From Thiemannella venezuelensis (lineage in GTDB: Bacteria > Actinomycetota > Actinomycetes > Streptosporangiales > Streptosporangiaceae): DNA of 64,000 nucleotides. Position numbers and translations under genes: made by a program. The DNA lies in the NCBI RefSeq assembly GCF_014203605.1, contig NZ_JACHJJ010000015.1, positions 62,001 through 126,000 on the forward strand, in the 5' to 3' direction. The notes below the pieces were generated by a model, which saw only the letters and a list, made by a program, of their open reading frames with translations, did not search any database and was not told the origin of the DNA. Positions 1 to 64,000 of this stretch are shown in pieces (the first letter of the stretch is position 1; each line of letters begins with the position of its first letter).

Positions 1-1179
1 GGCGCCACGATGTACGCGATGCTGGTCGGGCACGCCCCCTTCGAGCGCCGCGACGCCATCGCCACCCTGGGGGCGCTGCTCACCGAGGAGCCCGACTTCG
101 GCCCGGTGCCGCCGGAGATGCGCGAGGTCCTGTACGGCCTGCTCCAGCGCGAGCCCGCCCACCGGCTCACCGCGGAGCAGGCCGACCTGCTGCTGGCGGA
201 GGCGGCGGGGGACCCGGCCGCCGCGGCCCGCCGTACGGCGTCCGGCCCGGTGGCGCGGGAGCACACAGGCCGGACCGGCCGCGGCCACCACGAGCAGGGC
301 CGTCACGAGCAGGGCCGTCACGAGCAGGGCCGTCACGAGCAGGGCCGTCACGAGCAGGGCCGTCACGAGCAGGGCCGTCACGAGGGGGGCCGGAGTCACC
401 CGGGGCAGACCCTTCCCGGCTACGGCCGCGGGCAGGACGGGGCGGGGGAGCCGCCCGCGCGGCGGCGGAGAGGACGGCGGAGCCCGGTCGTGCCGGCGCT
501 GGCGCTGGCGCTGGTCCTGGCCGGTGCGGGCGCGGTCGGATGGATCGTGCTCAGGGAGAACGCGTCGGGGTCCGCCGAGGCGGTCGCGGAGCCGGAGCGG
601 TCCGCGAGCGCGCCCACCGGCCGCGGGGAGGGCGAGGGCCGGGCGAAGAAGCGGCGCACGCCCACCCCCACGCCGGAGCCGGAGCCGGAGCGGACCCGGG
701 CCGAGGCCTCCGTCCCGAGGCTGACCGCCGCGGCGCAGGGCGACTGGTCGATCATGCGCCCCGCCGGCTGGACGGCGGGGTCCACCGGCGGGGAGGGCGC
801 CCGCTGGACCCGCCCCGAGGGGGGCGCCGCCATGTCGGTGGAGGAGCTGGGCTCGTACTTCGACCTGGAGTCCGTGCAGGCGAGCGCGGAGGAGGACTTC
901 GGACGGCGGGGCGAGATCGTCGGGGGGCGGACGGAGAGCGTCGTCACCTCGTACGGCGAGGGCCTCGACTGGGAGTTCACCTGGCGGCCGAAGGAGGGCG
1001 GCGGGGCGGAGGACTGGGTCTCCCCCGGGGTGACCTACCACGAGAAGCGGCGCTTCATCGAGGTCGGCGGAACGGCCATGGTCCTGACCTGGACCGCTCC
1101 GGACGAGGAGTGGCCTGCCCTGAGTGCCACGGCCGAGACCGTCTTCGAGAGTTTCCAGGCCCGCGAACGGGTGTCCTGA
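1..1179 (+). CDS. Membrane Ser/Thr protein kinase, 3' part (5' end outside window)
   Basis: The frame is open from base 1, so the start lies upstream. The first ~60 residues (ATMYAMLVGHAPFERRDAI..., then a 'LLQREPAHRLTAEQA' stretch) match the C-terminal lobe of bacterial Hanks-type (PknB-like) kinases, where a 'LYAAVEGRPPF' segment and an 'R-P-T' helix end the domain. A charged linker follows that carries a run of five-residue repeats (HEQGR), then one hydrophobic membrane segment (about residues 160-182), a Pro/Glu-rich spacer and an extracytoplasmic domain of about 150 residues with no motif I recognise. The catalytic residues are not in the window, so activity cannot be judged. A sensor kinase with an outside ligand-binding domain is the likely role. 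The next gene, 130 bp on, has unrelated function. Confidence 0.85.
   Translation, partial: GATMYAMLVGHAPFERRDAIATLGALLTEEPDFGPVPPEMREVLYGLLQREPAHRLTAEQADLLLAEAAGDPAAAARRTASGPVAREHTGRTGRGHHEQGRHEQGRHEQGRHEQGRHEQGRHEQGRHEGGRSHPGQTLPGYGRGQDGAGEPPARRRRGRRSPVVPALALALVLAGAGAVGWIVLRENASGSAEAVAEPERSASAPTGRGEGEGRAKKRRTPTPTPEPEPERTRAEASVPRLTAAAQGDWSIMRPAGWTAGSTGGEGARWTRPEGGAAMSVEELGSYFDLESVQASAEEDFGRRGEIVGGRTESVVTSYGEGLDWEFTWRPKEGGGAEDWVSPGVTYHEKRRFIEVGGTAMVLTWTAPDEEWPALSATAETVFESFQARERVS
289..378 (+). repeat. Six exact 15-bp tandem repeats inside the kinase gene
   Basis: The unit cacgagcagggccgt occurs six times without a mismatch and a seventh degenerate copy follows (379-393). It encodes HEQGR per unit, in the juxtamembrane linker of the kinase. 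In-frame unit length means that slippage changes linker length without breaking the gene. Confidence 0.95.
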
Positions 1180-1309
1180 AAGACATGGCGGTGTCACCCC
1201 CGTGAAGAGTTTTCGCGCGTTTAACGCGGCCGACCTGGCCTACGGGATATCAGGGATATAACGTTCTATAGGCGATCTTTCCGGTGGAGTGCCCTGGGGG
1301 TGATGTTCT

Positions 1310-2677
1310 GTGGCGCAGACGACGCAGATGGCGGAGCACCGGCGAGCGGTCGAGCGGATCAGGGAGTCCTACGCCGCGATCCCGCAGGACGCGCCGCCCC
1401 GGCTGGCGAAGGCCACCACGAACCTCTTCCGGTTCCGGAACGGCCCGAGGGGGGCCGCGCTCTCCGCCCGGGACCTGGACAAGGTCATCGAGGTCGACCC
1501 GGTGGCGATGACCGCCGAGGTCCAGGGCATGACGACCTACGAGCACCTCGTGGACGCCACGCTCGCGCACGGGCTCATGCCGCACGTCGTGCCGCAGTTG
1601 AAGACCATCACGCTCGGCGGCGCGGTGACCGGGCTGGGCATCGAGTCCACCAGCTTCCGCGACGGGCTGCCGCACGAGTCGGTCGAGGAGATGGAGATCC
1701 TCACCGGCGACGGCCGCGTCGTCGTCGCGCGCGACGACAACGAGCACCGCGAGCTGTTCCGCGCGTTCCCCAACTCCTACGGCACGCTCGGCTACGCGCT
1801 CCGCATCCGGATCCGGCTCAAGCCCGTCCAGCCGTACGTCCGCCTGACCCACGTGCGCTTCACCGACGCGCACAAGTGCATGCTCGCCATGCAGGAGATC
1901 TGCGAGAGCGGCGAGCACGAGGGCGAGCCGGTCGACTTCGTGGACGGCACGTTCTTCGAGCCGGGTGAGCTCTACGTCACCCTCGGCCGCTTCGCCGGGC
2001 GCGCGCCGTACGTCTCCGACTACACCGGCATGCGGATCTACTACCAGTCGATCCAGACCAGGACCCGCGACTGGCTGACCGTCCGCGACTACCTGTGGCG
2101 CTGGGACACCGACTGGTTCTGGTGCTCGCGCGCCTTCGGCGTGCAGGGGCCGCTGGTGCGCTCGCTGATGCCGCGCCGGTGGATGCGCTCGGACGTCTAC
2201 CGCAGGCTCGTCGGCCTCGACCGCAGGTACGGCGTGATCGCCCGGGTGGACCGGTGGCGCAACCAGCCCGTGCAGGAGTCGGTCATCCAGGACATCGAGG
2301 TGCCCGTGGAGCGCGGCGCCGACTTCCTGGAGTTCTTCCACGACCGCGTCGGCATGACGCCGGTCTGGATGTGCCCGCTCACCTCCACCGGCCGGTGGCC
2401 GCTCTACCCGCTGGAGCCGGGGCGGCTGTATGTGAACTTCGGCTTCTGGGGGACCGTCCCGCTGCCCCGGGGGCAGTTCGACGGCTACCACAACCGCCTC
2501 ATCGAGCACGAGGTGCACGCGCTCGACGGGCACAAGTCGCTGTACTCCACGTCGTTCTACCCCCGGGACGAATTCTGGCGCCTCTACAACGGGGACGCCT
2601 ACTGGCCGGTCAAACGGGCCTACGACCCGGGCGGCCGGTTGCTCGACCTCTATGACAAGTGTGTACGGGGGCGTTAG
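1310..2677 (+). CDS. tmsA: FAD-binding oxidoreductase, 10-methyl fatty acid synthesis (TmsA/BfaA-like)
   Basis: 455 residues from a GTG start. The N-terminal half is a PCMH/FAD_binding_4 type domain related to DHCR24 (about 60-200; a 'LGGAVTGLGIESTSFRDG' flavin-binding stretch), followed by a family-specific C-terminal half. Proteins of this type sit beside a cyclopropane-synthase-like methyltransferase in mycobacteria and other actinomycetes, where the pair makes tuberculostearic acid: the methyltransferase makes a 10-methylene intermediate and the flavoenzyme reduces it to the 10-methyl group. The next gene here is exactly that methyltransferase, 13 bp downstream, so the pair is surely co-transcribed. 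A TATAAC-like -10 lies near 1256. The specific role is inferred from homology and the pairing; a third gene sometimes present (tmsC) is not seen here. Confidence 0.85.
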   Translation: MAQTTQMAEHRRAVERIRESYAAIPQDAPPRLAKATTNLFRFRNGPRGAALSARDLDKVIEVDPVAMTAEVQGMTTYEHLVDATLAHGLMPHVVPQLKTITLGGAVTGLGIESTSFRDGLPHESVEEMEILTGDGRVVVARDDNEHRELFRAFPNSYGTLGYALRIRIRLKPVQPYVRLTHVRFTDAHKCMLAMQEICESGEHEGEPVDFVDGTFFEPGELYVTLGRFAGRAPYVSDYTGMRIYYQSIQTRTRDWLTVRDYLWRWDTDWFWCSRAFGVQGPLVRSLMPRRWMRSDVYRRLVGLDRRYGVIARVDRWRNQPVQESVIQDIEVPVERGADFLEFFHDRVGMTPVWMCPLTSTGRWPLYPLEPGRLYVNFGFWGTVPLPRGQFDGYHNRLIEHEVHALDGHKSLYSTSFYPRDEFWRLYNGDAYWPVKRAYDPGGRLLDLYDKCVRGR

Positions 2678-2690
2678 GGAGGTTTCTTCT

Positions 2691-3950
2691 GTGAGGCTCG
2701 CGGAAGTATTCGAGAAGGTCGTGGGCACCGAGTCGGGCATCCGCCTCGTCGCCTACGACGGAAGCAAGGCGGGAACGGCGGGCGCGGACGTCGGCCTGGA
2801 GGTGAAGAGCCCGGCGGCGGTGGCCTACCTGGCGCAGGCCCCCGGCGAGCTGGGGCTGGCCCGTGCCTACGTCTCCGGGCATCTCGACGTCCACGGGGAC
2901 ATGTACACACTGCTGTCGCGCATGTGGTCGCTCACCATCAACGACATCCCGATGAGCGAGAAGGCCGCCGCGGTCCGCGCGCTCGGCGTCAAGCCCCTGC
3001 TGATGCGGGTGCCGCCCCCGCCCCAGGAGATGCGGCGCAGCCTCCTGGCCAAGCTGGGCAGCAGGCACGCCAAGCAGCGCGACGCCGAGGTGATCCACCA
3101 CCACTACGACGTCTCCAACCGGTTCTACGAGTGGGTGCTCGGTCCCTCCATGGCCTACACCTGCGCGGTCTTCCCCTCCGAGGAGGCCTCGCTGGAGGAG
3201 GCGCAGTTCGCCAAGTTCGACCTGGTGGCGAAGAAGCTCGGGCTCCAGCCCGGCATGCGGCTGCTGGACGTGGGCTGCGGCTGGGGCGGCATGGCCATGC
3301 ACGCCGCCCGCGAGTACGGAGTGAAGGTCCTGGCGGTCACCCTCTCGCGCCAGCAGGCCGAGTGGGGGCAGAAGGCCGTCGCGGAGGCCGGGCTCACCGA
3401 GCTGGTCGAGATCCGGCACATGGACTACCGCGACGTCACCGAGACCGGGTTCGACGCGGTCAGCTCGATCGGCCTGACCGAGCACATCGGCAAGGAGCAG
3501 CTCCCGTTCTACTTCCGCTTCCTGTACGACAAGCTCGTCCCCGGCGGGCGGCTGCTCAACCACTGCATCACCCGGCCGACGGGGACGGAGAAGACCCTCA
3601 ACGCGGGGGGCTTCATCAACCGCTACGTCTTCCCCGACGGGGAACTGGAGTCGGTCGGCCACCTGATCCGCCAGATGGAGGACACCGGCTTCGAGATCCG
3701 CCACGAGGAGAACCTGCGCGAGCACTACGCGCGGACCCTCCGCCACTGGGGGGCCAACCTCGACGAGCACTGGGACGAGGCGGTCGGGGAGGTCGGCCAG
3801 GGCACCGCCAGGGTCTGGCGGCTCTACATGGCCGGCTGCGTGGTGGGATTCGAACGCAACAAGATCCAGCTCCACCAGGTGCTGGCCACCAGGCTCGACG
3901 CCGGGGGCGGCGCCCGCATGCCGCTGCGCCCCTCCCTCGACTGGCCCTGA
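2691..3950 (+). CDS. tmsB: SAM-dependent cyclopropane/methylene fatty acid methyltransferase (TmsB/BfaB-like)
   Basis: 419 residues. I chose the GTG at 2691 over an upstream ATG at 2652 because AGGGAGG (2676-2682) stands 8 bases before it and the ATG lies inside the previous gene. The protein has the CFAS layout: a helical N-terminal part (1-~130) for lipid binding, then a class I methyltransferase fold with the SAM loop LLDVGCGWGGMA and a downstream 'GLTEHIG' segment typical of cyclopropane fatty acid synthases. It should transfer a methyl group to the double bond of an oleoyl chain in membrane phospholipid. Tight linkage to the DHCR24-like oxidoreductase favours 10-methylene/10-methyl lipid synthesis over cyclopropanation. 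It is followed by a hairpin. Confidence 0.88.
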   Translation: MRLAEVFEKVVGTESGIRLVAYDGSKAGTAGADVGLEVKSPAAVAYLAQAPGELGLARAYVSGHLDVHGDMYTLLSRMWSLTINDIPMSEKAAAVRALGVKPLLMRVPPPPQEMRRSLLAKLGSRHAKQRDAEVIHHHYDVSNRFYEWVLGPSMAYTCAVFPSEEASLEEAQFAKFDLVAKKLGLQPGMRLLDVGCGWGGMAMHAAREYGVKVLAVTLSRQQAEWGQKAVAEAGLTELVEIRHMDYRDVTETGFDAVSSIGLTEHIGKEQLPFYFRFLYDKLVPGGRLLNHCITRPTGTEKTLNAGGFINRYVFPDGELESVGHLIRQMEDTGFEIRHEENLREHYARTLRHWGANLDEHWDEAVGEVGQGTARVWRLYMAGCVVGFERNKIQLHQVLATRLDAGGGARMPLRPSLDWP

Positions 3951-3960
3951 CCCCGCCCGC

Positions 3961-4003
3961 GGCAGGCGGCGGCCCCGTTCCGCACGGACGGGCCGCGGCC
4001 TGC
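3961..4003. terminator. Imperfect GC hairpin between convergent genes
   Basis: The arms ggcaggcggcggccccgt and acgggccgcggcctgcc pair with small bulges. The element sits between the methyltransferase (plus) and the diguanylate cyclase (minus) and could end both transcripts. No T tract. Confidence 0.55.
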
Positions 4004-4047
4004 CCGGCCGCGCTTTCCGGCGCCTCCGGACCGGCCCGGAGCGCGGC

Positions 4048-5496
4048 TCAGGCCGCCAGCAGCGGGCCGGATCCGTCGGCCGCCACCCAGCGGCCCCTGC
4101 CGAGGCGCTTGGCCGAGTACATCGCGGTGTCGGCCGCGCGGAGCATCTCCGTGGGCGTCCCCTCGGACAGGTCGCCGGAGTGGACGGCGATGCCGATGCT
4201 GGCGCCCACGGACAGCCGGTGCCCGCGGAACAGGACCGGCCGGGGGATCTCCTCCAGGACCCGTTCGGCCAGCCGTACGGTCTCCTCGGCCGAGGACTCC
4301 GGGCGCAGCAGGACGAACTCGTCGCCGCCGAGCCGGGCCACCAGGCCGGTCCCGTCCATCGCGGCCGACAGGCGGCCGGCGATCTCGACGAGGACGGCGT
4401 CGCCGGCGTCGTGGCCGTGGCGGTCGTTGATCTCCTTGAAGCCGTCGAGGTCGAGGTAGAGCACGGCCGCCCCGGTGCCGGAGACCCGCACGGTCTCCTC
4501 CAGGGTGTCGTGCATCACCGTCCGGTTGACCAGCCCGGTCAGCGGGTCGTGGTGCGCCTGGTAGGCGAGTTCGGCCTGCATCCGCTCCTGCTCGCGGACG
4601 GCGGTGGTGAACCTGGCCAGCACGAACGCCGCACAGGCCGCGCTGGCGACGATGGTCGCCAGTTCCTGCCCGCTGAAGCCCGCGTACCGCAGGGCCAGGG
4701 CGGGGGTGCCGAGCAGGGCCAGGCCCAGGAAGACGACCCGCGCCGGGTGCAGCGTGCGGACCCGGGAGCCGGGGTGCGTCAGCTCGGCCCGGCCGGGGTG
4801 CAGCATGGCCGCGACCATCAGGGCGTGGCCGGCCAGCAGGCCCGCGCCGAGCTTCTCCACGTACTGGTAGTCGAGCACGTACGGCAGCAGGTTGTAGCCC
4901 AGGTCGACGGCGAGGTAGGTGGAGACCGCGCCGAACAGCAGGAGCGTCGGGGCGCCGCGCTCGCCCGGCGAGAGGGTCAGGAACAGCACGGCGGCCAGCA
5001 GCACGATGTCGCCGACGGGGTAGAGGGCGGGCACGACGGCGTCGCCGAAGCCGTACTCGAAGAGGGGCTGGATCAGGAACTGCCAGGAGGCCAGCGCGGC
5101 CACCGTGGTGAGGGTCAGCGCGTCGAGCACACCGCCGCTGAGCCGGCCGGGGGCGCGGCGGCGCGCCATCAGGACCAGGGCCGTCGCGACGAGCGGGTAG
5201 CCGCCGAGCCAGAAGGCGTCGCTGACCCCGACCGCGGGCACCTCCCCGAACAGGAAGAACGCCATCTCGATCGCGTCGCCGGTCAGCCAGAGCGTCTGGG
5301 CCGTCGCGACCAGCAGCCACGGCCGCCGGTCGGAGCCCGCCACCAGCCGCAGCGCCGCCCACCAGGACAGGGCGCAGATCGCCCCGTAAGTGGCGAAGTA
5401 GAGGATCTGGCCGGCCGGCACCGCATAGAGAACGGCGGTCACGACCGCGGCCGTGACCGCCGTACCGAGGAAGAGCCTTGTCCCGCCGACCGTCAT
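4048..5496 (-). CDS. Membrane-bound GGDEF diguanylate cyclase
   Basis: 482 residues. The N-terminal ~300 residues hold eight or so hydrophobic segments, in the style of MASE-type membrane sensor domains. A short linker with a coiled-coil look (VREQERMQAELAYQAHHD) leads to a GGDEF domain with the signature DPLTGLVNR at its start, LYLDLDGFKEIND, and an intact active-site loop RLGGDEF. It should make cyclic di-GMP from two GTP on the cytoplasmic side. The product-inhibition I-site (RxxD ahead of the loop) is absent: the four residues at that place read DGTG. No EAL domain. The gene stands alone, with a strong hairpin (5547-5578) upstream that belongs to its neighbour. Confidence 0.92.
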   Translation of the reverse strand: MTVGGTRLFLGTAVTAAVVTAVLYAVPAGQILYFATYGAICALSWWAALRLVAGSDRRPWLLVATAQTLWLTGDAIEMAFFLFGEVPAVGVSDAFWLGGYPLVATALVLMARRRAPGRLSGGVLDALTLTTVAALASWQFLIQPLFEYGFGDAVVPALYPVGDIVLLAAVLFLTLSPGERGAPTLLLFGAVSTYLAVDLGYNLLPYVLDYQYVEKLGAGLLAGHALMVAAMLHPGRAELTHPGSRVRTLHPARVVFLGLALLGTPALALRYAGFSGQELATIVASAACAAFVLARFTTAVREQERMQAELAYQAHHDPLTGLVNRTVMHDTLEETVRVSGTGAAVLYLDLDGFKEINDRHGHDAGDAVLVEIAGRLSAAMDGTGLVARLGGDEFVLLRPESSAEETVRLAERVLEEIPRPVLFRGHRLSVGASIGIAVHSGDLSEGTPTEMLRAADTAMYSAKRLGRGRWVAADGSGPLLAA

Positions 5497-5546
5497 GTCC
5501 CCCTCTTCGGCAGGACGGTCCGCCGGTTGAGGGATTCTGCGAGGAT

Positions 5547-5578
5547 CCGGTGGGCCCCGCCGTGGCGGGGCCCACCGG
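5547..5578 (-). terminator. Perfect 15-bp stem hairpin
   Basis: Left arm 5547-5561 (CCGGTGGGCCCCGCC) and right arm 5564-5578 are exact complements separated by 2 bases. It begins 6 bases after the stop of the acyl-CoA ligase, so it is the likely terminator of that gene. No T tract. Confidence 0.8.
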
Positions 5579-5584
5579 GAGCCC

Positions 5585-7120
5585 TCAGCGGAGCTCGCGC
5601 TTGAGGATCTTTCCGGTGGCGGTCATCGGCAGGGCGTCGCGGAACTCGACGATCCGCGGGTACTTGTAGGCCGCCATGTTCTCCTTGCACCAGGCGACCA
5701 GCTGCTCCTCGGTGACGGTCGCGCCGGGGGTGCGGATGATGTAGGCCTTGACCTCCTCGCCGTGCGAGTCGTGGGCGACCCCGACCACCGCGGCGAGGGA
5801 GACCTCGGGGTGGGTCATCAGGACCTCTTCGAGCTCGCGCGGGTAGACGTTGAAGCCGCCACGGATGATCATGTCCTTGGCCCGGTCGATGATCGCGTAG
5901 TAGCCGTCCGCGTCGCGGGTGGCGATGTCGCCGGTCCGGAACCAGCCGTCGTTCATGACCTCGGCGGTCGCCTCGGGCCGGTTGTAGTAGCCCTTCATCA
6001 CGTTGTGGCCGCGGATCGCGATCTCACCCGGGCCCTCGCCCTCGACCGTGTTCCACTCGCCGTCGATGAGCTTCATCTCCACGCCCCAGATCGGCGTGCC
6101 GATGCTGCCCGCCTTGCTGGGCTTGCCGGGCTGGTTGAAACTGGCCACCGGGGAGGTCTCCGACAGGCCGTAGCCCTCCAGGATGCCGACGCCGAAGGTC
6201 GTCTCGAAGTCCTTGAGCACCTCGACCGGGGAGGAGGCGCCGCCGGCCACCGCGACCCGCAGCGAGGTGGGCACCTCGTCGCCGTCGGCGTGGATCTTCG
6301 TCAGCATGCCCCAGTACATCGTCGGCACGCCCGCGAACAGCGTGACGTTCTCCTTGCGCATCAGCTCCAGCGCCGGCCCCGGCTCGAAGCGCGGCATGAG
6401 CACGATGGTGCCGCGGCGGCGGAACCCGGCGTTCATGATCACGGTCTGGCCGAAGGAGTGGAACAGCGGCAGCACCGCGAGGTAGGCGTCGCCGCCCTCG
6501 GCGCGCGGGAACATCTCGTCCGAGACCATGGCGTTCATCAGCATGTTCTGGTGGCTGAGCTCGGCGCCCTTGGGCTGGCCGGTGGTGCCGCTGGTGTAGA
6601 GGATCACCGCGGTGTCGTCCGCCGAGGTCTGCACCGTCTGGAACTCCCCGGAGACGCCGTCCAGTGCCGCCCAGATGGTCTCGCCGTACTCCGACTCGGT
6701 GGCGAACGGCGTGGCGGGCAGCACGAAGAAGTGCTCGGTGTTCGCCGCCCCCTCGAAGCCGGCCTTGCCCCGCTCGCCCAGCGGCAGCTCGGGAGAGCCC
6801 TCGAAGCAGAACAGCGCCTTGGCCTCGGAGTCCTCCAGGTGGTAGGTGATCTCGCGGGACTGCAGCAGCACGTTGAGCGGGACGACCGTCGCCCCGGCCT
6901 TGAGGATGCCGAAGTAGACGAACGGGAAGTAGGGAAGGTTCGGGCAGGCGAGCGCGACCTTGTCGCCCTTGCCGATCCCCCGGGAGACCAGCAGGTTGGC
7001 CACCTGGTTGGCGACCGTGTCGACCAGGGAGTACGGCAGCCGCAGTTCGCCGAAGACGAGTGCGGTGCGGTCGGGGTTCTCCCGGGCGCTGTCCTCCAGC
7101 ACGATCGACAGGTTGAGCAT
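5585..7120 (-). CDS. Long-chain acyl-CoA ligase (AMP-forming)
   Basis: 511 residues. The start is the ATG at 7120, preceded by GGAGGA six bases upstream; the longer open frame to 7201 has no such site. All ANL-superfamily motifs are present: the P-loop YTSGTTGQPKG, the GYGLSETSP adenylation motif, the hinge TGD and 'IDRAKDMIIRGGFNVYPRELE', and the catalytic lysine in TATGKILKREL near the C-terminus. It activates a carboxylic acid as acyl-AMP and then acyl-CoA. It is divergent from a GMC oxidoreductase and two P450 genes, so its substrate may be the acid made by that oxidation route. A palindrome in the shared upstream region looks like a TetR-type operator. Confidence 0.92.
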   Translation of the reverse strand: MLNLSIVLEDSARENPDRTALVFGELRLPYSLVDTVANQVANLLVSRGIGKGDKVALACPNLPYFPFVYFGILKAGATVVPLNVLLQSREITYHLEDSEAKALFCFEGSPELPLGERGKAGFEGAANTEHFFVLPATPFATESEYGETIWAALDGVSGEFQTVQTSADDTAVILYTSGTTGQPKGAELSHQNMLMNAMVSDEMFPRAEGGDAYLAVLPLFHSFGQTVIMNAGFRRRGTIVLMPRFEPGPALELMRKENVTLFAGVPTMYWGMLTKIHADGDEVPTSLRVAVAGGASSPVEVLKDFETTFGVGILEGYGLSETSPVASFNQPGKPSKAGSIGTPIWGVEMKLIDGEWNTVEGEGPGEIAIRGHNVMKGYYNRPEATAEVMNDGWFRTGDIATRDADGYYAIIDRAKDMIIRGGFNVYPRELEEVLMTHPEVSLAAVVGVAHDSHGEEVKAYIIRTPGATVTEEQLVAWCKENMAAYKYPRIVEFRDALPMTATGKILKRELR

Positions 7121-7174
7121 GGTGGATCCTCCGTCCGAACAATCTCTGACCGGTTCATCCTTGCAGTCCGAGCA

Positions 7175-7190
7175 TACCGACCGGTAGGTA
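7175..7190. promoter_or_regulatory. TetR-type operator candidate in the ligase/GMC divergent promoter region
   Basis: The 16-mer taccgaccggtaggta is a palindrome except at one symmetric pair of positions. It lies 55 bp before the acyl-CoA ligase start and about 100 bp before the GMC oxidoreductase start. ACCGACCGGT-type palindromes are common operators of TetR-family repressors of lipid genes; the regulator is not in the window next to it. Confidence 0.55.
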
Positions 7191-7291
7191 ACCCAGGTCA
7201 CAAATTGACGGGTGCCCTGGCTGAGAGTATGCAGGTAAGAGCCCGCTTACCGGGGGGAGGCGAGCCGGCCGTCTGAGCGAGGAAGGGTTCA

Positions 7292-8884
7292 GTGAGCATG
7301 CCGACGAGCACCTCGATGGGCAAGCAGTACGACTACGTGATCGTGGGAGCCGGGTCGGCGGGCTGCGTGCTCGCCGGCCGGCTCTCGGCGGACCCCGCCG
7401 TGACGGTCGCGCTCCTGGAGGCGGGCGGGTCCGACCGGAAACTCGAGATCCGCATGCCCGCAGGGTTCGCCAAGCTGTTCAAGACCGACTACGACTGGAA
7501 CTTCACCACCGCCAAGCAGGCCGAGCTGTCCGGCCGGGAGCTCTACTGGCCGCGCGGCCGGGTGCTCGGCGGCTCCTCCTCGCTCAACGCCCAGATGTGG
7601 GTCCGCGGGCACCGGGCCGACTACGACGGCTGGGACGTGCCCGGCTGGTCCTACGACGAGGTCCTGCCGTACTTCCGGCGGGCCGAGAACCGCGTCGGCA
7701 GCAACCGCGGCGACGTGTACGGCAGCGGCGGCCCGATCCACATCTCCGAGCTGCGCAGCCCCAACATCACCACCACCGCGTTCCTGACCGCCTGCGAGGA
7801 GCTCGGCCTGACCCGCCTGGAGGAGCTGAACGGCCCTTCCAACGAGGGCTTCTGCGCCACGCCCGTGACCCAGGACCGGGGCCGCCGCTGGAGCGCCGCC
7901 GACGCCTACCTGCGGCCCGCGCTGAAACGGCCCAACCTGACCGTGCTCACCTCTTCTCACGTGAACAGGATCCTCATCGAGGACGGCCGCGCGACCGGCG
8001 TGGAGTACGGCGGCCCGGCGGGCGCCTCGGTGGTGCGCGCCCGGCGGGAGGTGGTCCTGGCGGCCGGGGCGATCGGCTCACCGCACCTGCTGATGCTCTC
8101 CGGCGTCGGCGCCGCCGACGAGCTGCGGGAGCAGGGCGTGGAGCCGGTCCTCGACCTGCCCCAGGTCGGCCGGAACCTCCAGGACCACCTGGCCTCGGCC
8201 GTCATCCTGCACTGCCCCCGGCCGGTCACGCTCGCCGGCGCCGACTCGATGGCCAACCTGCTGCGCTTCCTGGCGGGCCGCACCGGCATGCTCACCTCCA
8301 ACGTCGGCGAGGCGGTGGCCTTCATCCGCACCGGCCCGGAGGAGCCCGCCCCCGACATCGAGCTGATCTTCGCCCCCGGCCCGTTCATCGACCACGGGCT
8401 GACGCCCCCGTCCGGCCACGGCCTGACCATCGCCTCCATCCTGCTCCAGCCCGAGAGCCGGGGGCGGATCGCGCTGAACGGCCGGGAGGCGGCGATCGAC
8501 CCCGGCTACCTGACGGCCGAGATCGACCTCCGGCGGCAGGTGGCCGGGCTGAAGAAGGCCCGGGAGCTGTTCGCGACCGCTGCGCTCAAGCCGTTCGCCG
8601 GCCCGCCGATGGACCCCTACTGGGGTGCGGAGAGCGACGAGGAGCTCGCCCGCTGGATCCGCGAGCGGAGCGAGACCCTCTACCACCCGGCCGGCACCTG
8701 CCGGATGGGGACGGACGCCGAGTCGGTGGTCGATCCGGCGCTGAGGGTGCGGGGGGTGGAGGGGCTGCGCGTCGCCGACGTCTCGATCATGCCGGTCATC
8801 AACCGGGGGCACACGCACGCCCCGGCCGTCATGATCGGAGAGAAGGCGGCGGACCTGATCGCGGCGGACCGCGCGGCCTCCTGA
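7292..8884 (+). CDS. GMC-family FAD alcohol oxidoreductase (choline dehydrogenase-like)
   Basis: 530 residues from GTG; GAGGAAGGG stands just upstream and an in-frame ATG is two codons further in. The Rossmann FAD motif VGAGSAGC covers residues 18-25. GMC signature 1 (about 90-110: PRGRVLGGSSSLNAQMWVRG) and signature 2 (GAIGSPHLLMLSGVG) are present, as is the C-terminal active-site region LYHPAGTCRMG and NRGHTHAPAVMIGEKAADLI with its catalytic His. The family oxidises primary or secondary alcohols to aldehydes or acids in the cytoplasm. Placed between a P450 and an acyl-CoA ligase, it would fit as the alcohol-oxidising step. The true substrate cannot be read from sequence. Confidence 0.9.
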   Translation: MSMPTSTSMGKQYDYVIVGAGSAGCVLAGRLSADPAVTVALLEAGGSDRKLEIRMPAGFAKLFKTDYDWNFTTAKQAELSGRELYWPRGRVLGGSSSLNAQMWVRGHRADYDGWDVPGWSYDEVLPYFRRAENRVGSNRGDVYGSGGPIHISELRSPNITTTAFLTACEELGLTRLEELNGPSNEGFCATPVTQDRGRRWSAADAYLRPALKRPNLTVLTSSHVNRILIEDGRATGVEYGGPAGASVVRARREVVLAAGAIGSPHLLMLSGVGAADELREQGVEPVLDLPQVGRNLQDHLASAVILHCPRPVTLAGADSMANLLRFLAGRTGMLTSNVGEAVAFIRTGPEEPAPDIELIFAPGPFIDHGLTPPSGHGLTIASILLQPESRGRIALNGREAAIDPGYLTAEIDLRRQVAGLKKARELFATAALKPFAGPPMDPYWGAESDEELARWIRERSETLYHPAGTCRMGTDAESVVDPALRVRGVEGLRVADVSIMPVINRGHTHAPAVMIGEKAADLIAADRAAS

Positions 8885-8897
8885 CCGGACCGGCCGC

Positions 8898-8932
8898 GGG
8901 CCGTACGGCCTTTGGGGCAGACCGTACGGCCC
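8898..8932 (+). terminator. 11-bp perfect hairpin after the GMC gene
   Basis: GGGCCGTACGG (8898-8908) pairs exactly with CCGTACGGCCC (8922-8932), loop 13 bases, starting 14 bases past the stop codon. No T tract. Confidence 0.7.
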
Positions 8933-8960
8933 TGCCGGCCGAGTGTGGGGTGGCTCACAC

Positions 8961-8989
8961 TTGACGTAAGTGGTTACTTGCACAAATCT
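8961..8989 (+). promoter_or_regulatory. Promoter of the first P450, with an inverted repeat in the spacer
   Basis: TTGACG (8961-8966) and AAATCT (8984-8989) are 17 bp apart and place the start of transcription at or next to the ATG at 8996. The spacer holds AAGT-GGTT-ACTT (8968-8979), a short inverted repeat well placed for a repressor. There is no Shine-Dalgarno sequence, so the mRNA is probably leaderless. Confidence 0.5.
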
Positions 8990-8995
8990 GGGTTA

Positions 8996-10252
8996 ATGAC
9001 CGTGAACGTGGCCGATATCGATCTGTCGCAGATCCCGTTCTGGGCGCTCCCGCAGCAGGAGCGCGCCGACGCCTTCCGGCGCCTGCGCGAGCTGGAACGG
9101 CCCGTGTTCACCAAGGAGAACAGGGTGCCGTTCGTCGGGCACGGGCCCGGCTACTACGCGCTGGTACGGCATGCCGACGTCTCCGAGGCGAGCAGGAACG
9201 CCGGGGTCTTCAGCAGCGAGCCGACCGCCAACAGCATCGTCGACATGCCCCGGTGGATGGCCGTCTACTTCGGCTCGATGATCAACATGGACGACCCCCG
9301 GCACGCGCGGCTGCGCCGGATCGTCTCGCGGGCCTTCACGCCCCGGATCCTGTCCAAGATGGAGGAGGACCTGCAGCGCGCGGCGACCCGCATCGTGGAC
9401 GAGGCCGTCGCGGAGGGGTCCGGCGACTTCGTCACCCAGATCGCCGCCCGCCTTCCGGTCCAGGTCATCTGCGACATGATGGGCATCCCCCCGAAGTTCC
9501 ACGGCCGGGTGCTCCGGGCGACCAACATCATCCTCGGCAACGCCGATCCCGAGTACACCGGCATCGAGCCCGAGTTCAAGCGCTGGAACGTGGCCCGCGG
9601 CCTGGTCAAGCTGATGGGCGCCGGCCGGGAGCTCAACCACCTGGCCGCCCGGCTCGGCCGTACCCGCCGGGGAAACTCCACCGGCGACCTGACCAGCCTG
9701 CTGGTCAACGGCGAGGAGTCCCTCACCCCGCAGGAGCTGGGCTCGTTCTTCATCCTCCTGGTGGTCGCCGGGAGCGAGACCACCCGCAACGCCATCTCGC
9801 ACGGCCTGAAGCTGCTCACCGACCACCCCGAGCAGCGGGCGCTCCTGCTGGAGGACTTCGAGGGCCGGATCGGCGGCGCAGTCGAGGAGATCATCCGCTA
9901 CTCCACCCCGGTGATCCAGTTCCGCCGGACCCTCACGCGCGACCACTCGATGAACGGCATGGACTACCGCAAGGGCGACAAGGTCCTGCTCTTCTACAAC
10001 TCCGCCAACCGCGACGAGGCCGTCTTCACCGACCCCGACGCCTTCGACATCACCCGCCACCCCAACCCGCACGTCGGGTTCGGCGGGCCCGGTCCGCACT
10101 ACTGCCTCGGCGCCCACCTGGCCCGCCGCGAGATCACCGTGATGTTCCGCGAGCTCTTCACCCGCCTGCCGGAGATCCGTTCCACCGGCGAGCCCGACTA
10201 CCTGCTGTCCAACTTCATCAACGGCATCAAGCACCTGCCGTACACGACGTAG
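8996..10252 (+). CDS. Cytochrome P450 (CYP124/125/142-like group)
   Basis: 418 residues. The start is the ATG at 8996; the frame is open to 8912 but that part would overlap the promoter. The heme signature FGGPGPHYCLG has its ligand at Cys370, the ExxR helix is present (EEIIR) and the oxygen-activating helix reads AGSETTRNAISHG. The N-terminal pattern (DIDLSQIPFWALP, SMINMDDPRHARLRRIVSRAFTPR) is typical of actinobacterial P450s that hydroxylate terminal methyl groups of sterols and branched lipids. It is soluble and needs a ferredoxin partner, which is not encoded nearby. It is a clear paralogue of the P450 at 11262, and the two flank an epoxide-hydrolase-like gene. Substrate assignment is inference. 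Confidence 0.92.
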   Translation: MTVNVADIDLSQIPFWALPQQERADAFRRLRELERPVFTKENRVPFVGHGPGYYALVRHADVSEASRNAGVFSSEPTANSIVDMPRWMAVYFGSMINMDDPRHARLRRIVSRAFTPRILSKMEEDLQRAATRIVDEAVAEGSGDFVTQIAARLPVQVICDMMGIPPKFHGRVLRATNIILGNADPEYTGIEPEFKRWNVARGLVKLMGAGRELNHLAARLGRTRRGNSTGDLTSLLVNGEESLTPQELGSFFILLVVAGSETTRNAISHGLKLLTDHPEQRALLLEDFEGRIGGAVEEIIRYSTPVIQFRRTLTRDHSMNGMDYRKGDKVLLFYNSANRDEAVFTDPDAFDITRHPNPHVGFGGPGPHYCLGAHLARREITVMFRELFTRLPEIRSTGEPDYLLSNFINGIKHLPYTT

Positions 10253-10345
10253 CCGGACGGCAGGCCCGCCTGGCCCGGTCGCGGCCGGTGCCGTGAAGGA
10301 GGGGATCGCCGGGGGCGTGCCCGCCGCAGGGGACTGAGCAAGTGT

Positions 10346-10351
10346 TAGGTT
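10346..10351 (+). promoter_or_regulatory. -10 element of a leaderless promoter
   Basis: TAGGTT ends 7 bases before the ATG at 10359, and there is no ribosome binding site between. Transcription should start at the start codon. Confidence 0.55.
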
Positions 10352-10358
10352 GCCCAGT

Positions 10359-11210
10359 ATGGAGATCAGGACGGTCACGGCCAACGGGGTCGACTTCGCC
10401 TACCTGGAGATGGGGCAGGGGCCGCTCGCGCTCTGCCTGCACGGGTTCCCCGACACCGCGCACACCTGGCGGCACCTGCTGCCCGAGCTGGCCGGGCGCG
10501 GCTACCGGGCGGTCGCGCCGTTCATGCGCGGCTACGCGCCCACCTCGGTCCCGGCCGACGGCGCCTACGAGCCGGGTGCGCTGGTCGCCGACGCCTGCGC
10601 GCTGCACGAGGCGCTCGGCGGGGACGGCGACGCGGTGCTCATCGGCCACGACTGGGGTGCGTTCCCGGCCTACGGCGCGCCCGCCTTCGCCCCGGCGCGC
10701 TGGCGCAGGGCGGTCGCCATGGCGGTGCCCCCGCCGGCTGCGACGATCTCGAGCTTCTTCGCGTACGAGCAGCTCAAGCGGTCCTTCTACATCTTCCTGT
10801 TCCAGACGCCCCTGGCCGAGACGGCCGCCTCGCAGGAGGGGTTCCTCGAAGGGCTCTGGCGCGACTGGTCTCCGGGCTACGACGCCGCCGAGGACGTGGC
10901 GGAGGTACGGCGGAGCCTGGCCGATCCGGCCAACCTGGCCGCGGCGATCGGCTACTACCGGGCCATGCTCGGCGCCGTCCCGCCGACCGGCCGATACGCC
11001 GCCGAGCAGGCCGCGACGGGCGGGGACGTCCCGATCCTCTACCTGCACGGGGAGGACGACGGCTGCCTGGACCCGGGCCTGGCCGCGACGGCCCCGGAGT
11101 TCCTGCCGCCCGGCTCCCGGACGGGACTGGTCGCGGACGCCGGGCACTTCCTCCATCTGGAGCGGCCCAAGGAGGTGAACAACCTGATTCTGGACTGGTT
11201 GGCGCGGTGA
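10359..11210 (+). CDS. Alpha/beta hydrolase, epoxide-hydrolase type
   Basis: 283 residues, starting at ATG 10359 (an in-frame TTG lies three codons upstream). The fold markers are HGFPD (oxyanion loop, 28-32) and GHDWGA, where the nucleophile is Asp98; an Asp in this place with Trp after it separates epoxide hydrolases and haloalkane dehalogenases from serine esterases. A cap domain (about 130-210) and the C-terminal DAGHFLHLE, carrying the catalytic His, complete the set. Two P450 genes on either side suggest that it opens an epoxide formed by one of them, but it could act on another ester or halide. 51 bp separate it from the second P450. Confidence 0.85.
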   Translation: MEIRTVTANGVDFAYLEMGQGPLALCLHGFPDTAHTWRHLLPELAGRGYRAVAPFMRGYAPTSVPADGAYEPGALVADACALHEALGGDGDAVLIGHDWGAFPAYGAPAFAPARWRRAVAMAVPPPAATISSFFAYEQLKRSFYIFLFQTPLAETAASQEGFLEGLWRDWSPGYDAAEDVAEVRRSLADPANLAAAIGYYRAMLGAVPPTGRYAAEQAATGGDVPILYLHGEDDGCLDPGLAATAPEFLPPGSRTGLVADAGHFLHLERPKEVNNLILDWLAR

Positions 11211-11232
11211 GGGTGTGGCAGGATCGGTGAGA

Positions 11233-11246
11233 AACCGAACTCGGTT
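11233..11246. promoter_or_regulatory. Operator-like inverted repeat before the second P450
   Basis: AACCGA-AC-TCGGTT has two perfect 6-bp arms around a 2-bp centre and lies 16 bp before the start codon, where a promoter -10 region would be. A TetR-type repressor site is the simplest reading. Confidence 0.5.
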
Positions 11247-11261
11247 CTAGTGGAGGCTGGC

Positions 11262-12524
11262 GTGGCGGTTTCAGGTGCTGGCGTGACGATCCCGCTGGCG
11301 GACATCGACCTGTCCGACATGGCGTTCTGGGAGCGGCCGATGGCCGAGCGCGAGGCGGCCTTCGCCGTGCTCCGCGCCCAGCCGGGCCCGGTCCGCTTCC
11401 CGGAGCCCGACATCGGCTTCGCCCCGGCGGGGCCCGGCTACTACGCGCTGGTCCGGCACGCCGACATCGTCGGGGCCAGCCGGAACCCGGAGGTCTTCTG
11501 CTCGGGGCAGAGCTCGACGAGCATCCACGACCTCCCGGCCGAGTTCAACGAGTACTTCGGCTCGATGATCAACATGGACGACCCCCGGCACGCGCGGCTG
11601 CGCCGGATCGTCTCCCGGGCCTTCACCCCCAAGATGATCAAGCAGTTCGAGGACGACGTCCAGGCCGAGGCCACCCGGATCGTCGACGGCCTCGTCGCGA
11701 AGGGGCCCGGCTGCGACTTCGTCACCGAGGTGGCCGCCAGGCTCCCGCTGAAGATCATCTGCGACATGATGGGCATCCCGGAGGAGCACTACCAGACGGT
11801 CTTCGACGCCTCCAACGTCATCCTCTCCGGCGGCGACCCCGAGTTCATCGAGGACATCAGCCGCGCGGCCGAGCTGCTCCTGGGCGCCGGGCAGCGGCTG
11901 CAGGACCTCGTCGTCTCCCTCGCCGACGCGGCCGACGCCGGCGACGACACCCTCATCGCCGCGCTGACCAGGGCCAACATCGACGGCGAGAAGCTGACGA
12001 TGCAGGAGCTGGGCTCGTTCTTCATCCTGCTGGTGGTGGCGGGCAACGAGACCACCCGCAACGCCATCTCGCACGGCCTGCACCTGTTCACCGAGAACCC
12101 GGACCAGCGCGAGCTGCTCCTGGCCGACTTCGACGGCCGCGCGGCCGGAGCGGTCGAGGAGATCGTCCGGCTCGCCTCCCCGGTCGCCTGGATGCGCCGC
12201 ACGGTCACCCGCGACCACGAGATGAACGGCACCCACTACCGCGAGGGCGACAAGGTGCTGCTCTACTACTGGGCGGCCAACCGGGACGAGGACGTCTTCG
12301 CCGACCCCTACCGCTTCGACATCCTGCGGACCGACGGGCCGCACGTGGGCTTCGGCGGGCCAGGGCCGCACTTCTGCCTCGGCGCCCACCTGGCCCGGCG
12401 GGAGATCACCGTGATGTTCCGCGAGCTGTTCACCCGGCTGCCGCAGCTCCGCTCGGTCGGCGAGCCCGACCGGCTCCGCTCCAGCTTCATCAACGGCATC
12501 AAGCGCATGCGCTGCGACTTCTGA
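11262..12524 (+). CDS. Cytochrome P450, paralogue of the 8996 gene
   Basis: 420 residues from GTG 11262, which has GGAGG five bases upstream; GTG 11250 is an alternative without such a site. Heme ligand Cys372 in FGGPGPHFCLG, ExxR as EEIVR, I-helix AGNETTRNAISHG. It matches the P450 at 8996 through long stretches (SMINMDDPRHARLRRIVSRAFTP is nearly the same), so the two arose by duplication, yet substrate-contact regions such as the B-C loop differ. Same group of lipid/terpenoid hydroxylases. Redox partners are not encoded nearby. A convergent terminator follows. Confidence 0.92.
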   Translation: MAVSGAGVTIPLADIDLSDMAFWERPMAEREAAFAVLRAQPGPVRFPEPDIGFAPAGPGYYALVRHADIVGASRNPEVFCSGQSSTSIHDLPAEFNEYFGSMINMDDPRHARLRRIVSRAFTPKMIKQFEDDVQAEATRIVDGLVAKGPGCDFVTEVAARLPLKIICDMMGIPEEHYQTVFDASNVILSGGDPEFIEDISRAAELLLGAGQRLQDLVVSLADAADAGDDTLIAALTRANIDGEKLTMQELGSFFILLVVAGNETTRNAISHGLHLFTENPDQRELLLADFDGRAAGAVEEIVRLASPVAWMRRTVTRDHEMNGTHYREGDKVLLYYWAANRDEDVFADPYRFDILRTDGPHVGFGGPGPHFCLGAHLARREITVMFRELFTRLPQLRSVGEPDRLRSSFINGIKRMRCDF

Positions 12525-12534
12525 GACGCCGGGT

Positions 12535-12562
12535 CCCGGGCCGCCGCTTCCGGCGGCCCGGG
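12535..12562. terminator. Bidirectional hairpin terminator
   Basis: CCCGGGCCGCC (12535-12545) pairs perfectly with 12552-12562 around a 6-base loop, between convergent genes. Confidence 0.75.
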
Positions 12563-12609
12563 GGACGCGGGACGGGCACGCGCCCGGTCCGCGCGGCCCG
12601 CCCCCGTTC

Positions 12610-14607
12610 TCACCCGGTGGTCGTCTTGATCGACTTGAAGACGGTGTTCACATCGGGCAGCAGCTCCCCGGCGCTGCCCGGCACCGACATGTAGACGATG
12701 GAGGGCAGGTCGGCCCCGGTGCTCACGGCCGCCACGACGATGGTGGTCCTGTCCTCGCCCGAGGTGATCTCGTAGGCGGCCAGCTGGCCCGGGAGCCCGC
12801 CGACCGACAGGGTCTGCTGGGCGGTCTTGGCGGCCTTGTTGCCCTCGGGGAAGAACTTCCTGCGCGCGCTGTTCGCCACCGCGTTGATCACCGGGGCCAG
12901 GTTCTCCGGCGAGGTGTAGTACTTCTCCAGCCTGGGCGAGAGCGGCCCCGACATCACCTGGGCGTACTGGTTCTTCCCGGTGGAGTCCTGGCCCGCGGGG
13001 GCGTACTGGCGGGTGCTGAAGCCGTACGTCGTCGGCACCGTCGGCCGGGTGTCCTGCCGCCACGGCGCACCGAGCCTGGCGATGGTGAGGGCCGCGCCGG
13101 TGTCGGTGACGGTGCCGGCGACGGGTGAGGCGTCACCCGGGTAGCGCGGCAGGCGGCCGATCTTCGCCTTCGGCTTGGTGCTCGCCTTGGGAGTGGCGGT
13201 GGCCTTGGTCCCGGCGGCCGGACCGCTCTCCTCGGCGGAGGCCAGCGGCCCGGCCAGGAACGCCCAGAGCAGCGCGCCGACCAGCGCGATCACCGCCGAC
13301 CCGGCGAGCGCGAAGATCCAGACCGGCTTGCCGGGCTCCTCGTCCTCGTCCTCGTCGCCGATGGCCTGGTAGTTCTCGCCGAAGACGGTGTTCCACAGCT
13401 CCTGCTGGCGCTCCGGCGGCGGCGTCTTGGGCCCGCTGATCTGGCCCGCGGTGACGAACGGCCGGTTGGGGTCGGAGGGGTCGCGGCTGAGGTGGCCGCC
13501 CGGCGCGGCCTGCCGGTCCTGGGGGTGGCCCTGCGGATGGCCCTGGGGGTGGTTCCGGCCCTGCTGGTCCGGGTGCGCGGGGCCCCGCCCGTCGGGGGAG
13601 GGCTGCATCGGCTGTGCGGGCTGCGGGTGACCCTGCCCGGGAGCGCCGGGGTGCGTGAGGCCCTGCTGGGCGGAGCCGTACGGGCCGCCGGGCGGTTCGT
13701 TGCGCGGATGGGAGTGGCCGTTGCCGCCGGGCTGCCCTCCGCCGCCGGGCGGAGCCGCGTCCGGGGCGGCGGGAACGCCGAATGCGGCGGTCCTCGCGAG
13801 GGGGTCGGGACGGGGGAAGGGGTCCGCCTGGGCGAACGGGTCCGGTCTTGCGAAGGGGTCGGCCTGCGTGAACGGGTCGGGCTTGGCGAACGGGTCCGGT
13901 CTTGCGAAGGGGTCGGCCTGCGTGAACGGGTCGGGCTTGGCGAACGGGTCCGGTCTTGCGAAGGGGTCCGCCTGCATGAAGGGGTCGGGCTTGGCGAACG
14001 GGTCGGAGGCCGCGCCCCACCCGCCGTTCTCCGGAGCCTGGGCGGCCGGGGAAGGAGGCCAGGTGCCGGAGTTCTCCCCCGGAGGGGCGCTCTGCCGGAG
14101 GCCGTCGCCGCCCTGCGGGCCTGAGGCACCGTTCTGGGGGCTGCCGTTCTGGGGCCCGCCGTTCTGGGGGCCGGTGGTGGAGGCTCCGCCCTGCGTGGAG
14201 GCGAGGGTCTCGAAGGCCTGCTGCCATGAGCCGTTGCCGGGCACGGACGCCTTCCACGAGGTGTTGCCCGAGGGGGGCGGGTCCGCGGGCAGGGCGTTGC
14301 GGGGACCCGTGCCGCCGGTGCCGAGCGGGTCGTTGGCCCAGGCCGGCGGGGGTTCGGGAGTCTGCTCCCATGCCGGAGGCAGGTGGGGCCGGCTGGAGTG
14401 CTCCGAGGCCATGGGTTCCTTACCTCCCGGATGGGTGCCCGAATTGGGGGTATTGGGCATGTTCTCATGTGGGGCGGGGGAGTCCGCAGGGAAACGGGAG
14501 AACGCTTCCCTGAACTGGAGCCCGGTGGGGTCGGTCGGAGGATCCTGCAGGGGCAGGCCCGCCTCCGTGGGATCCGGGCCCTGCCCCGGCGCTGCTGAGT
14601 GTGCCAC
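12610..14607 (-). CDS. Pro-rich repeat protein with one membrane segment and an extracytoplasmic domain
   Basis: 665 residues if it starts at GTG 14607, where TACCCT ends 7 bases upstream as in other leaderless genes here. A second start, ATG 14412, has GGGAGG about 10 bases before it and gives 600 residues; both may be used. The N-terminal ~420 residues are low-complexity (Pro, Gln, Gly) and include a set of DPF-x-x-P hexapeptides in three 18-residue units. One membrane segment (about residues 430-455, KPVWIFALAGSAVIALVGALL) follows, then a ~190-residue outside domain with a conserved look (RLGAPWRQDTR, 'VNTVFKSIK' at the end) but no family I can name. An outside domain tethered by a cytoplasmic disordered tail is the probable arrangement. 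Function unknown. Confidence 0.8.
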   Translation of the reverse strand: MAHSAAPGQGPDPTEAGLPLQDPPTDPTGLQFREAFSRFPADSPAPHENMPNTPNSGTHPGGKEPMASEHSSRPHLPPAWEQTPEPPPAWANDPLGTGGTGPRNALPADPPPSGNTSWKASVPGNGSWQQAFETLASTQGGASTTGPQNGGPQNGSPQNGASGPQGGDGLRQSAPPGENSGTWPPSPAAQAPENGGWGAASDPFAKPDPFMQADPFARPDPFAKPDPFTQADPFARPDPFAKPDPFTQADPFARPDPFAQADPFPRPDPLARTAAFGVPAAPDAAPPGGGGQPGGNGHSHPRNEPPGGPYGSAQQGLTHPGAPGQGHPQPAQPMQPSPDGRGPAHPDQQGRNHPQGHPQGHPQDRQAAPGGHLSRDPSDPNRPFVTAGQISGPKTPPPERQQELWNTVFGENYQAIGDEDEDEEPGKPVWIFALAGSAVIALVGALLWAFLAGPLASAEESGPAAGTKATATPKASTKPKAKIGRLPRYPGDASPVAGTVTDTGAALTIARLGAPWRQDTRPTVPTTYGFSTRQYAPAGQDSTGKNQYAQVMSGPLSPRLEKYYTSPENLAPVINAVANSARRKFFPEGNKAAKTAQQTLSVGGLPGQLAAYEITSGEDRTTIVVAAVSTGADLPSIVYMSVPGSAGELLPDVNTVFKSIKTTTG
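13832..13993 (-). repeat. Three 54-bp tandem repeats (DPF-motif units)
   Basis: Copies at 13832-13885, 13886-13939 and 13940-13993 are near identical. Each codes for 18 residues made of three DPF-x-x-P/A steps in the cytoplasmic tail of the protein above. Partial copies extend on both sides. Confidence 0.9.
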
Positions 14608-14791
14608 GGTGAAAAGGGTAAACGGGATGGACGTGCGAGGTCACAACCGATCTACCATTACGGTCTTCCGGCACCTCTCGGTGGAGTACTCCGCCATTGT
14701 GCTGCCCGGGTCCCACCGGTGTCCCGGGTTCGCCCGATCGTCTCTCTCCGCGGTTCATGAAAAGACTTGCGGGCTGCGCTAGGCTGTGATT

Positions 14792-14845
14792 ATGCGTGCC
14801 GCGACCCTGCTGCTTACCGGGCCGCACCGGCCTTCCCGGCGCTGA
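14792..14845 (+). CDS. Leucine leader peptide of leuS
   Basis: A 17-residue open frame, MRAATLLLTGPHRPSRR, with three consecutive leucine codons (CTG CTG CTT). TAGGCT (14780-14785) ends 6 bases before its ATG, so it should be the very first codon of a leaderless mRNA. Its second half overlaps the 5' arm of a perfect RNA hairpin and its stop codon lies in the loop; a terminator hairpin follows and then leuS. This is the layout of a classic amino-acid attenuator: when charged leucyl-tRNA is scarce the ribosome stalls at the Leu run. It was too short for ordinary gene calling. Confidence 0.75.
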   Translation: MRAATLLLTGPHRPSRR

Positions 14846-14890
14846 GCGCCCCGCCGGTGCGGCTGCCCTTCGCGTGAGCGGAGGGTTTTT
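14821..14890 (+). terminator. Attenuator of leuS: two hairpins, second with a T tract
   Basis: GCCGCACCGGC (14821-14831) pairs exactly with GCCGGTGCGGC (14853-14863). Next, CCCTTCGC (14866-14873) pairs with GCGGAGGG (14878-14885, one G-U) around GTGA, followed by TTTTT (14886-14890): an intrinsic terminator 55 bases before leuS. I could not settle by eye which segments form the antiterminator. Confidence 0.72.
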
Positions 14891-14945
14891 CTATTGGGTC
14901 GGATGACTGAGATCATCTTCGCGGACGGACACCGAGGGAAGAAAC

Positions 14946-17432
<2,487 letters not shown>

Positions 17433-17464
17433 GGCCGGCGGCAAGCTCGTGGCGCCGCCGGGAA

Positions 17465-17494
17465 GGGGGCTCCGGATCATGATCCGGAGCCCCC
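17465..17494. terminator. 30-bp perfect palindrome after leuS, abutting the next promoter
   Basis: Bases 17465-17494 form an unbroken palindrome with centre CAT|ATG-like (arms GGGGGCTCCGGATCA / TGATCCGGAGCCCCC). It follows leuS by 32 bases and is the likely terminator. Its last base touches TAGGCT (17495-17500), the -10 element of the next gene, so it fills that gene's -35 region too and could serve as an operator. Confidence 0.75.
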
Positions 17495-17506
17495 TAGGCT
17501 TCTCCC

Positions 17507-18499
17507 ATGCGGCGTTGCGGTGTGCTCACGATGGTGACGGTCCTGGCCCTGGCGGGTTGCGCCCGGGCGGGCGGTGACCCCTCGGAGACAGGACTGGCCA
17601 GGGCGATGGCCGAGGTGGCCGAGAGCGGGCCGGCGAGCCAGGCGTTCCTCTACAACGACCTGGCCCACTGGCGGGATCTCGGCCTGACGCCCGGAGTGGA
17701 GTCGGAGGCTCCCTGGCTGGAGACGGTCTCCTTCAGCCTCGGCGCGTTCGGCGTCCCGGAACGGCGGGATCCGGTCGGCGGCGATCTGTCCGGAGCCGAC
17801 CGGGCGATCTCCATCGGCATACCGCCGGACACCGTACGGCTGGACGGGGGCTTCGACGCCGCCGCCGTCCGGGACAGGCTGGTGGCGGCCGGAGGAGCAC
17901 CCCGCAGGCTCGGCGGGCACGAAGTGATCACCCGGGGCGAGGGCGTCACCACCACCTCGGAGAACGGCATGTTCGTCCAGACCTCCACCGACGACCCGTT
18001 CGGCAACGTGGTCGTCACCGGCTCCGTCATCGCGGCGAGCCCGTTCGCGTCGAGCGTCAGGGACGTGCTCGGCGGATCGCCCGCCCTGGCCGGCAAGGAC
18101 GGATACCTCGCCCTCGCGGCCTGTCTCGGAGATGTCGCCGCCGCTTTCATCGTCGATCCCCAGGAGGTGGGCTCGGGGCCGGGAGTGAGGCTCCAGGGTG
18201 TGGGGCTGAGGCGTCCCGAGTCCGTGACCGACCAGCCGGTCAGCGTGGTGTGCGTGCTGCCGGAGGCGGCCGAGCACGCCGCCGTGCGCGGGGACTTCCC
18301 CACCCGGTTCACCACGGAGGGGAAGAACCGCCTGGGCAAGCCGTTCGGCGACCACGCCGAGGAGATCGTCCACGACGAGGTCGCGTTCGAGGACCTCACG
18401 GTGCTCCGAGCCACGGTCAGGCACACCGCCACGACCTCGGCGTCCTTCTTCCTCCGGACGCTCGCCCCGGAGGACTACCGGGCGACCGGCCCGTCCTGA
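17507..18499 (+). CDS. Lipoprotein of unknown function (paralogue of 18734 gene)
   Basis: 330 residues. The N-terminus MRRCGVLTMVTVLALAGC is a lipoprotein signal with lipobox LAGC (lipid-bearing Cys18), so the protein sits on the outer face of the membrane. The rest shows DLAHWRDLG, SIGIPPDTVRLDGGFDA, GLRRPESVTDQPVSVVCV and EEIVHDEVAFEDLTVLRATV, all shared with the next-but-one gene. I do not recognise the family. It has a leaderless promoter: TAGGCT ends 6 bases before the ATG. A perfect palindrome covers its upstream promoter half. The frame stays open in translation after the stop codon into a WD40-like relic. Confidence 0.85.
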   Translation: MRRCGVLTMVTVLALAGCARAGGDPSETGLARAMAEVAESGPASQAFLYNDLAHWRDLGLTPGVESEAPWLETVSFSLGAFGVPERRDPVGGDLSGADRAISIGIPPDTVRLDGGFDAAAVRDRLVAAGGAPRRLGGHEVITRGEGVTTTSENGMFVQTSTDDPFGNVVVTGSVIAASPFASSVRDVLGGSPALAGKDGYLALAACLGDVAAAFIVDPQEVGSGPGVRLQGVGLRRPESVTDQPVSVVCVLPEAAEHAAVRGDFPTRFTTEGKNRLGKPFGDHAEEIVHDEVAFEDLTVLRATVRHTATTSASFFLRTLAPEDYRATGPS

Positions 18500-18547
18500 C
18501 CCGGCGGGAAGCGGCATGCTCGTGCCACTGCGATCGATCGGTCCGCC

Positions 18548-18718
18548 CGCTTCCCCCTCTCCGGCACCATCCTCGCCGGCCACCTCGGCCCCGCCGACGA
18601 GGCGGCCTTCCCCCGAGCCTTCGCGCCCGGCGGCCGTCTGACCGCCACCGGCGGCGAGGACCGCGCGGTACGGCTGCGGGGGATCGGGACCCGCCCGTTC
18701 TCGGCTGGGTCCGGCTGA
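18548..18718 (+). pseudogene. WD40-repeat-like relic
   Basis: This stretch, in the frame of the upstream lipoprotein but after its stop, has no start codon and reads ...TILAGHLGPADEAAFP, then FAPGGRLTATGGEDRAVRL and a stop at 18716-18718. GH at the front and GRLTATGGEDRAVRL at the back are the pattern of one WD40 blade with the final W-D lost. It is probably what is left of a WD40 gene removed by deletion. Low-complexity chance similarity is possible. Confidence 0.4.
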
Positions 18719-18733
18719 CACTAGGGTGCGGGC

Positions 18734-19819
18734 ATGCGACGTATCGGTGCGCTCCTGCTGGCGGGCGGGTTGGTCGTGACGGGCTGCTCCGGAGGGGACG
18801 GCGAGCCCGGGCGCGGGGAGACCCGGGCGGCCCCCGCGAGCTCCGGAACCCCCGCGGCCCCCGGCGGGCTCCGGGCGGCGCTGGCCGAGGTCTCCGGAGA
18901 GGGACCCGCCGCCCTCCACCTCGAGTACGGGGACCTGGCCCACTGGCGCGACATCGGCGTCGCCACCGACAAGGGGCCGGGGCGGGACAAGACCTGGCTG
19001 TCCGTCATCGGGTACGGCCTGGGCGAACTGGTCCGGGCGGGGCGGCCGCTGACGGAACGGACGGGCATCACCCCCTACGCCGCCGACCACGCCGTCTCGA
19101 TCGGCGTGCCGCCGGACACGGCGGTCCGCATCGACGGCGGCGTGGACGCCGAAGCGATCAAGGCCAAGCTGACCGCGCTGGGCGGCAGGCCCGGGAAGAT
19201 CGGCGACCACGACGGACTGTCGCTCGCCGACGACCACGCCCTCGATCCGGACGGGCCGCTGATCGACCTCGGCCTGGTGAACCAGCTCAACAAGGTCGTC
19301 GTCACCGGCTCCACGCTCGCCGTGGGATCGGCCGCCGCGCCCGTCTCCGCCGTGCTCGGCGGTGCCCGTTCCCTCGCGGACGTCTCCTCGCACGCCGCCG
19401 TCGCCGACTGCCTCGGCGACGTCGTCACCGCGGTGCTCACCGTGCCGCAGGACTCCGGGGCGGTGGCCCTCTACGGGGTCGGGCTGCGCCGCCCCGCGTC
19501 CCCGGGCGACACGCCGGTCAACGTGATCTGCGTGGCGCCCAGGAGCGGCGCGATCGCCGCGGTGGGACAGGCGCTCACCGCCAAGCTCACCACGGCGGCC
19601 CCGACCACCCAGGGCACGCGGTACGGGGAGCACGTCAAGGAGATCGAGCACGACGAGGTGGTGAGCGGGAACGTCACGGTCCTGCGCGCCACCCTCGTCC
19701 TCACCCCGGGCACCCCGGCCTCCTTCGTGCACCGGATGCTGCTCAGCCGCGACCTGGAAGCGGTCGCCGACCCCACGGCGGCGAGCAGCCGCCTGCCGCC
19801 GCCCACCCCGGCCTCCTGA
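18734..19819 (+). CDS. Lipoprotein of unknown function (paralogue of 17507 gene)
   Basis: 361 residues. MRRIGALLLAGGLVVTGC is a lipoprotein signal with lipobox VTGC, followed by a Gly/Pro/Ala-rich tether. The folded part repeats the pattern of the gene at 17507: LAHWRDIG, SIGVPPDTAVRIDGGVDAEAIKAKL, VVVTGSTLAVGSAAAPVSAVLGG, YGVGLRRPASPGDTPVNVICV, EIEHDEVVSGNVTVLRAT. Conservation of this order with low identity points to an old duplication with both copies kept. TAGGGT (18722-18727) ends 6 bases before the ATG, so it is leaderless as well. It ends with a Pro-rich tail. Role unknown; surface location is certain enough. Confidence 0.85.
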   Translation: MRRIGALLLAGGLVVTGCSGGDGEPGRGETRAAPASSGTPAAPGGLRAALAEVSGEGPAALHLEYGDLAHWRDIGVATDKGPGRDKTWLSVIGYGLGELVRAGRPLTERTGITPYAADHAVSIGVPPDTAVRIDGGVDAEAIKAKLTALGGRPGKIGDHDGLSLADDHALDPDGPLIDLGLVNQLNKVVVTGSTLAVGSAAAPVSAVLGGARSLADVSSHAAVADCLGDVVTAVLTVPQDSGAVALYGVGLRRPASPGDTPVNVICVAPRSGAIAAVGQALTAKLTTAAPTTQGTRYGEHVKEIEHDEVVSGNVTVLRATLVLTPGTPASFVHRMLLSRDLEAVADPTAASSRLPPPTPAS

Positions 19820-19950
19820 ACCCCGCCCGCGCGGCGGCGTGGGCCGGGAACCGGGGGCGGACGGGATCCGGCAGCGAGAGCTGGACGGGATCCGGGATCC
19901 GGGAGACGGGCAGGGCCCGGGAGACGGCCAGGACGGTCAGGGAGACGTCT

Positions 19951-21135
19951 TCACGACCCGGACGACTTCACCGCCCGCGCGATCCGGTCGAGGATCTCCG
20001 ACAGGACCGGGCCGGAGGTGGCGAAGTTCAGCCGGGCGAAGCCCTCGCCGCCGGGGCCGAACAGCGGGCCCGCGCTGAGCATCACCCGGGCCTCCCGCTC
20101 CAGGAACGCGGCCGGGTCCTCGGCCGGGCCCAGGGCGGTGAAGTCCAGCCAGGCCAGGTAGGTGGCGTCGGGGACGCGGTAGCCGACGCCCTCGGGGAGC
20201 CGCTCGGCGATCAGGCGGCGGTTGCGGTCGAGCACCGCCCGCGCCTCCGCCAGCCAGTCGTCGCCGTGCCGCCAGGCCGCGACCGTCGCCTCGACCCCGA
20301 AGACGTGGGCGGCGCCGTACAGGTGCGTCGGCTGGGCCTCCAGGGCCGCGCGCAGGGCGGGCGGGCCGACGTGGGCCACCGAGCAGCGGATGCCGCCCAG
20401 GTTGAAAGCCTTGGTGGCGGAGGTGAGCGTGACCGTCCGCTCCGGCAGCAGCGTGGCGAAGGGGATGTGACCGCCGGGGGCGTGGACCAGGTCGGCGTGG
20501 ATCTCGTCGGAGATCACCAGCAGGTCGTGGCGCTCGGCCAGCTCGGCCAGGGCGGTCAGTTCCTCGCGGGTGAAGGCGCGGCCGGTCGGGTTGTGCGGGT
20601 TGACCAGGAGCAGCACGCGGCAGCGGCCCGCGGCGAGCCGGGCGGCCAGGGCGGCGGTGTCGAAGCCCCAGGAGTCCCCGGCGGGCTCCATCGGGACGGT
20701 GAGCGCCGGGCGGTCCATCTCGGCGAGCGTCCCGAGGAAGGGGGGATAGGCCGGGACGTGCACGGCCACCTCGTCGCCGGGGGCGGCGGCGACGTGCAGG
20801 ACGACCTGGAGCGCCTGGTTGATGTCGCTGAAGGAGCGGACGTGGCCGGGATCGGGGCGCCAGCCGTACCGGTGGTCCATCCGAGCGGCGAACGCCTCGG
20901 CGAGGGGACCGGATCCGGGCCGGTCGAGCCAGCCCGGGTAGCCGAGGTCGCCGCGGGCCCGCCGGGCCAGGGCCTCGCTGATCGCCGGGGCCACGGGGAA
21001 GTCCATGTCGGCGATCCACGCCGGGATCACTCCCGGCCCGGGCTGGGACCACTTGATCCCGTCCCGGGAGGCCAGGGTCTCCAACGTCAGCTCGTTCAGG
21101 GCGTTCTGGGCGTTCGCGGAAGAGGAGTCGGTCAC
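19951..21135 (-). CDS. PLP-dependent C-S lyase / aminotransferase (MalY/PatB family)
   Basis: 394 residues from GTG 21135. Class I/II aminotransferase fold with the Schiff-base Lys242 in SATKAFNLGG, the aldimine-binding LLVNPHNPTGR (177-187) and ISDEIHADLV (208-217). N-terminal KWSQPGPGVIPAWIADMDFPVAPAI is typical of MalY/PatB cystathionine beta-lyases, which cleave cystathionine or cysteine conjugates to pyruvate, ammonia and a thiol. Some members act as aminotransferases. The promoter is leaderless: TAGGCT (21147-21142) ends 6 bases before the GTG and lies in the loop of the hairpin that ends the chitinase transcript. The 130-bp stretch downstream (19820-19950) holds short GC repeats only. 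Confidence 0.9.
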   Translation of the reverse strand: MTDSSSANAQNALNELTLETLASRDGIKWSQPGPGVIPAWIADMDFPVAPAISEALARRARGDLGYPGWLDRPGSGPLAEAFAARMDHRYGWRPDPGHVRSFSDINQALQVVLHVAAAPGDEVAVHVPAYPPFLGTLAEMDRPALTVPMEPAGDSWGFDTAALAARLAAGRCRVLLLVNPHNPTGRAFTREELTALAELAERHDLLVISDEIHADLVHAPGGHIPFATLLPERTVTLTSATKAFNLGGIRCSVAHVGPPALRAALEAQPTHLYGAAHVFGVEATVAAWRHGDDWLAEARAVLDRNRRLIAERLPEGVGYRVPDATYLAWLDFTALGPAEDPAAFLEREARVMLSAGPLFGPGGEGFARLNFATSGPVLSEILDRIARAVKSSGS

Positions 21136-21166
21136 CGTCCCAGCCTAATTGGGACGGTGACCGACT
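21126..21166 (-). terminator. 17-bp perfect hairpin enclosing the malY promoter and start codon
   Basis: Arms 21126-21142 and 21150-21166 are exact complements with a 7-base loop (21143-21149). It starts 22 bases past the chitinase stop, so it should end that transcript. The loop and next base contain TAGGCT read on the minus strand, and the downstream arm includes the GTG start of the lyase gene. Confidence 0.8.
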
Positions 21167-21188
21167 TACTGTGAGATATCTGGACTGA

Positions 21189-23453
<2,265 letters not shown>

Positions 23454-23486
23454 GGCTTGTACCTCTCCTACCTGCACGGGGGGATT

Positions 23487-23515
23487 AAATTAATAAGAAG
23501 CTTTCCTATTAATTT
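23487..23515 (-). promoter_or_regulatory. AT-rich inverted repeat in the chitinase 5' leader
   Basis: AAATTAATA (23487-23495) and TATTAATTT (23507-23515) are perfect arms around 11 bases. With the promoter at 23522-23550 it would fall at the very start of the mRNA. Such AT content is unusual in this sequence. Confidence 0.55.
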
Positions 23516-23521
23516 GGGGTG

Positions 23522-23550
23522 AACGTATCCCTGTGACCACAGGCGGTCAA
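23522..23550 (-). promoter_or_regulatory. Chitinase promoter with an operator palindrome in the spacer
   Basis: Read on the minus strand: TTGACC (23550-23545), 17 bp, TACGTT (23527-23522). The spacer contains CCTGTG-AC-CACAGG (23530-23543), two perfect 6-bp arms. It is not the DasR consensus that controls streptomycete chitinases. Confidence 0.65.
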
Positions 23551-23591
23551 GGTGCGAAATTTCGGGGGTAAGGCGGAGGTTTAAGGGAGTT

Positions 23592-24482
23592 TCAGGACAT
23601 GCCGGGAGGCGGCCAGCGCCAGGCGATGCCCAGCACCCCGGAGGAGACGCCGCAGGCCGACAGGTGCACGGTGTGGTGGACGTTGGGCGCCAGGGCTCCG
23701 GTGCGGCGGACCTCGCCGTCCACGCCGTGCCGGGCGTAGGCGTAGCACTCCGCCGGGAGCGCCGCCGGGTCGAACCGCACCTCGACCAGGAACTGCTCCA
23801 CCGGCTGGCGGAAGCCGTGTCCGTGGCCGGTGCAGGGGACGGGCGGACGGTCGCGGGCCTCCCACTCGAAGACCCAGGTCTCCCCGCTGCGCAGCGCCTG
23901 GTCGAACAGGAGCTCCACGAACGGTTCCGGCTCCCGCCGGACCTCGCCCAGCCGGCAGTTCGCCAGGGGGAGGATCTCGCGGGCGCCGGGGTCCGCCCCC
24001 GGGCCGTCGGGCGAGCGGGCCAGGTAGCGGTCCACCCCGTGCCGGCGGGCCCTGATCAGGGTGCGCGTCCAGACCGAGGCGCGGCATCCGGCGGCGTCGA
24101 GGACCACCTTCTGGTGCTGGCTGATGACGGTCACGTGCTGCTCGTACCGGCCGGGGAACGGGCCGGGCGGTCCGCCTGGCCGTTCGTCCGCTCCCGGGCC
24201 GGGATGCAGGAGATCCGCCAGCGCCCGCTCCGGGACGCCGAGGATGCCCTCCAGCGCCGTGATCACCGCCATCGACCGCTCGCCGCCGGGACGCCGGTTC
24301 CCCCGCTGCCAGTCGCTCAGCGTGGACAGCGCGACCGCCGGACCGTGCTGGGCGAGGCGGGCCCGGATCCGGTCGAGCGAGAGCCCGCTCTCCCGGATGC
24401 AGGCGCGGAGGGCGAGATGGAACGGGCCGGAGCGGAGCAGGGTGTCGCGGTCACCGATCGGCTCGGGGGCTCGGCGCGGCAT
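23592..24482 (-). CDS. XRE-type helix-turn-helix transcriptional regulator
   Basis: 296 residues from ATG 24482, preceded by AGGAG at 7 bases; the open frame continues upstream without support. Residues ~15-95 form an XRE-like HTH (FHLALRACIRESGLSLDRIRARL, VALSTLSDWQRGNRRPGGERS). The rest is a ~190-residue domain without a motif I know, perhaps a ligand-binding or cupin-like fold (EWEARDRPP, HGHGFRQPVEQFLVEVRFD). Similar stand-alone regulators are common in actinomycetes and their targets are mostly unknown. The chitinase is next to it on the same strand but has its own promoter. A TTTCAT-N6-ATGAAA inverted repeat upstream (24596-24613) might be its own operator. Confidence 0.75.
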   Translation of the reverse strand: MPRRAPEPIGDRDTLLRSGPFHLALRACIRESGLSLDRIRARLAQHGPAVALSTLSDWQRGNRRPGGERSMAVITALEGILGVPERALADLLHPGPGADERPGGPPGPFPGRYEQHVTVISQHQKVVLDAAGCRASVWTRTLIRARRHGVDRYLARSPDGPGADPGAREILPLANCRLGEVRREPEPFVELLFDQALRSGETWVFEWEARDRPPVPCTGHGHGFRQPVEQFLVEVRFDPAALPAECYAYARHGVDGEVRRTGALAPNVHHTVHLSACGVSSGVLGIAWRWPPPGMS

Positions 24483-24595
24483 GGGGGCGCTCCTGTCGGT
24501 CGCGTCTGTCGCGCGGCTCCCGCACCCCCGCGATCCCGCCCCCTCGTCCGGGAACGCGTGCCGGCCGCGCTCTGTGCGGGAGTGAGCGTAGGCCG

Positions 24596-24613
24596 TTTCA
24601 TGATCCAATGAAA
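24596..24613. promoter_or_regulatory. Inverted repeat upstream of the XRE regulator
   Basis: TTTCAT-gatcca-ATGAAA, perfect 6-bp arms. TACGCT on the minus strand (near 24590) would be a fitting -10, which puts the repeat over the -35. Confidence 0.45.
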
Positions 24614-24627
24614 GATCATCGTGGTTG

Positions 24628-24692
24628 CCGCATGTCCGGGATTCCGGACATGCGGAAGGGCGGGACTCCGCTCGCGCGGATCCCGCCCTTCC
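24628..24692. terminator. Two adjoining perfect hairpins
   Basis: Hairpin 1: CCGCATGTCCGG (24628-24639) with 24644-24655, loop 4. Hairpin 2: GGAAGGGCGGGA (24654-24665) with TCCCGCCCTTCC (24681-24692), loop 15. They share 2 bases and sit in the ~290-bp gap between lexA and the XRE gene. They probably act as a backup terminator for lexA. Confidence 0.7.
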
Positions 24693-24723
24693 GGCGCGCC
24701 GTTCCCGCAGCGTGCCTGCGAGT

Positions 24724-24745
24724 CGGTACGGCGTGTGCCGTACCG
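24724..24745 (-). terminator. Hairpin terminator of lexA
   Basis: CGGTACGGC and GCCGTACCG pair perfectly around GTGT, 28 bases after the lexA stop codon. Confidence 0.7.
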
Positions 24746-24773
24746 GCCGTCGGACCTGCCCGGACCGGCCGGG

Positions 24774-25484
24774 TCAGAGCCTGCGCAGGACCGCCACGAC
24801 CTTGCCGAGGACGGTGGCCTCGTCACCCGGGATGGGGTCGTAGTTGGGGTTGTGCGGGACCAGCCAGACGTGGCCGTCCTTGCGCTTGAAGGTCTTGACC
24901 GTGGCCTCCCCGTCGATCATCGCCGCGACGACGTCGCCGCTGTCGGCCACCGGCTGCTGGCGCACGACCACCCAGTCGCCGTCGGCGATCGCGGCCTCGA
25001 TCATCGAGTCGCCGGTCACCTGGAGCAGGAAGAGCGTCCCCTCGCCCACGAGCTGCTTGGGCAGGGCGAAGACGTCCTCGATGCTCTCCTCGGCGAGGAT
25101 CGGGCCGCCGGCGGCGATCCGGCCGACCAGCGGCACGTAGGCCGCGGTCGGGCGGCTGACCGGGGCCTCGTCCGTGGAGGCGTCGGGATCCACCCACAGG
25201 ACCGGCTCGCCGGGCAGGCGGACCTCGAGCGCCCGGGGGCGGTGCGGGTCGCGCCTGAGGTAGCCCTTGCGCTGCAACGCCGTCAGCTGGTGCGAAACGC
25301 TGGAGGTGCTGGTGAGCTGCACCGCCTCGCCGATCTCGCGCATCGACGGCGGATAGCCGCGCTGCTGCACCGAGTCGCGGATCACCTCAAGGATCTTGCG
25401 CTGCCTGGGAGTGAGGCCAAGGGAGTCGCGTCTGCGCACCGCCAGATCACTGACGGCCGCGCCGTTCTCTTTCTGCTCGCTCAT
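24774..25484 (-). CDS. lexA: LexA repressor
   Basis: 236 residues. Winged-helix DNA-binding domain in 25-90 ([44 protein letters not shown]), then an S24 peptidase-like domain. The self-cleavage site is Ala125-Gly126 (GRIAAGGP), with Ser160 (VTGDSM) and Lys197 (EATVKTFK) as catalytic pair. It represses SOS genes until RecA filaments trigger its cleavage. Its own start is 73-88 bp from a good SOS box (25557-25572), so it is autoregulated. The divergent gene is a LysM protein, the same order as lexA and the ChiZ/DivS division inhibitors in mycobacteria and corynebacteria. Confidence 0.98.
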
Positions 25485-25556
25485 GCGATCTCCTTGCCTC
25501 CCGGTCCGTATTCCTCGTGTCGCACACAGCGACCGTACCCTCGTCGAAGATCATCT

Positions 25557-25572
25557 TCAAACAATTGTTCGA
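25557..25572. promoter_or_regulatory. SOS box (LexA operator)
   Basis: TCAAACAATTGTTCGA differs from the actinobacterial palindrome TCGAAC-N4-GTTCGA at a single base. It lies in the lexA/LysM divergent region. Confidence 0.85.
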
Positions 25573-25625
25573 GTCGTCCTCGAAATCGATGGCGGCGTGG
25601 TGTACAACATCGTACGGGAGTTCGA

Positions 25626-25641
25626 TCGACATCGTGTTCGA
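25626..25641. promoter_or_regulatory. Second, weaker SOS-box-like site
   Basis: TCGACATCGTGTTCGA keeps the whole right half GTTCGA and four bases of the left half. It is 69 bp from the first box and ~53 bp before the LysM gene. Confidence 0.5.
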
Positions 25642-25693
25642 TTCGCCGATCTTTCTTCGACCTGTGTTCGGCCAGGTGGGAGGGATGGGGGTC

Positions 25694-26104
25694 ATGATGA
25701 AGGCGACCGCTCGGACGCGACGGCCCGGCGGGCCCGCCGGGCCCGGCAGGGCTCCGGCCCGGCGGCCCGGACCTGCGGGAGGCGTCCGATATCCTGGCAC
25801 GCCGCTCCGGCTCACCCGCCGGGGGCGGATCGTGGTGCTGGTCCTGCTCGTCCTGGCCACCCTCGGGCTGCTGTGGATCGCCTCGCGCGTCGACGCGGCC
25901 TCGGCGGCCGGGCAGGAGGGCCGGGAGGGCCCGCCCGGGGTGGTGGTGCACCCGGGCGACACCCTCCGGGGGATCGCCGGGGCTGCGGCTCCGGAGGGCG
26001 ACCCCGCCGCGGCCGTCGACCGGATCATGATCGTCAACGGCCTGTCCGCCTCCGTGATCAGGTCCGGCGACCGGCTCTACCCGCCGGACGGCCCGGCCGG
26101 CTGA
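25694..26104 (+). CDS. LysM-domain membrane protein, ChiZ/DivS-like
   Basis: 136 residues from ATG 25694, with GGGAGGG about 9 bases upstream; a longer frame from 25517 would run over the SOS box. A basic Pro/Arg-rich N-terminus, one membrane segment (RIVVLVLLVLATLGLLWIAS) and a C-terminal LysM domain (VVVHPGDTLRGIAGA...DRIMIVNGL...SGDRLYPPD) that should bind peptidoglycan outside. A gene of this build, divergent from lexA and next to nrdR, is the DNA-damage-induced cell-division inhibitor in mycobacteria (Rv2719c) and corynebacteria. The two SOS boxes in front support the same use here; the division role is inferred. Confidence 0.82.
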   Translation: MMKATARTRRPGGPAGPGRAPARRPGPAGGVRYPGTPLRLTRRGRIVVLVLLVLATLGLLWIASRVDAASAAGQEGREGPPGVVVHPGDTLRGIAGAAAPEGDPAAAVDRIMIVNGLSASVIRSGDRLYPPDGPAG

Positions 26105-26288
26105 GGGCCGCCGCCCGAGGGGGCGGGCGGGAGCGGGCGCCGGGGTGCCCGGGGGAGCGCGAGGGCGTCCGGGGGCGCGCCGGAGGGGCGACACGCCCGG
26201 CCGCGGCGCGTTCGGAGCGCTGATCAGCGACTTCGGCCGCGGGCCCTCGTCTAACTTGCGTTCATGGTCGCGCACTTCTACGGTTGGA

Positions 26289-26304
26289 CCACAACATCTA
26301 GTGG
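26289..26304. promoter_or_regulatory. NrdR box 1
   Basis: CCACAACATCTAGTGG matches the NrdR consensus ACACWATATATWGTGT at 12 of 16 positions, including the CAC and GTG ends. Confidence 0.75.
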
Positions 26305-26319
26305 CTTTACCGGTGCACT

Positions 26320-26335
26320 CCACCACAGATTGTGT
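26320..26335. promoter_or_regulatory. NrdR box 2
   Basis: CCACCACAGATTGTGT, 12 of 16 matches. Its start is 31 bp from that of box 1, three helical turns, the usual spacing of paired NrdR boxes. Confidence 0.72.
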
Positions 26336-26445
26336 TTCCGTTACTGCACCTCGATTCAGAAGAGGTGTGCGCGAGCGTCCCCGCGTGGGCACTCTGGGAC
26401 ACATGGGGCAGGTGAGCCGCCCGGCGGATCAGGGAGGCGACGCGC

Positions 26446-26907
26446 GTGCACTGCCCGTTCTGTCGCCACCCCGACACGCGGGTCATCGACAGCCGCTCCA
26501 CCGAGGACGGCGGAGCCATCCGCCGCAGGCGCACGTGCCCCGAGTGCGGGCGCCGGTTCACCACCCAGGAGACCGTGCTGCTCATGGTGAGCAAGCGCAG
26601 CGGGGTGACCGAGCCGTTCTCCCGGGACAAGGTGATCGCCGGTGTCCGGCGGGCCTGCCAGGGGCGGCCGGTCAGCGAGGACTCGCTGGCCCAGCTCGGT
26701 CAGCGGGTCGAGGAGGGCATCCGGGGGACCGGGGCCGCGGAGATCCCCGCCCACGAGGTGGGCCTGGCCATCCTGGGGCCGCTCCGCGAGCTGGACGAGG
26801 TGGCCTATCTCCGCTTCGCCTCGGTCTACCGGGGGTTCGAGACGCTGGCCGACTTCGAGGCCGAGATCGAGCAGTTGCGGGCGGATCGCTCCGCCAAGCA
26901 CGACTGA
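26446..26907 (+). CDS. nrdR: Transcriptional repressor NrdR
   Basis: 153 residues from GTG with GGGAGG upstream. The N-terminal zinc ribbon has Cys3, Cys6, Cys31 and Cys34 ([14 protein letters not shown]), followed by an ATP-cone (about 47-137: [24 protein letters not shown]). NrdR senses ATP/dATP and, when dATP is high, binds paired NrdR boxes to shut off ribonucleotide reductase genes. Two such boxes lie in its own upstream region and the regulated class II reductase follows 92 bp downstream, so the pair is an autoregulated operon, as nrdRJ is in Streptomyces. Confidence 0.97.
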
Positions 26908-26999
26908 AGAAGTCAATCCCCGGGCGCCGGGGGACGAACAGCGGCGCGTTGATGTGGTCCGGATCGGGGGCTCGTGCGGAGTCCCGGAAGGGGGAAGTC

Positions 27000-29894
27000 A
27001 TGACGGAGACGGTCAGCGGCACGGCGTCGCGCGGGGGCAAGAGGCCGCGCAAGGGGCTGAAGATGAAGCGCATCTTCACCACCGCCGGCGTGCATCCGTA
27101 CGACGAGGTGCGCTGGGAGCGCCGTGACGTCGTCATGACCAACTGGCGTGACGGCTCGGTCAACTTCGAGCAGCGCGGAGTGGAGTTCCCCGACTCCTGG
27201 TCGGTCAACGCCGCCAACATCGTCACCACCAAGTACTTCCGCGGCGCGGTCGGCACCCCGCAGCGCGAGTGGAGCCTCAAGCAGCTCGTCGACCGCGTGG
27301 TGGGCGTCTACACCCGCACCGCCGTCGAGAACGGCTACTTCGCCACCGACGAGGACGCCGAGATCTTCGACCACGAGCTCAAGCACGCCCTGGTCAACCA
27401 GGTCTTCAGCTTCAACTCGCCGGTCTGGTTCAACGTCGGCACCGCCTCCCCGCAGCAGGTCAGCGCGTGCTTCATCCTGGCCGTCGACGACCAGATGGAG
27501 TCCATCCTCGACTGGTACAAGGAAGAGGGTGTGATCTTCAAGGGCGGTTCCGGCTCCGGCGTGAACCTCTCCCGGATCCGCTCCTCCAAGGAGCTGCTCT
27601 CCAGCGGCGGCACGGCCAGCGGCCCGGTCTCCTTCATGCGCGGTGCGGACGCCTCCGCCGGCACCATCAAGTCGGGCGGCGCCACCCGCCGCGCCGCCAA
27701 GATGGTCGTCCTCGACGTCGACCACCCCGACATCGAGGAGTTCATCGAGACCAAGGCGCGCGAGGAGGACAAGGTCCGCGCGCTGCGCGACGCCGGGTTC
27801 GACATGGACCTCGGCGGCAAGGACATCGTCTCCGTCCAGTACCAGAACGCCAACAACTCCGTGCGCGTCTCCGACGAGTTCATGCGCGCGGTGGAGGACG
27901 GCGAGGAGTTCGGCCTGCGCGCCCGCCTGTCCGGCGAGATCATCGAGAAGGTCGACGCCCGCGACCTGTTCCGCAAGATGGCGACCGCCGCCTGGGAGTG
28001 CGCCGACCCCGGCATCCAGTACGACGACACGATCAACGACTGGCACACCAGCCCCGAGACGGGCCGCATCACCGCCAGCAACCCGTGCTCGGAGTACCTC
28101 CACCTGGACAACTCCTCCTGCAACCTGGCCAGCATCAACCTGATGAAGTTCCTGAAGGACGACAACTCCTTCGACATCGAGAACTTCGTGAAGATCACCG
28201 AGCTGATCATCACCGCGATGGACGCCTCCATCACCTTCGCCGACTTCCCGACCGAGAAGATCGGCGAGACCACCCGCGCCTACCGCCAGCTCGGCATCGG
28301 CTACGCCAACCTCGGCGCGCTGCTCATGGCGACCGGCCACGCCTACGACTCCGACGGCGGCCGGGCCATCGCCGGGGCGATCACCTCGCTGATGACCGGC
28401 ACCTCCTACCGCCGCAGCGCCGAGCTGGCCGGCGTCGTGGGACCGTACGACGGCTACGCCCGCAACGCCGAGGCGCACAAGCGCGTCATGCGCAAGCACT
28501 CCGCCGCCAACGACGCCCTGCGCACGCTGGACGACATCGACGGCGCCGTCCACGCCGAGGCCACCCGCCAGTGGGAGGAGTGCCTCAGGACCGGCGAGAA
28601 GAACGGCTACCGCAACGCCCAGGCCTCGCTGCTGGCGCCCACCGGCACCATCGGCCTGATGATGGACTGCGACACCACCGGCATCGAGCCCGACCTCGCG
28701 CTGGTCAAGTTCAAGAAGCTCGTCGGCGGCGGCTCCATGCAGATCGTCAACCAGACGATCCCGCGGGCGCTCAAGCAGCTCGGCTACCAGGATGAGCAGA
28801 TCGAGGCGATCGTCGAGTTCATCGCCGAGCACGGCCACGTCGTCGACGCGCCGGGCCTGCGCCGCGAGCACTACGAGGTCTTCGACTGCGCCATGGGCGA
28901 GCGGGCCATCGCCCCGATGGGCCACGTCCGCATGATGGCCGCCGCCCAGCCGTTCCTGTCGGGCGCGATCAGCAAGACGGTCAACCTGCCCGAGTCCGCG
29001 ACGGTCGAGGACATCGAGCAGGTCTACCTGGAGGGCTGGAAGCTCGGCCTGAAGGCCCTGGCCGTCTACCGCGACAACTGCAAGGTCGGTCAGCCGCTCT
29101 CGGCCGCGGGCAAGAAGACCGACGGCAAGACCGACGGCAAGACCGACGGCAAGACCGGGGACAAGACCGGGGACAAGACCGGTGCCGCCGCGGAGCCGGA
29201 GGTCCGGGTGGTGGAGATCAGCCGCCCGACCCGCCGCCGGATGCCGAACCAGCGGCCCAGCACGACCACCCGCTTCACCGTGGGCGGCGCCAAGGGCTAC
29301 ATGACCGCCTCGTCCTACCCCGACGACGGCGTGGGCGAGGTCTTCCTGAAGATGTCCAAGCAGGGCTCGACCCTCGCGGGCGTCATGGACGCCTTCTCCG
29401 TGGCCATCTCCATCGGCCTGCAGTACGGCGTGCCGCTGGAGACCTACGTCAGCAAGTTCGTCAACATGCGCTTCGACCCGGCGGGCATGACCGACGACCC
29501 GGACATCCGCATGGCCGCCTCGGTGATGGACTACATCTTCCGCCGGCTGGCCCTGGACCACCTGCCCTACGACGAGCGCGCCGCCCTCGGCATCTTCTCC
29601 GCCGCCGAGCGGGCCGCCCAGCAGCGGGGCGAGGACCCGGCCGTCGTCCACAACGACGAGGTCATCGCCGAGCTGGCCACCTCGGCCCCGATCGAGAAGC
29701 CCCGCGGCGAGAACGCCGAGAACACCGGGAGCAGGGCCGAGCTCCTGCCGGAGCCGGTGCGCGCCGGCTCCCTGGAGTCTCACCAGGGCCGTACCGCCGA
29801 CGCCCCGCTCTGCATGACCTGCGGCACCAAGATGCGCCCGGCCGGCAGCTGCTACGTCTGCGAGGGCTGCGGCTCCACCAGCGGCTGCAGCTGA
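27000..29894 (+). CDS. nrdJ: Adenosylcobalamin-dependent (class II) ribonucleotide reductase
   Basis: 964 residues from ATG 27000, preceded by GGGGGAAG; the frame is open far upstream but that part is out of phase with nrdR and not a gene. The substrate-site segment NPCSEYLHLDNSSCNLASINL is intact, SPVWFNVG and GGGSMQIVNQTIPRALKQLG are recognisable, and the C-terminus carries a Cys-rich redox tail (LCMTCGTKM, CYVCEGCGSTSGCS). It reduces ribonucleotides to deoxyribonucleotides with a cobalamin-derived radical and without oxygen. A linker near residue 705 has five tandem KT-DG/GD units that look like a lineage-specific insertion. Controlled by NrdR. Confidence 0.97.
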   Translation: MTETVSGTASRGGKRPRKGLKMKRIFTTAGVHPYDEVRWERRDVVMTNWRDGSVNFEQRGVEFPDSWSVNAANIVTTKYFRGAVGTPQREWSLKQLVDRVVGVYTRTAVENGYFATDEDAEIFDHELKHALVNQVFSFNSPVWFNVGTASPQQVSACFILAVDDQMESILDWYKEEGVIFKGGSGSGVNLSRIRSSKELLSSGGTASGPVSFMRGADASAGTIKSGGATRRAAKMVVLDVDHPDIEEFIETKAREEDKVRALRDAGFDMDLGGKDIVSVQYQNANNSVRVSDEFMRAVEDGEEFGLRARLSGEIIEKVDARDLFRKMATAAWECADPGIQYDDTINDWHTSPETGRITASNPCSEYLHLDNSSCNLASINLMKFLKDDNSFDIENFVKITELIITAMDASITFADFPTEKIGETTRAYRQLGIGYANLGALLMATGHAYDSDGGRAIAGAITSLMTGTSYRRSAELAGVVGPYDGYARNAEAHKRVMRKHSAANDALRTLDDIDGAVHAEATRQWEECLRTGEKNGYRNAQASLLAPTGTIGLMMDCDTTGIEPDLALVKFKKLVGGGSMQIVNQTIPRALKQLGYQDEQIEAIVEFIAEHGHVVDAPGLRREHYEVFDCAMGERAIAPMGHVRMMAAAQPFLSGAISKTVNLPESATVEDIEQVYLEGWKLGLKALAVYRDNCKVGQPLSAAGKKTDGKTDGKTDGKTGDKTGDKTGAAAEPEVRVVEISRPTRRRMPNQRPSTTTRFTVGGAKGYMTASSYPDDGVGEVFLKMSKQGSTLAGVMDAFSVAISIGLQYGVPLETYVSKFVNMRFDPAGMTDDPDIRMAASVMDYIFRRLALDHLPYDERAALGIFSAAERAAQQRGEDPAVVHNDEVIAELATSAPIEKPRGENAENTGSRAELLPEPVRAGSLESHQGRTADAPLCMTCGTKMRPAGSCYVCEGCGSTSGCS
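29115..29174 (+). repeat. Five 12-bp tandem units in nrdJ
   Basis: Three copies of aagaccgacggc (KTDG) followed by two of aagaccggggac (KTGD). They lie between the catalytic barrel and the C-terminal part of NrdJ. Confidence 0.9.
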
Positions 29895-29921
29895 CAGCGG
29901 GCGGGGTCGCGCGCGGTGCGA

Positions 29922-29955
29922 CCGGCGTGACCGGCGGCCCCGCCGGTCACGCCGG
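29922..29955. terminator. Bidirectional hairpin terminator between nrdJ and nat
   Basis: A perfect 15-bp stem (29922-29936 with 29941-29955) and a 4-base loop, placed 28 bases past nrdJ and 6 bases past the convergent acetyltransferase gene. Confidence 0.82.
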
Positions 29956-29960
29956 GAAGG

Positions 29961-30731
29961 TCACGCTCCGGCGGGCGGGAGCCGGTCGAGCGCGACCCCG
30001 AAGTGCTCCCGGTAGGCGGAGCGGAGTTCGGCTTCGCCCAGGACGCGTTCGGTGCGCTCGCCGTGGGCGGTCCGGATCAGTCTGCCGCCCCTGATCGTCG
30101 TCCTGCCCTCGGGCGTGCGTATCGAGCAGACCGGCGACCTGGTGAAGTGCGACTGGGGAGAGGTCGCCTGCCACCAGCACGTCGGGACGAAGTCCGCCAG
30201 TTCGTAGGGCCGGGCGGTCAGCCGGTAGCTCTGCTCGCCTCCGCGCACGATGTCGAGATCACCGTGGCCGCCGGGGGCGGGCACGACCTGGAACACGCCT
30301 CCGTCCTCTTTCTGCTCCGCGCGTTCGTCGAGCCGGAGCGGCTGGTCGGCGAAGTCGCCGAAGCCGACGTCGACCAGCCACGGCTCGTCCAGGTCGACAC
30401 GGAGCGCCAGGTGGTCGAAGAGCGGTCCCGGCGTGCCGTCCTGGAAGACCCGGGCGGCCAGCAGCGTCACCCGGTAACCGAGCGAGGTCAGCAACTCGGC
30501 GAACAGTCCGTTCAACTCGTAGCAGAAGCCACCGCGCCGGCGACTTACGATCTTGTCGAACAGCGCCCCGGGTTCGAGTGAGATCTGCTCGCCGAGATGG
30601 ATGCTCAGATTCTCGAACGGCACCGCCCGAAGATGGGCGAGTTGCAGGGCGTGCAGGCTCCGCACGTCCGGTCGCGAAGGTCGGGTTGCGCCGATTCTGT
30701 CTATGTAACGGGTGATCTGTGACTCGTCCAC
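29961..30731 (-). CDS. nat: Arylamine N-acetyltransferase
   Basis: 256 residues from GTG 30731. This start has no clear ribosome site, but it puts the catalytic Cys70 (RRRGGFCYELN), His107 (FDHLALRV) and Asp121 (VDVGFGD) at the positions usual in the family, so it is preferred over the longer Arg/Pro-rich frame. VPFENLSIHLGE is a family hallmark. The enzyme moves an acetyl group from acetyl-CoA through the Cys to arylamines or hydrazines. In actinomycetes relatives also form amides in polyketide pathways, for which there is no sign here. The next genes on the strand upstream form a two-component system. Confidence 0.93.
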   Translation of the reverse strand: MDESQITRYIDRIGATRPSRPDVRSLHALQLAHLRAVPFENLSIHLGEQISLEPGALFDKIVSRRRGGFCYELNGLFAELLTSLGYRVTLLAARVFQDGTPGPLFDHLALRVDLDEPWLVDVGFGDFADQPLRLDERAEQKEDGGVFQVVPAPGGHGDLDIVRGGEQSYRLTARPYELADFVPTCWWQATSPQSHFTRSPVCSIRTPEGRTTIRGGRLIRTAHGERTERVLGEAELRSAYREHFGVALDRLPPAGA

Positions 30732-30822
30732 GGGGCAAGCAAACCATGCGCCGTCCGCCGGCGGCGGAGGGGCCGCGGTCCGGCCCGTGCGAAGGGGGAG
30801 CGCCCGGACGGGCGGTCTGCGG

Positions 30823-30844
30823 GGCGGCGGCCGACTCCGCCGCC
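30823..30844 (-). terminator. Hairpin after the response regulator
   Basis: GGCGGCGG (30823-30830) with CCGCCGCC (30837-30844), loop 6, 30 bases past the stop codon. Confidence 0.6.
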
Positions 30845-30873
30845 GCTCCCGTCGGGCCACCGGCGCCGCCCCC

Positions 30874-31539
30874 TCAGCGGCGCCAGAGGCCCGGCTGGAC
30901 GAGGCCGGACTCGTAGGCGCAGATGACCGCCTGGATCCGGTCGCGCAGGCCGAGCTTGGACAGCACGTTGCTGACGTGGGTCTTCACGGTGTGCTCGCTG
31001 ACCACCAGGGCCGCGGCGATCTCGGGATTGGACAGGCCCTGGCCGAGCAGGGCGAGGGTTTCCCGCTCCCTGCCGGTCAGGGCGTCCATCCCCGAGATCG
31101 CGACCGGTGGGCGGGCCTTGCGGCGGATCAGATCGTCGATCAGCTTTCTGGTCACGACGGGCGCCAGCAGCGATTCCCCGGCCATCACGACCCGGACGGC
31201 GTGGACGAGGTCGTCGCGGCGCACGTCCTTGAGCAGGAAACCGCTGGCCCCGGCGTGCAGGGCCTCGTAGACGTACTCGTCCTGGTCGAAGACGGTCAGG
31301 ATGACGACCTTGGTGCCGGTCTCGGCGCAGATCGTCCTGGCGGCCCGGATGCCGTCCATGACGGGCATGTGGATGTCGAGCAGGATGACGTCGGGCGCGT
31401 GCGCGCGGACCGCCGCGACGGCCTGGGCGCCGTCACCGGCCTCGGCCACGACCGTGATGTCCGGCTGGGTGTCCAGGATCAGGGCGAAGCCGCTGCGCAT
31501 GAGCTCGTGGTCGTCGGCGACCACGACGCGGATCGTCAC
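30874..31539 (-). CDS. NarL/LuxR-type response regulator
   Basis: 221 residues from GTG 31539. Receiver domain 1-120 with acidic pair Asp9-Asp10, phosphoacceptor Asp55 (VILLDIHMPVMDG) and Lys near 105 (FLLKDVRRD). LuxR HTH in ~150-215 (LTGRERETLALLGQGLSNPEIAAALVVSEHTVKTHVSNVLSKLG). The start overlaps the stop of the kinase gene by 4 bases (GTGA), so the two are translationally coupled and surely partners. Targets are unknown; the membrane serine hydrolase encoded upstream on the same strand is a candidate. Confidence 0.95.
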   Translation of the reverse strand: MTIRVVVADDHELMRSGFALILDTQPDITVVAEAGDGAQAVAAVRAHAPDVILLDIHMPVMDGIRAARTICAETGTKVVILTVFDQDEYVYEALHAGASGFLLKDVRRDDLVHAVRVVMAGESLLAPVVTRKLIDDLIRRKARPPVAISGMDALTGRERETLALLGQGLSNPEIAAALVVSEHTVKTHVSNVLSKLGLRDRIQAVICAYESGLVQPGLWRR

Positions 31540-32672
31540 GCGGCGGCTCCCGGCAGGCGCACCGCGACGGCGAAGCCGCGCCCGCCCGGCCCGGGGCCGA
31601 AGGACGCCGAACCGCCGCACGCCGCCGCGCGCTCGCGGATGCCGACCAGCCCGTACCCTGAGCCGCCGGTGTGGCCGCGGCCCCCGTCGGTGACGCCGAT
31701 CATGAGCGCGTCCTGCCTCCAGTCCAGTTCGACGGCCACCGCGGACGCCCGGGCGTGCTTGACCGCGTTGGTGAGCGCCTCCTGCACGACCCGGTAGGCG
31801 GCGGCCTCCACGTCCGCGGGCAGCGGGCGCGGCGTGCCGTGGACGGTCAGCGTAGCGCGTTGTCCGGCCCGGTCCACGCTGTGCACCAGCGCCTCGATCC
31901 GGGCCACGGTCGGCGGAGCGCCGGGCGAGGAGCTGCCGAGCAGGCCGAGCAGACGGCGCAGCTGGTCCATCGCCTCGCGCCCGGTCTCGGCGATGGCGTC
32001 GAAGGCGGCCTCGGCACGGCCCGGGTCGGGGCGTACGGCCAGCGGCCCGGCCTCCGCCTGCACCACGATCAGGCTGATCGCGTGGCCGAGGACGTCGTGC
32101 ATGTCCCGGGCGATCGCCGCCCGCTCCCGCTCGACGGCCCGCTCCGCCTCCCGCTGCCTGTCGCGTTCGAGCTGGAGGACGTAGGTGTGCCGGTTGGCCG
32201 TCGCCCGGCCCATGGCCCAGGCCGCGACGTACATCACCAGCGCCCGCACGGTGGTGTCCGCACTCGGCGGATTCAGGACCAGCCCGGCGAGCTGGATACC
32301 GGCGCCGCACCCGAGCAGGGCCAGCGCCCAGGTCCGGGTGCGGGGCGAGCCGTGCGCGGCCACCGTGTAGAGCGCGACCAGCAGTGCGTAGGGGATCGGC
32401 TGCGGGGCGGTGTCGGGATCGTTGAGCAGGTACGCACCCGTCGCGGTCATCACCGCCGCCAGGACCGCCAGCGGTGCGCGCCGCCGCCAGACCAGCGGCA
32501 GCGCCAGGCCGAGCACGGGCAGGTACTGCCCGAGCGTGTAGCCCGTCACCGGGTCGGCTTCCCGGACCGTCAGGACGAAGGGGGCCGAATGCGCGGCGAG
32601 CACCACCAGGGCGGTCGCGAGGTCCGCGGCCAGCGGAGGAATCCGGCGGATTGATCGGGTGATGGCTGACAT
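31536..32672 (-). CDS. Sensor histidine kinase (HisKA_3 type)
   Basis: 378 residues from ATG 32672. The N-terminal ~155 residues hold five or six membrane segments with hardly any outside loops, a build common in kinases that sense the membrane or cell-wall stress. A coiled-coil (162-187) leads to the dimerisation helix with His192 (ARDMHDVLGHAIS), and the ATP-binding domain has the N box ALTNAVKHA and G box GYGLVGIRERA. It phosphorylates the coupled response regulator. TAGGAT (32689-32684) is 11 bases before the ATG, so the mRNA leader is only a few bases. Confidence 0.93.
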   Translation of the reverse strand: MSAITRSIRRIPPLAADLATALVVLAAHSAPFVLTVREADPVTGYTLGQYLPVLGLALPLVWRRRAPLAVLAAVMTATGAYLLNDPDTAPQPIPYALLVALYTVAAHGSPRTRTWALALLGCGAGIQLAGLVLNPPSADTTVRALVMYVAAWAMGRATANRHTYVLQLERDRQREAERAVERERAAIARDMHDVLGHAISLIVVQAEAGPLAVRPDPGRAEAAFDAIAETGREAMDQLRRLLGLLGSSSPGAPPTVARIEALVHSVDRAGQRATLTVHGTPRPLPADVEAAAYRVVQEALTNAVKHARASAVAVELDWRQDALMIGVTDGGRGHTGGSGYGLVGIRERAAACGGSASFGPGPGGRGFAVAVRLPGAAA

Positions 32673-32718
32673 ACCGATGCGAGATCCTATTCCAGGTGGG
32701 GGCGGGCCGGTGGACGGT

Positions 32719-34545
32719 TCAGGTGTAGGGCGGGCCGACGAAGTTGTAGAGGACCGCCACGACGGCGAAGGCGACGACACCCGTCGTGACCAGCGTGTAG
32801 CCGATCCTGGCCGCCGGCCGCCACCAGCGCCGCCACCAGGCGATCACCGCGCAGACCGACAGTGCGGCGGCCAGCGCCACGGTCAGCGTGGCCAGCACCA
32901 GCAGTGCGATCAGCGCCGGCGCCGCCTGCAGGACCATCGGCAGCGCCCGGCTCTGGTCGGCGAGCAGAGAGCCGAACCCGGCCACGACCACCGTCACCGC
33001 GACGCCGCCGAGCCAGGCCGCCAGCCGCGGAGCCCAGGGCCCCTGCACCGCACGCCCGCGGATCCTGCGCACGGCCAGCGCCACGGGATACGCCACCACG
33101 GCGATCACCGACACCGCCAGCGCCCACGCCATCAGGCCGAGATGCAGCCACGAGTGCTCCAGCGGGCCGATCCGGTCGAAGACGACCGTGCTGCCGCCGA
33201 GCGCGAGCTGTCCGGGTTCGGGGAAGGCGATGCGGCTCCACCCGCCCTCCTGCTGGAAGACGCCGGGCTCGAACTGGATCCAGCGCCGCTCGCCGCCGCC
33301 CAGGCCGGTGGTGACGACGCCGCCGTCGGCGGTGGCGGTGACGTGCACCGGCGTGTCCGCCAGCGCCTGCACCCTGAGCAGGCTGCCGCGGCTGACGCCG
33401 CTGCTCTGGTACCAGCCCTCGTACGCGCGGGAGGACGCGCCCGCCGGCGCCGTGACCGCGGGCGGCGCCGTCTTCGGCAGGTACCGGTCGATGATCTTCT
33501 CGACCAGCGCGAACCCGTCCAGCCCGTGCCGCCCGGTGCCGTCCCCGTTGGCCATCACGTGGACGCCGATGCCCTGCTCGGGCAGCAGGAACATGAAGGC
33601 GTGCATGCCGGGCATGTCGCCGCCCTTGAACAGCAGCCGGTGCCCCTTGTACGGGCGCTCCTCCCAGATGAACCCCATCCCGGCCAGGCCGGGGTGCTCG
33701 CTGTACTGCCGGCGCTGCATCTCGGCCGCGATCCCGGTCCCGAGGCGCCCGTCCTGCGACAGCTGGGCCTGCAGGTAGACGGCCATGTCGGAGGCGGTCG
33801 AGGCCGGGCCGGCGCCGGAGGCGGCGAAGTCCGCGCAGTCGACCGGCGTCGGCGTCCCGTCCGCCAGGTAGGCCTTGGTGCCGCGCAGCCCGCCGCAGGC
33901 GGCGACGGATTCCTTCATGCCGAGCGGTTCGAACACCTGCCGCTTCACGTACTCCTCGAACGGCATCCCCGAGACGGTCTGCACCAGGTACCCGGCCAGC
34001 GCCACCCCGTAGTTGCTGTAGGACACCCCGGTGCCCGGCGGGCGCACCCGCGCCGGCTGGTGCGCGGCCAGCGCCTCGCCCAGCGGCAGCACGTCCGCAC
34101 CGCTGCCCACGACGTAGTCCTCGTCGAACCCGGCCGTGTGCGTCAGCAGGTGCCGCAACGTGACCGGACGCCCCGGGTAGGTGTCACGGACCGTGAACGT
34201 CTTCAGATAGGTGTTCACGTCGGCGTCCAGCGTGAGCCTGCCCGCGCGGACGAGCTGCAGGGCGGCCTGGGCGGCGAACAACTTGGTCTCCGAGCCGATG
34301 AGGAACCGGGTGCGCTCGGGGTCGACCGGCACCCGCCGCTCCGTATCGGCCCAGCCGTATCCCTTGTGCACCACCCGCTCGCCGTCCGCCACCACGGTCA
34401 CCGCCACGCCCGGGATCTTCTCCTCGGCCATCGCCGCGGTGACGTGTTCGTCGACCAGTGCGCCGAGCCCCTGCAGGGCCGGCGGCTCGGCCGCCTGCAC
34501 CGGGGCGGTCATCAGGACCAGAGCGGTTATGAACTTCGTCAACAT
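32719..34545 (-). CDS. Serine hydrolase (class C beta-lactamase/DD-peptidase fold) with C-terminal membrane domain
   Basis: 608 residues from ATG 34545. A signal peptide (MLTKFITALVLMTAPVQAA) is followed by a beta-lactamase-type domain (25-~360) with S85-E-T-K88 as SxxK, Y176-S-N178 as YxN and the HTAGF motif. The last ~150 residues contain four membrane helices after a linker. The catalytic part should lie outside the cell and act on peptidoglycan peptides, D-amino-acid peptides or esters; members of this family rarely destroy beta-lactams. The two-component system downstream on the strand could respond to cell-wall changes. No ribosome site is evident at the start. Confidence 0.88.
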   Translation of the reverse strand: MLTKFITALVLMTAPVQAAEPPALQGLGALVDEHVTAAMAEEKIPGVAVTVVADGERVVHKGYGWADTERRVPVDPERTRFLIGSETKLFAAQAALQLVRAGRLTLDADVNTYLKTFTVRDTYPGRPVTLRHLLTHTAGFDEDYVVGSGADVLPLGEALAAHQPARVRPPGTGVSYSNYGVALAGYLVQTVSGMPFEEYVKRQVFEPLGMKESVAACGGLRGTKAYLADGTPTPVDCADFAASGAGPASTASDMAVYLQAQLSQDGRLGTGIAAEMQRRQYSEHPGLAGMGFIWEERPYKGHRLLFKGGDMPGMHAFMFLLPEQGIGVHVMANGDGTGRHGLDGFALVEKIIDRYLPKTAPPAVTAPAGASSRAYEGWYQSSGVSRGSLLRVQALADTPVHVTATADGGVVTTGLGGGERRWIQFEPGVFQQEGGWSRIAFPEPGQLALGGSTVVFDRIGPLEHSWLHLGLMAWALAVSVIAVVAYPVALAVRRIRGRAVQGPWAPRLAAWLGGVAVTVVVAGFGSLLADQSRALPMVLQAAPALIALLVLATLTVALAAALSVCAVIAWWRRWWRPAARIGYTLVTTGVVAFAVVAVLYNFVGPPYT

Positions 34546-34645
34546 GTCGTAAATGATCGCGGGTCCGCTCCGGCGGGACATCACCGGTGCCACCCATTCC
34601 CTTCTCCGCCGCCCGGGGGAGAAGGACCGGCTCCCGCCGGCGGGG

Positions 34646-34663
34646 CCCCGGCCCGCGCCGGGG
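34646..34663 (-). terminator. Short GC hairpin after the cupin gene
   Basis: CCCCGGC (34646-34652) with GCCGGGG (34657-34663), loop CCGC. It lies between the cupin stop and the hydrolase start. Confidence 0.5.
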
Positions 34664-34704
34664 AGCCCGGCGGACGGTCCGCGGGAGAGGCCTCGCGGGG
34701 GGTC

Positions 34705-35193
34705 TCAGAGCCAGTGGTTGTCGTGGCGGAGGTAGAACTCGGCGAGCTCCTCCTCTCCGGGGCGGCCGGAGACGGCGAACTCGGCGAGGCCCTCGAAGTA
34801 GCCCTCCCGGGGCGCCCCGGGGGAGAAGTGCAGGAGCATGGAGGCCGGCTCGCCCGACTCGTTGCGGAAGCCGTGGATCCCGCCCTCGGGGACGTGGACG
34901 AAGTCGCCGGGATGCGTGTCGATCCAGCGGTCGCCGTTGAAGATCTTCACGGTCCCGGTGAGGATGAAGAACGACTCGGAGATCGACCGGTGGAAGTGGG
35001 GGCCGGGCCCGGACGGCTCGGGTCCCATGTTCCACCGGTAGAGGCCGAACTTCCCGCCGGTGGAGGCCCCCGTCGCCAGGTAGTCCACCGTGTTGCCGCT
35101 CTGGTAGGTCAGCTCGGGCTCGTGGCCCGCGGGGCGGAAGGTCGCGCTGATCTCGCCCTTCTCCCCGAAGTAACTCGGTTCCGGATATGTCAT
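34705..35193 (-). CDS. Cupin-domain protein
   Basis: 162 residues from ATG 35193, with AGGTGA six bases upstream. One conserved cupin barrel: motif 1 PGPHFHRSISESFFILTG supplies two His and a Glu for a metal, motif 2 PGDFVHVPEGGIHGFRN supplies the third His. Such small cupins are dioxygenases, isomerases or sugar- and drug-binding proteins. Nothing near it fixes the substrate; the PLP decarboxylase gene lies 42 bp upstream on the same strand, so they may be co-transcribed. Confidence 0.85.
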   Translation of the reverse strand: MTYPEPSYFGEKGEISATFRPAGHEPELTYQSGNTVDYLATGASTGGKFGLYRWNMGPEPSGPGPHFHRSISESFFILTGTVKIFNGDRWIDTHPGDFVHVPEGGIHGFRNESGEPASMLLHFSPGAPREGYFEGLAEFAVSGRPGEEELAEFYLRHDNHWL

Positions 35194-35235
35194 GATCTTC
35201 ACCTTACGTGCCCGGTCCACGAGACCGGAGGGCGG

Positions 35236-36612
35236 CTACGGCGCGAGCCGCTTCAGGAGGTCGGCGACCCGCTCGACGTCGGCCTCGGTGGTGCGCCAGT
35301 TGCTGAAGGCGGCGCGGAGCGCGGGCACGCCGTCGTGGACCGTCGGCGTGAGGAACGCCTCTCCCGACTCGATGATCGCGTTGACGAGCTCCCCGGCCCG
35401 CTCGGGGGCGTCGGCCAGGGTGAAGCAGACCACGTTGAGCCGGACCGGCGCCAGCAGCCGGTAGGCGGGCAGCGCGGCGATGCGTTCGCCGAGCAGCCCG
35501 GCGAGGGCGACGTCGCGCCGGACGATCTCCGCGTGTCCCTCGCGCCCGTAGGCGGCCAGCGCGAACCAGGCGGGTACGGCGTGCAGCCGCCGGGAGTTCT
35601 CCGGGGTCAGGTGCACGGGGTCGTCGCCGACCGGGCCGAGGTACGCGGCGGCGGAGTTGGCGAAGACCCGCGCCTGCAGGTCGCGGCGGCGGGTGAACTG
35701 GACCGCGCTGCTGTAGGGGACGTTCAGCCACTTGTGCAGGTCCACGCAGACCGAGTCCGCCTCGCCGAGCCCGTCGACGAGGTGGGCGTGGCCGGGGGAG
35801 AGGGCGGCGAAGGCCCCGAAGGCGGCGTCCACGTGCAGCCAGAAGGGGTACCGCTCGCGCAGCGCGATGATCGCGCGAAGGTCGTCGAAGTCGACGGTGT
35901 TCACCGTGCCGGCGTTGGCGACCACGATCGCGGGCCGCCCGCCGAGCTCCTCCAGCGCCGCCGCGAGCCGCGCCGGGTCGACGGCCTCCCGGCCGGGCAG
36001 GAGATCGACGCGCCGCATCGCCGAGCGGCCCAGCCCGAGCACGGACAGCGCCTTGCCGACGCTGGAGTGCGGGCTTCCGGAGAGCACGGCGACCGGACCG
36101 AGCGCGGCGGCCCCCTGCTCGGCCACCGGGATCCCGCGCCGCTCGCCCAGCCACTCCCTGCCGATGGCCAGGCCGGCGGCGTTGGACATGGTCGCGCCGC
36201 TGACGAACGTGCCCTCGTGCTCCGGCGGCAGGCCGAACAGCTCGCGCAGCCAGGCGACCGCCTCCCGCTCCAGGTCGGGGGCGGTGGAGTCGATGCCGGA
36301 GGTGGGGTTCTGGTCGAGGACGCCGGTCAGCCAGTCGCCCGCCAGCGAGGCGGGGGTGGCGCCGCCGGTCACGAAACCCAGGTAGCGGGGGCCGGCGCTG
36401 GCGGCGAAACCGGGCTCCCAGCGCTCGGCGAACGCCTCCATCGCCCCCTTCGCCCCGCTTCCCACCAGGGGCAGGGGCGAAGGCGGGCGCCGTACGGGGG
36501 TCCGGGCGACCGGGCGGTCGTCCATGCCGGCCAGGAGCCGTACGGCGTAGGCCCGGGTCTCGTCGAGCAGTTCGGGCAGGCGTGCGAGGTCGTCACCGAG
36601 AAGTGGATGCAT
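35236..36612 (-). CDS. Group II PLP-dependent amino acid decarboxylase-like enzyme
   Basis: 458 residues from ATG 36612, where TACGGT ends 6 bases upstream (leaderless). Fold type I enzyme of the aromatic-L-amino-acid/glutamate decarboxylase group: Schiff-base Lys294 in SVCVDLHKWLN, Asp262 in HVDAAFGAF, His182 in SPHSSVGKAL stacking on the cofactor, and FVSGATMSNAAGLAIGR for phosphate. It should decarboxylate an amino acid, perhaps aromatic, to an amine. Some members of this actinobacterial subgroup are annotated only as aminotransferase-like, so the substrate is open. It is divergent from the ECF41 sigma factor gene. Confidence 0.88.
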   Translation of the reverse strand: MHPLLGDDLARLPELLDETRAYAVRLLAGMDDRPVARTPVRRPPSPLPLVGSGAKGAMEAFAERWEPGFAASAGPRYLGFVTGGATPASLAGDWLTGVLDQNPTSGIDSTAPDLEREAVAWLRELFGLPPEHEGTFVSGATMSNAAGLAIGREWLGERRGIPVAEQGAAALGPVAVLSGSPHSSVGKALSVLGLGRSAMRRVDLLPGREAVDPARLAAALEELGGRPAIVVANAGTVNTVDFDDLRAIIALRERYPFWLHVDAAFGAFAALSPGHAHLVDGLGEADSVCVDLHKWLNVPYSSAVQFTRRRDLQARVFANSAAAYLGPVGDDPVHLTPENSRRLHAVPAWFALAAYGREGHAEIVRRDVALAGLLGERIAALPAYRLLAPVRLNVVCFTLADAPERAGELVNAIIESGEAFLTPTVHDGVPALRAAFSNWRTTEADVERVADLLKRLAP

Positions 36613-36746
36613 GCGGCCACCGTAGAAGCCCGGGAAGGACGCGTCTCCGGCCAATTCCGCAAAATGGCCCTAAATTTTCGAGCCTTCACAGAAGGGACTC
36701 CCGTCGTGATTGGCATGATTCCGGGCATCTCTGTCACGCTGGGTGC

Positions 36747-37610
36747 GTGATCGAGGAGTTCGAGGCCCACCGGGTGAGGATGTTCGGCCTGGCCTACCGG
36801 ATGCTCGGCTCCGCGGCCGAGGCCGAGGACGTCGTCCAGGACGCCTACCTGCGCTGGAGCGGAACCGAGCCGGGCGGCGTCGCGGCCCCCGGCGCCTGGC
36901 TGGCCAAGGTGGTCGTGAACCTCTGCCTCAACCGGCTGACCTCCGCCCGCGCCACCCGGGAGAGCCACGTCGGCGCCTGGCTCCCCGAGCCCGTGCCGAC
37001 CGGCGAGCTCGGCCCGCTGGAGACCGCCGAGCAGCGCGACTCCGTCTCCATGGCCTTCCTGGTCCTGCTGGAGCGGCTCACCCCGGCCGAGCGCGCCGTC
37101 TTCGTCCTCCGCGAGGCGTTCGCGTACGGCTACCGCGAGATCGCCGAGGTGCTCGACCTCTCCGAGGCCGGCTGCCGCCAGCTCCACCACCGGGCGCGGC
37201 GGCGGGTCGGCGAGCGCCGCCGGTTCGACGCACCCGGCGGGCGGCGCCGCCTGATCGTGGAGCGCTTCCTGGAGGCCGCGCGGAGCGGCGACCTGGCGGG
37301 GCTGGAGCAGGTCCTCGCCGCCGACGTGATCGCCTGGGCCGACGGCGGCGGCAAGGTCAGCGCGGCGCTGCGGCCCGTCCTCGGCAGGGCGAAGGTCATC
37401 CGCTACGTGGCCGGGATCGCGGCCGGCGCCGGCGAGGGCCTCGATGTCCGCCACGCCGAGGTCAACGGCCAGGACGCGATCGTCGCGCTGTACGGCGGGC
37501 AGGCCGTCATGGTCCTGGTGGTGGACGTCGCGGACGGGGTGGTCGTCGGTCTGCGGAGCGTGCTCGACCCCGGCAAGCTGTCCCGTTTCGGAGAGCCGCC
37601 GGGCTCGTGA
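36747..37610 (+). CDS. ECF41-type RNA polymerase sigma factor with SnoaL-like C-terminus
   Basis: 287 residues from GTG 36747. Sigma-2 region in ~5-70 (FEAHRVRMFGLAYRMLGSAAEAEDVVQDAYLRW) and sigma-4 in ~105-160 (LLERLTPAERAVFVLREAFAYGYREIAEVLDLSEAGCRQ). The C-terminal ~120 residues form a SnoaL-like extension with ADGGGKV and, at the end, LDPGKL, the two motifs that mark the ECF41 group, in which this extension controls the sigma factor in place of an anti-sigma protein. The following gene is an NAD(P)-binding epimerase-like protein, one of the three kinds of ECF41 target. It resembles mycobacterial SigJ. Confidence 0.93.
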   Translation: MIEEFEAHRVRMFGLAYRMLGSAAEAEDVVQDAYLRWSGTEPGGVAAPGAWLAKVVVNLCLNRLTSARATRESHVGAWLPEPVPTGELGPLETAEQRDSVSMAFLVLLERLTPAERAVFVLREAFAYGYREIAEVLDLSEAGCRQLHHRARRRVGERRRFDAPGGRRRLIVERFLEAARSGDLAGLEQVLAADVIAWADGGGKVSAALRPVLGRAKVIRYVAGIAAGAGEGLDVRHAEVNGQDAIVALYGGQAVMVLVVDVADGVVVGLRSVLDPGKLSRFGEPPGS

Positions 37611-37641
37611 GACCCGGCTCCGGGATTTTTTTCCGCGGAAC

Positions 37642-37669
37642 TGTCACGTTCGCGAGGGCCCGCCGGTTC
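37642..37669 (+). promoter_or_regulatory. ECF41-type promoter candidate
   Basis: TGTCAC (37642-37647), 16 bp, CGGTTC (37664-37669). The -35 matches the known ECF41 consensus TGTCACA in its first six bases; the -10 fits only partly (consensus CGTC). It ends 8 bases before the ATG at 37678. Confidence 0.5.
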
Positions 37670-37677
37670 TCAGTTGC

Positions 37678-38517
37678 ATGGAAGAGAACACCGCGGGACT
37701 CCCCGCAGAGCACACCACGGGATCGCCCGCAGAGCACACCGCGGGGGGTCCCGTGCAGGACATCCTCGTCACCGGCGGCACCGGAACCCTCGGCCGCCAC
37801 GTCGTGGACCGGCTCGCCGAGGCCGGCCGCCCCGCCCGCGTGCTCAGCCGCACACGCGGGCCGTACATCGGGGACCTGGGCACCGGGGCGGGCCTGGCGG
37901 CGGCGCTCGACGGGGTCCGGACCGTCGTCCACCTGGCCAGCGACCCCCGCAGGCGCGGGGCCGACGTCGAGGGGGCCCGGAACCTGATCGCCGCGGCGCC
38001 TGCGGGGACGCACCTGGTCTTCGTCTCGATCGTCGGGGTCGACCGGCACCCCTACTCCTACTACCGGGCGAAGTACGAGGTCGAGGGCATGATCGAGCGC
38101 TCCGGCCTGCCGTACACGATCCTGCGTGCCGCGCAGTTCCACGACCTGGTCCTGTACGGCGCGCGCACGCTGGCCCGGCTGCCGGTCGTGCCCGTCCCGG
38201 CCGGGGTGGCCTTCCAGCCGGTCGCGGCCGAGGAGGTCGCCGCGCGGCTGGCCGGCCTGGCGCTGGGCGAACCCGCCGGGCGGGTGCCCGACATGGGCGG
38301 TCCCGAGATCCTGGACGCGGCCGAGCTCGCCCGGATCTACCTGCGCTCGACGGGCAGGCGGCGGCCCGTGCTGCCGGTCCCGGTCCCGGGCGGGGTGTTC
38401 GCGGCCTACCGGCGGGGCGTGCACCTCGCCCCCGCCCACCGCGACGGCCGGATCACCTTCGCGCAGTTCCTGGCCGCGGCGCAGGGCCGCCCGGGGTACG
38501 CGGGGGTGGACCGGTGA
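37678..38517 (+). CDS. NAD(P)-binding epimerase/oxidoreductase-like protein, ECF41 partner
   Basis: 279 residues from ATG 37678; no Shine-Dalgarno, so possibly leaderless. After a short tail with a PAEHT repeat, an atypical SDR (NmrA-like) begins with ILVTGGTGTLGRHVV, the dinucleotide-binding loop; HLASDPRRR, FVSIVGVDRHPYSYYRAKYEVE and GLPYTILRAAQFHD follow. The YxxxK pair is Y-Y-R-A-K. It may use NAD(P)H on a quinone or similar compound, or be a redox sensor. The ECF41 sigma gene is 67 bp upstream and a matching promoter lies between, so it is most likely the direct target. Its stop overlaps the next start (GTGA). Confidence 0.85.
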   Translation: MEENTAGLPAEHTTGSPAEHTAGGPVQDILVTGGTGTLGRHVVDRLAEAGRPARVLSRTRGPYIGDLGTGAGLAAALDGVRTVVHLASDPRRRGADVEGARNLIAAAPAGTHLVFVSIVGVDRHPYSYYRAKYEVEGMIERSGLPYTILRAAQFHDLVLYGARTLARLPVVPVPAGVAFQPVAAEEVAARLAGLALGEPAGRVPDMGGPEILDAAELARIYLRSTGRRRPVLPVPVPGGVFAAYRRGVHLAPAHRDGRITFAQFLAAAQGRPGYAGVDR

Positions 38518-39032
38518 GCGCGGGCCGGGGGACGGCACGGCCGGGGCGGGCGGCGGAGTCCGCGGCGCGGGGGCCCGGGTCGCGCCGGGCGGCGGCCTGG
38601 TTCCGGGCGGGACTGGCCTACCTGGCGGTCGCCGAGCTCGCGGTCGGGGCATGGGCGCTGGCCTCCCCGTCCGGGTTCTACGAGGACTTCCCGCTGCCGG
38701 GGCGGCGCTGGGTGGCGACGCTGCCGCCGTACAACGAGCATCTGCTGCTGGACTTCGGCGGCCTCAACCTGGGGTTCGGGATGATGCTGGCGGTGGCGGC
38801 CGTGACGCCGGAGCGGCTGCTCGTCCGCACGGTGCTCGCCGGATACCTGGCCTACGCGGTACCGCACCTGGCCTTCCACCTGGGCCATCTCCGGCATTTC
38901 GCGATGGTGGACGTGGTCGGCCAGGTCGTCACGCTCTCCATCGCCGTGGTGGTCCCGCTGGCCCTGCTGTCCTGGGATCTTGCCAAGAATAGGAAGACCG
39001 GTCTATTTTTGCGGCATGGGTCAGAAGGGTGA
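38514..39032 (+). CDS. Small four-helix membrane protein, unknown
   Basis: 172 residues from GTG 38514, overlapping the stop of the SDR gene by 4 bases (translational coupling). After an Arg/Ala-rich N-terminus there are four membrane helices (from FRAGLAYLAVAELAVGAWAL to VVTLSIAVVVPLALL), with PPYNEHLLLDFGGLNLGFG between the first two. Similar proteins occur beside ECF41 or TetR genes in actinomycetes but have no known function. The last 17 bases overlap the next gene in another frame, and the TetR operator at 38995 lies inside the coding region. Confidence 0.8.
   Translation: MSAGRGTARPGRAAESAARGPGSRRAAAWFRAGLAYLAVAELAVGAWALASPSGFYEDFPLPGRRWVATLPPYNEHLLLDFGGLNLGFGMMLAVAAVTPERLLVRTVLAGYLAYAVPHLAFHLGHLRHFAMVDVVGQVVTLSIAVVVPLALLSWDLAKNRKTGLFLRHGSEG
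38995..39004. promoter_or_regulatory. TetR operator, copy 1
   Basis: AGACCGGTCT is a perfect palindrome 12 bases before the TetR start. The flanking ATTTTT makes a block that recurs before the 39675 gene. Confidence 0.7.
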
Positions 39033-39576
39033 GGAGACGCGCGGGCGCCTGCTGGACGCGACGCGGGACCTGATCGAGACCGGCGGCTACTCCGGCGCCG
39101 GGGTGAACCAGGTGATCGCCGCCAGCGGGGCGCCGCGCGGCTCGCTCTACTTCCACTTCCCCGGCGGCAAGGACCAGCTGGTCGGGGAGTCCGTACGGCG
39201 CGCCGGAGGCGAGATCGACCGGGCGGTCCGCGAGCTGGCGGCGGCCGCGCCCGACGCCCGGAGCCTGGTCGCCGGGGTGCTCGGGCTGCTCGGCGACCGG
39301 CTGGCGGAGTCCGGGTGGCGCAAGGGCTGCCCGGTGGCCACGGTCGCCCTGGAGATGGCGGCCACGAGCGACCCGCTGCACGAGGTCTGCTCGGAGGTCT
39401 ACGGCTCCTGGGAGGGCGCGCTGCGCGACCGGCTGGCCGCCGACGGGCACCCCGACCCCGCCGACACCGCCGTCGCCGTCCTCGCCCTGATCGAGGGGGC
39501 GCTGCTGCTGGCCAGGGCCCACCGGAGCCGGGATCCGCTGGACCGGGTGGCCCGGCGGATCCCGGCGCTGCTGTAG
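39016..39576 (+). CDS. TetR-family repressor (YxaF/LmrA-like)
   Basis: 186 residues from ATG 39016. HTH in ~10-55: TRGRLLDATRDLIETGGYSGAGVNQVIAASGAPRGSLYFHFPGGKDQL, the N-terminal pattern of the YxaF/LmrA sub-group, with the typical Cys in GWRKGCPVATVALEMA. It should dimerise and bind the palindromes at 38995 and 39644, which share 15 of 16 bases, and so control itself and the fused enzyme gene after it. Induction by a small aromatic molecule is usual in this sub-group. A strong intrinsic terminator separates it from the next gene. Confidence 0.93.
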   Translation: MGQKGEETRGRLLDATRDLIETGGYSGAGVNQVIAASGAPRGSLYFHFPGGKDQLVGESVRRAGGEIDRAVRELAAAAPDARSLVAGVLGLLGDRLAESGWRKGCPVATVALEMAATSDPLHEVCSEVYGSWEGALRDRLAADGHPDPADTAVAVLALIEGALLLARAHRSRDPLDRVARRIPALL

Positions 39577-39601
39577 GGCGGGCCGTCGCGGTCCGGCCCC
39601 G

Positions 39602-39628
39602 CAGGCCCTCTCCGGAGGGCCTGTTTTT
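39602..39628 (+). terminator. Intrinsic terminator of the TetR gene
   Basis: CAGGCCCTC pairs perfectly with GAGGGCCTG around TCCG, followed by TTTTT. One of only two textbook terminators with a T tract that I see in the window. Confidence 0.92.
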
Positions 39629-39643
39629 CGGCCATCGAATATG

Positions 39644-39655
39644 TAGACCGATCTA
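39644..39655. promoter_or_regulatory. TetR operator, copy 2
   Basis: TAGACCGATCTA, nearly palindromic, 20 bases before the ATG at 39675. AGACCGATCTATTTTT here against AGACCGGTCTATTTTT at copy 1. Confidence 0.72.
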
Positions 39656-39674
39656 TTTTTTCAGAGGAGAGCAC

Positions 39675-41525
39675 ATGACTCCCGACTCCATCGTCTTCGG
39701 CGCCGCCGGGTTCGTCGGCCGCTCCCTGGTCGCCGAGCTGCTCCGCCGGGGCCGCCGGGTCGCCGCCGCCGTCCGGGGGCCGGGGGACCGGCTCACCTCC
39801 TGGCTCGCCGCGCAGGGGGCGGACACGGCGGGGCTGGCCGTCGTCACCGCGGACATCACCGTGCCCGGCCTCGGTCTCACGGGCCTGGACGGGGTGCGCG
39901 ACGTGTACAACGCCGCCGCGCGCTTCGCCTTCGGGCTGAGCGCCGCGGAGGCGCGGCTCGCCAACGTCACCGGCGCGGTCAACGTGGCCGACTGGGCCGC
40001 CGCCCGGCCCGGCCTGCGCCGCCTGGTCCACGTCAGCGGCTACCGGGTGAGCGGCGCGGAGGCGGACTACCGGCGGCTGGGCGCCTACGAGGCGTCCAAG
40101 GGCGAGGGCGACGCAGCGGTCCGGGTCCGGGCCCGGGAGCTGGGACTCCCGCTGACGATCGCGAACCCCGCCACGGTGATCGGTCCCGGCCAGTTCATCG
40201 GCCTGGCCTCGCTGGTCCGCGATCTCTGGCTCGGGCGGCTGCCCGCCCTCCCCGGCGGACCCGGCGTCTTCGTGCCGGTCGTGGACGTCGGCTACCTCGC
40301 CCGGTTCATGGCCGCGCTGCCCGAGGACGAGGAGACCGCGGGCCGGGCCTACTGGGTGCTCGACGACGAGACGCCCGAACTGCCGGAACTGGTCGCGCTG
40401 CTCGCGGACCACCTGGGCGTGCCCGCTCCGCGCCGGTCGATCCCCGTCGGGCTGGTACGGCGGCTGCCCCGCGCGCTGACCGGGGCCGACCCGGAGACGT
40501 TGTCGTTCGTGTCGGCGGACCGCTACGACACCGCGCCGGCGCTGGCCTTCGCCGAGCGGGCGGGGCTGCGCATGCCGCCGGTCCGCCGGGCTCTCCGGAG
40601 CTGGGCCGACGACCTGGTGGCCGCCCGCTTCGGCGCGGCCCCCGCCCGGAACGCCGGACCCGCCGGGCGCGAGCCGTACGGGACCGGCGGGACGGCGGGG
40701 AGCCGGGCGGCAGGCCCCGCGCGGCCGTACGGCTTCCGCGACGTCGCCGGAGTCCGGACCTGGGTGACCGGCGCGCGCGAGACCCCCGGATACGTGCTGC
40801 TCCACGGGCTGCCCCTGGACGCCGACTCGTGGGCGGAGACGGCGGCCCGGCTCGACGACTCCGTGCTCGCCCCCGACCTGCCCGGCCTCGGGCGCTCGGC
40901 CCCGCTCCCCTCCGGCCGCCCCTTGCGGGCGCGGGGAGGGACGGGTCCGGGCCGGGCGCCCGCGGCCGACGGGACGGACGGCTGGCTGGCCGAACTGCTC
41001 CGCCCGGTCGCGACCCGGCCGCTGCTCGTGGGGCACTCGTTCGGCTGCGGCCCCGCCCTCCGGTACGCCGCCGCCCATCCGGACCGGATCGCCGGGCTGG
41101 TGCTGGTCGCCCCGGCGTTCCTGCAGGAGCCGTCCGGGTGGTTCTCCCGCTCGCGGCTCGCGGTCCCCGTGCTGCGCCGCATGCCGCGGGAGCGGCTGGG
41201 GCAGCGCGTCGGCGTCCCGCCCGAGGCGCCGGCGGACCTGCGCCGCCCGGGAGCGGCGCGCCGGGTGGTCGGGGCGATGCGGGCGGCCCACGCCCGCCGC
41301 GCGGAACTCCGCCTGCTGCTCGACCGCGTCCGGGTGCCGGTGACGATCGTGGCGGGGGAGCATGACCCGCTCGCGGTGGACCGCCCGGCGGTCGTGATCG
41401 GCGGAGCCGGGCACTGCCCGCAGCTCACCCACCCCGATGAACTCGCCGGCGTGCTCGCGGAGGTCCGTGCGAGCACCCTGTCCGGAGGACGGCCCCGGGG
41501 GGACGGTGCGGGGGGATCCCGGTGA
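39675..41525 (+). CDS. Fused extended SDR + alpha/beta hydrolase
   Basis: 616 residues from ATG 39675 with AGAGGAGA upstream. Residues 1-~320 are an extended short-chain dehydrogenase/epimerase: IVFGAAGFVGRSL for NAD(P), LVHVSGYRVSG, and YEASKGEGD, where Y-x-x-S-K stands in for YxxxK. A ~35-residue Gly/Pro linker follows. Residues ~355-600 form an alpha/beta hydrolase with VLLHGLPLDADSW, nucleophile Ser in LLVGHSFGCG, Asp in VAGEHDPLA and His in GAGHCPQLTHP. Both active sites look complete, so a two-step conversion such as ester or lactone cleavage plus redox change is possible. I know no characterised protein with this order. The TetR regulator upstream very likely controls it. Confidence 0.88.
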   Translation: MTPDSIVFGAAGFVGRSLVAELLRRGRRVAAAVRGPGDRLTSWLAAQGADTAGLAVVTADITVPGLGLTGLDGVRDVYNAAARFAFGLSAAEARLANVTGAVNVADWAAARPGLRRLVHVSGYRVSGAEADYRRLGAYEASKGEGDAAVRVRARELGLPLTIANPATVIGPGQFIGLASLVRDLWLGRLPALPGGPGVFVPVVDVGYLARFMAALPEDEETAGRAYWVLDDETPELPELVALLADHLGVPAPRRSIPVGLVRRLPRALTGADPETLSFVSADRYDTAPALAFAERAGLRMPPVRRALRSWADDLVAARFGAAPARNAGPAGREPYGTGGTAGSRAAGPARPYGFRDVAGVRTWVTGARETPGYVLLHGLPLDADSWAETAARLDDSVLAPDLPGLGRSAPLPSGRPLRARGGTGPGRAPAADGTDGWLAELLRPVATRPLLVGHSFGCGPALRYAAAHPDRIAGLVLVAPAFLQEPSGWFSRSRLAVPVLRRMPRERLGQRVGVPPEAPADLRRPGAARRVVGAMRAAHARRAELRLLLDRVRVPVTIVAGEHDPLAVDRPAVVIGGAGHCPQLTHPDELAGVLAEVRASTLSGGRPRGDGAGGSR

Positions 41526-41540
41526 GGCCTCCCCGCACGG

Positions 41541-41569
41541 GGGAAGACCCGCGGATCGCGGGTCTTCCC
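41541..41569. terminator. Bidirectional hairpin terminator
   Basis: Perfect 13-bp stem GGGAAGACCCGCG (41541-41553) with 41557-41569, loop GAT, between convergent genes. Confidence 0.8.
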
Positions 41570-41579
41570 GGGGTCGGGT

Positions 41580-41753
41580 TCAGGCGGCGGAGGTGGGCCC
41601 GCCCGGGCGGGGGAAACGGATGACGTTCCCGCCGGTGTAGGCGCGCAGGTCGACGACCTTGGTGTCGCCGGGGGCTCTGCGGCGTGCCGCAGAGCGGATG
41701 TCCCTGATTTTGATCCGCGCGACATATGGTGGCACGACCACAAGTCTCTTCAT
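41580..41753 (-). CDS. Small basic protein of unknown function (57 aa)
   Basis: 57 residues from ATG 41753, with a G-run 4-9 bases upstream; the frame is open a little further to 41795. It begins MKRLVVVPPYVARIKIRDI, has a very basic middle (RSAARRRAPGDTK) and ends NVIRFPRPGGPTSAA. No signal peptide, no Cys. The pattern of alternating Arg and branched residues (RIKIRDIR, VIRF) is like that of the peptide encoded just upstream (RRIRIVRP). A strong hairpin lies 10 bases past its stop. The two peptides follow the kinase pair on the same strand. I do not recognise either; gene reality rests on start signals, terminator and shared style. Confidence 0.55.
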   Translation of the reverse strand: MKRLVVVPPYVARIKIRDIRSAARRRAPGDTKVVDLRAYTGGNVIRFPRPGGPTSAA

Positions 41754-41826
41754 TGAGCCCCCCGGCGTGATGGTTCCGTTATATGGAATATGCACATAAC
41801 CGCGTAAAGCGGTCGTAAAGATCCCG

Positions 41827-42015
41827 TCAGTAGGGCAGTCGGCGGCCTGACGGGGACCTGAGGTCCAGGTCGGGAAGTCTGATGGGACGGCGGCTCTGCG
41901 GCCGGACGATTCTGATGCGTCTCACGATTGCCCCCTCTCCTTGCCGTGACTGTGCGCCGGAGCGCTTGACGTCCGGTTGGCGCCCGCTTGAACGGTGCCT
42001 TCCCCCGAAGGCCAT
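41827..42015 (-). CDS. Small basic protein of unknown function (62 aa, or 32 aa from an inner start)
   Basis: 62 residues if it starts at ATG 42015, where TAGGTT ends 7 bases upstream (leaderless). An inner GTG at 41925 with GGAGAGGGGG in front would give a 32-residue peptide, VRRIRIVRPQSRRPIRLPDL and a short tail. Both starts may be used: the mRNA begins at the first, and the second has the only good ribosome site. More than a quarter of the residues are Arg. It carries no Cys. Unknown family; it resembles the 57-residue peptide encoded 73 bp downstream in composition and in its IRIVRP / VIRFPRP motifs. Confidence 0.5.
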   Translation of the reverse strand: MAFGGRHRSSGRQPDVKRSGAQSRQGEGAIVRRIRIVRPQSRRPIRLPDLDLRSPSGRRLPY

Positions 42016-42022
42016 GCGCGCC

Positions 42023-42052
42023 AACCTATAGGGGCGACGCGTCCGGGTTCAA
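42023..42052 (-). promoter_or_regulatory. Promoter of the small-peptide unit
   Basis: On the minus strand TTGAAC (42052-42047), 18 bp, TAGGTT (42028-42023). The start of transcription falls on or next to the ATG at 42015. Confidence 0.65.
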
Positions 42053-42136
42053 TGGGTTTGGTGACCCTGCGAGTTTGTATTTTTACGTGTGGTAACGGAA
42101 CTTCCGGGATGGTATGGTCCGAGGTCCGGTGGTACG

Positions 42137-44098
42137 TCACCCGGCGCTGTAGTGCAGCACGATCCCGTCGATCGCGGCGGCGGGCCCGTCGGCGAGGACG
42201 CGCACGGCGTCGCCCGCGAGATCGAGCATCACCACCTCCTTGCGCTTCCCCTTCGGCCTGACGGCGATGAGGTTCCGCTCGCCCAGCCGGCCCGCGAAGG
42301 AGGTCCCCCTCGCGATCGGCACCCTGGCCCTCCTCTCGCCGGTGACGTAGTCCCACAGGCAGACGTCGCCCGATCCACCGGGGCACATCGTGGTGATCAC
42401 CGTGCCCGCCGGGCTGGGCGCGGCGTCGTCGGAGGTCGCCTCGCCGACCGAGCGCAGCGTGCGGACGAGCGTGCCGTCCAGGTTCCTGACCTGCACCGCT
42501 CCGCCGGGCGCCCGGTGGATCACGGTGGTCCCGCCGGGTCCCCAGGCGTACGGATGGGGGCCTTCGCCGTCGTCGGCGACCCGGATGAGGTGCGCGCGGT
42601 GCGAGGCCGCGTCCACGATCACGAAGCCGACGTCCCGCCCGGGCTCGTCCCATCCCACGGTCTCCAGGACGGTGAGCAGCACCCGGGAGCCGTCGGGCGA
42701 CCAGTGCGGGAAGCGGGTCTGCTCCGGCCGCCCGACCGTCCGGACCGTGGTCTCCCGCCCGGTGCCGCGATCGACGATCCGGATCCGGTCGAAGTCGGAG
42801 AAGTCGGCCTTGATCTCCGGATTGATCGCGACGTACGAGCCGCCGGGGGAGACGACGGCGTGATGCCGCCCGGCGACCTCCTCGAAGGCGTCCCCGCCGG
42901 CGGTCCTGACGTGCGAGGGCCCCCAGGCCGGGTACTCCCGGTTGTCCTGGTAGGAGGTGACCCGCCAGGAATCCCGGGGGTCCTCCCGCAGGGTGATCCC
43001 GGTCCCGGGGATCCGCACCGAGGCCGTCGTCCCGGGGGCCATCGTCCCCGGGGAGCCCTGCCGCGCCGCGGGGCCGGCCGTGCTCCGGGGTGCGGCGGCC
43101 GGCTGCTCCTCCGCCCGCGCAAGGTGGAGGCCGAGCCCGGAGGCGATCGCGAGCGACACGGCGGCGAGCCCGGCCGCCGCCCGGCGACGGGCGGAAGGCG
43201 TACCGCCGCCGGCCCGGGGAGGGAGCGTGTCCTCTTCCCGGAGGCCGGCGTGCCCTCCGGCCCGGGCGTGGCCCTCGGCCGGCAGCGACCGCGGCGGCAC
43301 GGGATGGCCGAGCAGCCGGAGCAGCGCGTCCGTGGCGGTCGGCCGTGCGGCGGGATCCTTGGCCAGGCACTCCAGGACCAGTTCCCGCAGCTGCCCGTCC
43401 AGCGTGCCCAGCTCCGGCTCGCGGTGCAGGATCCGGTGGATCAGCGCGGGCACCGGACCCGTCCCGAACGGGGGCGCCCCGGTCGCCGCGCAGGTCACCG
43501 TGGCCGCCCAGGCGAACAGGTCGGCGGGCGCCCCGCTCCCCGTCCCGCCGAACTGCTCGGGCGCCATGTACGGCGGGGTGCCGACGACGTGCTCGGCGGC
43601 CGCGGCGGCGGAGTCCGCCGTCTGGGCGATCCCGAAGTCGATCACCCGGGGACCGTCCCTGGGCAGCAGCACGTTGGCGGGCTTGAAGTCCCGGTGGACC
43701 ACACCCGCCTGGTGGATGGCGGACAGCGCGGTCAAGGTGCCGATCGCCAGTCTGCGCAGCTCGGCTCCCCGCAGCGCGCCGCGCTCGGAGATCACCCGGG
43801 CGAGGGTGGGGCCGTCGACGTACTCGCTCACGATGTACGGCGCGCCGTCGAAGTCGCCGTGCTCCAGCACCTGCGCCGTGCAGAACGCCTTCACCCGCAG
43901 GGCCAGCTCGATCTCCCGGTCGAACTCGGCCGCGCTCGGACCGCGGGCGCCCGAGCGCAGCAGCTTGACCGCGACCGGCTCCCCGGAGGGGGAGACGGCG
44001 AGGTAGACCACGCCCTGCCCGCCCGCGCCGAGCCTGCCGGTGATCCGGTAGGCGCCGATCCGCCCGGGGTCGCCGGCCGCGGGCGGTTCGGCCGGCAT
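42137..44098 (-). CDS. Transmembrane Ser/Thr protein kinase with outside beta-propeller-like sensor
   Basis: 653 residues from ATG 44098. Kinase domain 15-~275 with all key residues: glycine loop LGAGGQGVVY (23-32), Lys45 (VAVKLL), HRDFKPAN (Asp137, Asn142), DFG (Asp154) and GTPPYMAPEQ. A membrane helix (about 310-330) follows and then an outside domain of ~300 residues with blade-like repeats (VVSPGGSYVAINPE, PHWSPDGSRVLLTVL, APSPAGTVITTMCPG), a TolB/WD-type propeller. It overlaps by one base (TGATG) with the upstream pseudokinase gene, which has the same layout. It probably reads an outside signal and phosphorylates cytoplasmic targets, perhaps together with its partner. Confidence 0.92.
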   Translation of the reverse strand: MPAEPPAAGDPGRIGAYRITGRLGAGGQGVVYLAVSPSGEPVAVKLLRSGARGPSAAEFDREIELALRVKAFCTAQVLEHGDFDGAPYIVSEYVDGPTLARVISERGALRGAELRRLAIGTLTALSAIHQAGVVHRDFKPANVLLPRDGPRVIDFGIAQTADSAAAAAEHVVGTPPYMAPEQFGGTGSGAPADLFAWAATVTCAATGAPPFGTGPVPALIHRILHREPELGTLDGQLRELVLECLAKDPAARPTATDALLRLLGHPVPPRSLPAEGHARAGGHAGLREEDTLPPRAGGGTPSARRRAAAGLAAVSLAIASGLGLHLARAEEQPAAAPRSTAGPAARQGSPGTMAPGTTASVRIPGTGITLREDPRDSWRVTSYQDNREYPAWGPSHVRTAGGDAFEEVAGRHHAVVSPGGSYVAINPEIKADFSDFDRIRIVDRGTGRETTVRTVGRPEQTRFPHWSPDGSRVLLTVLETVGWDEPGRDVGFVIVDAASHRAHLIRVADDGEGPHPYAWGPGGTTVIHRAPGGAVQVRNLDGTLVRTLRSVGEATSDDAAPSPAGTVITTMCPGGSGDVCLWDYVTGERRARVPIARGTSFAGRLGERNLIAVRPKGKRKEVVMLDLAGDAVRVLADGPAAAIDGIVLHYSAG

Positions 44099-46011
44099 CA
44101 GGAGGCCCGCCTGCGGGTGAAGCTCAGGACCGCCCTGTCCTCCCCGCCCTCGATCTCGGCGAGCACCCGGTGCGTGCCGCCGACGAAGTCGATCACCTGG
44201 ACCTGGCGCTTCTTCCCGACGCGCTTCTTCACCAGCAGGTGGTTCTCGTTGAACCAGCCGACGAGCTCCGTTATGCCGGCGCCGGGGACGGTGTGGCGGC
44301 GGTTGCCGGTCACCGTGTCCCACACGCAGATGTCCCGCCCCCGGGGGCAGACGGTGGAGAAGAGCTTCCCGGAGGGGGAGAACCAGTCCGTTCCCCGGGG
44401 GTCGCCGACCCAGTGCATGGTCCGGACGATCTGCCCCTGGAGGTTGTAGAAGTCGGCGCCGGACTTCTCGCCGTCGAAGTAGCGGCGGGCCACCGATCCG
44501 TCGGGGGCGAAGGTGAAGGGATTGGACTCGTCGCCCACCACCTCCGTCACCACGAGCGTGGACTTCCGCGCGGCCACGTCCACGACCACGAAGCCGCCGA
44601 TCACCTTCTTGTCCGGCTGGTGGACCGAGAGCAGCACCTTGGAGCCGTCCGCCGACCACACCGGGACGAAGGTCTGGAAGGGCTTGCGCACCGTCGGCAC
44701 GGTGAAGGTCTCGCCGGTCGCGACTTCGGTGATCTTCAGGTAGTCGGTGTCCGACTGGTTGAACTTCAGGAAGGGGTTGAGCGCCACCCGCTCCTGGTCC
44801 GGGGAGAGGACCGGCGCCATCCCGTGGTCCACCGTGCGGAAGGCGTGTCCGCCCCTCTCCCTGGCGAAGGTGGTGAACGGTTTCCCGACCACGGTGTAGG
44901 CGCCGAGCCCGGCCGGGTCCTGCGGGTGTTCGCGCAGGGTGACGCCGACGTCGGGGAGGACGACCTCCTCGGAGGTCTTCTCCACCTCCTCCAGCGGGGA
45001 GAGCACGGTCTCCGGGCCGCTCGCGGCGGGCGAGGCGGAGGGGAGCGGTTCTCCCGCCGGGGCCGCGGAGGCGGTCGCGGCGGCCGAGACGGCGGGAGCG
45101 GGAGCGGCGAGGGACGTGGCGAGGTACACCGAGCCCCCGGAGAGCAGGGCGATCGCCGCCGCGCCCGCGCCGAGGAGCAGCGGCCGGCTCCGCCGCGCCG
45201 GACGGCCGGCGGACGGCGGCGGGCCGAGGTCGGAGGTGAGCAGCTCGCCGACCAGTTTGAGCAGGACGTCGCTCGCGGCGGGGCGGGCTTCCGGCTCCTT
45301 GGCCAGGCAGGCGGCCACGACGCCGTGCAGGTCGTCGGGGAGCGCGCTCAGATCGGGGTCGCCGTGCAGGATGCGGTTGACGGTCCCGGCCATCGACCCG
45401 GCGTCGAAGGGAGAGCGGCCGGTCGCGGCGAACGCCAGGGTCGCGGCCCAGGCGAACAGGTCCGCCGGGGGCGCGGGGGCGGCCCCCCGGAGCAGTTCGG
45501 GGGCGGTGAAGGCCGGGACGCCGACCCGGCGGGTGTCGGTGTCGGCGGCGGCCGCGATCGCCCGGGCCACCCCGAAATTGATCACCCGCGGCCCGTCGGG
45601 GCCCAGGACCACGTTGTCCGGCCGGACGTCGCCGTGGACCGTCCCCGCCTGGTGGATGGCGACCAGCGCCGTCATGGTGCCGACCGCGAGCCGGTGCAGC
45701 ACGGCCTCCCGCAGCGTGCCCCCGGAGGCGACCGCCTCCTCGAGCGTGGGGCCGTCGATGTACTCGCTCACGATGTACGGCCGGCCGTCCGCCACCCCGC
45801 TGTCCAGGACCTCGGCGGTGCAGAACGCCGACACCTCCCGCAGCGGCGCGACGGAGGCGAGGACCTGCTCCCGGTCGAGACCCGCCGGCAGCAGCCGGAC
45901 GACGACCCGGTTCCCGGAGGGGGAGCGCGCCAGGTAGACCGCCTCCCCGAGCCTCGCGGCGATCTCGTACCCGTCCACGCGGCCGGGATCACCCGGACCG
46001 ATCTCCGGCAT
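44098..46011 (-). CDS. Transmembrane pseudokinase with outside beta-propeller-like sensor
   Basis: 637 residues from ATG 46011, with GGGGGGAG upstream. It has the same order as the gene it precedes: kinase fold (13-~265), membrane helix (~280-300), outside propeller-like part (LSPDQERVALNPF, PVWSADGSKVLLSVH, FTFAPDGSVARRY). But the kinase part has lost every catalytic feature: the glycine loop is shortened to LGEAVYLA, the ATP lysine is Arg39, HRD reads H126-G127-D128, the loop lysine is Arg130 and DFG reads N145-F-G. It cannot be a normal kinase. Coupling to the active kinase suggests that it is its allosteric or receptor partner. Some pseudokinases still bind nucleotide; this is open. Confidence 0.88.
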   Translation of the reverse strand: MPEIGPGDPGRVDGYEIAARLGEAVYLARSPSGNRVVVRLLPAGLDREQVLASVAPLREVSAFCTAEVLDSGVADGRPYIVSEYIDGPTLEEAVASGGTLREAVLHRLAVGTMTALVAIHQAGTVHGDVRPDNVVLGPDGPRVINFGVARAIAAAADTDTRRVGVPAFTAPELLRGAAPAPPADLFAWAATLAFAATGRSPFDAGSMAGTVNRILHGDPDLSALPDDLHGVVAACLAKEPEARPAASDVLLKLVGELLTSDLGPPPSAGRPARRSRPLLLGAGAAAIALLSGGSVYLATSLAAPAPAVSAAATASAAPAGEPLPSASPAASGPETVLSPLEEVEKTSEEVVLPDVGVTLREHPQDPAGLGAYTVVGKPFTTFARERGGHAFRTVDHGMAPVLSPDQERVALNPFLKFNQSDTDYLKITEVATGETFTVPTVRKPFQTFVPVWSADGSKVLLSVHQPDKKVIGGFVVVDVAARKSTLVVTEVVGDESNPFTFAPDGSVARRYFDGEKSGADFYNLQGQIVRTMHWVGDPRGTDWFSPSGKLFSTVCPRGRDICVWDTVTGNRRHTVPGAGITELVGWFNENHLLVKKRVGKKRQVQVIDFVGGTHRVLAEIEGGEDRAVLSFTRRRAS

Positions 46012-46057
46012 TACGGCTCCCCCCGAGGCATCCGTCAGTAGATCGCTAATTATGCGG

Positions 46058-46095
46058 ATCAAACTGAGGAATGCCAGTCTTTCGGCCAGTTTGAT
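46058..46095. promoter_or_regulatory. Inverted repeat upstream of the pseudokinase-kinase operon
   Basis: ATCAAACTG (46058-46066) and CAGTTTGAT (46087-46095) are perfect arms 20 bases apart. The left arm overlaps TTGATC on the minus strand, a possible -35, with TACTGA a fitting -10 toward the gene. ATGCCA/TGGCAT is a second, shifted pair in the same place. Confidence 0.45.
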
Positions 46096-46190
46096 GGCAT
46101 CTATCGGCCATGCCGGTCATCTCCGGGTCGCACTCCGGGATCGGCATCGGGGGTGATCCTCCGGCGCCGTGCCGCTCCTACCGTCGAACC

Positions 46191-47366
46191 ATGAATCCGT
46201 CCACGAGCCCGCCGGGCCCGTTCCCGCCGGCGCCCGCCGTCCCCCGAATCGCCGCGCTCGACGTCCTGCGGGGCTTCGCCCTGGGCGGCATCCTGATGGT
46301 CAACGTCTCCGCCATGGCCAATCTCCTGGGCGGCGACGGGCACCCGGCCGACGACCTGGTGGGCCTGCTGTTCGCGGGCAAGTTCTACGTGCTGTTCTCG
46401 TTCCTGTTCGGCTACTCCTTCACGATGCAGCTCCGCTCGGCCGAGCGGGACGGCGCCGGCGCCAGGGCCCGGACGGTACGGCGCTGCCTGGCGCTGATCG
46501 TGCTGGGCGCGCTGCACGCGGTGTTCCTCTGGCTCGGGGACATCCTGCTGCTGTACGGGATCACCGGCCTGATCCTGCTGCTGATGCGCGCGATCCGGCC
46601 CCGGACCGCGCTGATCGTCGCCGGGACCCTGATGATCCTGGTCACTCTGCTCTCCCTGGCGACGAGCACGCTGGAGGCCGGCGACCCCACCGGAGGCCTG
46701 TTCGACCCGGCCAACCAGGAGAGGATGCGCGCCGAGTTCCGCTCCGGCTGGCTGGAGGCGGCCGGCGTGCGCTGGGAGCTGTACAGCGCGATCGGCGTCC
46801 TGCTGGTGGTCTTCCAGCTCCCGACGGTGCTGGCCATGTTCCTCGTCGGCCTGGCCGCGGGCAGGACCCGGCTGCTGGAGGACCCCGAGCGCTACCTGCC
46901 GTTCCTGCCCCGCATCCAGCTCATCGGGTACGGCGTCGGCGGCGCGGTCACACTGGCGGTCTCCGCGTCCCGGTGGGCGGACCGGGGCGCGGCCCCGTTC
47001 CTGGAACCCCTGTCCGAACTGGCCTCGCCCCTGCTCTCGGCGGCCTACGCGGCGACCGTCCTGCGGCTCATGCACCGGTACCCGGCGGTCCCGGCCGCGC
47101 TGGCCCCCGCGGGGAGGATCGCGGCCTCCAACTACATCGGCCAGTCGGTGGCCACCTCGATCCTGTTCACCGTCGCCGGGCTGGAGCTCTCCCCGTGGGC
47201 GGTGCTCGGCGTGGCCGCGGTGGTCTACGCGCTCCAGCTCCCGCTGAGCGCCTGGTGGACCCGGCGGCACCGGTACGGTCCGGTCGAGTGGGTGCTGCGC
47301 GCGGTGACCTACGGGCCCCGCCGGGCGCGGCCGGCGGGCGGCGCCGCCCGCCGCGAGGCCCGTTGA
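46191..47366 (+). CDS. DUF418-type multi-pass membrane protein
   Basis: 391 residues from ATG 46191; TACCGT ends 6 bases upstream and there is no ribosome site (leaderless). The frame upstream is not used. It starts with a Pro-rich tail, then RIAALDVLRGFALGGILMVNV, the entry motif of the DUF418 family and the related acyltransferase-3 proteins, and has about ten membrane helices, ending with a DUF418-like SNYIGQSVATSILFT and RYGPVEWVLRAVTYG. Role unknown; relatives have been linked to transport or acyl transfer at the membrane. Divergent from the kinase pair. Confidence 0.85.
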   Translation: MNPSTSPPGPFPPAPAVPRIAALDVLRGFALGGILMVNVSAMANLLGGDGHPADDLVGLLFAGKFYVLFSFLFGYSFTMQLRSAERDGAGARARTVRRCLALIVLGALHAVFLWLGDILLLYGITGLILLLMRAIRPRTALIVAGTLMILVTLLSLATSTLEAGDPTGGLFDPANQERMRAEFRSGWLEAAGVRWELYSAIGVLLVVFQLPTVLAMFLVGLAAGRTRLLEDPERYLPFLPRIQLIGYGVGGAVTLAVSASRWADRGAAPFLEPLSELASPLLSAAYAATVLRLMHRYPAVPAALAPAGRIAASNYIGQSVATSILFTVAGLELSPWAVLGVAAVVYALQLPLSAWWTRRHRYGPVEWVLRAVTYGPRRARPAGGAARREAR

Positions 47367-47464
47367 AGATCGGACCCGCCGCCTAGGATGGGGGCACGGC
47401 GCCCGTCGCGGCCTCGCCCGGCGACGCGGACGCCGCCGACGGCACGCCTTTGGAGGCATCCGAG

Positions 47465-47851
47465 ATGGCAGTCGAGCTGAACCACACCATCGTCGCGGCC
47501 CGCGACAAGAAGGCGTCCGCCGACTTCCTGGCCGCGGTCCTGGGGCTCGAGGTCGGCCCGCCGTACGGGCCGTTCCTCCCCGTCGGGACGGCCAACGGCG
47601 TCACCCTGGACTTCATGGACGCCGGGGACGGGCCGATCACCTCGCAGCACTACGCCTTCCTGGTCTCCGAGGAGGAGTTCGACGAGATCTTCGCGCGGAT
47701 CAGGGAGGCCGGGATCGCCTACTACGCCGACCCCGGCCACCGGCAGCCCGGCCGGTTCAACCGCCACGACGGCGGGCGCGGGCTGTACTTCGAGGACCCC
47801 GACCGGCACAACCTGGAGATCATCACCCGCCCGTACGGCAGCGGCGGGTGA
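47465..47851 (+). CDS. VOC-family (glyoxalase/bleomycin-resistance fold) protein
   Basis: 128 residues from ATG 47465, with GGAGG 8 bases upstream. One VOC domain with two beta-alpha-beta-beta-beta units: LNHTIVAARDKKASADFLAAVLGLE at the front (His as first metal ligand), ITSQHYAFLVSEEEFDEIFARI in the middle and GRGLYFEDPDRHNLEIITRPY at the end, with Glu as last ligand. Such single-domain proteins can be isomerases, dioxygenases, drug-binding or fosfomycin-type enzymes. A TAGGAT element near 47383 could be its promoter. Its stop is 6 bases from that of the convergent LtrA gene. Confidence 0.88.
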   Translation: MAVELNHTIVAARDKKASADFLAAVLGLEVGPPYGPFLPVGTANGVTLDFMDAGDGPITSQHYAFLVSEEEFDEIFARIREAGIAYYADPGHRQPGRFNRHDGGRGLYFEDPDRHNLEIITRPYGSGG

Positions 47852-47857
47852 CGGGGG

Positions 47858-49039
47858 TCAGAGCGTGCCGGATCGGGGCGGAGCGGGCTGCGGGGCGGGC
47901 TGCGGGGCGGCGGCCGGGCGGCGTCCGAGGACGACCACCGCGACCACCAGGGCCACCAGTACGGTGAGCTGCGCCAGCGCGGACCAGAGCCCGAAGGCGA
48001 CGGTCACCGGCGCGGCCGCCGCGCCCGCGGCCCGGAGCCGGTTGCCCGTGATGCCGAGCACCCGGCGGAACCAGGCGCTGCCCGCCAGGAACAGGGTGAC
48101 GCCCGCGGCGAGGGTCACGGCGGCGCTGAGCTTCAGCGGGTCGACCGGGTGGCCGATCGCCTTCTTGACCCCGGCGGCGACCGCGACGATGCCGAGCAGC
48201 ATCGGGATGTGCGCGTAGAAGTAGGCGCCGAGGACCAGCCGGGTGCGCCGTACCGGCTCGCTGCCGGCCAGGGCGTGCTCGGCTCGGGTCTCGTCGTCGC
48301 CGCCGAAGTAGACCCACCACAGGCCCGCGGCCAGGGCCAGCCCCAGCACCGCCGTCAGGCCCAGGGCGAAGCCGACCGGGAGCCCCTCGGCGCCGATGCC
48401 GAGCGCCACGATCGACTCGCCGAGCGCCACGATCACCAGCAGCCCGTGCCGCTCGACGATGTGCCCGGCCTTGAGCTCGAAGCCCTTCTGCCCGATGAAG
48501 TACGGGCTGCCCCAGAGCAGGAGCACCGCCGCGCCCCAGAGCAGGTGGTCGTAGGGCGGGCCGAGGAGGCTCGCCGCGCCGATCAGCGCCACGCCGCCGA
48601 GGTTGAACGGGATCACCCGGGAGATGGCGGCGGTCGCCTGGAGGTACAGGGCCGCGTGGACGAGGATCAGCAGCAGGTAGCCGATCGCGAAGGCGGCGCC
48701 GCCGCCGTCGAACGCCGTGGGGATCGCCAAGGCCACGATCATGAACCCGGCCATGCCCAGCAGGATCAGCACCCGCCGGGCGGACCGCACCGGGGGGATG
48801 GCGTTGGTCAGCCAGGCGTAGCCCGCGTACATCCACCAGATGGCGCCGAACACCAGCAGCGCCTGGAGGGCCCCCTGCAGCGGGGCGCCGTTCTGGATGC
48901 CGTCGGCGACCAGCCGGGTGAGCTGGGTGACGGTGAAGACGAAGACCAGGTCGAAGAAGAGTTCGAGGGTGGAGACGCGCAGTTCGGTCTCCGGGGGCGC
49001 GGGTTCGGCTCGCTCGGCGAACCAGCCAGGCAGACGCAT
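47858..49039 (-). CDS. Low-temperature-requirement A (LtrA) family membrane protein
   Basis: 393 residues from ATG 49039; another ATG three codons upstream is possible and the start is uncertain. About eleven membrane helices. STLELFFDLVFVFTVTQLTRL near the front and HGLLVIVALGESIVALG in the middle are LtrA hallmarks. The first such gene was found in Listeria as needed for growth in the cold; the molecular role is unknown. A Pro/Ala-rich tail ends the protein. DoxX-like gene upstream on the same strand is 145 bp away. Confidence 0.9.
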   Translation of the reverse strand: MRLPGWFAERAEPAPPETELRVSTLELFFDLVFVFTVTQLTRLVADGIQNGAPLQGALQALLVFGAIWWMYAGYAWLTNAIPPVRSARRVLILLGMAGFMIVALAIPTAFDGGGAAFAIGYLLLILVHAALYLQATAAISRVIPFNLGGVALIGAASLLGPPYDHLLWGAAVLLLWGSPYFIGQKGFELKAGHIVERHGLLVIVALGESIVALGIGAEGLPVGFALGLTAVLGLALAAGLWWVYFGGDDETRAEHALAGSEPVRRTRLVLGAYFYAHIPMLLGIVAVAAGVKKAIGHPVDPLKLSAAVTLAAGVTLFLAGSAWFRRVLGITGNRLRAAGAAAAPVTVAFGLWSALAQLTVLVALVVAVVVLGRRPAAAPQPAPQPAPPRSGTL

Positions 49040-49184
49040 GCCGCACATTCTGTCCGCAAGATCGACAGCCGTGCATGGATTTATCACTATGTGAGCGTCG
49101 ATTTCATGACATGTCCACCCGGGCATGTCCGAGAGAGGGGACGCCCCTGCCCTCCGGGACACCGGTGCGGGGCGCCCGGCCGGC

Positions 49185-49931
49185 TCAGCCGTCCGCGGGA
49201 GGGTTCTTCTGCCTGGCGACCAGGGTGTCGCCGCGTTTGCCGGGCGGAGGCTGCTCGGCGGTGCTCCGGCGGCGGGCCCGGGAACGGGCGGCGGGGAACT
49301 CGGCGGTGTCCGTGCCGCTCTCCGGCGATCCGCCTTCCGGTGCCGCGCTCTCCGGGGGCGTCGTGCCGGAGCCCGCCGTGCCGGAGTCCATCGTGCCGGA
49401 GTCCGCCGTGCCCGCGGGCCGTACCGGGGCGTCCGCGGCGGGCGCGGCCGCCTCGGGCTCGCGCAGCGAGGCCAGGACGTCGTCGGCCTCGGAGTCGGCG
49501 GCGAAGTCCTCGGCCGCCTCGGCGTCGCGCCGCTTGATCACCACCATGTGGTCGACCGAGAGCCGCCCGGCGCCGTTGACGGCCAGCATGATCGAGGCCG
49601 CGCCGAGCGCCACGATCAGGCTGACGTCACCGCCGGTCAGCGGCATGCCCGGGTCGCCGTTGGCGATCACGAACACGGCCAGGGCCTCGGCGAACAGCAG
49701 CAGGCCGCAGGCGGGTACGGCCAGCCCGGCGACGAGCAGGGTGCCGCCGAGGAGCTCCGTCAGCATGGTGGTCCCGGCCCAGAGCTCGGGAACGGGCGCG
49801 CCCAGCGTCGCGAACTGGTCGCCGGTCGCGTCCAGGCCGGCCTTCAGCTTGCTCCAGCCGTTGGCGAAGAAGATTCCGCCGACGCCCAGCCTGGCGGCCA
49901 GGGTGGCGATGTCGCGGAGGGATTGTCGCAC
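49185..49931 (-). CDS. DoxX-family membrane protein with long acidic/Thr tail
   Basis: 248 residues from GTG 49931, with GAGGAG just upstream. Residues 1-~125 form the four-helix DoxX domain (LAARLGVGGIFFANGWSKLKAG, TTMLTELLGGTLLVAGL). The remaining ~120 residues are a cytoplasmic low-complexity tail with repeated S/DSGT steps (TADSGTMDSGTAGSGT), then an Arg-rich end. DoxX relatives work with thiol stress (the mycobacterial DoxX-SseA-SodA complex) or as quinone-linked oxidases. The tail is unusual and may be a binding or modification region. Confidence 0.87.
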   Translation of the reverse strand: MRQSLRDIATLAARLGVGGIFFANGWSKLKAGLDATGDQFATLGAPVPELWAGTTMLTELLGGTLLVAGLAVPACGLLLFAEALAVFVIANGDPGMPLTGGDVSLIVALGAASIMLAVNGAGRLSVDHMVVIKRRDAEAAEDFAADSEADDVLASLREPEAAAPAADAPVRPAGTADSGTMDSGTAGSGTTPPESAAPEGGSPESGTDTAEFPAARSRARRRSTAEQPPPGKRGDTLVARQKNPPADG

Positions 49932-49999
49932 GGCTCCTCATTCTGGCCCGGTTCACCGTTCTTGCCCATAGCTTGCCGGACAGGAACCGGACAAACCCG

Positions 50000-51553
50000 T
50001 CAGTCCGGATCGCTCCGGTCGGTGGGCCGCCGCGGCACCAGGAGGACCACGGCGGCGGTGGTGGCGGCCAGCAGCAGCACGCTCACCGCGATCGTGGAGT
50101 GCAGCCCGGCGACGAACGCGGCGCGGGCCTGGGCCAGCAGCGCGGACCCCGGGACGCCGCCGACCCCGTCGGCCACGTGCGCGGCGGCGGCGAGCGACTG
50201 GCGGGACCGGGCCATCAGCTCGGCGGGGACGCCCGCCACCGGCGGCATCGCGGGCGCGTAGACGGCGGTGGTGATCGTGCCCAGCACCGCGACGCCGAGC
50301 CCGGCGCCGAGCTCGTAGGCGGTCTCCTCGACCGCGGCGGCCCCGCCCGCACGGGCCTCGGAGGTCGAGGACATGATCGTGTCGGAGGCGGCCAGCAGCG
50401 CGACCTGGATGCCGAAGCCGATGCCGACGAAGCAGAACGCGAGCTCCAGCGCGTGCCGCTCGGTGCCCCAGGCCAGCGTGGGGGCCAGGGACAGGGCGGT
50501 CAGCGCCAGCCCGCCGCCCATCGTGGCGCGCAGCCCGAACCGGCGCAGCAGGTGCGCTCCCGCCAGACCGCCCGCGACCGAGGCGGCCATCAGCGGCAGC
50601 ATGCGGACGGCGGCTCCCGGCGGGCTGTCGCCGAGCACGAGCTGCAGGTACTGGGCGAGCATCAGCTGGAGCCCCACCAGGGCGAAGACGGTCAGCAGCA
50701 CCGCCGCCACCCCGACGCAGAACGCCCGCCGCCGGAACAGGCCGAGATCCAGCAGGGGGAAGGCGATCCGCCGCTGCCTGCGGACGAACCAGGCCAGCAG
50801 CCCGGCGCCGCCCAGGAACACGGCGATCCCGCCCGGATGCCCCGAGCCGGCCTCCTTCAGGCCGGCGGCGAGGGCGAGGATGCCGAGGACCGACAGCAGC
50901 GCGCTCGGCGCGTCCCAGGGCTGTCCCGCGCGCACGCGGGACTCGGGCAGGATCCGCGCCGCGGCCGGGAACAGGGCCAGCAGGATCGGCACGTTGATCA
51001 GGAAGACGGCGCCCCACCAGAGGTGCTCGACGAGCAGGCCTCCGACCAGCGGCCCGGCCGCCGCCCCGGCCGCCGCGACCGCGCTCCACACGCCCAGCGC
51101 GACCGCCCGCTCCCGCCGGTCGGTGAAGACCTGCCGGATGATGGAGAGCGTGGCGGGCATGATCATGGCGCCGCCGAGGCCGAGGAACGCCCGCGCGGCG
51201 ATGAGCGCCGGCGGGGTCGGCGCGAACGCGGCGGCGGCCGAGGCAGCCCCGAAGACGAGGTAGCCGGCCAGCACCAGGCGCTTGCGCCCGTAGCGGTCGC
51301 CGAGCGTGCCGAAGGTCAGCAGCAGCGGGGCGACCACCAGGGAGTAGACGTCGATGATCCACAGCAGCTGCACCGAGCTCGGTTCGAGGGCGGCGGTCAG
51401 CGCGGGGACGGCGATGTGCAGCACGGTGGCGTCCACCGCGATCAGCAGCAGGCTGAGGCAGAGCAGGACGAGGACCGACCAGCGGCCGGTCCCGGGAGGG
51501 TGCGGGCCCACCCCCGCGCGCCTGGCGCCGGGCGAGGCCTCCACAGTGGTCAT
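50000..51553 (-). CDS. MFS drug efflux transporter (DHA2, EmrB/QacA type)
   Basis: 517 residues from ATG 51553. Fourteen membrane helices. Motif A is GTLGDRYGRKRLVLAGY and motif C the Gly-rich GVWSAVAAAGAAAGPLVGGLL; the acidic VDATVLHIAVPAL at the front is typical of the DHA2 group. It should export drugs or cations with protons. It has no ribosome site of its own: its ATG overlaps (ATGA) the stop of a 12-codon leaderless open frame, so it is probably translated by coupling. The product lies in the cytoplasmic membrane. No regulator gene is adjacent. Confidence 0.93.
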   Translation of the reverse strand: MTTVEASPGARRAGVGPHPPGTGRWSVLVLLCLSLLLIAVDATVLHIAVPALTAALEPSSVQLLWIIDVYSLVVAPLLLTFGTLGDRYGRKRLVLAGYLVFGAASAAAAFAPTPPALIAARAFLGLGGAMIMPATLSIIRQVFTDRRERAVALGVWSAVAAAGAAAGPLVGGLLVEHLWWGAVFLINVPILLALFPAAARILPESRVRAGQPWDAPSALLSVLGILALAAGLKEAGSGHPGGIAVFLGGAGLLAWFVRRQRRIAFPLLDLGLFRRRAFCVGVAAVLLTVFALVGLQLMLAQYLQLVLGDSPPGAAVRMLPLMAASVAGGLAGAHLLRRFGLRATMGGGLALTALSLAPTLAWGTERHALELAFCFVGIGFGIQVALLAASDTIMSSTSEARAGGAAAVEETAYELGAGLGVAVLGTITTAVYAPAMPPVAGVPAELMARSRQSLAAAAHVADGVGGVPGSALLAQARAAFVAGLHSTIAVSVLLLAATTAAVVLLVPRRPTDRSDPD

Positions 51554-51588
51554 AGGCCGCGTGCGGGGGAGCCGGCCCGGATGAACAT
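51550..51588 (-). CDS. Leaderless 12-codon uORF coupled to the efflux gene
   Basis: MFIRAGSPARGL, starting at ATG 51588. TATGCT (51601-51596) ends 7 bases upstream. The stop TGA overlaps the ATG of the MFS gene (51553-51550, ATGA). Translation of the efflux pump therefore seems to depend on ribosomes that finish this peptide. Confidence 0.6.
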   Translation of the reverse strand: MFIRAGSPARGL

Positions 51589-51743
51589 GCGTGGCAGCAT
51601 AGGCCAGAACGGTGAGCGTGCGGGGGCGATTGGCGGATCGATTCGTGGCGGTATGCACATCGTCGTGCCCGGATCTCCGGACCTCTCTAGAGAGATAGAC
51701 ACCTGTAGCGGGGATCTAGGCAAACGGTGATCTCGCACCGACC

Positions 51744-53612
51744 ATGGCGGTCGTGGACGTGGGCGCGGATCCGGGCAGCGCGCGTGAATGGTGTGCCGTG
51801 GCGGTCGCCCGGCTGGACCGGGACCAGCCCGAGGCCGCGCTGGAGGCCGCCCGCCGGGCGGTGGAGGGGGGATCCCCGGCCGGGGACGCCGGCGCCGGGG
51901 GCATGAGCGAGTGGGGATACCGCATCGCCAGCCTCGCCTTCGAACGGCTCGGCAGGGACGCCGAATCCGTGGCCGCCGCCGAGGAGGCCGTACGGCTGGC
52001 GCCGGGCTCCTGGGCCGCGCGGCTGCGCCTGGGCACGGCCCTGCGCCGGATCCCGGGACGATGGAAGGAGGCCTGGGTCCAGGCCGGGCGGGCCGCGCGC
52101 TACGCCCCCGAGGAGCCCGACCCGCACGTGCTCGTCGGCGATCTGTCGCTCCTGCGCGGAGAGTACCGCCAGGCCAGGGCCGCCTACCGGCAGGCGCTGC
52201 GCCGGCTGGACGACCACCCGGGTGCGCGGATCAACCTCGGCCTGGCGTTCCTGCGCTGGGAACGGTCCAGGGGGCACCACGATCCGGCCTGGCCGGTCGA
52301 CCCGCGCGCGACCGGGCGGGCGCGGCGCGCCCTGGAGGCGTGGTCCCGGCAGGTCCGGGTGCTGCTCGCGGCGGCGCTCCTCGCGGTCGCGGCCGTCGCC
52401 GCGGGAGCGGGCCTGACCGGCGGGGCCAGGGCCGGCGGGGGAGCGGTGCTCGCCGCCGTCCTGGTGATCACTTTCCGCCAGGCCCACCGGGTCAGGCTCT
52501 GGGCCTACGTCCCCGCCATGCTCGTACGCGACGCCTGGCTCGCGCTGAGTGTCGCGGTCACCCTGGCGGCGGTCGCCGCCTACGTGGCGGCGCTCGCCAC
52601 CCTGCCCGGCGCCGTGCCCGCGCTCGCCTCGGGCTCGGCGGCCGCGCTCGCGCGGAGTCCGTGGTCCGGCCTGGCGGGCCTGGTGCTCCTCAACGGGGCC
52701 GCCGTGCTCGTCGTCCGCACGCTGGCCGAGGCCTGGCGGGGACGGCCGGTCAGGGCGCTGGCCGAGTTCGCCGCGGCGGGCGGGGACCGCACGGCCCGCC
52801 GCGACACCGACGTGACGCTCTGGCTCGTGGCGGTCCGGGCCTGGTCGGTGCTGGCCGCGGTCGCGGGGGCCGCGCTGGTCCTGGACGACTCCCGCTGGTC
52901 CTTCGCGGCGCTCGCCGTACCGGCCGCGCTGCGCTGGGCGTACGGCCGGGCGGGCCGGACCCGGCGCCGGGAGCCCGCCGGGGACCGCTGGCTCGCCGCG
53001 GTGACGGCCCTGCTCGCGGCGGCCTCGCTCGCGTTCGGCGCGGCGGCGGCCGCGCGGGCTCTGGAACTCCCCGATCGGTTCGACCGCTGGGCGTGGCAGG
53101 CGGGGATCGGGGCGCTGGTGGCGGTGGTGGCCGCCTACGTCACCAGGTCGGCCCGGGCGTGGTGGCGGGGCGCGCCCGGGCCGTGGCGGGGCTCGCTGGC
53201 CATGTGCGAGAACTGCGGACGCCGCCTCCCCGGCGACGTGCGGGCGCCGGTCGGGCTCAGCGGGGAGGTGCGCCGGGCCATCGCCGGCGCGAGGGGGGTG
53301 GTGCTCGCCTACGCCGATCCGACCGGGCCGCGGGCGCTGGCCGTCGGCTCGGTCGGATCGGTCGGCCCGGACGGCGAGCTCCGCCTCATCGCCGCCGACG
53401 ACGCCTGGCAGGCGGCGGAGCGCGACCCGAGGGTGGCGGTGTTCGTCGGAGACCCGCTGGACCGGCGGTTCTGGGCCGAGGTGCGCGGCATCGCGATCGC
53501 GGACGCGGAGGCCGACGTGCTCCGGGTCACCCCCAAGCACGTCGTCGTCGGAGAGTACCCCGGGCGCCACCAGGGACGGGTGCGCCCGAGGGACGGCAGG
53601 CCCGCACGCTGA
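51744..53612 (+). CDS. TPR protein with membrane core and split-barrel-like C-terminus
   Basis: 622 residues from ATG 51744. Residues ~10-175 carry tetratricopeptide units (AREWCAVAVARLDRDQPEAALEAARRAVE, WAARLRLGTALRR.., DPHVLVGDLSLLRGEYRQARAAYRQALRRLDDHPGARINLGLA). About eight membrane helices follow (200-475). The soluble end (~490-622) has MCENCGRRLPGD, a CxxC knuckle, then DDAWQAAERDPRVAVFVGDPLDRRFWAEVRG, reminiscent of the FMN-binding split barrel of pyridoxamine-phosphate-oxidase-like proteins. Next gene, 147 bp on, is a membrane-tethered AAA+ ATPase, so the two may form one machine. Function unknown. No clear ribosome site; TAGGCA lies 22 bases upstream. Confidence 0.75.
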   Translation: MAVVDVGADPGSAREWCAVAVARLDRDQPEAALEAARRAVEGGSPAGDAGAGGMSEWGYRIASLAFERLGRDAESVAAAEEAVRLAPGSWAARLRLGTALRRIPGRWKEAWVQAGRAARYAPEEPDPHVLVGDLSLLRGEYRQARAAYRQALRRLDDHPGARINLGLAFLRWERSRGHHDPAWPVDPRATGRARRALEAWSRQVRVLLAAALLAVAAVAAGAGLTGGARAGGGAVLAAVLVITFRQAHRVRLWAYVPAMLVRDAWLALSVAVTLAAVAAYVAALATLPGAVPALASGSAAALARSPWSGLAGLVLLNGAAVLVVRTLAEAWRGRPVRALAEFAAAGGDRTARRDTDVTLWLVAVRAWSVLAAVAGAALVLDDSRWSFAALAVPAALRWAYGRAGRTRRREPAGDRWLAAVTALLAAASLAFGAAAAARALELPDRFDRWAWQAGIGALVAVVAAYVTRSARAWWRGAPGPWRGSLAMCENCGRRLPGDVRAPVGLSGEVRRAIAGARGVVLAYADPTGPRALAVGSVGSVGPDGELRLIAADDAWQAAERDPRVAVFVGDPLDRRFWAEVRGIAIADAEADVLRVTPKHVVVGEYPGRHQGRVRPRDGRPAR

Positions 53613-53759
53613 GGCCCGCCGGTGACATTTCCGTTCACGGGATCCGCCCGGTCCCGCGTGGTTACCCGATTGTCCCGGCGCGGCGGCGTGGCGCACCGGG
53701 TGAGCACGCCCAAATCCGCTTCCGGTGCGGTATAACCGGGGGCGGACCGGGGAGGCGGG

Positions 53760-56099
53760 ATGCGGGACTCCGACAGGGCCAGGCCGGCCGGGCGGGCGGC
53801 GGCACGGGAGCTGTTCGAACAGGTGCGGACGCGCTACTTCGACCTTGCCCCCGCGCTGCGCCGGCTGATCCACGCCGCCGTCCTGCTCACGTCGGTCGTC
53901 CTGGCCGTGGCGCTGGGCTGGGGCCTCCTCTCCACGGTCCTCCTCACGGGTCTGCTGCTCGGCTTCGCGACGCTGACCCTGCGCTTCCCCCGCGCCGCCG
54001 CCACCGCGCTGGTCCTGGCCGTCTGGGTGCTCCTGGCGCCGGTCCTCGCCGCCGCGTACGGCGGGCGGCCGTACGGTCTCGGCCTGCTGCTGTTCCTCGG
54101 CCTGGCCGCGGCCGGGGCCGCCCACCTCATCCGCTGGGTCCCGCCCTGGCTGACCACGCTGGCGGCGCTGCTGCCCGCCGGGGTGACGGTCTTCGCGCTC
54201 TCCTTCGTCGCGCCCGCCGCGGGCATCTGGGCCGGATACGCCGCGGCCGCCGCGGCGCTGGTCTACCGGTTCGTCCAGGCCCGCCAGGCCAGGGCGGCGC
54301 TGACCGCGCGGGAGCAGCCGGTCAGGGTCCGGATCCAGGAGGGCGGGCAGCCGCCCCACGTGACCGGCGGCAGGTCCGCACCGCCGCCGATCTCGGTGGA
54401 GGAGGCCCTCGGCGAGCTGGACGCCATGATCGGACTGGCCCCGGTCAAGGAGCAGGTCCGCTCCATCGCGGCCTCCATCGAGGCCTCCCGCCTGCGCAGG
54501 GAGGCGGGATACTCCACCGAGCCGCCGATGCGCCACTTCGTGTTCGTCGGCCCGCCCGGCACCGGCAAGACCAGCGTGGCCAGGACCGTCGCGAAGATCT
54601 TCTACGCCTTCGGCCTGCTGGAGACGCCCTACGTGGTGGAGGCCCAGCGCGCCGACCTCGTCGGGGAGTTCCTCGGGGCCACCGCGATCAAGACGAACGA
54701 GCTGATCGACCGGGCGCTGGGCGGGGTGCTCTTCGTCGACGAGGCCTACAGCCTGATCAACTCCGGTGACGGCCAGCCCGACCGGTTCGGCTCCGAGGCC
54801 GTGCAGACCCTGCTCAAACGGGCCGAGGACGACCGCGACCGGCTGATCGTCATCCTGGCCGGATACGAGAAGGAGATGACCTCCTTCCTGTCGTCCAACC
54901 CCGGCCTGTCCAGCAGGTTCGCCACCCGGGTCCGCTTCCCCGGCTACGCCCCCGGCGAGCTGCTGCAGATCACCGAGCTGCTGCAGGCGCGGCGCGGCGA
55001 CCGGATGTCCGCCGACGCCGGGCCCGCGCTCCTGGCCCGTTTCGACGACGTCCACCGCCGCGGGCTCGTCGACGAGCTGGGCAACGCCCGGTTCGTCCGC
55101 AGCCTCGTGGAGGCCGCCGCCCAGGCCCGCGACGTGCGGGTGGTCGGCGCGGGAGGCTCGCCCACCACCGAGGACCTGGTGACCACCACCGGGCCGGACG
55201 TGGCCAAGGCGTTCGAGGAGCTCACCGCCCGCTACCGCGGTTACCAGGCCACGCCGAGCCTGCAGGAGGCCCTCGCCGACCTGGACCGGATGGCCGGGCT
55301 GGAGCCCGTCAAGCGCCAGGTGCACGCGATCGCCGCCCAGCTCCGGGTGGCCAGGATGCGCCAGGAGCGCGGCCTGCCCACCCCGCCGCAGATGCGGCAC
55401 TTCGTCTTCACCGGGCCGCCCGGCACCGGCAAGACCACCGTCGCCCGCATCCTCGGCCGCATCTTCGCCGCGCTGGGCCTGCTCTCCCGGACGGACGTGG
55501 TGGAGGCCCAGCGCGCCGACCTGGTCGGCCAGCACCTCGGGGCCACCGCGATCAAGACGAACGAGCTGGTGGACCGGGCGCTGGGCGGGGTGCTCTTCGT
55601 CGACGAGGCCTACAGCCTGGTCAACAGCGGATACGCCGGGGGCGACGCGTTCGGCTCCGAGGCCGTGCAGACCCTGCTCAAACGGGCCGAGGACGACCGC
55701 GACCGGCTGGTGATCATCCTGGCCGGATACGAGAAGGAGATGAGCTCCTTCCTGGCCAGCAACCCGGGCCTGGCCAGCCGGTTCAACCAGCGGGTGCGGT
55801 TCCCCTCCTACACGCCGGCCGAGCTCGCCGAGATCGCCGAGCTGCTCGCCGAGACGTCGGGGGACGGATTCGACGACGAGGCCCGCCAGGACCTGGCCGA
55901 GGTCTTCACGTGGGTCTGCGAGGACGGGCTGATCGACGGTCTGGGCAACGGCCGCTTCGCCCGCTCGCTGTTCGAGCGCGCCGCGATGCGCCGCGACGTG
56001 CGCCTGGCCGCGATCGAGGGCACCGCCAGCGCCGCCGAGCTGACCACGATCACCAGCGCCGACGTGCGCGCCGCGGTGGACGAACTCTCCGGCCGCTGA
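53760..56099 (+). CDS. Membrane-tethered tandem AAA+ ATPase (two CbbX/EccA-like domains)
   Basis: 779 residues from ATG 53760, with GGGGAGGCGGG upstream and a TATAAC-like -10 near 53730. Residues 1-~185 contain five or six membrane helices. Two AAA+ domains follow (about 215-480 and 500-775), each with Walker A (VGPPGTGKTS, TGPPGTGKTT), Walker B (GGVLFVDEAYSL twice), sensor-1 (ILAGYEKEM) and an arginine-finger region (LSSRFATRVRFP, LASRFNQRVRFP). This is the CbbX/CfxQ family, which includes RuBisCO activases and type VII secretion EccA; no RuBisCO or ESX genes are in view. The two domains share long blocks of identical DNA. Probably a ring-forming remodeller at the membrane. Confidence 0.88.
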   Translation: MRDSDRARPAGRAAARELFEQVRTRYFDLAPALRRLIHAAVLLTSVVLAVALGWGLLSTVLLTGLLLGFATLTLRFPRAAATALVLAVWVLLAPVLAAAYGGRPYGLGLLLFLGLAAAGAAHLIRWVPPWLTTLAALLPAGVTVFALSFVAPAAGIWAGYAAAAAALVYRFVQARQARAALTAREQPVRVRIQEGGQPPHVTGGRSAPPPISVEEALGELDAMIGLAPVKEQVRSIAASIEASRLRREAGYSTEPPMRHFVFVGPPGTGKTSVARTVAKIFYAFGLLETPYVVEAQRADLVGEFLGATAIKTNELIDRALGGVLFVDEAYSLINSGDGQPDRFGSEAVQTLLKRAEDDRDRLIVILAGYEKEMTSFLSSNPGLSSRFATRVRFPGYAPGELLQITELLQARRGDRMSADAGPALLARFDDVHRRGLVDELGNARFVRSLVEAAAQARDVRVVGAGGSPTTEDLVTTTGPDVAKAFEELTARYRGYQATPSLQEALADLDRMAGLEPVKRQVHAIAAQLRVARMRQERGLPTPPQMRHFVFTGPPGTGKTTVARILGRIFAALGLLSRTDVVEAQRADLVGQHLGATAIKTNELVDRALGGVLFVDEAYSLVNSGYAGGDAFGSEAVQTLLKRAEDDRDRLVIILAGYEKEMSSFLASNPGLASRFNQRVRFPSYTPAELAEIAELLAETSGDGFDDEARQDLAEVFTWVCEDGLIDGLGNGRFARSLFERAAMRRDVRLAAIEGTASAAELTTITSADVRAAVDELSGR

Positions 56100-56244
56100 C
56101 CTCCCCGGCCGTCGCCGCCCGTCCCTCTCCCGCCGGGGCCGGCCGGGTCCGCGGGCGGCGACGGCCACCGCCGGAGCGGAGCGGTGAGGGCCAGGCCCGG
56201 TCCGGGCACGGAGAACTGTCGGCACCGGAGTGTAGGAATGGACC

Positions 56245-57333
56245 ATGGCGATCTCGGTGACCTGGCCCCAGGTGCTCGCGTGGCGGTTGAAACGGCAGTT
56301 CGTCGCCCCGGTGGCCGGGGCTGACGCGGTCTCGGTGGTCCGGCGGCTGACCGGGGTGCAGGCGCAGGTGGCGTCCTCGGCCCGCCTGGCGGTCGCCGTA
56401 CGGCAGGCCGAGCCCCGGCGCGGCGAGCTCGACGAGGCCCTGTGGCGGGACCGCACACTGGTCAAGACCTGGACGGCGCGGGGCACGCTCCACCTCGTCC
56501 CGGCCGACGAGCTGCCCTGCTACGCCGCGGTCCTCGGCTCGTTCCGCCACTGGGAGAAGGGCTCCTGGCAGCGGGGGCACGGCGTGACCGCGGACGAGGT
56601 CGCGGCCGTCCTCGACGCCGTTCCCCGGGCGCTCGCGGGCCGGAGCCTCACCCGGGAGGAGCTGGTCGAGGCCGTCATCGAGGTCACCGGCGACGCCCAC
56701 CTGAAGGAGGCGCTCACCTCCGGCTGGGGTGCGCTGCTCAAGCCGCTCAGCTTCCTCGGCGAGCTCTGCTACGGCCCGCCGCGCGAGGGCAAGGTGACCT
56801 TCGCCGGGCCCCGCGACCGGGTGCCGGGCTGGCCGGCCGCGCTGCCCTCGGCGGAGGAGGGCGGCCTGACCCTGGTCCGCTCCTTCCTCGGCGCCCACGG
56901 CCCCGGAGCCCCCGAGACCTTCGACGCCTGGCTCTACCGGGGCGCCGCCCGCAAGGCGACACTGCGGGGTTGGTTCCGCGACCTCGCCCCCGAGCTGGCC
57001 GAGGTGGAGGTGGAGGGCCGTCCGATGGTGATGCTCGCCGAGCACCTCGACGACCTGGCCGCGACCGCGCCCGCCACGGGCGTGCACCTGCTGCCCGGCT
57101 TCGACCAGTACATCCTGGGCGCCCCCCGCGACCTCGAACCCCTCCTGCCCAAGGAGGCCAGGGCCAAGGTCAGCCGCGCCGCCGGGTGGATCTCCCCGGT
57201 GGTGGTCCACCGGGGCCGGGTGGCCGGGGTCTGGGAGGCCAGGGACGGCGCGATCACCCTCGACCTGTTCGAGGACGTCCCGTCCGCGCCGCTCAAGGCC
57301 GAGACCGAGCGCGTCGCGGGACTTCTGGGATAG
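56245..57333 (+). CDS. Winged-helix DNA-binding protein, AlkZ/YcaQ (HTH_42) family
   Basis: 362 residues from ATG 56245. TAGGAA ends 6 bases upstream and no ribosome site is present, so it is likely leaderless. The family is built of tandem winged helices; hallmarks are RLTGVQAQVASSARLAVAVR (the Q-A-Q at about 38-40 is the QxQ pair that is catalytic in AlkZ), LVKTWTARGTLHLVPADE and HLLPGFDQYILG. AlkZ is a DNA glycosylase that unhooks crosslinks made by azinomycin, and the YcaQ branch removes nitrogen-mustard crosslinks; many actinomycete paralogues are uncharacterised. A repair or self-resistance role is possible. No biosynthetic cluster lies next to it. Confidence 0.85.
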   Translation: MAISVTWPQVLAWRLKRQFVAPVAGADAVSVVRRLTGVQAQVASSARLAVAVRQAEPRRGELDEALWRDRTLVKTWTARGTLHLVPADELPCYAAVLGSFRHWEKGSWQRGHGVTADEVAAVLDAVPRALAGRSLTREELVEAVIEVTGDAHLKEALTSGWGALLKPLSFLGELCYGPPREGKVTFAGPRDRVPGWPAALPSAEEGGLTLVRSFLGAHGPGAPETFDAWLYRGAARKATLRGWFRDLAPELAEVEVEGRPMVMLAEHLDDLAATAPATGVHLLPGFDQYILGAPRDLEPLLPKEARAKVSRAAGWISPVVVHRGRVAGVWEARDGAITLDLFEDVPSAPLKAETERVAGLLG

Positions 57334-57342
57334 GGCGCGCGG

Positions 57343-58209
57343 TCACGGCGCCGCCCGGTGGACCTCCGCCAGCAGCCGGACATAGGCCGTGACCAGAGGA
57401 GAGCCCTCGGTTCTGCGCCAGGCGAGGGCCAGGCTGCTCGGCGGGGCGTCGGTGATCGGGCGGAAGACCACGCCCTCCGCGGAGGAGCGCCGTGCGATCC
57501 GGGCGGGCACCATCGCCACGGCGCCGTCCCACAGCACGGCGTGCATGCACTCGTCCACCGTGCGGATCTCGGGGCCGCCCGCGTCGCCGACCGGCTGCCA
57601 GAACGCGCGCCAGCGCGCGTCCGCCTCCGCCGGGAACCGCACCCACGAGCACTCGGCGAGGTCCGCGAGCCGTACGGCCCGCGCCCCGGACAGCGGGTGC
57701 CCGGCGGGGAGCACGGCGACGCACGGCTCCTCGGCCACCTCCTGGACGGCCAGGCCGGTGGTGTCGAACGGGGTCCGGGTGACCGCGAGATCGACGGCGC
57801 CGCCGGCCAGCCCCATCGTCGGATCGGCGAAGTCGCCCTGGCGGAGCTCGACCCGCGCGCCGGGATGGGCCCGCCGGAAGGCCGGTGCGACCCGCGCCGA
57901 CAGCGTCTGCTCGCCGGGTCCGAGCACGCCGACCACCAGACGCTGCGCGCCCGCCGCAGCGCGGACCCGCTCGCGTGCGGAGTCGACCCTGGCCAGCAGC
58001 TCGCGGGCCTCGGCCAGCAGGACCTCGCCGGGTCCGGTGAGAAGCATCCCGGAGGGCGTCCGCTCGAACAGCGCGCAGTCCAGTTCCGCCTCGAGCTCGC
58101 GGATGCGCTGGCTCAGCGGCGGCTGCGACATGTGCAACCTGCGGGCGGCCCGTCCGACGTTGCCCTCCTCGGCGACCGCCACGAAGTACTGCAGCCGCCG
58201 GAGGTCCAC
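57343..58209 (-). CDS. LysR-family transcriptional regulator
   Basis: 288 residues from GTG 58209; TATCGT ends 6 bases upstream (leaderless). HTH in 1-60: LRRLQYFVAVAEEGNVGRAARRLHMSQPPLSQRIRELEAEL, the textbook LysR start. The rest is the two-lobed effector domain (VGVLGPGEQTL..., LAVTRTPFDTTGLAVQEV). It is divergent from the AhpD-like gene with 81 bp between starts, the usual set-up in which the regulator controls its neighbour. The effector is unknown. It ends 9 bases from the convergent winged-helix gene. Confidence 0.94.
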   Translation of the reverse strand: MDLRRLQYFVAVAEEGNVGRAARRLHMSQPPLSQRIRELEAELDCALFERTPSGMLLTGPGEVLLAEARELLARVDSARERVRAAAGAQRLVVGVLGPGEQTLSARVAPAFRRAHPGARVELRQGDFADPTMGLAGGAVDLAVTRTPFDTTGLAVQEVAEEPCVAVLPAGHPLSGARAVRLADLAECSWVRFPAEADARWRAFWQPVGDAGGPEIRTVDECMHAVLWDGAVAMVPARIARRSSAEGVVFRPITDAPPSSLALAWRRTEGSPLVTAYVRLLAEVHRAAP

Positions 58210-58290
58210 GCAGGCACGATATCAGCGGGCCGCCCACCCGGTCCGAGACGGACTTGGACACCGCTCCCGCACCTGGGATGTGATCGGGCC

Positions 58291-58629
58291 ATGTGCTACA
58301 AACACCCATCCGACCTGAAACTGATCCCCCGCCTCCGGGACCTGGCGCCTGCCGAGGCGTCGGCCTTCCTCGAGTTCCACAGTGCCGCGGGGCGCTCCGG
58401 CGGGGCGGTCCCGCCCCGCTACCGGGAGCTCATCGCGGTCGGGGTCGCGCTGACCACCCAGTGCGAATACTGCATCGACACCCACACCCGTCAGGCGCGC
58501 GAGGCCGGGGCCACGGCCGAGGAGCTCGCCGAGGCCGCGCTCGTCGCCGCCGCCGTACGGGCGGGCGGAACCCTCGCGCACGCCCTTCTCATGATCCGGC
58601 TGCACGACGAGGCGGTGGCCGATGCGTAG
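58291..58629 (+). CDS. AhpD-like carboxymuconolactone decarboxylase family protein
   Basis: 112 residues from ATG 58291. The core motif is TTQCEYCIDTHTRQAREAGAT: the Cys pair CxxC with a nearby His is the redox centre of AhpD-type alkylhydroperoxidases, as opposed to true lactone decarboxylases. PRYRELIAVGVALTT precedes it. These small all-helix proteins form trimers or hexamers and reduce peroxides or handle other thiol redox steps. The LysR gene is divergent and probably controls it. A 27-residue open frame overlaps its stop. Confidence 0.9.
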   Translation: MCYKHPSDLKLIPRLRDLAPAEASAFLEFHSAAGRSGGAVPPRYRELIAVGVALTTQCEYCIDTHTRQAREAGATAEELAEAALVAAAVRAGGTLAHALLMIRLHDEAVADA

Positions 58630-58705
58630 GCTGCTGCGGCGGATCACCCGGCTGTGCGGCCGGTGCGCGACGGCCTGCACGCCACGCCGGTTCAGGCGCC
58701 GGTGA
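58622..58705 (+). CDS. Possible 27-residue Arg/Cys-rich peptide
   Basis: ATG 58622 overlaps the last bases of the AhpD-like gene in another frame (ATGCGTAG), so translation could be coupled. The product begins MRRLLRRITRLCGRCATAC and ends in five Arg out of seven; three Cys occur within eight residues. No other support, and GC-rich DNA gives Arg-rich frames by chance. Confidence 0.25.
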   Translation: MRRLLRRITRLCGRCATACTPRRFRRR

Positions 58706-58772
58706 CCGGCCGGCCCGAGAGCCCGCCGGACCGCTGACATCCGCACCGGGCCCGGCCTCCCTCCGGGGCGCC

Positions 58773-59870
58773 TCAGAGCGGCGGGGTGAAGGCCCAGCCC
58801 CCGGCGATCAGGGCGTCGACCGCGGCGACGGCCTGCTCCAGCCGCGCGTCCGGTGACCCGGACACCACCAGATGCGGCAGGCCCCGCGCGGCCAGCTCCT
58901 CGCGGAAGCGGGAGTCCATCCGGTGCCGGACGGACTCGCCGTCGCGCCATCCGTCCTGCTCGAAGGGCACGTCCTCCACCGAGGTGTGGATCCACAGGTC
59001 GTGCCGGGCACGCGGATGCACCGTCCCCGGCGTGCCCAGATAGCGCTCGTGCCACAGCGCGGTGGCGAACGCGTCGGTGTCGCACACGAGCAGGGGGGAG
59101 CCGGCGCGGGCGGCGGCGTCCTCCCAGAGCAGCTGCCGCTCGGCGATCACCGTGAACTCCGCGGACTCCCACTCCAGGTCGTCGAGCCAGGGCTCCGGCA
59201 GGCCGGCGGCCTTGGCGCGGCGCCGGGCCAGGGCGAGCTTCTCCTCGCAGTACGTCCTGCCGTACTCGGGCACCCACCGGGTCTGCGCCCACGGCCCGCC
59301 CCTGGCGGCGTAGCGGGCGGCCAGGTCCCTGGCCAGGGTCGTGGTTCCGCTGGACTCCGCTCCGACGACGACCACCCGGCGGGCCAGGTGGGCGCGGACC
59401 GCCGGGGAGAGCCACCGCCAGCACGCGACCGGGTGGTCGCGGACCATCGTCCCGCTCACGGGGAACCGCTCCCGGTCCGCGTCGACGCCGACGTGGGCGG
59501 CGCCGAACCGGCGGGCCAGCTCCGGGCCGTACTCCTCGGAGGAGAAGACGGCGTCGACCGCGGGGACCTCGCCGTGCGCGAGGGCGAGCGCGTGCCGGAA
59601 CACCTCGACGTGCGCCGTCCAGATCTCCGGATCGTCGTAGTCGATCTCGACGTCGTCGACCACGGGGGCGATCGTCACCCCGGCCTGCGGGTGGGCCTCC
59701 CGGAGCCAGGCGGCGCGCAGCGCCAGCGGGACGCTCTCCGCGGTCGAGGCGGCGACCACCACGCTCAGCCGGGCGCACCGCGCCGCCGCGGTGTCGATCA
59801 GATGGTGGTGGCCCGCGTGCGGAGGGTAGAACTTGCCGACCACCAGGCCGTGGGCGAAGTCCGCGCTCAT
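58773..59870 (-). CDS. nadR: NadR-like NMN adenylyltransferase / ribosylnicotinamide kinase
   Basis: 365 residues from ATG 59870, overlapping the pnuC stop by 4 bases. Residues 1-~165 are a nucleotidyltransferase with GKFYPPHAGHHHLI (HxGH) and the C-terminal SGTMVRDHP in place of ISxTxxR. Residues ~170-365 are the ribosylnicotinamide-kinase/AAA part, with GAESSGTTTLARDLA where the P-loop should be, lacking the usual Lys (GTT instead of GKS/T). It should turn imported nicotinamide riboside into NMN and then NAD. Coupling to PnuC makes a complete salvage route in two genes. Whether the kinase part still works with the altered loop is open; the change may be family-wide in actinobacteria. Confidence 0.9.
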   Translation of the reverse strand: MSADFAHGLVVGKFYPPHAGHHHLIDTAAARCARLSVVVAASTAESVPLALRAAWLREAHPQAGVTIAPVVDDVEIDYDDPEIWTAHVEVFRHALALAHGEVPAVDAVFSSEEYGPELARRFGAAHVGVDADRERFPVSGTMVRDHPVACWRWLSPAVRAHLARRVVVVGAESSGTTTLARDLAARYAARGGPWAQTRWVPEYGRTYCEEKLALARRRAKAAGLPEPWLDDLEWESAEFTVIAERQLLWEDAAARAGSPLLVCDTDAFATALWHERYLGTPGTVHPRARHDLWIHTSVEDVPFEQDGWRDGESVRHRMDSRFREELAARGLPHLVVSGSPDARLEQAVAAVDALIAGGWAFTPPL

Positions 59871-60508
59871 GCCGCCACCGGGACCGGCCGCGCGGTGAGC
59901 TCCCTGCGCCAGGCCAGCAGGCCCGAGACGCAGAGCACGAGGAAGACGACGTAGAGGGCGCTGGTGAGGTAGAGGCCCTTGTACGCGTAGAGCGGTATGT
60001 AGACCAGGTCGGCCGCGATCCACAGCCACCACGACTCCACCAGCTTGCGGGTCTGCCCGTAGGTGGCCATCAGGGAGAGGGCGGTGGTCAGGGCGTCCCA
60101 GAAGGGCACCGTCGAGTCGGTCCAGGCGGTGAGGGCGAGGGTGAGCGCCGCCGCGGCGGCGGCGCCGGCGCCGGCCAGGACCGCCCACTCGGCGCGCCCG
60201 GTCGCGCGGACCGTCAGCCGGGTCCGGCCCGCGCCGCCGTACCGCCACTGCCACCACCCGTACAGGCCGAGCACGACGTAGACGATCTGCAGGGCCGAGT
60301 CGGCGTAGAGCCCGACGGCCAGGAAGACCAGCCCGAGCAGGGTCACGTTGACGACGCCGATCGGCCAGTTCCAGATGTTCTGCCGGGCCACCAGCCAGAC
60401 GGTGAGGATGCCGGTGGCGAAGCCGAGGAGCTCGGCCCAGCTGGTGGGGGCTCCCGCGATGGTGAAGGCGGGCCGGAGGAGGGGGCCGAGGAATTCAGCG
60501 AGTGTCAC
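59867..60508 (-). CDS. pnuC: Nicotinamide riboside transporter PnuC
   Basis: 213 residues from GTG 60508, with AAGGAGAG upstream. Seven membrane helices of the PnuC/SWEET-like fold: TSWAELLGFATGILTVWLVARQNIWNWPIGVVN, the substrate-site LYGWWQWRYGG (W-x-x-W) and TYGQTRKLVESWWLWIAADLVYIPLYAYKGL. It lets nicotinamide riboside in, where phosphorylation by the coupled nadR product traps it. The ribosome binding site is part of a perfect 25-bp inverted repeat, an operator or an RNA switch. Confidence 0.96.
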   Translation of the reverse strand: MTLAEFLGPLLRPAFTIAGAPTSWAELLGFATGILTVWLVARQNIWNWPIGVVNVTLLGLVFLAVGLYADSALQIVYVVLGLYGWWQWRYGGAGRTRLTVRATGRAEWAVLAGAGAAAAAALTLALTAWTDSTVPFWDALTTALSLMATYGQTRKLVESWWLWIAADLVYIPLYAYKGLYLTSALYVVFLVLCVSGLLAWRRELTARPVPVAA

Positions 60509-60515
60509 GAGCTCT

Positions 60516-60540
60516 CCTTATCGTCCCGATGACGATAAGG
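60516..60540. promoter_or_regulatory. Operator or SD-masking hairpin before pnuC-nadR
   Basis: CCTTATCGTC (60516-60525) and GACGATAAGG (60531-60540) are perfect 10-bp arms with a 5-base centre. Read on the minus strand, the last arm runs into AAGGAGAG, the pnuC Shine-Dalgarno, and TATCGT in the first arm would be a fitting -10 element. Confidence 0.75.
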
Positions 60541-60639
60541 GATTTCCGGGCAGAACGGAACCGGCATCGACGGCATCCGGCGGACGGGAGGCGGGCCGGC
60601 AGGGCCGCGGCGCGATCGGTACCCGGGGCTCCGGCGCCG

Positions 60640-61515
60640 TCAGCGGCGGAAGCGGACCAGGTCGCCGGGGCGGAGCTGGGCGACCGCCGCGAGGTCGGCG
60701 GCGGCGAGGACGGCGACCACCGGATAGCCGCCGGTCGGAGGGTGGTCGGCGAGGAACACGATCGGCTGCCCGTCCGGCGGCACCTGCAGGGCCCCGGCGA
60801 CCATGCCCTCGCTCGGCAGCTCCCCGTTCCTGGCCCGCTCCAGCGCCGGCCCGCGCAGCCGCACGCCGACCCGGTTGCTGTCCTGGCTCACCTCGTACGG
60901 CCCGGCGCACAGGGCCTCCAGAGCCCCCGGGGCGAACCAGTCGTCCCGGGGACCGGGAAGGATCCGCAGCACGGGGGGGCCGGCGGGGCGGGGCGGGGCG
61001 GCGTCCACGGTGATCGGCGGCAGGGCGCGGGTCCGGCCCACGGGCAGGACGTCGCCGGGGGCGAGCGGGGCGGGTCCGAGGCCCGAGAGCGAGTCCGCCG
61101 AGCGGCTGCCCAGGACCGGTGGGACGTCCACGCCGCCCCGGACCGCCAGATAGGTCCGCAGCCCGGTCGCCGGCGTCCCCACCCGCATCCGGCCGCCGGC
61201 CGGGACCCAGAACGGCGCGCACATCCCCGCCCGGGGATCCCGGCCGTCGCCCGGCGCGGGAGCGGGGACGAGCAGTTCGACGGGGCACGGAGCGCCCGCG
61301 AGCGCGACCCACGCCCCGGCGGAGAACCGCAGACCGCACCCGCCGAACGTCAGCTCGATCCCCGCCGCGCCCTCCGGGTTGCCCACCAGGCGGTTGGCCA
61401 GCCGCAGGCTCGGCGCGTCGGCGGCGCCCGAGCGGGGCACACCGAGATGGCCGTACCCGGGGCGGCCCAGATCCTGCACGGTGGCGTACGGCCCCGGCGC
61501 GAGCACCTCGATCAT
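60640..61515 (-). CDS. pxpC: 5-oxoprolinase subunit PxpC
   Basis: 291 residues from ATG 61515; starts up to 61563 are possible and no ribosome site decides. Biotin-dependent-carboxyltransferase-like fold of the PxpC/KipA family: IEVLAPGPYATVQDLGRPGYGHLGVPRSGAAD at the front, then SNRVGVRLRGPAL and SEGMVAGALQVPPDGQPIVFLADHPPTGGYPV. With PxpA and PxpB it forms the ATP-using 5-oxoprolinase that opens pyroglutamate to glutamate, a metabolite-repair step. 94 bp separate it from pxpB, a rather wide gap for this operon. Confidence 0.95.
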   Translation of the reverse strand: MIEVLAPGPYATVQDLGRPGYGHLGVPRSGAADAPSLRLANRLVGNPEGAAGIELTFGGCGLRFSAGAWVALAGAPCPVELLVPAPAPGDGRDPRAGMCAPFWVPAGGRMRVGTPATGLRTYLAVRGGVDVPPVLGSRSADSLSGLGPAPLAPGDVLPVGRTRALPPITVDAAPPRPAGPPVLRILPGPRDDWFAPGALEALCAGPYEVSQDSNRVGVRLRGPALERARNGELPSEGMVAGALQVPPDGQPIVFLADHPPTGGYPVVAVLAAADLAAVAQLRPGDLVRFRR

Positions 61516-61609
61516 GCGGCCGCCGCGCACGGGGGAGCGGCCGCCCGGCGGACCGCGGGACACCCGGCGGGAACCGGGCGGGCACGGGGGCCCGCGGCGG
61601 GGCGGGCGA

Positions 61610-62275
61610 TCATCCGGCGACCGCCCGGAAGCGCACCCGCGTGCCCGGGGCCAGCACGGCCGGCGGATCGGCCGCCGCGTCCCACACCGGCAGCGGCGAG
61701 CGGCCCAGCAGCCGCCAGCCGCCCGGTGAGGCCGAGGGGTAGACCGCGGAGTACGGCCCGGCGATCGCCACCGCCCCGGCGGGCACCGAGGTCCGGGGGG
61801 TGGCCAGCCGCGGCACGTGCAGCACCGGGTCCAGCCCGGTGAGGTAGGCGAAGCCCGGGGCGAACCCCAGCCAGCCCGCCACCAGCTCGCGGCCGGTGTG
61901 CCGGTCGACGACCTCCTGCGCGGTCAGCCCGGTCAGCGCGGCCACCTCGGCGAGGTCGGCGCCGTCGTAGACCACCGGGACCGTCACGGTCCGCTCCGGC
62001 GCGGCGGCCTCCGCGCCGGGGGCGCGCGCCGCAGCGGCCAGGGCGGACAGCCGGGCGCGGATCCCGGCCGGATCCGCGCCCGGCGCGACGACCAGCACGG
62101 TGGCCGGACCGGGAACGATCTCCGTCACCCCGGCGGGCCGGTCGGCCCGCAGCAGCGCGTCCAGCCGGTGCGAGACCTCCAGCGTCCCGGTCTCCACCAG
62201 GAGCCCGTGCTCCCCGGCCCGCCGGATCACGGCCGTCTCTCCGGCCGGACCGCCGCCGACACCCCCCGGGGTCAC
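61610..62275 (-). CDS. pxpB: 5-oxoprolinase subunit PxpB
   Basis: 221 residues from GTG 62275, overlapping the pxpA stop by 4 bases (GTGA). KipI/allophanate-hydrolase-subunit-1 fold: IRRAGEHGLLVETG at the front, then VVYDGADLAEVAALTGLTAQEVVDRHTG and GWLGFAPGFAYLTGLDP, and the end WRLLGRSPLPVWD. It makes the catalytic complex with PxpC and PxpA; in Bacillus the KipI-KipA pair was first seen as a sporulation-kinase inhibitor, but the presence of pxpA supports the enzyme role. Confidence 0.95.
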   Translation of the reverse strand: MTPGGVGGGPAGETAVIRRAGEHGLLVETGTLEVSHRLDALLRADRPAGVTEIVPGPATVLVVAPGADPAGIRARLSALAAAARAPGAEAAAPERTVTVPVVYDGADLAEVAALTGLTAQEVVDRHTGRELVAGWLGFAPGFAYLTGLDPVLHVPRLATPRTSVPAGAVAIAGPYSAVYPSASPGGWRLLGRSPLPVWDAAADPPAVLAPGTRVRFRAVAG

Positions 62276-63036
62276 GCGAAGGCCCTGACGGTCACCCCGG
62301 CCGCGGCGAGACCGTCCCGGACGGCCCGCGCCAGCCGTACGGCCCCCGGGGTGTCGCCGTGCACGCAGATCGAGCGGGCCTCCAGCGGGACCTGGGAGCC
62401 GTCGGCGGCGGTCACGACCCGGGCGGTCGCCATGCGCACGGCCCGGGTCGCGACGGCGTCCGGGTCGTGGATCACCGCGCCGGCCTCGCGCCGGGGGACC
62501 AGCGTCCCGGCGGGGGTGTAGGCGCGGTCGGCGAAGGCCTCGGTGACGGTGGCGACCCCGTGGCGGGCGGCGACCCCGTGGACGGCCGAGCCCGGCAGGG
62601 TGAGCACCGGCAGGCTCCGGTCGTAGCCGGCCACGGCGGCCACGACCGCCTCGGCCTGCCCGGGGTCGCGGCAGATCCGGTTGTAGAGGGCGCCGTGCGG
62701 CTTGACGTAGGAGACCCGCCCGCCCATCGCCCTGGCGATGCCGTCCACCGCCGCCAGCTGGTAGAGCACCTCGGCGCACAGCTCCTCGGGGTCCACCTCC
62801 ATCTCGCGGCGGCCGAACCCGGCCAGGTCCCGGTAGGAGACCTGGGCGCCGATGCGCACGCCCCGGTCGACCGCGGCCGCGCAGGTCCGGCGGATCGTGG
62901 CGGGGTCGCCCGCGTGGAAGCCGCAGGCGACGTTGGCGCTGGTCACCACGTCGAGCAGGGCCTCGTCGTCACCCAGCCGCCAGATGCCGAAACCCTCCCC
63001 GAGGTCGGCGTTGAGGTCGATCTCCCTGTCGGTCAT
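62272..63036 (-). CDS. pxpA: 5-oxoprolinase subunit PxpA (LamB/YcsF family)
   Basis: 254 residues from ATG 63036, with GGTGAGG upstream. Family marks: DLNADLGEGFGIWRLGDD, TSANVACGFHAGDP, GAQVSYRDLAGFGRREM, YVKPHGALYN and ICVHGDTPGAV. It is the first gene of the pxpABC set and follows the conserved gene at 63048 by only 11 bases, so all four are probably one transcript. The complex hydrolyses 5-oxoproline with ATP. Confidence 0.96.
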   Translation of the reverse strand: MTDREIDLNADLGEGFGIWRLGDDEALLDVVTSANVACGFHAGDPATIRRTCAAAVDRGVRIGAQVSYRDLAGFGRREMEVDPEELCAEVLYQLAAVDGIARAMGGRVSYVKPHGALYNRICRDPGQAEAVVAAVAGYDRSLPVLTLPGSAVHGVAARHGVATVTEAFADRAYTPAGTLVPRREAGAVIHDPDAVATRAVRMATARVVTAADGSQVPLEARSICVHGDTPGAVRLARAVRDGLAAAGVTVRAFA

Positions 63037-63047
63037 CGGGGCCTCAC

Positions 63048-64000
63048 CTACAGCGGAGGTTCGTCGGGGATGTCGGCGATGTCGTCGAGGGCGGTGGCGA
63101 GCTCCTCCGGATCGTCGCCGATCCGCTCGGCGATCTCGATCAGCACGTGCAGCACCTCGTGCCGGTCGTGGCCGAGGTCCAGCAGCCGCTGCGCGGCCTC
63201 CCACAGCTGCGGCGGGTCGCCCTCCCACAGGCGGGTGGCGATCTCCTCGTGCCAGGCCAGGTGCTCGTCGTAGTCGAACCGGTCGCGGTCGTCGCCGTGG
63301 TCGATCTCGAGCAGGGTCCGGCGGTCGGTCTCGTCGGCCGGGTTGAGCAGGTCCAGCTTGATCTCGCCGTGCACGCCCTGCAGGAAGGGGAAGGCGAAGA
63401 CCCGCCGGGCCAGCGCCGACAGGTCGCCGTCCGGCAGCAGCCGCTCCACGAGGTCGCGGTCGAGGCCGAAGGTCGTCGGGTCGCGGTAGTTCTCGGCGAA
63501 CTTGGCGGTCGCCTCCCAGATCCCGTCGAGCGTGGCCCGCAGGCCCTCGTCCGCCAGCCCGGTGCGGCGCGCGGCGAAGCGGGCCCAGGCGGACAGGGCG
63601 TACGGCATCGCCTCCTGCTCGGCCGGGCTCAGCATCACCTTGCGCGGCAGCCAGTCGAGCAGGAACGTCTCGCACTTGGTCGGGCTGACCCGCAGGGGCC
63701 GGCCGAAGTCCTGGTCGCAGCCGTAGTCGATGATGTGGTCGGCGCACCGGGAGGCCGCCGACGGGTCCGACAACTGCTCGGCCGCCTCCGAGGAGAGGAA
63801 CTCCGCGCCCAGCATCGCCCGGCGGTCGCGGCTGTAGGGGGCCTCGCTGTGCAGGGGGGCCGGGCGCTTGCGGCCGGGCGGCAGCGCCTTGAGCCGGGAG
63901 CGGGCGAAGGCGTGGTAGGTGCTGTAGCTCTCGCTGACCGGGGCGGTCGTCTTGCGGTCGCCGTACTCCGCCGTGGCCTTCATGGCCGACTCGAGCAGAG
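63048..64000 (-). CDS. Conserved protein, C-terminal part (start outside window), DUF1841-like end
   Basis: The frame is open to the window edge without a convincing start (the first Met, 63983, is in mid-sequence style), so only the last ~317 residues are seen. The N-terminal part is basic and Pro-rich (ALPPGRKRPAPLHSEAPYS); the middle (ADHIIDYGCDQDFGRPLRVSPTKCETFLLDWLPRKV, AWARFAARRTGL) and the end (DYDEHLAWHEEIATRLWEGDPPQ, LGHDRHEVLHVLIEIAERIGDDP) match proteins often annotated as hypothetical, the end like DUF1841. Upstream parts of such proteins may include a SEC-C or plasmid-type domain, not visible here. Function unknown; it leads into pxpA with 11 bases between. Confidence 0.7.
   Translation of the reverse strand, partial: LLESAMKATAEYGDRKTTAPVSESYSTYHAFARSRLKALPPGRKRPAPLHSEAPYSRDRRAMLGAEFLSSEAAEQLSDPSAASRCADHIIDYGCDQDFGRPLRVSPTKCETFLLDWLPRKVMLSPAEQEAMPYALSAWARFAARRTGLADEGLRATLDGIWEATAKFAENYRDPTTFGLDRDLVERLLPDGDLSALARRVFAFPFLQGVHGEIKLDLLNPADETDRRTLLEIDHGDDRDRFDYDEHLAWHEEIATRLWEGDPPQLWEAAQRLLDLGHDRHEVLHVLIEIAERIGDDPEELATALDDIADIPDEPPL

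Follow-up and report, generated by a model that had tools for sequence, protein, structure and literature searches.

A conserved gene pair of a predicted transmembrane pseudokinase and a Ser/Thr kinase with matching outer domains in Thiemannella venezuelensis

Two adjacent genes of Thiemannella venezuelensis encode a pseudokinase and a Ser/Thr kinase with an intact active site, and the two-gene arrangement is real: it recurs among the relatives of this genome, where the catalytic state of each protein is predicted by the position of its gene. Judged from sequence and structure models, both proteins have the Hanks-type (eukaryotic-like) Ser/Thr kinase fold, and the upstream one appears to have retained this fold and looks selected. 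From this arrangement it would seem that the dead protein acts as sensor for its live partner or as its controller, a relationship known from certain receptors of animals and plants.

Within the window (the whole analysed stretch of 64,000 nucleotides), both open reading frames are on the minus strand. The upstream gene (44098..46011, 637 aa) starts with the ATG at 46011 and ends with the stop codon at 44100-44098, and the downstream gene (42137..44098, 653 aa) starts within this stop codon. The junction TGATG (44098..44100, minus strand) has base 44098 common to the upstream stop and the downstream ATG, so the reading frames and the one-base overlap given in the initial annotation were reproduced exactly. 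The kinase fold that it assigned to both proteins was recovered with Pfam Pkinase (cut-off 31.7 bits), which matched the upstream protein with 76.3 bits (3.3e-21) and the downstream protein with 136.1 bits (2e-39), and with AlphaFold2, the kinase domains of both models giving Z scores of about 27 against PknA, PknB and other kinases in the structure search. The membrane helix and propeller-like outside domain also proposed there were found in both models as a linker helix and a mostly-strand outer domain, the helices lying in low-confidence stretches. The helix of the upstream protein is predicted at aa 283-297 (45121..45165, minus strand) by AlphaFold2, with low local confidence, and by the sequence, and that of the downstream protein at residues 312-321.

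The degenerate kinase domain of the upstream protein covers aa 11-262 (45226..45981, minus strand). The glycine loop is gone, reading RLGEAVY where the downstream partner reads RLGAGGQGVVY; Arg39 replaces the beta-3 Lys, Gly127 the HRD Arg, Arg130 the catalytic-loop Lys and Asn145 the DFG Asp. All these losses had been noted before, and their residue numbers proved exact. Also the alpha-C Glu and the P+1-loop Thr are lost, while the HRD Asp128, the catalytic-loop Asn133, the APE Glu and the alpha-F Asp are still present. A kinase homologue that has lost at least one of the beta-3 Lys, HRD Asp and DFG Asp is classified as a pseudokinase (PMC12599244), and by this residue-loss definition the sequence of the upstream protein, with Arg39 and Asn145, is that of a pseudokinase. 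The kinase domain of the downstream protein (43298..44056, minus strand) has GxGxxG, VAVK, the alpha-C Glu, HRDFKPAN, DFG and APE all intact, and it keeps, as had been claimed, the residues first noted as lost upstream.

The propeller-like outer domain of the upstream protein comprises aa 348-633 (44113..44970, minus strand) and about 24 predicted strands, and that of the downstream protein aa 359-652 (42143..43024, minus strand). Each includes an invariant Cys pair, present in 42/42 outer domains of the upstream and 42/42 of the downstream type, which fits a location outside the cell. When 28 outer domains were compared with Pfam, weak matches of the PD40, THOC3 and WD40 type were obtained and no PQQ model was among the matches listed; structure searches with both models gave kinase domains only, with no outer-domain fold match, among the matches listed. 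In the outer-domain tree the upstream, last and solo genes form separate, deep clusters. The outer domain of the pseudokinase was more conserved than that of the kinase in 540 of 561 cases when all comparisons of the main clade were counted, and with disjoint pairs the slower evolution was unclear (14/20, one tie left out); the outer domain is about equally well conserved in pseudokinase and kinase.

Nearly all of the recovered kinase domains of the window's genome (50 of 52) keep the Lys/Asp/Asp triad, and the two that do not belong to the upstream members of its pseudokinase-kinase pairs, the window pair and a second, paralogous one. Tandem kinase genes are common in this genome, with 11 sets, and the nine outside the two pairs keep the triad on both sides; tandem position alone does therefore not explain the degeneration, and it was rejected as the cause of decay. 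In two of these nine, one kinase lacks the catalytic-loop Lys (HRDINPGN and HRDVTAEN), so the loss of this residue alone is not special to the pseudokinase cassette.

In 100 regions fetched from genomes of the family of the window's genome, 43 pseudokinase-kinase pairs and 21 triples (pseudokinase, pseudokinase, kinase) were found, altogether 64 cassettes, although the sampled loci are related and the counts overstate their independence. Missing co-conservation had been named beforehand as evidence against the pair, which proved strongly co-conserved. The strict 1:1 composition first proposed is not general, as 21/64 cassettes combine two pseudokinases with one kinase. In the distribution searches six candidates per genome were scored at phylum level and eight at order level, with which matches can be missed. 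At the junctions in the fetched regions, the nearest downstream start was at -4 in 16 cases; another 16 had it at -1, and 27 had it between +1 and +7. Two loci, L089 and L090, have two pseudokinases and no active third gene, and count against reading the pair as a receptor; at L185 two canonical kinases of the solo type lie in tandem. Local synteny around the pair was seen in close relatives of the window locus, and among the 25 loci whose flanks were compared no homologous flanking ORF family occurred in more than six, and no pathway could be named from conserved neighbours.

An intact catalytic triad is present in 1/89 upstream genes, 65/65 last genes and 29/31 solo kinases that carry this type of outer domain. 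At least one triad residue is missing in 88/89 of the upstream relatives, in which the beta-3 Lys was retained in 23/89, the HRD Asp in 43/89 and the DFG Asp in 23/89. The same positions were not degenerate in all upstream partners: only the catalytic-loop Lys was lost in 89/89. The alpha-C Glu was lost in 82/89, and the glycine loop was altered or deleted in most. All eight positions examined were changed in 21/89; for the most strongly degenerate triple genes, the motifs read depend on the alignment. An upstream homologue with intact catalytic residues, named beforehand as evidence against the pair, was not found, a fully intact active site being present in 0/89. The single gene with the triad, that of L067, reads HRDFNPGS, without the loop Lys and Asn, and has a changed glycine loop; it belongs to a clade of seven only mildly degenerate loci (L066-L072). 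Residues of the fold were retained (alpha-F Asp in 88/89, Arg280 in 87/89), and the upstream proteins have conserved motifs of their own, for example HGDxRP and TRxV.

The distance matrices of the upstream and downstream proteins of 42 pairs were strongly correlated (r 0.80-0.87; 0/2000 permutations as high), and one dead and one live partner are genetically coupled and co-diverge. Linked genes that are inherited together co-diverge also without any contact of their products. The dN/dS of the pseudokinase domain in three comparisons was 0.04-0.10 with YN00 and 0.38-0.51 with NG86. Open frames run through all 42 upstream genes that were aligned. One upstream gene, at L038, was observed in two frames.

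One position of the activation segment, Thr160 of the upstream protein (codon 45532..45534, minus strand), is Thr in 42/42 aligned pair-type upstream proteins, and the matching place in 41 downstream kinases is without a conserved Ser/Thr. The upstream alignment consisted of the window protein and 41/42 listed pair-type relatives (L079 left out), and the downstream alignment of the window protein and 40/42 relatives (L079 and L033 left out). A regular-expression anchor for the activation segment was found in only 22/36 upstream genes of pairs and in 4/22 and 4/23 of those of triples; alignment columns were used for this reason, and the invariant Thr holds for the pairs.

We consider it probable that the cassettes encode co-translated hetero-oligomeric receptors, with sensing and the allosteric control of the kinase as the tasks of the pseudokinase, where we infer the contact, the signal, the direction of control and the phosphorylation. 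The two genes would give two subunits of one membrane receptor, each with a cytoplasmic Hanks-type kinase fold, one membrane helix and an extracellular propeller-like domain. The sole enzyme would be the downstream subunit, and the upstream one, freed from catalysis, would be the sensing and allosteric subunit. A signal would be received by the upstream propeller together with that of its partner, and the pseudokinase domain would dock on the active domain and set its conformation. It is likely that a toggle refines this scheme: the kinase would phosphorylate the invariant activation-loop Thr of the pseudokinase, and its own active state would thereby be stabilised. The three-gene cassettes of some genera would supply a second pseudokinase subunit that differs from the first.

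The direction of control could also be the opposite. The JH2 domain of JAK kinases exerts an inhibitory hold on an active kinase domain, and a pseudokinase that holds its partner off until a signal releases it would be expected to show the same anatomy and conservation. Among the top, tied structure matches of the upstream model, a CRAF complex in its autoinhibited form and Abl in a Src-like inactive state stand beside PknA, a weak hint only. Nothing specific speaks against inhibition, as sequence data do not separate it from activation, apart from L089 and L090, where the lack of a neighbouring kinase would leave the inhibitor partnerless; we regard it as unlikely. A slightly smaller chance is given to the pseudokinase being mainly a substrate and scaffold, phosphorylated by the neighbouring kinase so that the phosphate recruits a downstream protein, in the way the phosphorylated pseudokinase MviN recruits FhaA in mycobacteria according to the available text of a review (PMC12599244). 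The invariant Thr160 (42/42) would suit such a role, as would the long linker with its Ser and Thr residues (residues 261-338 with pLDDT <50), but a pure substrate has no obvious need of an outer sensor domain of its own, conserved about like that of the kinase, nor of a whole conserved kinase fold.

The retention of the HRD Asp in 43/89 and of the DFG Asp in 23/89 upstream genes, together with the full triad in one, makes some weak activity of the upstream proteins conceivable, or a different enzymatic activity, for instance a nucleotide transfer that takes another route, like that of SelO-type pseudokinases. With the glycine loop changed or deleted in most, the alpha-C Glu lost in 82/89, the catalytic-loop Lys in 89/89 and eight of eight examined positions changed in 21/89, this appears very improbable. 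The abundance of tandem kinase genes (11 sets) would also provide redundant copies for neutral decay, but YN00 and NG86 alike gave dN/dS values <1 for the pseudokinase domain in the three computable comparisons, and the open frames, the own motifs HGDxRP and TRxV and the deep tree clusters argue in the same direction; neutral decay can hardly be credited at all.

Kwon and colleagues have reportedly surveyed pseudokinases across the tree of life. In the available text of a 2025 review, whole families of bacterial Ser/Thr pseudokinases are classified and described as experimentally largely unexplored and of unknown function (PMC12599244). Its ActPs1, ActPs2 and DYD families are, like the window protein, mostly or partly actinobacterial, and features are shared with some of them: the change of the beta-3 Lys to Arg (ActPs2, DYD), the loss of the alpha-C Glu (DYD) and a membrane region after the kinase domain (ActPs2 and DYD being membrane-associated). 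Membership was rejected for each. In ActPs1 all three catalytic residues are substituted, while the window protein keeps the HRD Asp128, as do 43/89 upstream relatives; many, not all, ActPs1 members have a C-terminal PQQ domain (PMC12599244). ActPs2 has the HRD Asp changed to Asn, a DFG deletion and a long activation-loop insertion, and DYD has the motif DYD in place of DFG, where the window protein has HGD, NFG and no long insertion. No active partner gene is described for these families in the text available (PMC12599244). MviN (ActPs3) and EssB/YukC resemble the window protein as membrane-associated Hanks-type pseudokinases with non-catalytic roles, but the same text reports no pairing of their genes with that of an active homologous kinase, and the words heterodimer, tandem, neighbor and propeller are absent from it (PMC12599244). 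MviN and YukC were not among the structure matches listed, which is no evidence against the likeness. The best-scoring NCBIfam model for both proteins was that of the AfsK-type Ser/Thr kinases (NF053615), but with the cut-off at 1300 bits, scores of 149.3 and 177.5, and matches (residues 7-261 and 9-375) ending within or just after the kinase domain, this equivalog was rejected. The PADLOC matches PD-T4-6 and mad6 span the kinase domain or the kinase domain and linker, and were not read as assigning the proteins to defence.

The literature searched, as far as its text was available, held no description of a bacterial Hanks-type Ser/Thr pseudokinase-kinase pair. The claim of the initial annotation that such a receptor is not described for bacteria stands for this kinase type within that literature and falls for the histidine-kinase fold, where DivL/CckA of Caulobacter are a precedent: a bacterial pseudokinase that senses and controls an active kinase, in the available text through a response regulator and without a homologous gene pair of Hanks-type fold (PMC5361649). 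The plant pair EFR/BAK1 is likewise a membrane receptor kinase pair, in which the kinase domain of EFR acts without catalysis and raises BAK1 activity, with phosphorylation of the EFR activation loop as part of a proposed toggle (PMC11259431, available text). It differs in being eukaryotic, in its leucine-rich-repeat receptors and in EFR itself being an active kinase; the interaction of the bacterial pair is putative. Of the initial interpretation, the conserved gene pair with its tight spacing and matching outer domains is supported, and the heterodimer is a proposed one. The gene arrangement of EFR/BAK1 differs from that of the bacterial pair. HER3/HER2 and JAK JH2/JH1, both systems of eukaryotic tyrosine kinases, place an active kinase under the control of a pseudokinase from its own family.

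We see roughly even chances that the cassettes represent a bacterial class of hetero-oligomeric receptor kinases with a single active Ser/Thr kinase subunit, whose allosteric switching, like the sensing of the signal, would fall to one or two dedicated pseudokinase subunits; trans-phosphorylation of the invariant pseudokinase Thr would be part of the switch. If true, receptors like HER3/HER2 and EFR/BAK1 would have an independently evolved counterpart in bacteria, specified by cassettes of two or three genes. The genome here points to the likely partner of a bacterial pseudokinase, in 64 cassettes (related ones) and with live solo relatives as a control, and the mode of action of bacterial Hanks-type pseudokinases becomes directly testable with two purified proteins. 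It would then emerge that bacteria, too, evolved receptors in which a dead sibling controls a live kinase.

The upstream gene of the window pair is an open reading frame of 637 residues on the minus strand, from the ATG at 46011 to the stop at 44098, and the downstream gene one of 653 residues on the same strand, from the ATG at 44098 to the stop at 42137. At the junction (TGATG) the upstream stop and the downstream start have one base in common, and the purine-rich GGGGGGAG lies five bases 5' of the upstream gene's ATG. Pfam Pkinase matches both proteins. The opposite strand also has long open frames; these were rejected as genes and attributed to high G+C, which commonly produces them. Compared with its downstream partner, the upstream sequence has lost the glycine loop and is four residues shorter there. 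Arg39 replaces the beta-3 Lys, Gly127 the HRD Arg, Arg130 the catalytic-loop Lys and Asn145 the DFG Asp; the alpha-C Glu and the P+1 Thr are missing as well. Retained are the HRD Asp and catalytic-loop Asn, as well as the Glu of the APE motif and the Asp of helix alpha-F. Judged by its sequence, the upstream protein is a pseudokinase, as the initial annotation had it.

The AlphaFold2 models, built from 42 (upstream) and 41 (downstream) aligned sequences, reached mean pLDDT values of 82.2 and 80.9, respectively. The modelled upstream kinase domain retains the bilobal fold; its structural matches include PknA, RAF and Src-type kinases (Z ~27), and the best structure-search rows for the downstream model were PknB and PknA. 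About 24 strands are confidently predicted in the upstream outer domain, which agrees with a six-bladed propeller, and outer domains gave only weak PD40 and WD40-like matches in Pfam and a weak TolB-propeller match in NCBIfam. The outer domain has a Cys pair in 42/42 proteins of each type (upstream and downstream), and basic residues are present on the kinase side of the upstream protein's membrane helix, both as expected if the domain lies outside the cell.

Queried with the upstream protein, the window's own genome yielded 55 matches, and all these places were fetched. Altogether 52 distinct kinase domains were recovered, each covering at least 180 model positions, from which very divergent kinases may be absent because the query was the upstream protein itself. 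The Lys/Asp/Asp triad (beta-3 Lys, HRD Asp and DFG Asp) is intact in 50 of the 52. The remaining two are the upstream genes of the window pair and of a second, paralogous pair with the same gene order on contig C18 (L046; G000:C18:127389-131230), whose pseudokinase has retained the DFG Asp and lost the catalytic-loop Asn (HGDVRPET). In the same alignment, four of the 50 triad-keeping kinases are without the catalytic-loop Lys (HRDINPGN, HRDITPGN, HRDVTAEN and LRDLTPNN). The matches included 11 tandem sets; in the nine other than the two pseudokinase pairs the triad is intact on both sides, two of these nine containing one kinase without the catalytic-loop Lys.

The outer domain was chosen as the probe for other genomes because it avoids drawing in many other kinases. 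The 100 regions fetched around listed matches, a subset of the matching places that includes the second pair of the own genome, contained 43 pairs and 21 triples (pseudokinase, pseudokinase, kinase; L073-L078, L080-L088, L132-L136 and L138) after hand corrections, with the window's own pair as a reference outside the counts. Triples L075 and L135 are cut by the contig end. L038 was entered as a pair: its upstream gene spans two frames, a kinase part and an outer part (L038:4353-6346), either through a real frame break or through a sequencing error. L039 and L143, at contig ends of genome G068, contributed one upstream gene and one last gene to the counts, and L089 and L090 were counted on the upstream side alone. 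No kinase was found in L150, in L148 or in two ORFs of the flanks (L040, L041), and these were excluded for that reason. L150 has three stand-alone outer domains in tandem (L150:4266-7024) and L148 a single one (L148:6161-7120); another single, kinase-less outer domain is present in the window's genome (G000:C2:150629-151579).

One of the 89 upstream kinases has an intact triad and none has the catalytic-loop Lys; the HRD Asp is kept in 43, the beta-3 Lys and the DFG Asp in 23 each, and the alpha-C Glu in seven. All 65 last-gene kinases have an intact triad, both loop residues (Lys and Asn) and the alpha-C Glu, and 55 of them have the HRD Arg. Also the solo kinases, lone genes with the same outer domain, mostly have the triad (29/31) and the loop Lys (28/31). 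The Fisher test gave ~3e-43, a figure that only describes the data, the loci being related. Structural residues are kept upstream: the alpha-F Asp in 88/89, Arg280 in 87/89 and the APE Glu in 75/89. At the junctions, the distance to the closest in-frame start of the downstream gene is -4 in 16 cases, -1 in another 16 and between +1 and +7 in 27, of which 14 are at +6; no start was found in 11 junctions, and the remaining ones are long overlaps with an uncertain true start. No flanking gene family was common to more than 6 of the 25 loci compared, so the neighbours give no lead to signal or substrates. In the triples the strongest degeneration is often seen in the second pseudokinase. Genome G225 holds one more triple of the same kind, outside the counts.

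Some loci depart from this pattern. The upstream gene of L067 has an intact triad, yet reads HRDFNPGS. In L089 and L090 two pseudokinases lie side by side and the active third gene is missing; canonical solo kinases of the same kind are present at other places in these genomes. L137 (= L177, Nonomuraea deserti) combines in one gene a pseudokinase-like N-lobe (glycine loop absent, VVIR), an intact C-lobe (HRDFKPGN and DFG) and an outer domain clustering with the last-gene type; it looks like a fusion gene produced by a deletion inside a pair. The solo kinase L139 carries IGFG. The later set of named relatives, the loci of which overlap the earlier ones heavily and were kept out of the counts, repeats the cassette pattern except for L185 (Microtetraspora sp. 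NBRC 16547), a tandem of two canonical kinases with the solo propeller type, which is a counter-example to the rule that a tandem means one dead partner.

The outer domain was present in 104 of the 297 genomes and 20 of the 68 genera of the same-family sample. As a profile it matched 112/297 genomes of the order sample, all labelled as the same family; the listed non-matching genomes are also of that family, and this sample therefore says little on other families. In the phylum sample, with six candidates scored per genome and kinship listed for only a minority of the other genomes, one of 396 matched, the window's own. Within these limits, the outer domain was thus not seen outside the family. 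Named relatives with it include Nonomuraea, Herbidospora, Streptosporangium, Acrocarpospora, Sphaerisporangium, Planobispora, Microtetraspora and others, and the two that were checked are both Streptosporangiaceae.

A quick tree of 162 outer domains (thinned from 182) was scored for six classes: pair-upstream, pair-last, first triple-upstream, second triple-upstream, triple-last and solo. These need seven changes, the minimum possible being five and shuffled labels giving 98, and the outer domains of each gene position in the triples form their own cluster. The pair-upstream genes are located at three places, a main cluster of 34, a mild cluster of seven adjoining the first triple-upstream genes, and L079 alone. 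The active or pseudokinase state changes six times on the tree, and independent origins were left uncounted because deep forks are weakly supported. The distance matrices of upstream and downstream genes, computed over 42 pairs, show a correlation of 0.80-0.87, with 0/2000 permutations reaching this level. Nearest relatives were compared in five genomes with two pairs each: in G111 and G280 each pair has the same ones on both sides, in G044 and G087 those of each pair's two genes belong to one subclade, and in G028 the pairs are, for the most part, nearest to each other. As linked genes co-diverge even without contact, this co-divergence shows dedicated units and not binding. The pseudokinase domain gave dN/dS values of 0.10, 0.10 and 0.04 (YN00) and 0.49, 0.51 and 0.38 (NG86) in the three of five comparisons that were computable, and the active kinase domain 0.03-0.06 and 0.22-0.39, respectively (three of five comparisons); the gap between the methods is assumed to come from strong codon bias. 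The pseudokinase domain is somewhat less constrained than the kinase domain, with dN/dS below 1 by both methods.

A 2025 review (PMC12599244) describes seven families of bacterial Ser/Thr pseudokinases with unknown functions, discusses MviN and EssB/YukC and reports operon contexts for a few members; up to the end of its Discussion a homologous active neighbour gene is not mentioned, and the words heterodimer, tandem, neighbor and propeller are absent from the review. A bacterial system made up of a pseudokinase and a kinase is known for the histidine-kinase fold, namely DivL with CckA (PMC5361649). No such bacterial Ser/Thr pair appeared in the titles or abstract beginnings of the other literature searched. 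A pseudokinase controlling a live kinase is an already known kind, and the bacterial Ser/Thr receptor cassette has no description in the literature searched.

Thr160 in the activation segment is present in 42/42 aligned pair-type upstream proteins and directly followed by Arg in 41 of them, while the P+1 Thr survives in three. The 41 aligned downstream kinases have no conserved Ser/Thr at the matching place (E 10, D 10, S 8, G 8), and GTPPxMAPEQ is nearly unchanged across them. Within the pair, the invariant phosphorylatable residue directly before the P+1 loop is thus that of the dead partner. In the toggle proposed for EFR/BAK1 (PMC11259431), the co-receptor phosphorylates the activation loop of its partner, which then acts without catalysis. 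The invariant Thr of the bacterial pseudokinase would fit a toggle of the same kind, and the same pattern fits equally a phospho-scaffold role of the pseudokinase. By analogy, we infer that activation of the kinase is to be preferred over inhibition. The cassette would then produce a two- or three-subunit receptor, in which the product of the last gene would be the sole enzyme and the pseudokinase would act as a sensing and allosteric subunit.
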